Source: an uncultured Gammaproteobacteria bacterium (GTDB lineage: Bacteria; Pseudomonadota; Gammaproteobacteria; GCA-002705445; GCA-002716945). From it: a DNA stretch of 33,387 bases. The notes below the pieces were generated by a model. That model ran no database searches. It saw only the letters and a program-made list of their open reading frames with translations, and was not told the origin of the DNA. The DNA lies in assembly GCA_902559355.1 (NCBI GenBank), contig CACEHM010000002.1, forward strand, positions 235,246 through 268,632. Reading direction: 5' to 3'. The position numbers and the translations under genes are program-made. Positions 1-33,387 of this stretch are shown here, in pieces. Each line of letters opens with the position of its first letter. Within the stretch, counting starts at the first letter, position 1.

Positions 1-51
1 GGTCTTGCATGTATTATCTTTGGGTTAATCATATATTATTTGGTGTTGTAG
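1..51 (+). CDS. DUF2065 family small membrane protein, C-terminal fragment (partial)
   Basis: Frame 1 is open from the first base to a TAG stop and encodes only 16 residues, GLACIIFGLIIYYLVL. This hydrophobic end resembles the last transmembrane segment of DUF2065 (YjeT-type) proteins, which end in a Gly-rich helix with a YY pair. In many proteobacteria a DUF2065 gene sits between hflC and hisZ/purA, which fits the gene that follows two bases later. The rest of the gene lies outside the window. The call rests on a short match plus gene order, so it is tentative. Function of the family is unknown. Confidence 0.55.
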   Translation, partial: GLACIIFGLIIYYLVL

Positions 52-53
52 AC

Positions 54-3016
<2,963 letters not shown>

Positions 3017-3032
3017 ATAATGCAGTCAATAT

Positions 3033-3061
3033 TTGAAAAAACTAACTTAGTACTGTAGTAT
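3033..3061 (+). promoter_or_regulatory. Candidate sigma-70 promoter for rpsF-rpsR-rplI(-dnaB)
   Basis: TTGAAA (3033-3038), 17-base spacer, TAGTAT (3056-3061). It lies in the 61-base gap between rlmB and rpsF, the only real gap in this gene run. The transcript would start near 3068, leaving a leader of only about ten bases before the rpsF ATG at 3078. Predicted by eye from consensus match only. Confidence 0.4.
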
Positions 3062-3077
3062 CTTCCTAGGTAAAATT

Positions 3078-3410
3078 ATGAAAAATTATGAATTAGTATT
3101 AATGTTCTCGGTCGGTGAAGATACTCTGATAAATCAGACGATTGATAAGTACAAGTCAGTAATTACTGAAAATAATGGGTTGATTGATAGATATGAAGAT
3201 TGGGGCTCTCTTAAGATGTCTTATGACATTAATAACGAGAATAAGGCTAGATATATATTAATCAATTTCAAAGCCGATAATAAGATAATTGACCAATTGA
3301 ATGAGTTAATTAAATTCAATGATCATATTCTCAGACATCTAATAATTAATACAAAAGATGCTCATACGGAGCCATCATTAATGAATAAAGAAAACTTAAA
3401 ATCAGCATAA
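3078..3410 (+). CDS. rpsF: 30S ribosomal protein bS6
   Basis: Small-subunit protein that pairs with bS18 on the 16S rRNA platform. The start MKNYELVLMFSVGED and the segments IDRYEDWGSLKMSYDI, KARYILINFKAD and ILRHLIINTK follow the bS6 ferredoxin-like fold in order. Length is 110 residues, shorter than E. coli (131-135), because the acidic C-terminal tail is reduced. It is the first gene of a short ribosomal cluster: rpsR starts 3 bases after its stop, and rplI overlaps rpsR. A candidate promoter lies just upstream. Confidence 0.95.
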   Translation: MKNYELVLMFSVGEDTLINQTIDKYKSVITENNGLIDRYEDWGSLKMSYDINNENKARYILINFKADNKIIDQLNELIKFNDHILRHLIINTKDAHTEPSLMNKENLKSA

Positions 3411-3413
3411 TAT

Positions 3414-3608
3414 ATGGATAAAAGTAAAGATATAATCGACTACAAAAACTTAGGATATATAAAAAAGTATATTTCTGAAGCTGGAAAACTTATTCCTTGT
3501 AGAGTTTCAGGTTTAAACGCTAGTCAGCAGAGAAAAATGAACAAAGCTGTCAAAATAGCAAGATTTTTAGCATTGATTCCATATTGCGATAACCATAAAA
3601 GACAATGA
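3414..3608 (+). CDS. rpsR: 30S ribosomal protein bS18 (short N-terminus)
   Basis: bS18, partner of bS6 on the small subunit. The conserved core is clear: IDYKNLGYIKKYISEAGKL, then PCRVSGLNASQQRKMNKAV, then IARFLALIPYCD. The protein is 64 residues against about 75 in E. coli, and the basic N-terminus (the RRRKFC-type stretch) is missing. This cannot be fixed by a different start: the rpsF stop codon lies in the same frame six bases upstream. The end overlaps rplI by four bases (ATGA), so the two are probably translationally coupled. Confidence 0.95.
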   Translation: MDKSKDIIDYKNLGYIKKYISEAGKLIPCRVSGLNASQQRKMNKAVKIARFLALIPYCDNHKRQ

Positions 3609-4075
3609 AGGTAGTTTTACTTAAAGATGTCAAGCATTTAGGTAAAGTTGGTGAAGAGATCAATGTTAAAGCTGGCTATGCCAGAAACTATTTATTACCT
3701 ACTCAATCAGCACTTACACCTACTAGTGAAAATTTAGAAATCATCAATAAAATGAAAGATGAGCTTATTAAAAAAGAACAGGAAGTTAAAGATATTGCTA
3801 TGTCATTAAAAGAAAAGCTTAATGGTTATAATCAGTTGCACAAAGTTAAAACAAAAGAGGATAGCAATGAACTTTTTGGATCTATAACACTACAAAATAT
3901 TATAGATAAAATGAAAGAAGACGGTCATGTAATTGAAAAGAAACAAATAAACTTGCCTTCTGGAGCGATAAAAGAACTTGGAACTTATCGTGCTAATATT
4001 TCGCTTCATCCTGAGGTAGCATGTGATATTGAAATAATTGCTGAAAAATCTGAAGATACTGAAGAAACTGTCTAA
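3605..4075 (+). CDS. rplI: 50S ribosomal protein bL9
   Basis: Large-subunit protein that bridges the L1 stalk region. The N-terminal rRNA-binding domain is canonical (MKVVLLKDVKHLGKVGEEINVKAGYARNYLLP, given in pieces: MKVVLLKDVKHLGKVGEE, then KAGYARNYLLP). A long charged helix at about residues 45-75 joins it to the C-terminal domain with LFGSITLQNI and the IKELGTYRANISLHPEV stretch. Length 156 residues is normal. The ATG overlaps the rpsR stop (ATGA). Confidence 0.96.
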   Translation: MKVVLLKDVKHLGKVGEEINVKAGYARNYLLPTQSALTPTSENLEIINKMKDELIKKEQEVKDIAMSLKEKLNGYNQLHKVKTKEDSNELFGSITLQNIIDKMKEDGHVIEKKQINLPSGAIKELGTYRANISLHPEVACDIEIIAEKSEDTEETV

Positions 4076-4118
4076 GTCAAGATTCTAAATCCATTATTTA
4101 TCAGCTAATATACTGATA

Positions 4119-5474
4119 ATGAGCTCACTTCCAAAAACACCGATATCAATAGAATCTGAAAAAGCACTATTAGGATCTTTAATTATTGATTCTGAATCTT
4201 GGGAGAAAATATCAAATATTATTACTCCTGCAGACTTTTATGATTCAAAAAATCGTGATGTCTTTTCTGAAATCTACGACCTTCAAATAAATGACCAACC
4301 TTTAGATATATTAATTCTTGAAGAAAGCCTTAAGTCGAGAGATAAGTTATTAAAAATTGGTGGTATTGAGTATTTAAAAGAACTAGCTAAAACAGTCCCA
4401 ACTTCTGCACATATCATCAAGTATGCTGAAATTGTAAGAGAAAAATCTGTGATGAGAAAACTTATCAGTGCCAGCACTAGGACAATTGAGAGTATTCATG
4501 AAGATAGCTCTGAAGACCTTAGAACAATTCTTGATAAAGCTGAGGCTGATATATTTTCAATTGCATCTGATACAAAAAAACATGAAGGTCTCATTAAAAT
4601 AGGACCAATTGTAAACGATATGGTCGATTCCATCTATAATAAGAGAAATAATAATATAATTGATTATCTGTTAACTGGGTATAAAAAACTTGATGAATTG
4701 ATGGGAGGACTTCAAAATTCTGATCTTGTAGTAATAGCTGCACGACCTTCTATGGGTAAAACTGCATTAGCTATGAATATAGCTCAGGATATTGTTTTTA
4801 ATCAGAAGAAGAAAGTAGGATTCTTCAGTTTAGAGATGTCTTCTCAATCTATTGCACTTAGGATGTTATCATCTTTAAGCACAGTAGAATTCTCCAAAAT
4901 CAGAACTGGAGACTATGAATCATCAAATGATGATACAAGAGCGGTTACCCAAGCTATTGATATGATGCAAGATTGTTCCCTATATATCGATGATACTGGG
5001 AGCATCACACCAATGACCCTTAGATCAAGAGCTAGAAGAATGAAGAGGGAAACTGGTATTGACATGATTATCTTAGATTATCTTCAATTAATGACACTCC
5101 CTGAAAAAAGTGAAAACAGAGTAAATGAGATTGCTTCAATTACTCGACAATTAAAGAGTTTGGCGAAAGAACTAGATATACCAATAATTGCACTTTCCCA
5201 GCTTAACCGTAGTCTAGAACAAAGGAATGATAAAAGACCATTTTTATCAGATTTACGAGAGTCTGGTTCTATAGAGCAAGATGCTGATGTTGTAATGTTC
5301 ATCTACAGAGATGACGTTTATAATCCAAACTCTGAGGATAAGAATATTGCTGAAATTAATATAGCAAAACATAGAAATGGACCTACTGGTACAGCTAAAT
5401 TAACCTTTTTATCACATTGCACAAGATTTGAGGATTATCATCCGCAAATATTTGAGAATACTGAGAATTTATAG
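4119..5474 (+). CDS. dnaB: Replicative DNA helicase DnaB
   Basis: Hexameric 5'-3' helicase at the replication fork. The N-terminal primase-interacting domain (about residues 1-105; SIESEKALLGSLI, then ADFYDSKNRDVF) is followed by a linker and the RecA-like motor domain. Walker A is AARPSMGKTALA near residues 207-218, Walker B is the MIILDYLQLM stretch, and the conserved ALSQLNRSLEQR and DLRESGSIEQDADVV motifs follow. Length is 451 residues, slightly short of E. coli (471). It lies 43 bases after rplI, the usual neighbour. Its stop is only 4 bases from the convergent fdxA stop. Confidence 0.97.
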   Translation: MSSLPKTPISIESEKALLGSLIIDSESWEKISNIITPADFYDSKNRDVFSEIYDLQINDQPLDILILEESLKSRDKLLKIGGIEYLKELAKTVPTSAHIIKYAEIVREKSVMRKLISASTRTIESIHEDSSEDLRTILDKAEADIFSIASDTKKHEGLIKIGPIVNDMVDSIYNKRNNNIIDYLLTGYKKLDELMGGLQNSDLVVIAARPSMGKTALAMNIAQDIVFNQKKKVGFFSLEMSSQSIALRMLSSLSTVEFSKIRTGDYESSNDDTRAVTQAIDMMQDCSLYIDDTGSITPMTLRSRARRMKRETGIDMIILDYLQLMTLPEKSENRVNEIASITRQLKSLAKELDIPIIALSQLNRSLEQRNDKRPFLSDLRESGSIEQDADVVMFIYRDDVYNPNSEDKNIAEINIAKHRNGPTGTAKLTFLSHCTRFEDYHPQIFENTENL

Positions 5475-5478
5475 AATA

Positions 5479-5802
5479 TTATTCTTCTAATAACTTAAGT
5501 TTATCTGGTTTATTTTCCCATTCTTTTGCGTCATCTGGAGCTGCTTTAGCTTCTGTAATTAATGGCCAAGTTGCTGATAATCTTGTATTTATTTCTAAAT
5601 ACTTTTTATCCTCATCTTTCAAATCATCTTCAGATACTATCGCATTTATAGGACATTCTGGCTCACAAAGACTGCAATCAATACATTCTTCAGGATTTAT
5701 TACTAGAAAATTTGGTCCTTCATGAAAACAGTCCACGGGGCAAACTTCTACGCAATCTGTGTATTTACATTTTATACAATTTTCTGTGATTACATACGTC
5801 AT
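5479..5802 (-). CDS. fdxA: 7Fe ferredoxin (FdxA type)
   Basis: Small electron carrier with one [3Fe-4S] and one [4Fe-4S] cluster, of the Azotobacter ferredoxin I / FdxA type. From the start chosen here the protein is 107 residues, exactly the family length, and begins [17 protein letters not shown]. The cluster ligands are visible: [14 protein letters not shown] with a following CF, then [12 protein letters not shown]. The C-terminal 50 residues ([13 protein letters not shown]) are typical of this family. Longer in-frame starts at 5823 and 5808 would add residues not found in the family. Single gene, convergent with dnaB. The redox partner is not evident from the context. Confidence 0.93.
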
Positions 5803-5960
5803 ATACATTGCAAATATTAACATACAGATTGTTAAAAGACATTTCTTTAAAAAAGATCTGTAATGAAAAAATAATATACCTGAACAGAAGATAAATGTTA
5901 GTATTTAAATCAGCAATCTATCTGTAAATAAACACTAAATTCAATCTATTTAAATAAAGA

Positions 5961-5989
5961 TTGAAGATTAGATACTTTTTTATTAATAT
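5961..5989 (+). promoter_or_regulatory. Candidate promoter for tRNA-Asn
   Basis: TTGAAG (5961-5966), 17-base spacer, TAATAT (5984-5989); transcription would start around 5996, five bases before the mature tRNA 5' end. The rest of the 198-base gap between fdxA and this tRNA shows no gene. By-eye consensus match only. Confidence 0.35.
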
Positions 5990-6000
5990 CTTGTCATTAT

Positions 6001-6073
6001 TCCTCGGTAGCTCAGTTGGTAGAGCGAGTGACTGTTAATCACCAGGTCGGCGGTTCGAGTCCGTCCCGAGGAG
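6001..6073 (+). tRNA. tRNA-Asn (anticodon GTT)
   Basis: Folds as a cloverleaf of 73 bases. The acceptor stem is TCCTCGG (6001-6007) with CCGAGGA (6066-6072), discriminator G at 6073. The D-arm is GCTC/GAGC. The anticodon loop CTGTTAA (6032-6038) holds anticodon GTT at 6034-6036. The T-arm has the TTCGAGT loop with stem GGCGG/CCGTC. The lowest anticodon-stem pair (6027/6043) is an A-C mismatch. The 3' CCA is not encoded; AGTG follows the discriminator, so a CCA-adding enzyme must finish it. Confidence 0.95.
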
Positions 6074-6099
6074 AGTGAATTCTTATTCAATTTCAACTT

Positions 6100-6128
6100 T
6101 TGAGGACTTGTAGGGCATTGTGTAGTAT
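6100..6128 (+). promoter_or_regulatory. Candidate promoter for typA
   Basis: TTGAGG (6100-6105), 17-base spacer, TAGTAT (6123-6128). The pattern, including the -10 hexamer, is the same as that proposed upstream of rpsF. A TATAGT (6126-6131) overlapping it is an alternative -10 but lacks a well-placed -35. typA could also be read from the tRNA-Asn promoter, as no clear terminator lies between. Confidence 0.3.
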
Positions 6129-6164
6129 AGTGCTGAAAAATCTTTTCTTGAGAAAATAATATCC

Positions 6165-7973
6165 ATGGAACAAATTAGAAATATAGCAATTATCGCTCAC
6201 GTAGATCACGGTAAAACAACACTTATTGATTCCATAATGATGCAAGCAGGTATTTTTAGAGAAAATAAACTGGTGTCAGAGCGAGTTATGGATTCCGGAG
6301 ATTTAGAAAAAGAGAGAGGTATCACTATCTTAGCAAAGCCTACTTCTGTTTTATGGAAAAATACCCGTATCAATATTATAGATACTCCGGGCCATGCAGA
6401 TTTTGGTGGAGAAGTTGAAAGGGTATTAAGTATGACAGATGGAGTAATACTGTTAGTTGATGCAGCTGAAGGCGCGATGCCACAAACTAAATTTGTGTTA
6501 TCAAAGGCACTAGCTCAAGGGCTAAGACCTATAGTTGTAGTCAATAAAATCGATAAAACTGATAGTAGGGCAGATAAAGTAATAGATGATGTTTTTGACC
6601 TCTTCGTTTCATTAGACGCAACAGATAAGCAATTAGATTTTCCAATTTTATATGCATCTGGAAGAGACGGGTGGTGTACTTCTGATTTAGAAAAAAAACA
6701 AGATAATCTCCATGAAATGCTTGATTTGATTTTAGATTACGTTGAAGAGCCAAAAGTCAGCAAAGACAAACCGTTTGCAATGCTGTGCACATTACTTGCA
6801 TCTGATAAATATTTAGGAAGATGTTTAGTTGGTCGGGTAGAACAAGGTTCTGCAAAAGTTAATGATAACGTTAAAGCCATTAATCTTTCAGGAGAAAGAG
6901 TTGAATCTGGTCGTTTAACAAAATTATTTAAATATGAGGGAACAGAGAGAATTCCTGTAGATACTGTATATGCAGGAGATATAATTTGTATTGCTGGGCT
7001 AGCTGAAACATCTGTATCGGATACGATATGTAATGATATGAATGATACGCCAATTAAATCCACACCTATTGATCCTCCAACAATGTCTATCACTATAACA
7101 GTTAATGATTCACCAATATCTGGCTTAGAAGGTAAAAAAGTTACATCAACTCTTATAAGACAGAGACTTCTAGATGAAGACGAGACTAATGTGGCTATCT
7201 CTTTTAATGAAAATGATCAAAGAGATTCATTCGAAATTGGTGGAAGAGGAGAGCTTCAACTAGGCGTGCTTGTTGAAACAATGAGAAGAGAAGGCTTTGA
7301 ACTAACTGTATCAAGACCAAAAGTAGTATACAAGGTTAATGAAAAAGATCAAAAACTAGAACCAATCGAGGAAGTCATAATAGATGTTGATGATGAATAC
7401 TCAAGTACCGTTATCGATAGTATGAATAAGAGAAAAGCGTCAATGATAGATATGACGAATATTTCTGGTAAAACACGATTAATATTTAAATGCCCATCAA
7501 GATCACTAATAGGCTACCAAAGCCAGTTTTTGACAGAAACAAGAGGGACAGGGGTGATTAATAGATTGTTTGACTCTTATAATGAATACAAAGGTGATAT
7601 TGCATCTAGAAGAAACGGTGTGCTTATTGCTAATTCAACAGGAACTTCAGTGGCATATGCGATATTCAATCTTCAGGATCGTGGAATTATGTTTATTGAC
7701 CCACAAACAAAAGTTTATCAAGGCATGATTGTTGGTGAACATAATCGACCGAACGACCTTGAAATTAATATCTTGAAAGGTAAACAATTAACAAATGTTC
7801 GTGCATCAGGTACTGACGAAGCAGTAAAATTAGTACCACCAAGAAAAATGTCATTAGAACAAATGATGGCCTACATAGATGAGGATGAAGTATTAGAGGT
7901 AACTCCTATGAGCTTGAGGCTAAGAAAGAAATATTTAGATCCGCACGAAAGAAAAAGAGCTGCAAAATTATAG
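6165..7973 (+). CDS. typA: Translational GTPase TypA/BipA
   Basis: Ribosome-binding translation-factor GTPase that by family knowledge acts in 50S assembly and stress or low-temperature growth. G1 is AHVDHGKTTLID near residues 11-22, the switch II region is DTPGHADFGGEVERV, and the NKIDKTD motif gives G4. Domain II and the two EF-G-like domains follow, with GRGELQLGVLVETMRREGFE and the BipA-typical stretch RLFDSYNEYKGDI. The C-terminal domain ends with EVTPMSLRLRKKYLDPHERKR, shown here only as the family signature in part (SLRLRKKYLDPHERKR). Length 602 residues is normal. The stop codon abuts the stop of the convergent aminotransferase gene (6-base overlap). Confidence 0.97.
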   Translation: MEQIRNIAIIAHVDHGKTTLIDSIMMQAGIFRENKLVSERVMDSGDLEKERGITILAKPTSVLWKNTRINIIDTPGHADFGGEVERVLSMTDGVILLVDAAEGAMPQTKFVLSKALAQGLRPIVVVNKIDKTDSRADKVIDDVFDLFVSLDATDKQLDFPILYASGRDGWCTSDLEKKQDNLHEMLDLILDYVEEPKVSKDKPFAMLCTLLASDKYLGRCLVGRVEQGSAKVNDNVKAINLSGERVESGRLTKLFKYEGTERIPVDTVYAGDIICIAGLAETSVSDTICNDMNDTPIKSTPIDPPTMSITITVNDSPISGLEGKKVTSTLIRQRLLDEDETNVAISFNENDQRDSFEIGGRGELQLGVLVETMRREGFELTVSRPKVVYKVNEKDQKLEPIEEVIIDVDDEYSSTVIDSMNKRKASMIDMTNISGKTRLIFKCPSRSLIGYQSQFLTETRGTGVINRLFDSYNEYKGDIASRRNGVLIANSTGTSVAYAIFNLQDRGIMFIDPQTKVYQGMIVGEHNRPNDLEINILKGKQLTNVRASGTDEAVKLVPPRKMSLEQMMAYIDEDEVLEVTPMSLRLRKKYLDPHERKRAAKL

Positions 7974-9149
7974 AGTCAAAGTGTTTTTAAGCCGTTCCAT
8001 TGCATTTTTTAAAGAATCTATATCGATAGCAATAGATATTCTTATATGACCTTCTATACCAAAGGCACTTCCTGGCACAACTGCAACTTTTGATTTTTCT
8101 AAAATATATAAAGCTAGTTCTTTATCGTTTGAGACAATTTCACTTTTCTCTATAAAATTTTTAAAAGATGGAAAAACATAAAATGTCCCATCAGTAGGCT
8201 TGCATTCTACGCCTTCAATTTGATTTAATTCTGATACAACAAAATCATGCCTTTCTTTGTATTGTTTATTCATATCGGGCAGCTCAAGACAAGCGCTACT
8301 CAAAGCCGCTTCCGCTGCAGCTTGAGATATCGAACTCGCACATGAAGTGCTCTGTGATTGAAGAGTTTTCATTTTTTTAATAATTTCTTTATTACCTGCA
8401 GCATATCCAATTCTCCATCCTGTCATAGAATATGCCTTTGAAACACCATTGAGAATAACCGTACGTTCTTTTAGGCGAGGAGCAACGTTAAGTATGTTAT
8501 GAAATTTTTCATTAGACCAGTGTATATGCTCATAAATATCATCAGATGAGATAAATATGTTTTCATGATCTATAAGTACTGATGCCAATTCATTCAATAA
8601 CTTTGAATCATAATATTTACCACTTGGATTATTTGGACTATTGATCATAAAAAGCTTGGTTTTATCATTTATGAGACTTTTAAATTTATCGATATCAATA
8701 TCAAAATTATTTTCATATTCTGTTTCTAACATAACAGGTATTCCACCAGAATATTTAACCATGTCTGCATATGAGACCCAATATGGTTGAGGTATAATAA
8801 CTTCATCACCACTATCAATGATAACTTGAAGAAAATTGAATATGGATTGTTTACAACCTGCCGAAACAACTACTTCATCTAAACCGTAATCTAAATTATT
8901 TTCTGATTTAAATTTTTTAATTATAGCTTTTTTGAGTGAGAGTGTTCCGTCAACAGCTGTATATTTGGTCATACCGTTGTCTATAGCAATTTTAGCTGAA
9001 TCTTTAATATATTTTGGTGTATCAAAATCAGGTTCACCAACGGTGAGCACAACTATATCCTCACCTTTCTGGCGTAGTTCATTTGCTTTTGATGTTAATG
9101 CCATTGTAGATGATGGCTGAATTAAATTTATACGTTCTGAAAATTTCAA
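7968..9149 (-). CDS. aspC: Class I/II pyridoxal-phosphate aminotransferase, aspartate aminotransferase type
   Basis: Fold type I aminotransferase of the I-gamma/AatA-like subgroup, most likely transferring the amino group of aspartate to 2-oxoglutarate. The N-terminal VLTVGEPDFDTP motif, NSPNNPSGK near 170-178, the PLP-ring Asp in SSDDIYEH (201-208), and the Schiff-base lysine K238 in GVSKAYSMTGWRIGY are all visible. A C-terminal Arg in HIRISIA would bind the substrate carboxylate. The usual SDEIYE motif reads SDDIYE. The gene is monocistronic, divergent from uvrB and tail-to-tail with typA. Some enzymes of this subgroup also act on prephenate, so the exact substrate is not certain. An extended -10 (TGATATTAT) lies about 22 bases upstream of the start. 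Confidence 0.88.
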   Translation of the reverse strand: MKFSERINLIQPSSTMALTSKANELRQKGEDIVVLTVGEPDFDTPKYIKDSAKIAIDNGMTKYTAVDGTLSLKKAIIKKFKSENNLDYGLDEVVVSAGCKQSIFNFLQVIIDSGDEVIIPQPYWVSYADMVKYSGGIPVMLETEYENNFDIDIDKFKSLINDKTKLFMINSPNNPSGKYYDSKLLNELASVLIDHENIFISSDDIYEHIHWSNEKFHNILNVAPRLKERTVILNGVSKAYSMTGWRIGYAAGNKEIIKKMKTLQSQSTSCASSISQAAAEAALSSACLELPDMNKQYKERHDFVVSELNQIEGVECKPTDGTFYVFPSFKNFIEKSEIVSNDKELALYILEKSKVAVVPGSAFGIEGHIRISIAIDIDSLKNAMERLKNTLTL

Positions 9150-9169
9150 TAGAGTTCCTATAAAAAGGT

Positions 9170-9179
9170 TATAATATCA
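9170..9179. promoter_or_regulatory. Overlapping divergent -10 elements for uvrB (+) and the aminotransferase (-)
   Basis: On the plus strand TATAAT (9170-9175) faces uvrB, 43 bases ahead of its GTG. On the minus strand the same bases give an extended -10, TGATATTAT (9179 down to 9171), 21 bases ahead of the aminotransferase ATG. The two hexamers overlap by five bases. No convincing -35 was found for either. No SOS-box-like CTG-N10-CAG is visible in the 69-base gap. Confidence 0.45.
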
Positions 9180-9218
9180 TGAATGAATTAATTAAGTAAG
9201 TGAGCGGAAAAGATTATC

Positions 9219-11237
9219 GTGAAAAGACTAACCTTGAAATCTAACATGAAACCGAATGGAGACCAGCCAAAGGCGATCAAAGCTCTTGTTGATGGTATAT
9301 CGAAAAATTTAAATCATCAGACACTTCTCGGGGTCACAGGATCAGGAAAGACATATACCATGGCTAATATTATCTCTCAAACTAATAAAACTACTCTAGT
9401 ATTGGCTCCTAATAAAACACTGGCTGCACAACTCTATGCTGAAATGCGAGAGTTCTTTCCAAACAATTCTGTTGAATACTTTGTATCTTATTATGACTAT
9501 TATCAGCCTGAGGCATACGTCCCTGTATCAGATACCTTTATTGAAAAAGATGCATCACTTAATGAGCATATTGAGCAAATGAGATTATCAGCAACAAAAT
9601 CATTAACTGAAAGAAAAGATGCGATAGTAGTAGGAACCGTATCAGCTATCTATGGATTAGGTGACCCAGAGACTTATTTCAAAATGATTCTTCATGTTGT
9701 AAAAGGTGATGTTATTCATCAGAGAGATATTCTTAGAAAACTTACAGAGCTGCAGTATGTAAGAAATGATATTGAACTTAGAAGAGGGACTTATCAAGTA
9801 AAGGGTCAAGTAATAGATATATTCCCTGGTGATTCTGAAAAGCATGCTATAAGAGTTGATTTATTTGGGGACGAAATAGAAAATATATTTCTATTTGATC
9901 CTTTAACTGGTGATGTAGTTAAACAACTTAATAGAGTCACGGTTTATCCAAAAACACACTATGTTACACCGCAACACAAGATTGATGATGCGATGATAAA
10001 AATAAAAAAAGAACTTAAAGAAAGAATAAAATTTTTTTCAGATAACTCAAAGCTTATAGAAGAACAAAGAATCAGAGAGAGAACAAATTATGATTTAGAA
10101 ATGATGAAAGAGATGGGTTATTGCTCTGGTATAGAAAATTATTCTCGGTATTTATCAGGGAGAAATCCTGGTGATCCTCCACCTTGTCTTTTAGATTATA
10201 TGCCAGATGATGGTCTAGTAATTATAGATGAGAGTCACGTTGGAGTCCCCCAGCTTGGAGGTATGTATCGAGGAGATCAATCAAGAAAACAAACTCTTGT
10301 AGATTATGGATTTCGTCTTCCATCTGCTATGGATAATCGGCCATTGAAATTTGATGAATTTGAAGGATATAATTTCCAGACAATCTATGTTTCAGCAACG
10401 CCAGGACCATATGAGCTTGATAAATCAACAGCTATAATTGAACAAGTGATACGACCTACTGGCTTAATCGATCCTATTATTGAAGTAAGACCATCATCTA
10501 GTCAAGTCGAAGATGTTTTATCTGAAATCCATAAAGTTACAAAGAATGGAAACAGAGTACTTATAACAACATTAACAAAAAAAATGTCTGAGAACTTATC
10601 CGAGTACCTGCAAGAACATAATATAAAAGTAAAATATCTTCACTCAGATATCGACACCGTAGAGAGAGTTGAGATTATAAGAGATTTAAGAAAAGGGGAA
10701 TTTGATGTTTTAGTCGGCATTAATCTATTACGTGAAGGTCTAGATATTCCTGAGGTTGAGCTGGTATCGATTTTTGATGCAGATAAGGAAGGTTTTTTAA
10801 GATCGGACAGATCTTTGATTCAAACTATTGGAAGGGCTGCTAGGAATATAAACGGAAGATGTATTTTATATGGCGACAATATAACAGGATCTATGAAGAG
10901 AGCGATGGATGAAACATCAAGAAGAAGAGACATACAGATGCAATACAACGAAGATAATAATATTCAACCTGTCAGTGTTAAAAAAGATATTCGCCAAGCT
11001 CTGGATGAGGATTCATACATTGAAAACGATGCACTTGATAAGCTGCAGCTAGTCAGCAGTAGTAAGAAAAAATTTACTAAAGTAAATAGTGATAATGTCA
11101 CATCAATAATTTCTCAACTTGAAAAAGAGATGTATAATCATGCAAAGAACTTAGAGTTTGAGCAAGCAGCTAAAATTAGGGACCAAATTAATGAATTACA
11201 AGAAAAATATTTAATGTTTCCAAAAGCTAAATCTTAA
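9219..11237 (+). CDS. uvrB: Excinuclease ABC subunit B
   Basis: Damage-verifying helicase-like subunit of nucleotide excision repair; it is loaded by UvrA and recruits UvrC. Walker A is GVTGSGKT near residues 38-45, the beta-hairpin motif is [12 protein letters not shown], the DESHVGVPQ stretch carries the DEAD-like motif, and helicase motifs V-VI appear as [14 protein letters not shown] and QTIGRAARN. The C-terminal UVR domain is [13 protein letters not shown]. Length 672 residues matches E. coli (673). The start is GTG at 9219: the resulting N-terminus [16 protein letters not shown] aligns with other UvrB proteins, while the first ATG (9246) would remove conserved residues. It is a single gene with no visible LexA-type site upstream. 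Confidence 0.97.
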
Positions 11238-11245
11238 TGGTTTTC

Positions 11246-11274
11246 TTGTCTACACATCAATGACATGTTAATTT
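11246..11274 (+). promoter_or_regulatory. Candidate promoter for tRNA-Val (and possibly thrS)
   Basis: TTGTCT (11246-11251), 17-base spacer, TAATTT (11269-11274), the latter preceded by TGT to give an extended -10 (TGTTAATTT). Start would be near 11281, six bases before the tRNA. Weak -10; proposed on position and spacing. Confidence 0.3.
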
Positions 11275-11286
11275 ACCAATTCTTAC

Positions 11287-11361
11287 AGGCGCGTAGCTCA
11301 GCTTGGTTAGAGCGCCACCTTGACATGGTGGAGGTCGTTGGTTCGAGTCCAATCGTGCCTA
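11287..11361 (+). tRNA. tRNA-Val (anticodon GAC)
   Basis: A 75-base cloverleaf. The acceptor stem is AGGCGCG (11287-11293) with CGTGCCT (11354-11360), discriminator A at 11361. The D-arm is GCTC/GAGC. The anticodon stem is CCACC/GGTGG, with loop TTGACAT holding GAC at 11322-11324. The T-arm is GTTGG/CCAAT around TTCGAGT. The body from anticodon arm to T-arm is very close to E. coli tRNA-Val(GAC). CCA is not encoded. The gene ends 16 bases before the thrS start codon. Confidence 0.96.
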
Positions 11362-11377
11362 TTTTAGTAAAGAAATA

Positions 11378-13264
11378 ATGAAAGTTACGATTAATAATAA
11401 AAAAATAGAAGTTGATGAAAATGCAATTCTTGAAGATGTAATAAAAAAACATTTTAAAGAGAAAAATATAGTTGCAGCTAATGTAGATGATTCACTGAGA
11501 GATTTATCTGATTCAGTTACAAATAATTCTATTATAGAGCCTATCACTACTGACGATAAGGATGGTCTAGATATACTTAGACATACATGTGCCCATATTT
11601 TCGGTCACGCAATAAAACAAATCTATCCTGAAGTAAAAATGGTCATTGGTCCTGTAATAGAAAACGGATTTTATTATGACATTTTATCAAAAAATCCAAT
11701 CACGGAAAAAGATCTAATAATAATTGAAAATCGAATGAGAAAGCTTGCAAAAAAGAACTATTCAATTAAACGAGAAGTTGTATCGAAAGATAAAGCTATT
11801 AGTATATTTAAAGATAGAAAAGAACCCTATAAGATTGAATTACTTAAAGAAATTAATGATAAAGAAATTATTGCTGTATACCATCATGAGGAATACGTCG
11901 ATATGTGTAGAGGTCCTCATTTAACTAATACAAAACATCTCAAAGCCTTTAAACTTATGAAAACATCGGGTTCTTATTGGAAGGGTAATTCTGAGAATCA
12001 AGCACTTACTAGGATATATGGAACAGCATGGCCAGATAGAGACTCACAAGATGCGTACCTTAAATCTCTAGATGAGGCAGAAAAGAGAGACCATAGGCTT
12101 TTAGGTAAAAAACTGGATCTGTTTCACTTTCAAGAGGAGTCACCAGGTATGGTATTTTGGCATGATAAGGGATGGACAGTATTTAACCTTATCAAAGACT
12201 TTATCACGCGCCATTTAAGAAAAAACAGCTATAAGATCATAAATACACCACAAATACTTGATAAATCTTTATGGAAAAAATCTGGGCATTTAGATAAATT
12301 TGGCGATTTAATATTCGATGTTGGCTCAGAAAAGAAGGAATTTGCTATCAAACCTATGAGTTGTCCTGGGCACATCCAAGTATTTAATCAAGGATTAAAG
12401 AGTTATAAGGACTTGCCACTAAAATATGCAGAATTTGGTGTAGTTCATAGGAATGAACCATCAGGTACTCTTCATGGCTTATTACGCATAAGGGCTTTCA
12501 CTCAAGATGATGCGCATATTTTTTGTACATCTGATCAAATTGAACATGAAATATCATTATTAATCAATGATATAAAGAGTATTTATGAAAGATTTGGATT
12601 CAATGATTTGAAAATTGAGCTATCTACTCGACCAGAAAAAAGAGTTGGGTCAGAAGAAATATGGGATAAAGCTGAAAGTAGCCTCAAAAAAGCTTTGGAG
12701 TCAAACAAGATTGATTTTACTGTGAATCCTGGTGATGGGGCATTTTACGGACCTAAGATTGACTTCTCACTTAGAGACTCTCTAGGAAGGGTGTGGCAAC
12801 TAGGCACTATACAGCTTGATTTTTCTATGCCCGGGCGTTTAGATGCATCATATATAGATTCCGATGGAAATAAAGAGGTTCCTGTCATGATACATCGAGC
12901 AATTCTTGGATCGTTAGAGAGATTTGTTGGTATATTGATTGAACATTATTCAGGGAATCTACCTTTATGGTTGTCACCCGTTCAAGTCATATTGCTCAAT
13001 ATTACAGATACTCAGAGTGAATACACATCGTCTCTCAATGAACAATTACAAGGATTGGGTCTTAGGTCAGAATGTGACTTAAGTAATGAAAAGATAGGTT
13101 ATAAGATTAGAAATCATGCAATGACTAGGGTACCATACATGATTATTATCGGTGATAAGGAGCTTCAGAGTAAAACAGTAAGCGTCAGAGACAGAGCTGG
13201 CAATGATTTAGGCACCATGAACACCGAAGAATTTATTGAATTGATTAAGAAGGAGATATATTAA
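11378..13264 (+). CDS. thrS: Threonyl-tRNA synthetase
   Basis: Class II synthetase that charges tRNA-Thr and edits misacylated serine. The N-terminal TGS-like domain covers about residues 1-60. The editing domain has the HxxxH zinc/editing motif at H69-H73 (HTCAH), with a later YVDMCRGPHL segment. The catalytic core contains MSCPGHIQVF, HRNEPSGTLHGLLRIRAF, and the final HRAILGSLERFVGILIEH motif. An anticodon-binding domain ends the protein. Length 628 residues is slightly short of E. coli (642). The leader is only the 16 bases after tRNA-Val, with a weak purine-rich stretch as ribosome binding site. It heads the classical thrS-infC-rpmI-rplT-pheST-ihfA order. Confidence 0.97.
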   Translation: MKVTINNKKIEVDENAILEDVIKKHFKEKNIVAANVDDSLRDLSDSVTNNSIIEPITTDDKDGLDILRHTCAHIFGHAIKQIYPEVKMVIGPVIENGFYYDILSKNPITEKDLIIIENRMRKLAKKNYSIKREVVSKDKAISIFKDRKEPYKIELLKEINDKEIIAVYHHEEYVDMCRGPHLTNTKHLKAFKLMKTSGSYWKGNSENQALTRIYGTAWPDRDSQDAYLKSLDEAEKRDHRLLGKKLDLFHFQEESPGMVFWHDKGWTVFNLIKDFITRHLRKNSYKIINTPQILDKSLWKKSGHLDKFGDLIFDVGSEKKEFAIKPMSCPGHIQVFNQGLKSYKDLPLKYAEFGVVHRNEPSGTLHGLLRIRAFTQDDAHIFCTSDQIEHEISLLINDIKSIYERFGFNDLKIELSTRPEKRVGSEEIWDKAESSLKKALESNKIDFTVNPGDGAFYGPKIDFSLRDSLGRVWQLGTIQLDFSMPGRLDASYIDSDGNKEVPVMIHRAILGSLERFVGILIEHYSGNLPLWLSPVQVILLNITDTQSEYTSSLNEQLQGLGLRSECDLSNEKIGYKIRNHAMTRVPYMIIIGDKELQSKTVSVRDRAGNDLGTMNTEEFIELIKKEIY

Positions 13265-13268
13265 TTTT

Positions 13269-13285
13269 AAAGGAGAGATACCATA
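13269..13285 (+). promoter_or_regulatory. Strong ribosome binding site set for a non-canonical ATA start of infC
   Basis: AAAGGAGAG (13269-13277) is among the strongest Shine-Dalgarno sequences in the window. Counting from AGGAG (13271-13275), an in-frame ATA at 13283 lies seven bases downstream, the optimal distance. The first ATG of the frame (13301) is 25 bases away; its own nearby AAAAGG directly touches the ATG and is too close to act. Confidence 0.6.
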
Positions 13286-13798
13286 TCGAATATTAAAAGG
13301 ATGCGAATTAACGATCGCATCAATGCAACAGAAGTACGCTTAATATCTTCCTCAGGTGATCAAGTGGGTGTTGTTACAAAAGCAAAAGCACTCGAGATAG
13401 CCAAAAGCGAGGAATTAGATCTTGTAGAAATAGTTGCTAACCAAACACCTCCAGTCTGTAGAGTTATGGATTTTGGCAAATATAAGTTTGAACAATCTAA
13501 AAAAGCTCATGCAGCAAAGAAAAAACAGAAACAAATACAAGTAAAAGAGATTAAGTTCAGGCCCGGGACTGAAGAAGCAGATTATCAGGTTAAACTAAAA
13601 AATCTAATCAAATTCTTACAAGGTGGAGATAAAGCTAAAATCACTATGAGATTTAGAGGAAGGGAAGCAGCGCATCAAGTAATTGGTCGTGAATTTCTTG
13701 AAAGAGTAGAAAAGGACCTATTTGAATATGGTTTAATAGAACAAAAGCCAGCATTTGAAGGTAGACAAATAGTAATGGTTATAGCGCCCAAGAAATAA
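13283..13798 (+). CDS. infC: Translation initiation factor IF-3
   Basis: Binds the 30S subunit, prevents premature 50S joining and rejects non-canonical starts. Both domains are present: the N-domain with [20 protein letters not shown], in parts [13 protein letters not shown], then [17 protein letters not shown], and the C-domain with [20 protein letters not shown] (split in the protein by nothing, about residues 79-98) followed by [15 protein letters not shown]. The start is set to ATA at 13283 on Shine-Dalgarno spacing, giving 171 residues. Starting at the ATG at 13301 would give 165. Bacterial infC is known for rare AUU/AUA-type starts, through which IF-3 represses its own translation. It lies 18 bases after thrS and 38 before rpmI. 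Confidence 0.95.
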
Positions 13799-13836
13799 AT
13801 AGGCTATACTACCCGAAATATTTAGTAAGAGAGATT

Positions 13837-14031
13837 ATGCCAAAAATGAAATCACACAGCGGAGCTGCAAAAAGGTTTAAAAAAACACCAACCGGTAGCG
13901 TAAAAAGAGGTCAATCTCACCGCAGCCACATTCTTACAAAGAAAAGCACCAAAAGAAAAAGACATCTAAGAGATGATTTGGTAATTAGTCCTGCAGATAA
14001 AGCTGCAATAAACCGTATGTTGCCTTACTAA
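13837..14031 (+). CDS. rpmI: 50S ribosomal protein bL35
   Basis: Small basic large-subunit protein. The start [20 protein letters not shown] and the segment [15 protein letters not shown] are hallmark bL35 sequence, and the 64-residue length is exact. It sits between infC and rplT in the universal infC-rpmI-rplT order, 12 bases before rplT. A TATACT hexamer at 13804-13809 just after infC could be a weak internal -10, without a clear -35. In E. coli, rpmI and rplT are repressed by bL20; I could not identify such a site here by eye. Confidence 0.96.
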
Positions 14032-14043
14032 GGAGTTCAAGAG

Positions 14044-14394
14044 ATGGCAAGAGTTAAAAGAGGGGTAATTGCAGGAGCGAGACATAAAAAGATACTTAAA
14101 CTCGCTAAAGGGTATAAAGGCGCAAGAAGCCGTGTATATAGAGTTGCAAAACAAGCTGTTATCAAAGCCGGGCAATATGCTTACCGTGATAGAAGACAGA
14201 AAAAAAGACAGTTTAGATCTCTTTGGATTACTAAAATAAACGCTGCAGCTAGACTTAATAACTTATCTTATAGTCAATTTATGAATTATCTTCATAAGTC
14301 TGAACTTGAAATTGACAGAAAAATGTTAGCTGACATAGCAGCAAATAATCCAGAAAAATTTACTAATATCGTCAAGACAGTAATTCCAAATTAA
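14044..14394 (+). CDS. rplT: 50S ribosomal protein bL20
   Basis: Early-assembly 23S rRNA-binding protein. The basic N-terminal extension ([19 protein letters not shown], then [18 protein letters not shown]) and the globular end ([18 protein letters not shown], then [19 protein letters not shown]) are conserved in order. Length 116 residues is normal. A GGAG motif ends eight bases before the ATG (14033-14036), giving this gene a clear ribosome binding site, unlike most genes here. pheS follows after 14 bases. Confidence 0.97.
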
Positions 14395-14408
14395 GACTTC
14401 TTTTTGCT

Positions 14409-15392
14409 ATGGATATAAACCATACTGACTTAGAAAAATTACTAAAAGAAGATCTCGATTCGTGCAACAAAGAGCATGATTTACTTCAAATCAAATCTAA
14501 ATATCTTGGGAAAAAAGGATACCTTACTTCATTATTTACATCACTAAAAAATATTGACCCAGATAAGCGCAAAACTTTTGGCGCTGAACTTAATAGTATT
14601 AAAAATACTCTCTCTTCCATGATAGAGATTAAACTTATTAGTTTAAGATCTTCGAATGAAGTACCAGAAAAAATAGATTTAGATGTACCAGCTAGACATC
14701 ACAACAATGGATCCCATCACCCGATTTCATTGATTATAAAAAAGATAGAAAATATTTTTTTAGAGTATGGATTTGATATTCATGATGGACCTGAAATTGA
14801 AACTGAACATTACAATTTTGAATCACTAAATATAGCAAAAAATCATCCTGCCCGTGATATGCATGATACATTTTATTTTGACAGTCAATTGCTTTTAAGA
14901 ACGCATACATCTTCTGTTCAAATTCATGCAATGGAAACATCTAATGCCCCATTCAGGGTGTTGGCTCCAGGAAGAGTTTATCGTTGTGACTCTGACCCTA
15001 CACACTCACCAATGTTTCATCAAATAGAGGGACTATGTGTAGATACAGATATAACTTTCAGTAATCTTAAATGGATTCTGAATAATTTCATAAAAGAATT
15101 TTTCAATAGCAAAAGTATTAAAACTAGATTTAGACCATCATATTTTCCATTCACAGAACCATCAGCGGAGATGGATATTATGTTTAATGGTAAGTGGCTA
15201 GAGGTTTTAGGGTGCGGCATGGTTCATCCAAATGTACTAAAGAATGTAAATCTTAATCCAAAAAAATACTCAGGATTTGCATTTGGATTAGGTATCGAGA
15301 GATTTGCAATGCTAGCTTATCAAATAAAAGACTTGAGGATTTTTTTTGAAAACGATATCAATTTCTTGGAACAATTTAAAAATATTAGATAA
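14409..15392 (+). CDS. pheS: Phenylalanyl-tRNA synthetase alpha subunit
   Basis: Catalytic alpha chain of the alpha2-beta2 enzyme. The N-terminal coiled coil (about residues 1-85) is followed by the class II core: HPISLIIKKIENIFLEYGF with the FDIHDGPEIETEHYNFESL region, motif 2 in RVYRCDSDPTHSPMFHQIEG, then LEVLGCGMVHPNVL, and motif 3 in FGLGIERFAMLAY. Length 327 residues equals E. coli. pheT begins 2 bases after the stop, so the subunits are co-translated. The partner beta chain is unusual (see pheT). Confidence 0.97.
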   Translation: MDINHTDLEKLLKEDLDSCNKEHDLLQIKSKYLGKKGYLTSLFTSLKNIDPDKRKTFGAELNSIKNTLSSMIEIKLISLRSSNEVPEKIDLDVPARHHNNGSHHPISLIIKKIENIFLEYGFDIHDGPEIETEHYNFESLNIAKNHPARDMHDTFYFDSQLLLRTHTSSVQIHAMETSNAPFRVLAPGRVYRCDSDPTHSPMFHQIEGLCVDTDITFSNLKWILNNFIKEFFNSKSIKTRFRPSYFPFTEPSAEMDIMFNGKWLEVLGCGMVHPNVLKNVNLNPKKYSGFAFGLGIERFAMLAYQIKDLRIFFENDINFLEQFKNIR

Positions 15393-15394
15393 TT

Positions 15395-17380
15395 ATGAAG
15401 ATAAGTAAAAATTGGCTTACTGAATACATCTCTCCACTCAAGAGTAATAAAGCTCTTGAAAGCGACTTAACAAAGCTTGGCCTTGAAGTTGATACTATAG
15501 TAAAAAATAAAAATGATTATATTATTGATATAGAATTTACTCCAAATCGAGGTGATTGTTTATCTGTTTATGGTACAGCAAGAGACCTAGCAGCATATAA
15601 TAAAAAAGATATAAAAAAACCAATTAACTCTCCATTCACATACGTAAAAGAAAATAAAAAAATAAATAATATTGCTTCATCTATTTCTCCAGAATATAGA
15701 TATATGGAGCTTAAGAATATAGATGTTAAAGCCAAGACTCCCAAATTTATTGTTGAAAGACTTGATAAATCTGATGTTGCATCTATAAATATTGTTGTAG
15801 ATATTTCTAATTATGTAATGTTAGAGATTGGTCAGCCTACTCATGCATTCGACTTAGACAAAATACATGGAAAACTCAGCATAGAAAAGCTTCAGAAAAA
15901 AAACAATTTTATAGCTATAGACAATAAAGAATATATAGTCGAAAAAGGAACCGAAGTCATAGTAGATGAGAAAAATGTAATTCACGCGTTGCCAGGCGTA
16001 ATTGGAAGTAATATCTCTAAAGTTGGTACAGAGACAAGAAATATCCTTTTTGAGGGCGCGTTTTTTTTACCAGATGTAGTCCGAGCATTATCAAGAAAAT
16101 ATAGAATACAAACTGATTCTTCTTACAGATTTGAAAGAGGTGTTGATTATAACTTAGCCGATCTCGCTCTTTCGAGAGTGCATTACTTATTATCACAAGT
16201 TACTGATATAGCTAAGTGCAGAATTATTAAGATAAGCCAAAAACATAAACTTACAAAAATGAAATCATTTGACTTTGATGCTCAGCTTTTTAAAAGAATA
16301 TTGGGAATAGATATTGGTATCAAAAAGATTAAATCTATACTCATTGATTTAGGTATATCTTTCAAAGCTAAAAAAGTTATCATCCCGAGTTATAGATTTG
16401 ATATAACAAATAATTATGATTTAGTAGAAGAAGTCAGTAGAATCTACGGATTTGAGAATATACCCGAAGTTCCTTTAGATGCTCATTACAGTAAGCCATG
16501 CAACAAGTTAAACATAAATGAAAAACTCGTGACGCTTGGTTATAAAGAAGTTATTAATTTTACCTTCATATCTCGTAATTACATGAATAATACTAGACAT
16601 TTAAAACTTGAAAATCCAATATCAAAGGAGAAAGCTATTATGAGAGAATCTTTGATACCTGGATTACTATCAAATATTGCATATAACGCCAATAGAAAAC
16701 ATAAAAGCATTAACATTTTTGAAAGAGGTAAGACATACCATAGGGATAAATCTAAAATAATAGAATCAAACGTAATATCAGCAGTAATATATGGCAACAA
16801 AGCATCGACAGACTTGGTATCTAATAATTATAAATATGGAATTGGCGATTTAAAATCAGATATATTGTCCATTCTTCCGAATGTTACTTTTAAGGCAACT
16901 GATAAATCAACATATTTTGATAATAATAACTCCCTAACTTTGCTTTTGTGCAACAAAATTATTGGACAGTGCGGGCTTGTTTCCCATCACATAATTAAGG
17001 ATTTTGATATCAGAGGTAGTATTTTTGGATTTGAGATGTTGGAAGATGATCTGAACCATGAAAGCAATGTAATATTCGCTGAAATTTCTCAGTTTCCAGC
17101 TGTATACAAAGATATTACATTAATGACAAATAATGATAATAATATCTTAAAGATTATTGATGAAATTAGCAAAGATAGCTATAAATATATGAAAAATATA
17201 AGAATAAAAGATATATTTATTAATAAAGATAACTTACAATCAAATAATAGAAGCGTTACTTTAGAGATATGTCTTCAATCTAATAGTAAAACTCTGAGTG
17301 ATAAAGATATTAATGATGATGTCAATAAGATAGTAGAAGATTTGAAAAATATACATAAAATACGCCTAAAAGAAGCCTAA
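15395..17380 (+). CDS. pheT: Phenylalanyl-tRNA synthetase beta subunit lacking the N-terminal tRNA-binding OB domain
   Basis: Beta chain of phenylalanyl-tRNA synthetase, 661 residues against about 795 in E. coli. The start [18 protein letters not shown] and the LTKLGLEVD segment (26-33) are canonical, but the sequence then jumps within about a dozen residues to [16 protein letters not shown] (45-60). In usual PheT proteins about 110 residues of EMAPII-like OB fold (VVVGEV...HPNADKL type) lie in between. The B3/B4 editing region ([10 protein letters not shown], then YRFERGVDY), the B5 domain (about 285-360; [21 protein letters not shown] in part) and the C-terminal FDX-ACB anticodon-binding domain (about 563-661; [13 protein letters not shown]) are present. 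The frame is intact, so this is a clean domain loss and not a pseudogene. Confidence 0.95.
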
Positions 17381-17382
17381 AT

Positions 17383-17679
17383 ATGACTATAACAAAAGAT
17401 TCTCTAGTAGAAATGGTTCATAATGAAGTAGGGCTGAATAAAAGAGAAGCAAAAGAGTTAATCGAGTGCTTTTTTGAGCAGATTAAAACATCTCTTGAAA
17501 ATGGAAATGATATAAAATTATCTGGTTTTGGCAACTTTATTCTCAGAAATAAATCACCTAGACCGGGCAGAAATCCAAAAACTGGCGAGGAGGTAACTAT
17601 TTCAGAAAGAAGGGTGGTTACATTTAAATCAGGATTAAAGCTAAAGTCTAAGTTAGAGGCCTATGATGGAAACGAATAA
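17383..17679 (+). CDS. ihfA: Integration host factor alpha subunit
   Basis: HU/IHF family DNA-bending protein. The N-terminal helices ([21 protein letters not shown] in part) lead to the [20 protein letters not shown] region; the DNA-intercalating Pro61 sits in [10 protein letters not shown] (60-69), at the tip of the beta arm. Length 98 residues matches IHF-alpha. Assignment to alpha and not HU or IHF-beta rests on the position directly behind pheT, the classical ihfA location, and on the following MerR-like gene. The gene starts 2 bases after pheT and overlaps the next gene by 17 bases. Confidence 0.93.
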
Positions 17680-18004
17680 TTCTATTGAGATACCTAATAA
17701 AAGATACTTCACAATAGGAGAAGTTTCAAAAATAACACACATAAAAACTCATATTTTAAGATATTGGGAAAAGGAGTTTGAAGTTTTGGAGCCAATAAAA
17801 AGAAAGGGCAATAGGAGGTACTACACTCAAAATGACATACTAACGATACTTAAAATAAATGACCTTATTTCATCACATGGATTCACAATTGAGGGCGCAA
17901 AACAAAAACTACTCTCAACATCAAATTCTTCTAACACAGAGAACCCTACTTTATTATTATTAAAAAAAGATATTCAAAAAATAATAGATGTCCTTGATAA
18001 ATAA
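17663..18004 (+). CDS. MerR-family transcriptional regulator
   Basis: A 113-residue protein with the MerR winged-helix DNA-binding domain at about residues 15-85: [24 protein letters not shown], in parts [13 protein letters not shown] and [10 protein letters not shown], then [13 protein letters not shown]. The short C-terminal part (about 95-113) looks like the start of a dimerisation helix, with no cysteine metal-binding site or ligand domain. A MerR-like gene behind ihfA is common in gammaproteobacteria and its targets are unknown. It overlaps ihfA by 17 bases and the next gene by 17 bases. A second ATG at 17666 is equally possible as start. Confidence 0.85.
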
Positions 18005-18653
18005 GGATATTATATATTCACCTTCCTTCGAGTATAGTAAACAGGAAGTCGTCAAACAAAATGACTTCAGATATTACAAATTCAGTGATTTTTTGGTTCC
18101 GAGCGTTACATCCATACTAAGAATATCAAGGCCGAAACAAATATTTAATCATTCATCAAAACAAGCCGATTCATTTGAAATAGGAAACCTTATGCATGAA
18201 TACCTTGATTATTATGTTACGGATAAGAAAATAGAGGATCCAGACTCAGAAAACTCAAAAATCGCACTAAAGCTGAGTGAAGTAATAATAAATAATATTT
18301 TCCCTAAAATTGATTCCTTTATCTCAACTGAAGCAACAGTCCATAATAATCATGAATATGCAGGAACACTTGATTTACTGGCTTTCGTGGATGGTAAACT
18401 TACTATTATCGATTACAAGTCATCTTATAGACCAAAAAGTAGCCTTCAAATTGATGAACATTTTCAACAATTAGCTGCATATGCTCTAGCTCATGATAAT
18501 ATGCATAATACAAAGATAGAACAAGCAATGATATTTGTAGTATATAAAGAATCTTATAAATATGAGATACTTACATCAGATTTATTATTACTAAATAAAT
18601 ACAAGTTAATGTGGAATGGAACACTCGACTATTATAAGGAGATATCTTTATGA
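17988..18653 (+). CDS. PD-(D/E)XK exonuclease similar to mitochondrial MGME1
   Basis: A 221-residue putative DNA exonuclease. The PD-(D/E)XK core is visible: E115 in STEATV, D129 in YAGTLDLLAF, then D142 and K144 in LTIIDYKSSYRPK, followed by the HFQQLAAYALAHD helix and a C-terminal MIFVVYKES strand. An N-terminal VPSVTSILRI segment and an IGNLMHEYL helix with H70 also match the layout of MGME1, the mitochondrial single-strand exonuclease, including 13 residues between the two Asp and K two residues after the second. RecB- and Cas4-like nucleases are the alternative relatives, but there is no Cys cluster or helicase part. It overlaps the MerR-type gene by 17 bases, and its TGA overlaps the prfB ATG (ATGA). 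Confidence 0.75.
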   Translation: MSLINKDIIYSPSFEYSKQEVVKQNDFRYYKFSDFLVPSVTSILRISRPKQIFNHSSKQADSFEIGNLMHEYLDYYVTDKKIEDPDSENSKIALKLSEVIINNIFPKIDSFISTEATVHNNHEYAGTLDLLAFVDGKLTIIDYKSSYRPKSSLQIDEHFQQLAAYALAHDNMHNTKIEQAMIFVVYKESYKYEILTSDLLLLNKYKLMWNGTLDYYKEISL

Positions 18654-19772
18654 CTAAACTAAGAGAGCAGGCAATTGAAACTCTAGAGCATATCAAAGAA
18701 AATAAAGTCAAATTTTCTGAGTTAAGGGGGTTGGTTTGACTATAACTCTCTTGATAAAAAAATCAGCAACATAAATAATGACCTTAATGACCCTGATGTA
18801 TGGGAAGATAGAAACGTAACGACTGAACTCAACAAAAAGCTAAAGCTTCACACAAACTTAAAAAATAGCATTGATTCTATTAGCTCAGATTTGGAATTAG
18901 TGTCATATACCCTTGAGTCAATTATTAATGATGCAGATAATATCGAAGATGATAATTTAATTACTGAGATGATAGAGCTGCATAAAAAAGCCTCAAAAGA
19001 GCTTGATAAACTCTCATTTAGACAATTATTCAAAGGGGAAAATGATTACGCAGATGCTTATATTGACATACAATCAGGCTCTGGTGGAACAGAAGCTCAA
19101 GATTGGGTAGCAATGATAATGAGGATGTATCTAAAATGGACAGAGAAACACTCATTTGATACAGAAATAACTGAATCGAGCGAAGGGGATGTGGCTGGAT
19201 TTAAAAATGTCACCATTAAAGTCAATGGCGATCATGCATACGGATGGTTAAGAACAGAAACAGGCGTTCATAGATTAGTCAGGAAATCTCCATTTGATTC
19301 TGGCAATAGAAGACACACGTCCTTTGCATCTGTTTTTATTTATCCACAAGTTGATGATTCTTTTGAAATAGATATCAACCCATCTGATCTTCGAGTAGAT
19401 GTTTTTAGAGCAAGTGGAGCAGGTGGTCAGCATGTGAATACAACTGAGTCCGCTGTGAGAATAACACATCTTCCTACTAAGCTAGTTGTTCAATGTCAAA
19501 ATGGTAGATCTCAACATAAAAATAAAGAATCAGCAATGAAACAGTTACGTGCTAAACTGTATGCGTACGAATTAAATAAAAAAAATGAAATAAAGAATCA
19601 AATTGAGTCCGAGAAGTCTGATATAAGCTGGGGAAATCAGATCAGGTCATACGTACTAGATGATTCAAGAATAAAAGATCTAAGAACTAATTATGAAACT
19701 GGTAATACGCAATCTGTTTTGGACGGTAATTTAGATGATTTTATACAGGAAAGTTTAAAAAGAGGCTTTTAA
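18650..19772 (+). CDS. prfB: Peptide chain release factor 2 (programmed +1 frameshift)
   Basis: Terminates translation at UGA and UAA. The first 29 codons (18650-18736) end at an in-frame TGA (18737-18739). Reading shifts +1, skipping T18737 and resuming at GAC 18738; the shifted frame then runs to the TAA at 19770-19772, giving about 373 residues. The shifted frame continues RF2 sequence without a gap (DYNSLDKKI, then NDPDVWEDRNV). The stop-codon recognition tripeptide SPF is present in RKSPFDSGNRRH, and the catalytic GGQ is at 19422-19430. The residue before SGAGGQ is Ala, as in most bacteria, where E. coli K-12 has Thr. It starts within the nuclease stop codon and is followed by lysS with no gap, as in E. 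coli prfB-lysS. Confidence 0.95.
18725..18740 (+). promoter_or_regulatory. prfB autoregulatory +1 frameshift site with GTT slip codon
   Basis: AGGGGG (18725-18730), then TTG, then GTT-TGA-C (18734-18740). The SD-like hexamer, the three-base spacing and the TGA-C context are the same as in the E. coli site, where low RF2 lets the ribosome slip and make more RF2. The slippery codon is GTT here in place of the almost universal CTT. Confidence 0.92.
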
Positions 19773-21242
19773 ATGTCAGAAGATAATAAATTAATTATTG
19801 AACGAAAAAAGAAATTAGAAGAGCTTTCATCTTTAACAAAATTATATCCAAACTCTTTCAAACGTAATACTAATAGCCATGATCTAAGACAAAAATTTGA
19901 TAAAAAAACCAAAGAGGAGTTAGAGTCAGAAGAAGGAATATTTTCTGTTACCGGAAGATTATTAACCGTAAGAAAGATGGGTAATTCAACTTTTGCTAAT
20001 CTCCATGATGACTCCGGTAAGATACAATTATTTTTATCAAAAAATGGAACTGGTAAGGATATGTATAAGCTTCTTGATCATACTGATCTAGGAGATATTA
20101 TTGGAGCGAAAGGAAGAATTTTCAAAACAAAAACTGGTGAGTTATCGATTAACGTCACAGAATATATCGTTCTATCAAAATCATTAAGACCTCTTCCAGA
20201 GAAATATCATGGACTCTCTGACATTGAGATAAAATATCGGCAAAGATATTTGGACTTAATGATTTCTGAGGACTCGAGAAAAGTATTTAAAGATCGTATC
20301 AATATTGTTTCTAAGATAAGAAAGTTCTTTGAAGAGGAAGCCTATTTAGAAGTTGAAACACCTATGATGCATCCTATAGCAGGAGGTGCAGCAGCTAAAC
20401 CTTTCGTGACTCATCACAACAGTTTAGATATGGATTTATATTTAAGAATTGCTCCTGAATTATACTTAAAAAGACTAATTATAGGTGGATTTGAAAGAGT
20501 TTTCGAAATCAATAGAAGTTTTAGAAACGAAGGGCTTTCTGTAAAACATAACCCCGAATTTACTATGATTGAATTCTACGCAGCTTATGAAGATTATAAT
20601 TATCTTATGAATTTTATAGAACGACTAATCCAATCTCTGATTAACTCTGTTGGTTTAAGTGAATCATTTAAATATCAAGATTTTGAGATAGATACAAAAA
20701 AATCATTTGAAAGACTGAATTTTCATCAATCTATAATCAATTATTGTGACGGCATAGCTAATGAGAATATAAATGATTATTCTACTCTTGAGAGCTTTTG
20801 TAAATTAAATGACATTGATATAACAATCAAAGGATCTATACATAAAACGCAGTTAGACATTTTTGATAAAATAGTTGAAAGTAAGCTTATCAATCCAACT
20901 TTCATAACTGAATATCCAACAGCAGTTTCACCTTTATCACGAAGATCAGATGATAATCCTGAAGTTGTTGAAAGATTTGAGTTATTTATTGCTGGAAGGG
21001 AAATTGCTAATGGTTTTTCTGAACTTAATGATCCACAGGATCAAGCGCAAAGATTTAGCCAACAGTTAGAAACAGATGATGAAAAAATGAATTATGATTC
21101 TGATTTCATTACTGCTATGGAGTATGGTATGCCACCAACAGCTGGAGCAGGAATCGGGATAGATAGACTTGTGATGTTACTGACTAACTCAGCATCTATC
21201 AGAGATGTATTATTTTTTCCATTAATGAAGCCCAAGACTTAA
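19773..21242 (+). CDS. lysS: Lysyl-tRNA synthetase, class II
   Basis: Charges tRNA-Lys. The N-terminal anticodon-binding OB domain (about residues 55-150; VTGRLLTVRKMGNSTFANL in part, then DSGKIQLFLSK) is followed by the class II core. Visible are YRQRYLDLM, the VETPMMHPIAGGAAAKPF segment, motif 2 in FEINRSFRNEGLSVKHNPEF (split over residues near 250), and motif 3 in GAGIGIDRLVMLLTNSASIRD. Length 489 residues is normal. The ATG follows the prfB stop without a gap. The stop shares the bases TTAA with that of the convergent small gene at 21239. Confidence 0.97.
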   Translation: MSEDNKLIIERKKKLEELSSLTKLYPNSFKRNTNSHDLRQKFDKKTKEELESEEGIFSVTGRLLTVRKMGNSTFANLHDDSGKIQLFLSKNGTGKDMYKLLDHTDLGDIIGAKGRIFKTKTGELSINVTEYIVLSKSLRPLPEKYHGLSDIEIKYRQRYLDLMISEDSRKVFKDRINIVSKIRKFFEEEAYLEVETPMMHPIAGGAAAKPFVTHHNSLDMDLYLRIAPELYLKRLIIGGFERVFEINRSFRNEGLSVKHNPEFTMIEFYAAYEDYNYLMNFIERLIQSLINSVGLSESFKYQDFEIDTKKSFERLNFHQSIINYCDGIANENINDYSTLESFCKLNDIDITIKGSIHKTQLDIFDKIVESKLINPTFITEYPTAVSPLSRRSDDNPEVVERFELFIAGREIANGFSELNDPQDQAQRFSQQLETDDEKMNYDSDFITAMEYGMPPTAGAGIGIDRLVMLLTNSASIRDVLFFPLMKPKT

Positions 21243-21466
21243 GAAATCAAACTTTGTAATTGAGAAAAGAAATTATTATTAATTTTGTCAAAGCTATATT
21301 CTTTTGCTTGAGAAATAATTTCAATTTCACTGTTATTAAACTTAATTCTTATGACACTCTTCTCAAGAGGGTAAATCTCAATACTATTACCATGAACTTG
21401 ATACTCAGTATTATTGATATCTAAATATTGTTCAATTAATGAAATTGAATCATGAACATTATTCAT
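21239..21466 (-). CDS. Small unknown protein behind purB
   Basis: I do not recognise this protein. From the ATG at 21466 it has 75 residues and begins MNNVHDSISLIEQYLDI. A central stretch (VHGNSIEIYPLEKSVIRIKF) looks like short alternating strands, and helices are likely at both ends; there is no signal peptide or membrane segment. The ATG lies inside the last codons of purB (8-base overlap), a typical coupling arrangement, and a GTG directly before it (21469) could serve too. A longer reading up to 21532 would overlap purB by 74 bases and is less likely. Its stop shares TTAA with the lysS stop. Reality is supported only by packing, as it exactly fills the purB-lysS space. Confidence 0.55.
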   Translation of the reverse strand: MNNVHDSISLIEQYLDINNTEYQVHGNSIEIYPLEKSVIRIKFNNSEIEIISQAKEYSFDKINNNFFSQLQSLIS

Positions 21467-22820
21467 CACATAGTTTAGAAGCGTAACCAATGTATTTTCT
21501 TGGAGTAAGTTTTGCAAGATTATTTTTTTCACTTTCTGGAATATTTAAGCTATTAATAATCTTTAATATTATTTCCTGATTAACTTTTTCTCCTCTTGTA
21601 TACTTTTTTAAGTACTCATAAGAATCAGGTATGTTATGTTTTCTAGCTATCATCTGTATTGGCTCTGCTAATATCTCCCAACTATTATCAATATCTTTAT
21701 TAATATTATGTTTGTTAATATCAAGTTTATTTAATCCTATTAAGATATTTTTATAGGCAATTATAGAATATGCAAACGTTAGTCCAAGATTTCTCAAGAC
21801 TGTTGAATCAGAGAGATCTCTTTGTAGTCGTGAGATTGTAAGCTTGTTTGCAAAAAAATGACTCAAAGCGTTGCTCATCCCAAGATTCCCCTCAGCGTTT
21901 TCAAAATTTATTGGATTGATTTTATGCGGCATCGTCGAAGAACCAATTTCTCCAGAAATATTTTTCTGAGTGAAATACCCTTTAGATATATATGACCAGA
22001 TATCTTGTGTAAAACCTATTAGAATAGAATTTATATGGTTAATCCTGTTACACAATTCAGCAATATAATCATGGGGCTCTATTTGAGTTGTATGAGAATT
22101 TAACTCAATTTTAAGACTTGAGAGATATCTTTTGATATTTTTCGGCCAATCTATATTTGGAAAAGCAATACTATGTGCAGAATAATTACCAGTTGCACCA
22201 TTAAACTTACCTTTTATCTTGATTTCTTTGAGACCATCTATTTGAATCAATAATCTTTTTTGAAAATTAATAAATTCTTTTCCCATGGTTGAGGGTGAAG
22301 CTGGCTGACCATGCGTATGTGATAATATAGGAACATTCTTATATCTCTTACTCATCGCTTTAAGTTTTTTTTGTAATAAATCGGTTTGAAGCAATAGAAC
22401 TTCTCTTGCATCTTTAAGCATCAAAGCATAAGCAATATTATTTATGTCTTCAGATGTACAACATATATGGATATGTTCTTTATGCTTATATATATTTTTA
22501 TTTGATTTGATTTTTTCTTTAATAAAGTATTCAACAGCCTTAACATCATGTTTAGTTGTTTCTTCAATCCTTTTTACTCTTTTTGAATCTTGGTTACTGA
22601 AATTTAAATAGAGCCCTCTAAGTATTTTAATTTGATTATCGGAGTACTTGGGCAGTGATTTAATACTAGCAAGATTCGATAAAAAAATAAGCCATTCAAT
22701 TTCAACTTTCACACGAGTTTTTATTAGATTATGTTCAGAAAAAATCTTGTTAATGTCATCACATAAGGTTTCATATCTTCCGTCTGTAGGAGAAGCAATA
22801 TTGAGATTATATTTTTTCAT
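21459..22820 (-). CDS. purB: Adenylosuccinate lyase
   Basis: Fumarase/aspartase-superfamily enzyme that releases fumarate from adenylosuccinate and from SAICAR, so it acts twice in purine synthesis. The N-terminus (NIASPTDGRYETLCDDI) matches the gammaproteobacterial PurB type. Conserved parts are HICCTSEDINNIAYAL, LSHTHGQPASPSTMGKE (H of the HTHGQPA motif), and the signature GSSTMPHKINPINFENAEG near residues 292-310, split here as SSTMPHKINPI. Length 453 residues is normal. It shares the divergent region with fumC and overlaps the small downstream gene. The other purine enzyme here, PurA, is on the opposite strand near 1-2 kb. Confidence 0.97.
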   Translation of the reverse strand: MKKYNLNIASPTDGRYETLCDDINKIFSEHNLIKTRVKVEIEWLIFLSNLASIKSLPKYSDNQIKILRGLYLNFSNQDSKRVKRIEETTKHDVKAVEYFIKEKIKSNKNIYKHKEHIHICCTSEDINNIAYALMLKDAREVLLLQTDLLQKKLKAMSKRYKNVPILSHTHGQPASPSTMGKEFINFQKRLLIQIDGLKEIKIKGKFNGATGNYSAHSIAFPNIDWPKNIKRYLSSLKIELNSHTTQIEPHDYIAELCNRINHINSILIGFTQDIWSYISKGYFTQKNISGEIGSSTMPHKINPINFENAEGNLGMSNALSHFFANKLTISRLQRDLSDSTVLRNLGLTFAYSIIAYKNILIGLNKLDINKHNINKDIDNSWEILAEPIQMIARKHNIPDSYEYLKKYTRGEKVNQEIILKIINSLNIPESEKNNLAKLTPRKYIGYASKLCDE

Positions 22821-22839
22821 ATTAAACAGCTTTTTAAAA

Positions 22840-22852
22840 TGTTATTATAACA
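22840..22852. promoter_or_regulatory. Palindromic divergent promoter core, purB (-) and fumC (+)
   Basis: TGTTATTATAACA is a perfect 13-base odd palindrome. Read on the minus strand it begins TGTTATAAT, an extended -10 with a full TATAAT, about 24 bases ahead of the purB ATG. Read on the plus strand it begins TGTTATTAT, an extended -10 with five of six bases, about 38 bases ahead of the fumC ATG. An outer repeat pair TAACAC (22848-22853) and GTGTTA (near 22879-22884) surrounds the fumC leader. No -35 was found for either direction. Confidence 0.5.
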
Positions 22853-22885
22853 CATAATTAACATTAATAATATTTAGCGTGTTAA

Positions 22886-24265
22886 ATGAAAAAAAATAAT
22901 AATAGGATTGAATCTGACTCATTAGGAAAAGTTAAAGTTCCGAAAAATGCCCTGTATGGTGCTCAAACACAAAGAGCGATAGATAACTTTAAAATTAGCG
23001 GTATTACTTTTGATCCTGCTTTTATTCAGGCTTTAGCTAGTCTAAAAAATGCATGCGCAAAAGCTAATCTAAAGTGTAAAACATTAACTAATTCAAAAGC
23101 ATCATGCATTTCAACAATTAGTAAGAAAATATCTAATAATCCTCTAGATTATATTGATCATTTTCCAATTGATATTTTTCAAACTGGTTCAGGAACTAGT
23201 ACGAATATGAACATGAATGAGGTTATCTCTGAGATTGCTAAAAGAGTACATAAAAAATCAATACATCCCAATGATGATGTTAACATGTCTCAAAGCTCAA
23301 ATGATGTAATTCCAACTACTATTAATATATCAACTTTGACAATGAGCAAAACGCTTTCAACTTCATTAAACTTTTTATGTGAATCAATAAACATGAAAGC
23401 TAAATCTTTATCACATATTATTAAATCTGGAAGAACTCATTTGATGGATGCTGTTCCAATATCTTTTGAACAAGAGCTTAATGTTTGGGAAGAGCTGGTT
23501 AGAGCATCTCAAGCTCAAGTGGACCTTTCTTGTGAAGAAATATCTTATTTACCTATAGGGGGAACGGCTATTGGAACTGGAATCAATGCTCCTAAGATGT
23601 TTGCAAAAAATGTTTGTAATGAATTAAACAAAATTTATAAAGAACTCAAAATTAAATTCAAACCTTTACTAGTACAAGGTGAAATGATGAGCTCACAAAA
23701 CCATGTTCTAACTTTAAGCTCTTCTTTAATAAGATATGCTTCTTCTCTAACTAAAATAGCGAATGATATTCGCTGGATGAATAGTGGACCTATTTCAGGA
23801 TTATCTGAAATATCTTTGAAACCACTCCAGCCTGGAAGCAGCATCATGCCAGGAAAGATTAATCCTGTAATATCTGAATCAATCCTGATGGCTGCTGCTC
23901 ATGTTAATGGAAATCACGTTACTATCATGCAGGCAACCAGCAGTGGAAGCTTTCAACTTAATACAATGTTACCTGTGATAGCACATAATATCATCGAGTC
24001 ACTATATCTAATGATTAATTGTACATTTAGTATGATTCAACTAATTGATAGTTTTAGTGTCAACGAGGACAAAGTTAAAGACAACCTATTTAGAAATCCT
24101 ATTATTGCTACAAAACTTAATCAGGTCATTGGATATGATTTAGCCTCTAAAATAGTCAAAGAGGCCTATAAAACAAATAGTCCTATTTTTGATATTGCAG
24201 AAAAAATGACGTCTTTAACTAAGTCCGAATTGATTAAGATACTAGATCCAAAAAAACTTATATAA
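22886..24265 (+). CDS. fumC: Class II fumarate hydratase
   Basis: Iron-free fumarase of the TCA cycle, interconverting fumarate and malate. The N-terminus is typical (RIESDSLGKVKVPKNALYGAQTQRA in part: ALYGAQTQRA). Other family regions are TGSGTSTNMNMNEVI, MSQSSNDVIPTT, the GRTHLMDAVPI segment, and the superfamily signature GSSIMPGKINPV at about 316-327. Length 459 residues is normal. The base after its stop is the A of the next ATG, so the three membrane genes that follow are probably translated from the same message. Fumarate also comes from PurB, encoded divergently, which makes the pairing of promoters sensible. Confidence 0.97.
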   Translation: MKKNNNRIESDSLGKVKVPKNALYGAQTQRAIDNFKISGITFDPAFIQALASLKNACAKANLKCKTLTNSKASCISTISKKISNNPLDYIDHFPIDIFQTGSGTSTNMNMNEVISEIAKRVHKKSIHPNDDVNMSQSSNDVIPTTINISTLTMSKTLSTSLNFLCESINMKAKSLSHIIKSGRTHLMDAVPISFEQELNVWEELVRASQAQVDLSCEEISYLPIGGTAIGTGINAPKMFAKNVCNELNKIYKELKIKFKPLLVQGEMMSSQNHVLTLSSSLIRYASSLTKIANDIRWMNSGPISGLSEISLKPLQPGSSIMPGKINPVISESILMAAAHVNGNHVTIMQATSSGSFQLNTMLPVIAHNIIESLYLMINCTFSMIQLIDSFSVNEDKVKDNLFRNPIIATKLNQVIGYDLASKIVKEAYKTNSPIFDIAEKMTSLTKSELIKILDPKKLI

Positions 24266-24913
24266 ATGAGTAAATCGAGCATAGATAATATTTTTATCTA
24301 CTGGGTTTATTTTATATCTCTTATTTTTTTAGTCTTTTATGCTTTGGAGTCTTTAGGATTTATATCTAGTATATTCCAGGAGGATATCAGCTATCTATCA
24401 TCCCTGATTACTTTTATTCTTGTCTTTTACTTATTTCAATGTGGTTATTATTTATATAAACTTAGAGATGCAGTATTTTTCGTTGAAACAAAAACTCATT
24501 ATGATGATAGCAACCCTTTTATTATAATCTTAAGCGAATTTCAAGTTGCAAATAATATTTTACAAGATAAGCCTAAAACACCACTACATGAAGAGTTTAA
24601 GCTCAAACTTTATGAATTTGTTGATAATGGTTTTTTTATTTCTGACCTATTATTGAAATTAGGAATTATTGGAACAGTAATAGGCTTTATAATCATGTTA
24701 AGTTCTCTATCGGCTATAGATGAAATGAACTTATCTAAAATGAATAATTTATTGCTCAGTATGAGCGCAGGAATGAAAGTTGCTTTATACACAACTCTAA
24801 CTGGATTAATTGGATCTATACTTTTATCAATTCAGTATAATTTTTTTGAAAGTAAAATTAATATGTTTATTAATCAAGTCATTAATATAGATAATTATGA
24901 GAAGAAAAAATAG
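24266..24913 (+). CDS. MotA/TolQ/ExbB-like inner-membrane proton channel protein
   Basis: A 215-residue protein with four likely membrane segments at about 8-33, 43-65, 130-148 and 170-193, and a cytoplasmic stretch of some 65 residues between the second and third. The last two segments carry the family pattern: LLLKLGIIGTVIGFIIML (128-144), then MSAGMKVALYTTLTGLIGS (166-184), with Thr137 and Thr176/177 where the ion path of ExbB/TolQ has polar residues. The four-segment layout is closer to MotA than to three-segment ExbB/TolQ, but the loop is shorter than in MotA. It starts with no gap after fumC and overlaps the next gene by 17 bases. No tol, ton or flagellar genes are near, so its partner is most likely the next gene. 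Function unknown. Confidence 0.7.
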   Translation: MSKSSIDNIFIYWVYFISLIFLVFYALESLGFISSIFQEDISYLSSLITFILVFYLFQCGYYLYKLRDAVFFVETKTHYDDSNPFIIILSEFQVANNILQDKPKTPLHEEFKLKLYEFVDNGFFISDLLLKLGIIGTVIGFIIMLSSLSAIDEMNLSKMNNLLLSMSAGMKVALYTTLTGLIGSILLSIQYNFFESKINMFINQVINIDNYEKKK

Positions 24914-25502
24914 AACTAGAACAGAACCTTTTACGGATTTATTATTTAATACTCTTCTAGGTTTCACATTTCTATTCTTTATCACAGTTCTTTTTATTAA
25001 TCCTATTTCTAAAATAGGCAATGTTAATATGAAGGCAGAATATATTGTAACTGTTGATTGGAAAGACAGCTTGCCAGATGACGTTGATATATGGGTACAA
25101 GATCCAAACGGAGAGACAGTTTCTTATTTAAAAAAAGATGCAGGTTGGCTACATCTTGATCGAGATGACCAAGGCATAGTAAATGATGTAGTAACAATTG
25201 ATGGTGAAGATATTATATATCCTATTAATAGAGAGGTTGTAACTCTAAGGGGCATTATTCCGGGTGAATATATTTTAAATTTATATTTATATGAACATAA
25301 AAGCGATCATCCAATCGATGTAAAAGTGATAATTGAAAAAGTAAACCCAACTTTGAAGTTAGTCTATGCAAATAATATTACATTAGAAAAAAAAGATTCT
25401 GAAGTCACAGTAACAAGATTCTTTTTAAATGCGCAAGGAGAGTATTCATCTGGCGATAACCAAAAGAAAATATTAACTCCGTACAACTTAAAAGGATTTT
25501 AA
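24897..25502 (+). CDS. ExbD/MotB-like single-pass protein with a periplasmic DVDxW domain
   Basis: A 201-residue protein with a basic cytoplasmic start (RRKNRTRTE), one membrane segment at about 14-34 (FTDLLFNTLLGFTFLFFIT) and a periplasmic domain of about 165 residues. Asp14 at the beginning of the membrane helix matches the essential protonatable Asp of ExbD/TolR/MotB. The outer domain contains DDVDIWVQDPNGE (61-73), HLDRDDQG (86-93) and LRGIIPGEYILNLYLYEH (117-134). This resembles beta-sandwich DUF2135/YfaP-type sequence and lacks the OmpA-like peptidoglycan motif of MotB. It overlaps the channel gene by 17 bases, and the next gene begins 2 bases after its stop. The stator-partner role is inference; the outer domain suggests a target other than TonB or peptidoglycan. 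Confidence 0.62.
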   Translation: MRRKNRTRTEPFTDLLFNTLLGFTFLFFITVLFINPISKIGNVNMKAEYIVTVDWKDSLPDDVDIWVQDPNGETVSYLKKDAGWLHLDRDDQGIVNDVVTIDGEDIIYPINREVVTLRGIIPGEYILNLYLYEHKSDHPIDVKVIIEKVNPTLKLVYANNITLEKKDSEVTVTRFFLNAQGEYSSGDNQKKILTPYNLKGF

Positions 25503-25504
25503 AA

Positions 25505-25933
25505 ATGATATTATATCTTTATTTAATAGTCCTTCTAATAATATATATCATTCTTATTGGCCATTTTATTAAAGGCAAGAAATATAAACATAAGATATTA
25601 ATAGTTTTGAGTATTTCAATATTATTTTCTTTTTTTTATGAAAGTATAAGAGAAAATGAGGGTTATGCTGTTACAGAGAATCTGCCCAAAAGTTTTTATG
25701 TACTAAATAGCTATGTATATGGAGACAACATCTTAATTTTAATCAAAGAAAACGATAATCAACCAAGGTTATACAAACTAAAAAAATCACTTAAACTAAA
25801 TAAATTTCTAAAAAAATACAAAGGACTAAAAAATAATGGTCAAGATGTAATGGTAAAAAAGAATAATTCAAAGAGTGAAGACTCATTGGGAATGTATATT
25901 GAAAGTGTACAAAAGAAGTTGCCCCTAAAGTAA
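25505..25933 (+). CDS. Unknown membrane protein, third gene of the channel module
   Basis: Not recognised. The 142-residue protein has two predicted membrane segments (about 2-20 and 30-45), joined by a short basic loop, and then a soluble part of about 95 residues. With the positive loop inside, both ends would face the periplasm. The soluble part starts with GYAVTENLPKSFYVLNSYVYG, in pieces GYAVTENLP and SFYVLNSYVYG, continues with DNILILIKENDNQPRLYKLKK (pattern: strand, acidic turn, PRLYKL) and ends in a lysine-rich tail. It begins 2 bases after the ExbD-like gene and ends 66 bases before acnA, so it belongs to the fumC-channel run. A regulatory or structural partner of the channel is a reasonable guess only. 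Confidence 0.55.
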   Translation: MILYLYLIVLLIIYIILIGHFIKGKKYKHKILIVLSISILFSFFYESIRENEGYAVTENLPKSFYVLNSYVYGDNILILIKENDNQPRLYKLKKSLKLNKFLKKYKGLKNNGQDVMVKKNNSKSEDSLGMYIESVQKKLPLK

Positions 25934-25960
25934 GACATAGAATTACAGGATTTTATTTGT

Positions 25961-25983
25961 TAGAATACTGCAAATTCTATACT
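25961..25983 (+). promoter_or_regulatory. Inverted repeat over a candidate -10 of acnA
   Basis: TAGAAT (25961-25966) and ATTCTA (25974-25979) form a perfect 6-base inverted repeat with a 7-base centre. The right arm overlaps TATACT (25978-25983), a five-of-six match to -10. A poor -35 (TTGTTA, 25957-25962) is 15 bases away. A protein bound to the repeat would cover the promoter; the regulator is unknown. Confidence 0.3.
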
Positions 25984-25999
25984 AGAGGGAAAAGGAATT

Positions 26000-28585
26000 A
26001 TGTCAGAAAAATCAGAAATAACTATAAATAATAATAACTTCGATGTTTTTAATATAAATAAATACCAAATAAATCACTTACCATATTCTCTAAGGGTTTT
26101 AATGGAAAACTATTTAAGAAATGAATCTGATAATAACAAGTTTGACTCTATTATAGAAAAATTTACAAAATGGAATGGGAGCGCTGATGCTAATACCGAA
26201 CTAACTTTTTATCCTAGTAGAGTTATTATGCAAGATTTTACAGGTGTACCTGCAGTAGTTGACTTAGCGTCAATGAGAGATGCAATGACATCCCTAGATG
26301 AAAGTAAAGCTGATGCAGTCAACCCACAGTGCCAAACTGACTTAGTAATAGATCATTCAGTCATGGTTGATCACTTTGGCACCTCTGAATCTAAAGATCT
26401 TAATACCAAGCTTGAATATGAAAGAAATACGGAAAGATATAAACTCTTAAAATGGGGTCAGCAAGCATTCAAAAATCTAAGAATTGTTCCACCTAATAAC
26501 GGAATTATCCATCAGATCAACATTGAATATATTGCTAGGGTAATATATGAAAAAGAGGGACAACTTTATCCTGACACAGTGGTCGGGACTGATTCACACA
26601 CGACAATGGTCAATGGTCTCGGTGTTCTTGGATGGGGAGTTGGAGGGATTGAAGCTGAAGCTGCTATGTTAGGACAACCTATTCCTATGTTACTTCCTGA
26701 AGTAATTGGTTTTGAATTGACCGGTAAACTTGGTCAAACAACCACGGCAACAGATCTTGTACTCACAATTGTACAGATGCTTAGAGAAAAAAATGTTGTT
26801 GGTAAATTTGTTGAATTTTATGGCTCAGGACTAGATAACTTGAGTATAGCTGACAGATGTACAATCTCAAACATGGCTCCTGAGTATGGTGCTACTTGTG
26901 GATTTTTCCCAGTAGATGCTTTAACAATCGATTATTTGAAAATGACTGGCAAAGATGAAGATCATCTTGCAGTCGTAGAACAATATAGTAAGACGTGCGG
27001 ATTTTTTAGAGATGATAGTCAAGATATTAAATATACAGGCTCATTATCTTTAGATATGGGAGATGTTGAGGCTTGTCTTTCAGGTCCTAAACGACCACAA
27101 GATAGAGTTCTTCTCTCTGATGTTAAAGATGTATCTGAAAGAGAGATAAAGAAATTAAAAAAATCGCCCAGTTCAGATGGTGTAATTAATGACGGCAACA
27201 TTCTTATTGCTGCTATAACAAGTTGTACTAATACATCAAATCCAAGTGTAATTTTGGGAGCTGGTTTGCTAGCAAAACGGGCAGTAGATAAAGGACTGGC
27301 TACGAAAGAATGGGTCAAGACATCACTCGCTCCAGGCTCTAGAGTTGTAGAAAACTATTTGAAAAAAGCAAATCTTTTAGATTCTCTTAATAAGTTAGGT
27401 TTTAATATTGTTGGTTATGGGTGTACGACATGTATAGGAAATTCTGGACCACTCGATAATGAATATGTAAAACAAATTAATGATAGAGATCTTGTTGTGA
27501 GCTCCATACTTTCTGGAAACAGAAACTTTGAGGGAAGAATTCATCCAGAAATTAAGATGAATTTCCTTGCAAGTCCAATGCTAGTTGTAGCCTATTCACT
27601 TGTAGGAAAAATTAATGTTGATATAAATACTATCTCTTTAGGAAAAGACTCAAATGGTAATGATGTCTATTTAAAAGATATTTGGCCAAGTAATGATGAA
27701 ATTAATGAAGTTATGACTAAAACTATTGATGGAGAAATGTTTAACCAGTCATACAAAAACCTTTTTGAAGGTGATAGTAATTGGATGTCTATTCCAACTT
27801 CTGACTCTGATAGATTTGATTGGGATGAAGAATCTACATATATTCAACCATCTCCATTTTTTGGTAAAGGAAAAGATGATCAAGAAAAATTACCTGCAAT
27901 TGAAAATGCTTATCCACTCGTTATTTTGGGAGATAGTGTCACTACAGATCATATTTCACCTGCAGGATCTTTTAAGGATACAACTCCAGCCGGTAAACAT
28001 TTGATTGATAATTCTGTGAATATTAAAGATTTTAATTCGTATGGATCCAGAAGAGGTAATTTCAAGATTATGCAAAGGGGCACTTTTGCGAATATCCGTT
28101 TATCAAATAAACTTGTTCCAGAGAAAACAGGTGGGTTCACAAAACTTTTGCCTGAAGGTAAAGAGATGTCAATTTATGATGCAGCTCAAGAATATAAGAA
28201 AAGCGACACTAACCTAATAATATTTGCTGGTAAAGATTATGGGTGTGGATCATCACGAGATTGGGCAGCAAAAGGCACTAAGTTGCTTGGTGTGAAGGCA
28301 GTCATTGCTGAGAGTTTTGAACGAATTCATAGGTCAAATTTGGTAGGGATGGGAATTATGCCTCTTCAATTTAATAATGATGACAGCTTTGAAGCGCTTG
28401 GATTGAGTATGAATTCTTCCTTTGATATTGCAGAGATTAAGAAGGATGCAGATACCGTTACAATTACAGAAAAAGGAACGGGTAAATCTTTTGAAGCTAA
28501 AGTTAGAATTGATACAGCAAAAGAATGGGAATATTTCGTTAGTGACGGAATACTAAACTATGTCCTTAAAAAACTTGCCAACTAA
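26000..28585 (+). CDS. acnA: Aconitate hydratase A
   Basis: [4Fe-4S] enzyme converting citrate to isocitrate through cis-aconitate. The cluster ligands are C409 (ITSCTNTSNPS), C475 and C478 (GYGCTTCIGNSGPL). Other AcnA/IRP-type regions are VPAVVDLASMRDA, VGTDSHTTMVNGLGVLGWGVGG in part, and the swivel domain with DSVTTDHISPAGSF, the SYGSRRGNF segment and FAGKDYGCGSSRDWAAKG in part. Length 861 residues is slightly short of E. coli AcnA (891). A GGGAAAAGGAA stretch before the ATG gives a good ribosome binding site. It has its own 66-base upstream region. Its stop overlaps that of hflD (CTAA). Isocitrate lyase and isocitrate dehydrogenase, which use its product, are encoded 2 kb away. Confidence 0.97.
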   Translation: MSEKSEITINNNNFDVFNINKYQINHLPYSLRVLMENYLRNESDNNKFDSIIEKFTKWNGSADANTELTFYPSRVIMQDFTGVPAVVDLASMRDAMTSLDESKADAVNPQCQTDLVIDHSVMVDHFGTSESKDLNTKLEYERNTERYKLLKWGQQAFKNLRIVPPNNGIIHQINIEYIARVIYEKEGQLYPDTVVGTDSHTTMVNGLGVLGWGVGGIEAEAAMLGQPIPMLLPEVIGFELTGKLGQTTTATDLVLTIVQMLREKNVVGKFVEFYGSGLDNLSIADRCTISNMAPEYGATCGFFPVDALTIDYLKMTGKDEDHLAVVEQYSKTCGFFRDDSQDIKYTGSLSLDMGDVEACLSGPKRPQDRVLLSDVKDVSEREIKKLKKSPSSDGVINDGNILIAAITSCTNTSNPSVILGAGLLAKRAVDKGLATKEWVKTSLAPGSRVVENYLKKANLLDSLNKLGFNIVGYGCTTCIGNSGPLDNEYVKQINDRDLVVSSILSGNRNFEGRIHPEIKMNFLASPMLVVAYSLVGKINVDINTISLGKDSNGNDVYLKDIWPSNDEINEVMTKTIDGEMFNQSYKNLFEGDSNWMSIPTSDSDRFDWDEESTYIQPSPFFGKGKDDQEKLPAIENAYPLVILGDSVTTDHISPAGSFKDTTPAGKHLIDNSVNIKDFNSYGSRRGNFKIMQRGTFANIRLSNKLVPEKTGGFTKLLPEGKEMSIYDAAQEYKKSDTNLIIFAGKDYGCGSSRDWAAKGTKLLGVKAVIAESFERIHRSNLVGMGIMPLQFNNDDSFEALGLSMNSSFDIAEIKKDADTVTITEKGTGKSFEAKVRIDTAKEWEYFVSDGILNYVLKKLAN

Positions 28586-29190
28586 ACTGTAAGAGCTATT
28601 TCTGCTATCTTCTTTTTGAAGAGGAAGATTCTAAATTTAGTACCACCTGATTGTTGCCATAAAATGTATGATCTAATTGCAGACAAAAGTAAGGCTCTTA
28701 TCATCGAAGCATTTTTATTATCTGTAAGATATTTATTGTCACCATTTACTATAATTCTAGGATTGATTTTACTGATTGTTCTTAAATAAAGATTTGATAA
28801 AAATTCAGCGTGTTCATGCAAATTATCTTCGGTCACATTTTTTGCATGATTAGATAATTCATCTCGTAAATTAGAAATAATTTCATTTTTTTTATTCATA
28901 TTTCTTACTAATATATTTATTGCTTCAAAATATCTTGTTACTTCTGCATCTCTTGAAAATGCATCTCCTACTAATTGTTTCCTCAAGAAATCTAAACCAG
29001 TATTGAGACGTTTAAGATTAATATAAATATCTTCAATTTCATCAGATGTAGTTTGATATACGCTGTATATAAGAGGATGAATAATTTTATTATTAATTTT
29101 TCCTTCCCACGCTATCTTTTTAATTTCAGCACTTGCCTGATAGATTGCTCCGAGCGATATTACTTCATTTCTTAGTTCTGGTTTAAACAT
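28582..29190 (-). CDS. hflD: HflD family protein (DUF489)
   Basis: Peripheral inner-membrane protein; in E. coli HflD interacts with phage lambda CII and affects its stability, and its general role is unclear. The alpha-helical sequence matches from LGAIYQASAEIKKIAWEGK through LNTGLDFLRKQL, the YLRTISKINPRIIVNGD region and the C-terminal RALLLSAIRSYILWQQSGGTK, in pieces ALLLSAIRSYILWQQSGG. I chose the ATG at 29190 (202 residues) because the added N-terminus from 29220 has no family counterpart; it overlaps mnmA by 19 bases either way. The mnmA-hflD pair, often followed by purB, is typical of gammaproteobacteria; here purB lies 6 kb away. Confidence 0.9.
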   Translation of the reverse strand: MFKPELRNEVISLGAIYQASAEIKKIAWEGKINNKIIHPLIYSVYQTTSDEIEDIYINLKRLNTGLDFLRKQLVGDAFSRDAEVTRYFEAINILVRNMNKKNEIISNLRDELSNHAKNVTEDNLHEHAEFLSNLYLRTISKINPRIIVNGDNKYLTDNKNASMIRALLLSAIRSYILWQQSGGTKFRIFLFKKKIAEIALTV

Positions 29191-30260
29191 TTTGAAATAA
29201 CTGTCCCTCCACCTATACATTGTGTACCTATATATAATACTGCAGCTTGACCCTGAGCAATACCTCTTTCATTTTCTTTTAATGTTAAAATGTATTTATT
29301 ATTTTTGATATTCAAAACACAGTCTCTAAGTTCACCACCATGACGGAATCTAGCTTTAACTTTTTCTCTATCTGATATTTCATTTATAGCATTAAATTGA
29401 TCCAACTCAATTTCTCCTGTGTAATAAAGATGTGTCTGATCTTGGCTGACTATAAGTGAATTTTTATTTATATTTTTATCAATGACGTACCATGGAGAAT
29501 CTAAACTATCTTTTGTCCCTCCAATATCAATACCTTTCCTCTGTCCTATAGTATATTTGCTTAAACCTTTATGAATACCTATTATCCTGTCGTTATCATA
29601 ATTAATTATTGGTCCTTTGATCGGCTCTACGTAACTGTCTATAAATGTCGAAAACTTTCTTTTTCCAATAAAACATATCCCCATACTTTCTTTTTTTCTC
29701 TCTAGTCCTAATCCTAAGTCTACTGCAATTTTTTTTACATCATCTTTTTTTAGTTCCTCAAGAGGAAATATTGTATTCTTCAAAATCTTCTTGTCCATTG
29801 TATATAAAAAATAAGTTTGGTCTTTAACTTTATCTTTAGGTGAGTGTAGTTCAGCATATTCATTATTAATTTTTTTTGCATAATGTCCTGTAGCAATTAA
29901 ATCAAAACCTTGGGACATTGCATATTTATAAAATTGATTGAATTTAATTTCTTTATTGCAAAAAACATCTGGATTAGGGGTGAAGCCTTTTTTTAAATCA
30001 TTGATAAAAATTTCAAATACATTAGTCCAATATTCATCTGAGAAATTAATTAGATTTAGCTTTATATTAAGAAGCTTACATACTCTTTTTGCATCCTCGT
30101 AGTCTTCTTTTGAATTACATTCATCCTGATCATCCTCTTCCCAATTTTTCATAAATATACCCTCTACATCATATTTATCCTGAGAAAGCAGGTATGCAGC
30201 TACAGATGAATCAACTCCACCTGACATGCCTATAGCAACTCTTTGCTTTGATTTAGTCAT
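29172..30260 (-). CDS. mnmA: tRNA-specific 2-thiouridylase MnmA
   Basis: Adds sulfur to U34 of tRNA-Lys, -Glu and -Gln during mnm5s2U synthesis. The PP-loop SGGVDSS is at residues 13-19, the two catalytic cysteines are C101 (NPDVFCNKEIKF) and C196 (GICFIGKRKF). Between them ATGHYA and DQTYFLYTM follow the family. The central domain contains the YTIGQRKGIDIGG segment and the C-terminal beta-barrel ends with GGTVISK. Length 362 residues is normal. hflD overlaps its end. A promoter with TATAAT lies just upstream, in the gap shared with the divergent aceA. Confidence 0.97.
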   Translation of the reverse strand: MTKSKQRVAIGMSGGVDSSVAAYLLSQDKYDVEGIFMKNWEEDDQDECNSKEDYEDAKRVCKLLNIKLNLINFSDEYWTNVFEIFINDLKKGFTPNPDVFCNKEIKFNQFYKYAMSQGFDLIATGHYAKKINNEYAELHSPKDKVKDQTYFLYTMDKKILKNTIFPLEELKKDDVKKIAVDLGLGLERKKESMGICFIGKRKFSTFIDSYVEPIKGPIINYDNDRIIGIHKGLSKYTIGQRKGIDIGGTKDSLDSPWYVIDKNINKNSLIVSQDQTHLYYTGEIELDQFNAINEISDREKVKARFRHGGELRDCVLNIKNNKYILTLKENERGIAQGQAAVLYIGTQCIGGGTVISKCLNQN

Positions 30261-30280
30261 ATATTCTCTTTTTAGTGCAC

Positions 30281-30309
30281 ATTATAATTGAATATCCAAA
30301 TCATGATAA
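30281..30309 (-). promoter_or_regulatory. Candidate promoter for mnmA-hflD
   Basis: On the minus strand TTATCA (30309-30304), 17-base spacer, TATAAT (30286-30281), with transcription starting about 14 bases before the mnmA ATG. The plus strand also reads TATAAT at 30283-30288, so ATTATAAT (30281-30288) could open in both directions. Confidence 0.5.
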
Positions 30310-30318
30310 TAATTAGGC

Positions 30319-30336
30319 TATTTGATTTGTCAAATA
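30319..30336. repeat. Perfect inverted repeat upstream of aceA, candidate operator
   Basis: TATTTGA (30319-30325), TTTG, TCAAATA (30330-30336). The right arm overlaps the proposed aceA -35, so a bound dimeric regulator would block it. It resembles, but does not match, an FNR box (TTGAT-N4-ATCAA); here TTGA and TCAA are two bases too close. Confidence 0.45.
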
Positions 30337-30355
30337 ATCTTACAAGTAGTATCAT
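30327..30355 (+). promoter_or_regulatory. Candidate promoter for aceA-icd
   Basis: TTGTCA (30327-30332, five of six), 17-base spacer, TATCAT (30350-30355, five of six). Transcription would start near 30362. This is the best full sigma-70 match noted in the window. Confidence 0.55.
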
Positions 30356-30389
30356 CTAGCCAATTATTTTTATGACTAATGAGGTAATG

Positions 30390-31670
30390 ATGAACAAAAT
30401 GAAATCTGCAGCAGATATTCAAAAAGAGTGGGATAGTAATCCTAGATGGAAAAATGTTAAACGTGACTACACAGCGGAGGAAGTCGCTAAATTAAGTGGA
30501 AGTGTAAATATTGAGTACAGTCTTGCTAAACAAGGAGCTGAAAAGCTTTGGAACGAAATAAATAACAGTGATTTTGTAAATGCACTAGGGGCATTGACAG
30601 GAAATCAAGCTATGCAACAAGCTAAAGCTGGTCTAAGAGCAGTATATTTATCTGGTTGGCAAGTTGCTGGCGATGCAAATACTGGCATGCAAATGTATCC
30701 AGATCAATCATTATACCCTGTGGACAGCGTCCCATCAGTCGTAAAACGTATTAATAACTCACTAAGGAGAGCAGATCAACTTAATATTGCGGAAGGTAAT
30801 GATCCAGTAGACTACATGCTACCTATTGTAGCTGATGCGGAAGCAGGATTTGGTGGAGTACTAAATGCTCATGAACTTATGAAGGCTATGATTGAAGCAG
30901 GTGCTGCCGGTGTACATTTTGAAGATCAATTAGCATCTGCAAAAAAATGCGGCCACATGGGCGGGAAAGTACTTGTACCTACTCAAGAAGCCGTTCAAAA
31001 GCTTGCTGCAGCTAGGTTGGCAGCAGATATATACGGAACACCTACTGTCCTATTAGCACGTACAGATGCTGAAGCGGCCAACTTGCTTACAAGTGATGTA
31101 GATGAGAGAGATAGAGAATTTACTACTGGCGAGAGGACAGCAGAGGGGTTTTATCGAGTAAAAAATGGTATTGATCAAGCAATATCTAGAGGTTTAGCAT
31201 ATGCACCATATGCTGATTTAGTCTGGTGCGAGACAGGAGTTCCTGATCTTGATTTTGCTAAAAAGTTTGCTGACGCATTGAAAAAAGAGCATCCTGAACA
31301 ATTACTAGCATACAACTGCTCACCTTCTTTTAATTGGAAGAAAAACCTTGATGATGCACAAATTGCTAAATTCCAAAAAGAATTAGGCGCAATGGGTTAT
31401 AAATTCCAGTTCATCACGTTAGCTGGTTTCCATGCATTAAACTACAGTATGTTTGAGCTTTCTAAAGGTTACAATGCAGAGCAAATGACAGCATATGTCA
31501 GACTGCAAGAAGCTGAGTTTGCTGCTGAAAAAGATGGCTATACAGCTACTAAACATCAAAGAGAAGTTGGAACTGGTTACTTTGACTCAGTTACACAAGT
31601 AATCACAGGTGGATCATCATCAGTAACTGCATTAACTGGCTCAACAGAAGAAGAGCAATTTGATAAGTAA
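30390..31670 (+). CDS. aceA: Isocitrate lyase
   Basis: Splits isocitrate into glyoxylate and succinate, the entry to the glyoxylate shunt, which allows growth on acetate or fatty acids. The catalytic loop KKCGHMGGK (about residues 185-193) contains the active cysteine. [26 protein letters not shown] is conserved (in part [11 protein letters not shown]), as are [10 protein letters not shown] and [12 protein letters not shown] set the start at ATG 30390: GAGG at 30381-30384 lies five bases upstream, and the resulting N-terminus ([14 protein letters not shown]) matches E. coli in length. In-frame ATGs at 30372 and 30387 are alternatives. Length 426 residues. icd follows after 13 bases, so both sides of the isocitrate branch point are on one message. 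Malate synthase (aceB) is not in the window. Confidence 0.97.
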
Positions 31671-31683
31671 AGGAGTCTATTGA

Positions 31684-33000
31684 TTGAAGCTTAACATTCC
31701 ATCGGACGGAACCAAGATTGGGCATGACGGCGAGAACCTTGTTGTGCCTAATAATCCTATAATCCCATACATCATAGGAGATGGAATTGGGATAGACGTA
31801 ACTCCGGTCATGAAGCGTGTATTGGACTATGCAGTCAATAAAGCATATGGTAATTCCAGAGAAATCAAGTGGTTAGAACTATATGCTGGTTCCAATTCTG
31901 AGGACTTATACGGATCCATATTGCCAGAAGATACAATAGAGGCCATGAAAGAGTATAGGATTTCAATCAAGGGTCCGCTCACTACACCTATTGGAAAAGG
32001 CCATAAATCTATAAATGTTAGGATTAGACAGAAATTAGATTTATTTGCATGCGTTAGGCCTATTAAATATTTCCCTGGAACTAGCACACCTATGGCCGAA
32101 TCAGGCCTTACAGATATGGTGGTGTTTAGGGAAAATACAGAGGATTTATATTCTGGTATAGAATGGGAGCCAAATTCCCCTGGGGCTAAAAGAATTATAG
32201 ATTTTATAAATAAAGAGCTAGGTCGTTCACCATTTAGATTTGAAAATAACTGTGGGATTGGTATTAAACCAGTATCTGAAGAGGGTACTAAAAGACTTAT
32301 AAGGATGGCAATAGATTATTCATTGGCAATGAATAAGTCTAGTATCACCATTGTACATAAAGGAAACATCATGAAGTATACAGAAGGTGCTTTTCGTGAT
32401 TGGGCATATGATGTTGTTACAAATGAATATAACGGAATAATCCAAAAGGATAATACGTATATTATCGAGAATTCTGAATTTAACTCAGAAATAATAGTCA
32501 AAGACTGTATTGCTGATAATTTTCTCCAACAAATTATTCTAGCTCCTGAACAGCATGATGTAATTGCAACATTGAATCTTAATGGTGATTACATTTCTGA
32601 TGCACTAGCTGCACAGGTTGGAGGTATTGGGATGGCTCCTGGAGGTAATATAGGAGATGGCTGTGCTGTTTTTGAGGCAACTCATGGTTCTGCTGAGCCA
32701 TTTGCTGGTAAAAATAGAGTAAATCCTGGTTCTATTATTCTGTCAGGTGAAATGATGTTGAGATATCTTGGATGGACTGAAGCTGCAGACCTCGTCATTA
32801 AGGGTGTCAAAGGCGCTATTCAGAAGAAACAGCTAACTTATGACTTAGCAAGAGCTCGTGCAGGTAAGAGGTTAATAAGGGTTAAAACATCTGAAAAACA
32901 TAAAACTATTGATGTTAAGGAAGAAATAGCAAAATTAGTTCCTGGTGCAACGTTAGTGTCAACCAGCGGCTTCGGCGACGCAGTTATCAACAATCTTTAA
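31684..33000 (+). CDS. icd: Isocitrate dehydrogenase (NADP type)
   Basis: Oxidatively decarboxylates isocitrate to 2-oxoglutarate, competing with AceA. The E. coli-type sequence runs throughout: PIIPYIIGDGIGIDVTP, IKGPLTTPIG, the substrate-binding Ser in KSINVRIRQ (about residue 109, the residue phosphorylated by AceK in E. coli), MVVFRENTEDLYSGIEW, HKGNIMKYTEGAF, the NLNGDYISDALAAQVGGIG region and EATHGSAEPFAG. The start is TTG at 31684, supported by AAAGGAG eight bases upstream; no ATG fits. Length is 438 residues against 416 in E. coli, mainly because of about 25 extra residues near the C-terminus, between YDLARARAGKRL and FGDAVINNL. No aceK gene is in the window. Confidence 0.96.
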   Translation: MKLNIPSDGTKIGHDGENLVVPNNPIIPYIIGDGIGIDVTPVMKRVLDYAVNKAYGNSREIKWLELYAGSNSEDLYGSILPEDTIEAMKEYRISIKGPLTTPIGKGHKSINVRIRQKLDLFACVRPIKYFPGTSTPMAESGLTDMVVFRENTEDLYSGIEWEPNSPGAKRIIDFINKELGRSPFRFENNCGIGIKPVSEEGTKRLIRMAIDYSLAMNKSSITIVHKGNIMKYTEGAFRDWAYDVVTNEYNGIIQKDNTYIIENSEFNSEIIVKDCIADNFLQQIILAPEQHDVIATLNLNGDYISDALAAQVGGIGMAPGGNIGDGCAVFEATHGSAEPFAGKNRVNPGSIILSGEMMLRYLGWTEAADLVIKGVKGAIQKKQLTYDLARARAGKRLIRVKTSEKHKTIDVKEEIAKLVPGATLVSTSGFGDAVINNL

Positions 33001-33004
33001 TACT

Positions 33005-33223
33005 CTATTTATCTCTAAAAATAATCCGACCTTTGGATAAATCATAAGGGGTAAGTGCTACCATAACGCTATCTCCTCTGAGTATGCGTATATAGTGTTT
33101 TCTAATTTTTCCAGATATATGAGCTGTAACTACATGCCCATTTTCAAGTTCGACTCGAAACATTGTGTTAGGCAGAGTCTCTATGACTTTGCCCGGCATT
33201 TCAATCTGTTCTTTTTTTGTCAT
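33005..33223 (-). CDS. infA: Translation initiation factor IF-1
   Basis: 72-residue S1-type OB-fold protein that binds the ribosomal A site with IF-2 and IF-3. The core [20 protein letters not shown] and [10 protein letters not shown] are essentially invariant, ending in [16 protein letters not shown]. The ATG at 33223 gives the exact family length; the reading frame stays open further upstream to 33376, but that part is not IF-1-like. Its stop lies 4 bases from the icd stop. A short leader begins from an extended -10 about 20 bases upstream. Confidence 0.97.
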
Positions 33224-33242
33224 ATGTAATATATTGATGTGT

Positions 33243-33251
33243 ATTGTAGCA
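33243..33251 (-). promoter_or_regulatory. Extended -10 promoter for infA
   Basis: On the minus strand TGCTACAAT (33251-33243), an extended -10 with five of six hexamer bases. Transcription would start around 33236, giving infA a leader of about 13 bases. A plus-strand TATAAT lies at 33265-33270. No good -35 is visible. Confidence 0.42.
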
Positions 33252-33274
33252 AAATAATAAAATTTATAATACAA

Positions 33275-33387
33275 ATGTTTAGAACTGAAGAAAAAAAGAA
33301 AAAGAACGAGTTTAAGGAAATTAAATTCAATCATTTGATGTCTATTTATGAATTGAATTACCATAATTTTAAACAATTCTTAAATTT
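33275..33387 (+). CDS. Possible start of a DUF1249 (YqiB-like) gene, partial
   Basis: From ATG 33275 the frame stays open to the window end (37 codons). The first part is lysine-rich ([12 protein letters not shown]), and the end [19 protein letters not shown] resembles the start of DUF1249 proteins, where a short M-x-x-x-ELN-x-x-x-L pattern occurs. The true start may be the later ATG at 33338, because the plus-strand TATAAT (33265-33270) would begin the transcript almost at 33275. Divergent from infA. Weak evidence; the rest lies outside the window. Confidence 0.3.

Follow-up and report, generated by a model that had tools for sequence, protein, structure and literature searches.

The stretch of DNA analysed here, called the window throughout, comprises 33,387 nucleotides. 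Directly downstream of fumC, which ends at position 24265, three genes follow each other on the forward strand. Gene 1 (24266..24913, 215 amino acids) encodes an A-subunit of the MotA/TolQ/ExbB type, the putative ring protein, gene 2 (24897..25502, 201 amino acids) the putative B-subunit, or axle, and gene 3 (25505..25933, 142 amino acids) a membrane protein with two helices. The run is as tight as originally predicted, with a 0-base gap between fumC and gene 1, a 17-base overlap of genes 1 and 2 (24897-24913) and a 2-base gap between genes 2 and 3 (25503-25504). Scanning the genomes of named species, relatives of protein 2 were found encoded in 343 stretches, from which 80 loci of Gammaproteobacteria and a few Alphaproteobacteria were kept. 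An open reading frame for protein 1 was present in 79 and one for protein 3 in 76 of these 80 loci, and the expected co-occurrence of all three genes is conserved; in three of the four loci missing protein 3 the contig stops inside or just past gene 2. The commonest spacing at both gene junctions was a 4-base overlap, ATGA overlaps being frequent, while other neighbours varied from clade to clade.

Within the taxonomic family of the window the order fumC, genes 1 to 3, aconitase gene recurs, and protein 1 was detected in 21 of 25 genomes. For one of the remaining genomes (G005) absence of the module was discarded as uninformative, as the DNA across the locus consists of N (12 kb); the three others are 69-82% complete. 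A class-wide sample yielded the module in 40 of 369 genomes, and a phylum-wide sample added family f216 of another class, with genomes of 6-9 Mb, which we infer to be alphaproteobacterial from its gene neighbours and its genome size. The module occurs widely among gammaproteobacteria and in some alphaproteobacteria. One record titled Flavobacteriaceae (L066, PBJZ01000005.1) carries the locus of the window with a 94% identical protein 2; the name of this bin is probably wrong.

Analyzing protein 1, the MotA/TolQ/ExbB pattern proposed for its last two membrane segments was recovered by the Pfam model MotA_ExbB (PF01618), which matched residues 132-204, the region of these two helices, with an E-value of 1.6e-10 and 41.3 bits (cut-off 22.9). 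Hydropathy peaks at residues 9-27, 41-59, 128-146 and 172-190 agree with the four membrane segments predicted, and the topology is therefore MotA-like, yet judged by profiles the nearest relatives are of the ExbB/TolQ kind: hhalign gave 88.9% for the ExbB of the same genome, 58.5% for E. coli TolQ, 8.2% for E. coli ExbB and 0.8% for E. coli MotA. Thr137 in the third membrane helix (24674..24676, forward strand) and Thr177 in the fourth (24794..24796, forward strand) stand out in an alignment of 39 family members (A6), in which T137 and T176/T177 are invariant. They were paired by hhalign with Thr148 and Thr181 of E. coli ExbB, Thr137 lying opposite the GTVWG motif of ExbB/TolQ. A PDB sequence search using the profiles of proteins 1 and 2 gave no match at the limits applied.

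Protein 2 contains the single membrane helix claimed for it (hydropathy, residues 16-34; AlphaFold helix, residues 11-34), and its AlphaFold model (pLDDT 81.7) consists of one long helix followed by a beta-sandwich from residue 47 onward. No Pfam family matched the window protein, including DUF2135, TerD, ExbD (PF02472) and the OmpA domain. Searching the genome with PF02472 at E-values up to 10 returned two ExbDs and one weak other open reading frame, protein 2 not being among the matches, and the short helix gave no significant hhalign match to ExbD, TolR or MotB. What identifies the helix as ExbD-like is its motif and its position only: Asp14 (24936..24938, forward strand) lies in a PFTD motif at the place of ExbD Asp25 (PFID) and TolR Asp23 (PLLD). 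Protein 2 thereby shows what is expected of a B-subunit, a single N-terminal helix with a conserved Asp, encoded by a gene that adjoins the A-subunit gene, family f216 forming the exception. The conservation of Asp14 was upheld with this one qualification, as the residue is invariant in 50 aligned rows from Gamma- and Alphaproteobacteria (alignments A1/A4) and replaced by Val in the alphaproteobacterial clade f216. In this clade (L157-L166) the protein 2 homologues retain Asp10-Pro11 and the entire periplasmic domain and still have proteins 1 and 3 as partners, and the channel threonines of protein 1 are kept as well. Because Val takes the place of Asp14, the module must, in f216 at least, either operate in another way or be inactive as a motor.

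The periplasmic domain of protein 2 (residues 46-198; 25032..25490, forward strand) had been linked to DUF2135, and this lead was confirmed by profile-profile comparison in hhalign (97.3%, E 2.6e-11, 74 columns) against a small set made up of E. coli YfaP and nine plasmid-encoded relatives. In the controls no score exceeded 4.4% for 60 column-shuffled profiles or 0.5% for the protein 1 and protein 3 profiles, and reversing the profile gave 2.9%. The Pfam model of DUF2135 (PF09906) found weak matches in 6 of 50 members of the protein 2 family (best 0.013) and none in the window protein. Searching with the protein 2 model, Foldseek on its own returned nothing significant, with E >0.03 for all rows. 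Aligning the Foldseek candidates with VIA-align placed four chains titled TerD among the top six (Z 10.5, 9.6, 9.2 and 8.6), together with a radial-spoke protein at rank 2; the first row below this top group had a Z of 6.0. Rank 4 was a complex with B. subtilis SCP2, which we take to be of the TerD family as well. Sequence homology of protein 2 to TerD was rejected (hhalign 0.4%), although the model superposes well. We read the periplasmic domain as a distant DUF2135 relative by sequence with a TerD-like predicted fold. Its invariant acidic positions are D62, D64, D88, D90, D91 and D97. The pair D62-x-D64 of the DxDxWV motif (25080..25088, forward strand) stands opposite DLDLHV of DUF2135 and the cluster D88-R-D90-D91 (25158..25169, forward strand) opposite its LDxD segment, and both are candidate metal ligands. 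The TerD entry 2kxt is titled calcium-binding, and judging from the invariant acidic positions protein 2 probably binds metal (Ca2+).

Protein 3 showed the two membrane segments described for it, at residues 1-19 and 30-48 by hydropathy and as helices 2-23 and 27-49 in the AlphaFold model (pLDDT 81.2), which ends in a small beta/alpha domain. This soluble C-terminal domain, probably periplasmic, holds the conserved residues of the protein. The window protein matched no Pfam family, and among its homologues weak matches alone were seen. Foldseek returned no match to the model at E 0.001 or better, and no structural match exceeded a Z of 7.9, the rows with Z of at least 6 covering the two helices only.

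Comparing conservation within the family of the window, the median identity to the window protein was 69.6% for protein 2, on a par with aconitase (70.4%) and higher than for FumC (62.1%) and LysS (63.4%), and 38.9% and 35.5% for proteins 1 and 3. Protein 2 is the most constrained part of the module, which suggests that the axle domain touches something conserved.

Clues to its target came from one clade of loci, which are grouped together in the protein 2 tree and do not include the window. Upstream of gene 1 a YkuD L,D-transpeptidase is encoded in 13 loci and a DUF302 lipoprotein in 12 (extended cluster in L092, L094-L097, L099, L100, L103-L107 and L109), and downstream of the unit a protein composed of a VWA domain, a membrane helix and an FHA domain (10 loci: L084, L090, L094, L097, L099, L100, L104, L105, L107 and L108). 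Proteins with vWA domains have been put forward as outputs of other TolQ-like motors (PMC12204202), and DUF2135 relatives elsewhere in bacteria are also found within VIT-domain proteins. These clade-specific neighbours, VIT-domain relatives and vWA outputs are the sole leads on a target, and what they suggest is the cell wall or envelope.

The genome of the window encodes a single other MotA_ExbB protein, an ExbB on contig C5. Two ExbDs, a TonB-like protein and TonB-dependent receptors are encoded together with it in a stretch of 16 kb, the latter two names being read from translations of the open reading frames. The two ExbD genes are arranged in tandem and adjoin the TonB-like gene (L118:5384-6152), the first with PVID and the second with PLVN at the channel Asp; judged from these motifs, the Ton motor of this genome may use an Asp/Asn pair of ExbDs. 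Neither TolB_N nor the OmpA-family domain PF00691 was found in any of the 25 genomes of the family, which seems to be without Tol-Pal and OmpA-type peptidoglycan anchors. Beyond the module and the Ton set no further motor of the MotA_ExbB type was detected in these genomes, aside from two extra ExbB-like matches on a small contig of a 72%-complete bin (G021). The lineage is streamlined, with a genome of about 1 Mb, TonB receptors and marine records, and may in these respects be SAR86. The statement that the module is neither Ton, Tol-Pal nor flagellar was borne out on all three counts: an ExbB and two ExbDs of their own accompany the Ton genes at another place in the genome, the family has neither TolB nor OmpA-family domains, and the module has no flagellar context and no OmpA-like domain.

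A general replacement of Tol-Pal by the module was rejected as a rule. Outside the family of the window all 36 of 36 module-bearing genomes were also positive for TolB_N, as seen when the class survey tables were compared by eye, and a module that coexists with TolB in other members of the class does not substitute for Tol in general. At most, such a replacement may apply to the family of the window. A further unnamed motor, of two genes, was observed in gammaproteobacteria (L028:324-2136; L029:1168-2982). It consists of a relative of protein 1 of 337-340 amino acids, matching MotA_ExbB in L028, beside a partner of 256-260 amino acids that begins with an SFSDVALL helix and matched no family above cut-off.

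Taken together, we favour with reasonable though not strong confidence an ion-driven envelope motor of the 5:2 type, with a DUF2135/TerD-like axle and protein 3 as third subunit. Five copies of protein 1 would form a ring in the inner membrane around an axle of two copies of protein 2. Ions, most likely protons, would use Asp14 of protein 2 together with the threonines that are invariant in protein 1, and their passage would turn the ring against the axle. About ten residues above the membrane the axle would end in the DUF2135/TerD-like beta-sandwich with its clustered invariant acidic residues, a domain probably dependent on metal (Ca2+). Replacing the ExbD/TolR or OmpA-like domain, this sandwich would hand the motion to a partner near the inner membrane or the peptidoglycan. 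Protein 3 would belong to the complex as a third subunit of its own, with two helices placed next to the ring and a small domain in the periplasm that meets the axle domain, and the likeliest job of the whole would be upkeep of peptidoglycan or envelope. The family of protein 1, the conserved Asp and Thr residues, the domain relationship of protein 2 and the close association of the genes are read from the sequences themselves, and the motor part is well supported; stoichiometry, ion, rotation and placement of protein 3, like the target, the metal binding and the role of protein 3, are what we infer from them. The original prediction of a separate motor stands as far as the MotA/ExbB type and its separation from Ton, Tol-Pal and the flagellum are concerned, with Val in place of Asp14 in f216 as a qualification; a target recognised by the DVDxW domain, an accessory role of protein 3 and the 5:2 complex itself stay predictions.

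Instead of producing force, the module might be a channel or sensor gated by metal or stress: on detecting Ca2+ or damage, the TerD/DUF2135-like domain would control the flow of ions through the ring. An axle domain much more conserved than the ring, a TerD-like fold with acidic clusters, the membrane-bound FHA (phosphopeptide-binding) neighbour of one clade and the clade that lost Asp14 but kept the domain would all suit such a device. However, no close relative is known to act in this way and most loci are without a conserved regulator or enzyme partner, and we consider this reading unlikely. Similarly doubtful is a wider proposal, by which Proteobacteria have in this module one more motor of general use across the envelope. 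In the streamlined lineage lacking Tol-Pal and OmpA-type anchors it would have taken over, or always shared, the Tol-like holding or constricting of the outer membrane through its metal-dependent DUF2135/TerD-like axle head, and elsewhere it would work beside Tol-Pal.

A second ExbB-ExbD pair energising outer-membrane import, with protein 3 as a TonB-like transducer, appears quite improbable. Protein 1 is indeed of the ExbB/TolQ kind and a third membrane protein accompanies the pair, as TonB and TolA do. Nevertheless, with about 90 residues past its second helix and no long linker protein 3 is too short for the periplasm, and its conservation lies in the soluble domain. Furthermore, neither TonB nor a TonB-dependent receptor is among the conserved neighbours in the 80 kept loci, and a complete Ton set is already present in the genome, beside receptors. 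An anti-phage motor of the Zorya type, with protein 1 as a ZorA relative and an effector triggered when phage perturbs the envelope, is very unlikely: ZorA models are the best named-subfamily matches of protein 1 (NCBIfam 6.3e-05; PADLOC 8.5e-07), but they cover the shared core only and reach 22.2 of 100 bits, far under the curated NCBIfam cut-off, the long ZorA tail is lacking from protein 1 and the OmpA domain from protein 2, neither a nuclease or helicase nor ZorC/D or ZorE is a conserved neighbour across the 80 kept loci, within the family of the window the locus keeps its place between fumC and the aconitase gene, and the conservation of protein 2 is that of a housekeeping enzyme, unlike patchy defence genes.

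Returning to the ion-driven envelope motor, the module looks like a distinct branch of the 5:2 motor family, apparently not described before, and its probable site of action is the cell wall or envelope; it is distinct because the Ton set is separate and the family lacks TolB and OmpA-type domains. That such a conserved branch, with a third subunit of its own and an axle domain new to these motors, is retained in streamlined genomes, its protein 2 as conserved as an enzyme of central metabolism, implies that an energised process of the envelope has gone unrecognised. A lineage without Tol-Pal and OmpA-type anchors is moreover a natural test of how Gram-negative bacteria manage their outer membrane without them. 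Few 5:2 ion-driven motors have assigned jobs, namely the flagellum, Ton, Tol, Agl and Gld gliding, and Zorya. In a literature search that mostly did not extend to subscription papers, no description of this three-gene motor type and no mention of DUF2135, alone or together with ExbB, was found, nor any of SAR86 in connection with Tol-Pal. MotAB, ExbBD, TolQR, AglRQS and GldLM have been discussed together (PMC9389320). In the passages available of a further study the family is split into flagellar and generic transporters and unexplored domains appended to A-subunits are described, for example DUF3450 and DUF2341, DUF2135 not being named in those passages (PMC12505986).

Comparing the module with known systems, it resembles ExbB-ExbD-TonB and TolQ-TolR-TolA in its MotA_ExbB core, the threonines at the positions of ExbB T148/T181, the P-F-x-D at the start of the protein 2 helix, the adjacent genes and a third membrane protein in the operon. 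It differs from them by four membrane segments in protein 1 instead of the three of ExbB/TolQ, by a DUF2135/TerD-like beta-sandwich with no PF02472 match in place of an ExbD/TolR domain, by a protein 3 with two helices and no long linker, unlike TonB/TolA, and by its coexistence with TolB in other genomes and with a Ton set in the genome of the window. With the MotA-MotB stator it shares the four-segment A-subunit and the Asp in the helix of the B-subunit, whereas protein 1 has no hhalign match to E. coli MotA and both an OmpA-like domain and a flagellar context are lacking. With ZorA-ZorB, ZorA being the best named subfamily of protein 1, it has the shared core in common, and it departs from Zorya in the absence of ZorA tail, OmpA domain and effector neighbours and in its core-genome inheritance. 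DUF2135 proteins (E. coli YfaP) on the one hand and TerD on the other are similar to protein 2 in the DxDxxV...P.G motif and the beta-sandwich of its model, and no motor-type pore helix is known in YfaP or TerD. Finally, the vWA-partnered TolQ-like motors also combine a TolQ-like gene with an Asp-bearing pore-helix partner whose periplasmic domain is neither ExbD nor OmpA, and this partner has been proposed to turn directly in the ring (PMC12204202). In these motors vWA is part of the partner and the pore-helix pairs are mainly heterologous, while the module has a single DUF2135/TerD-like B-subunit and a two-helix third protein, with VWA on a separate VWA-FHA protein in some loci only.
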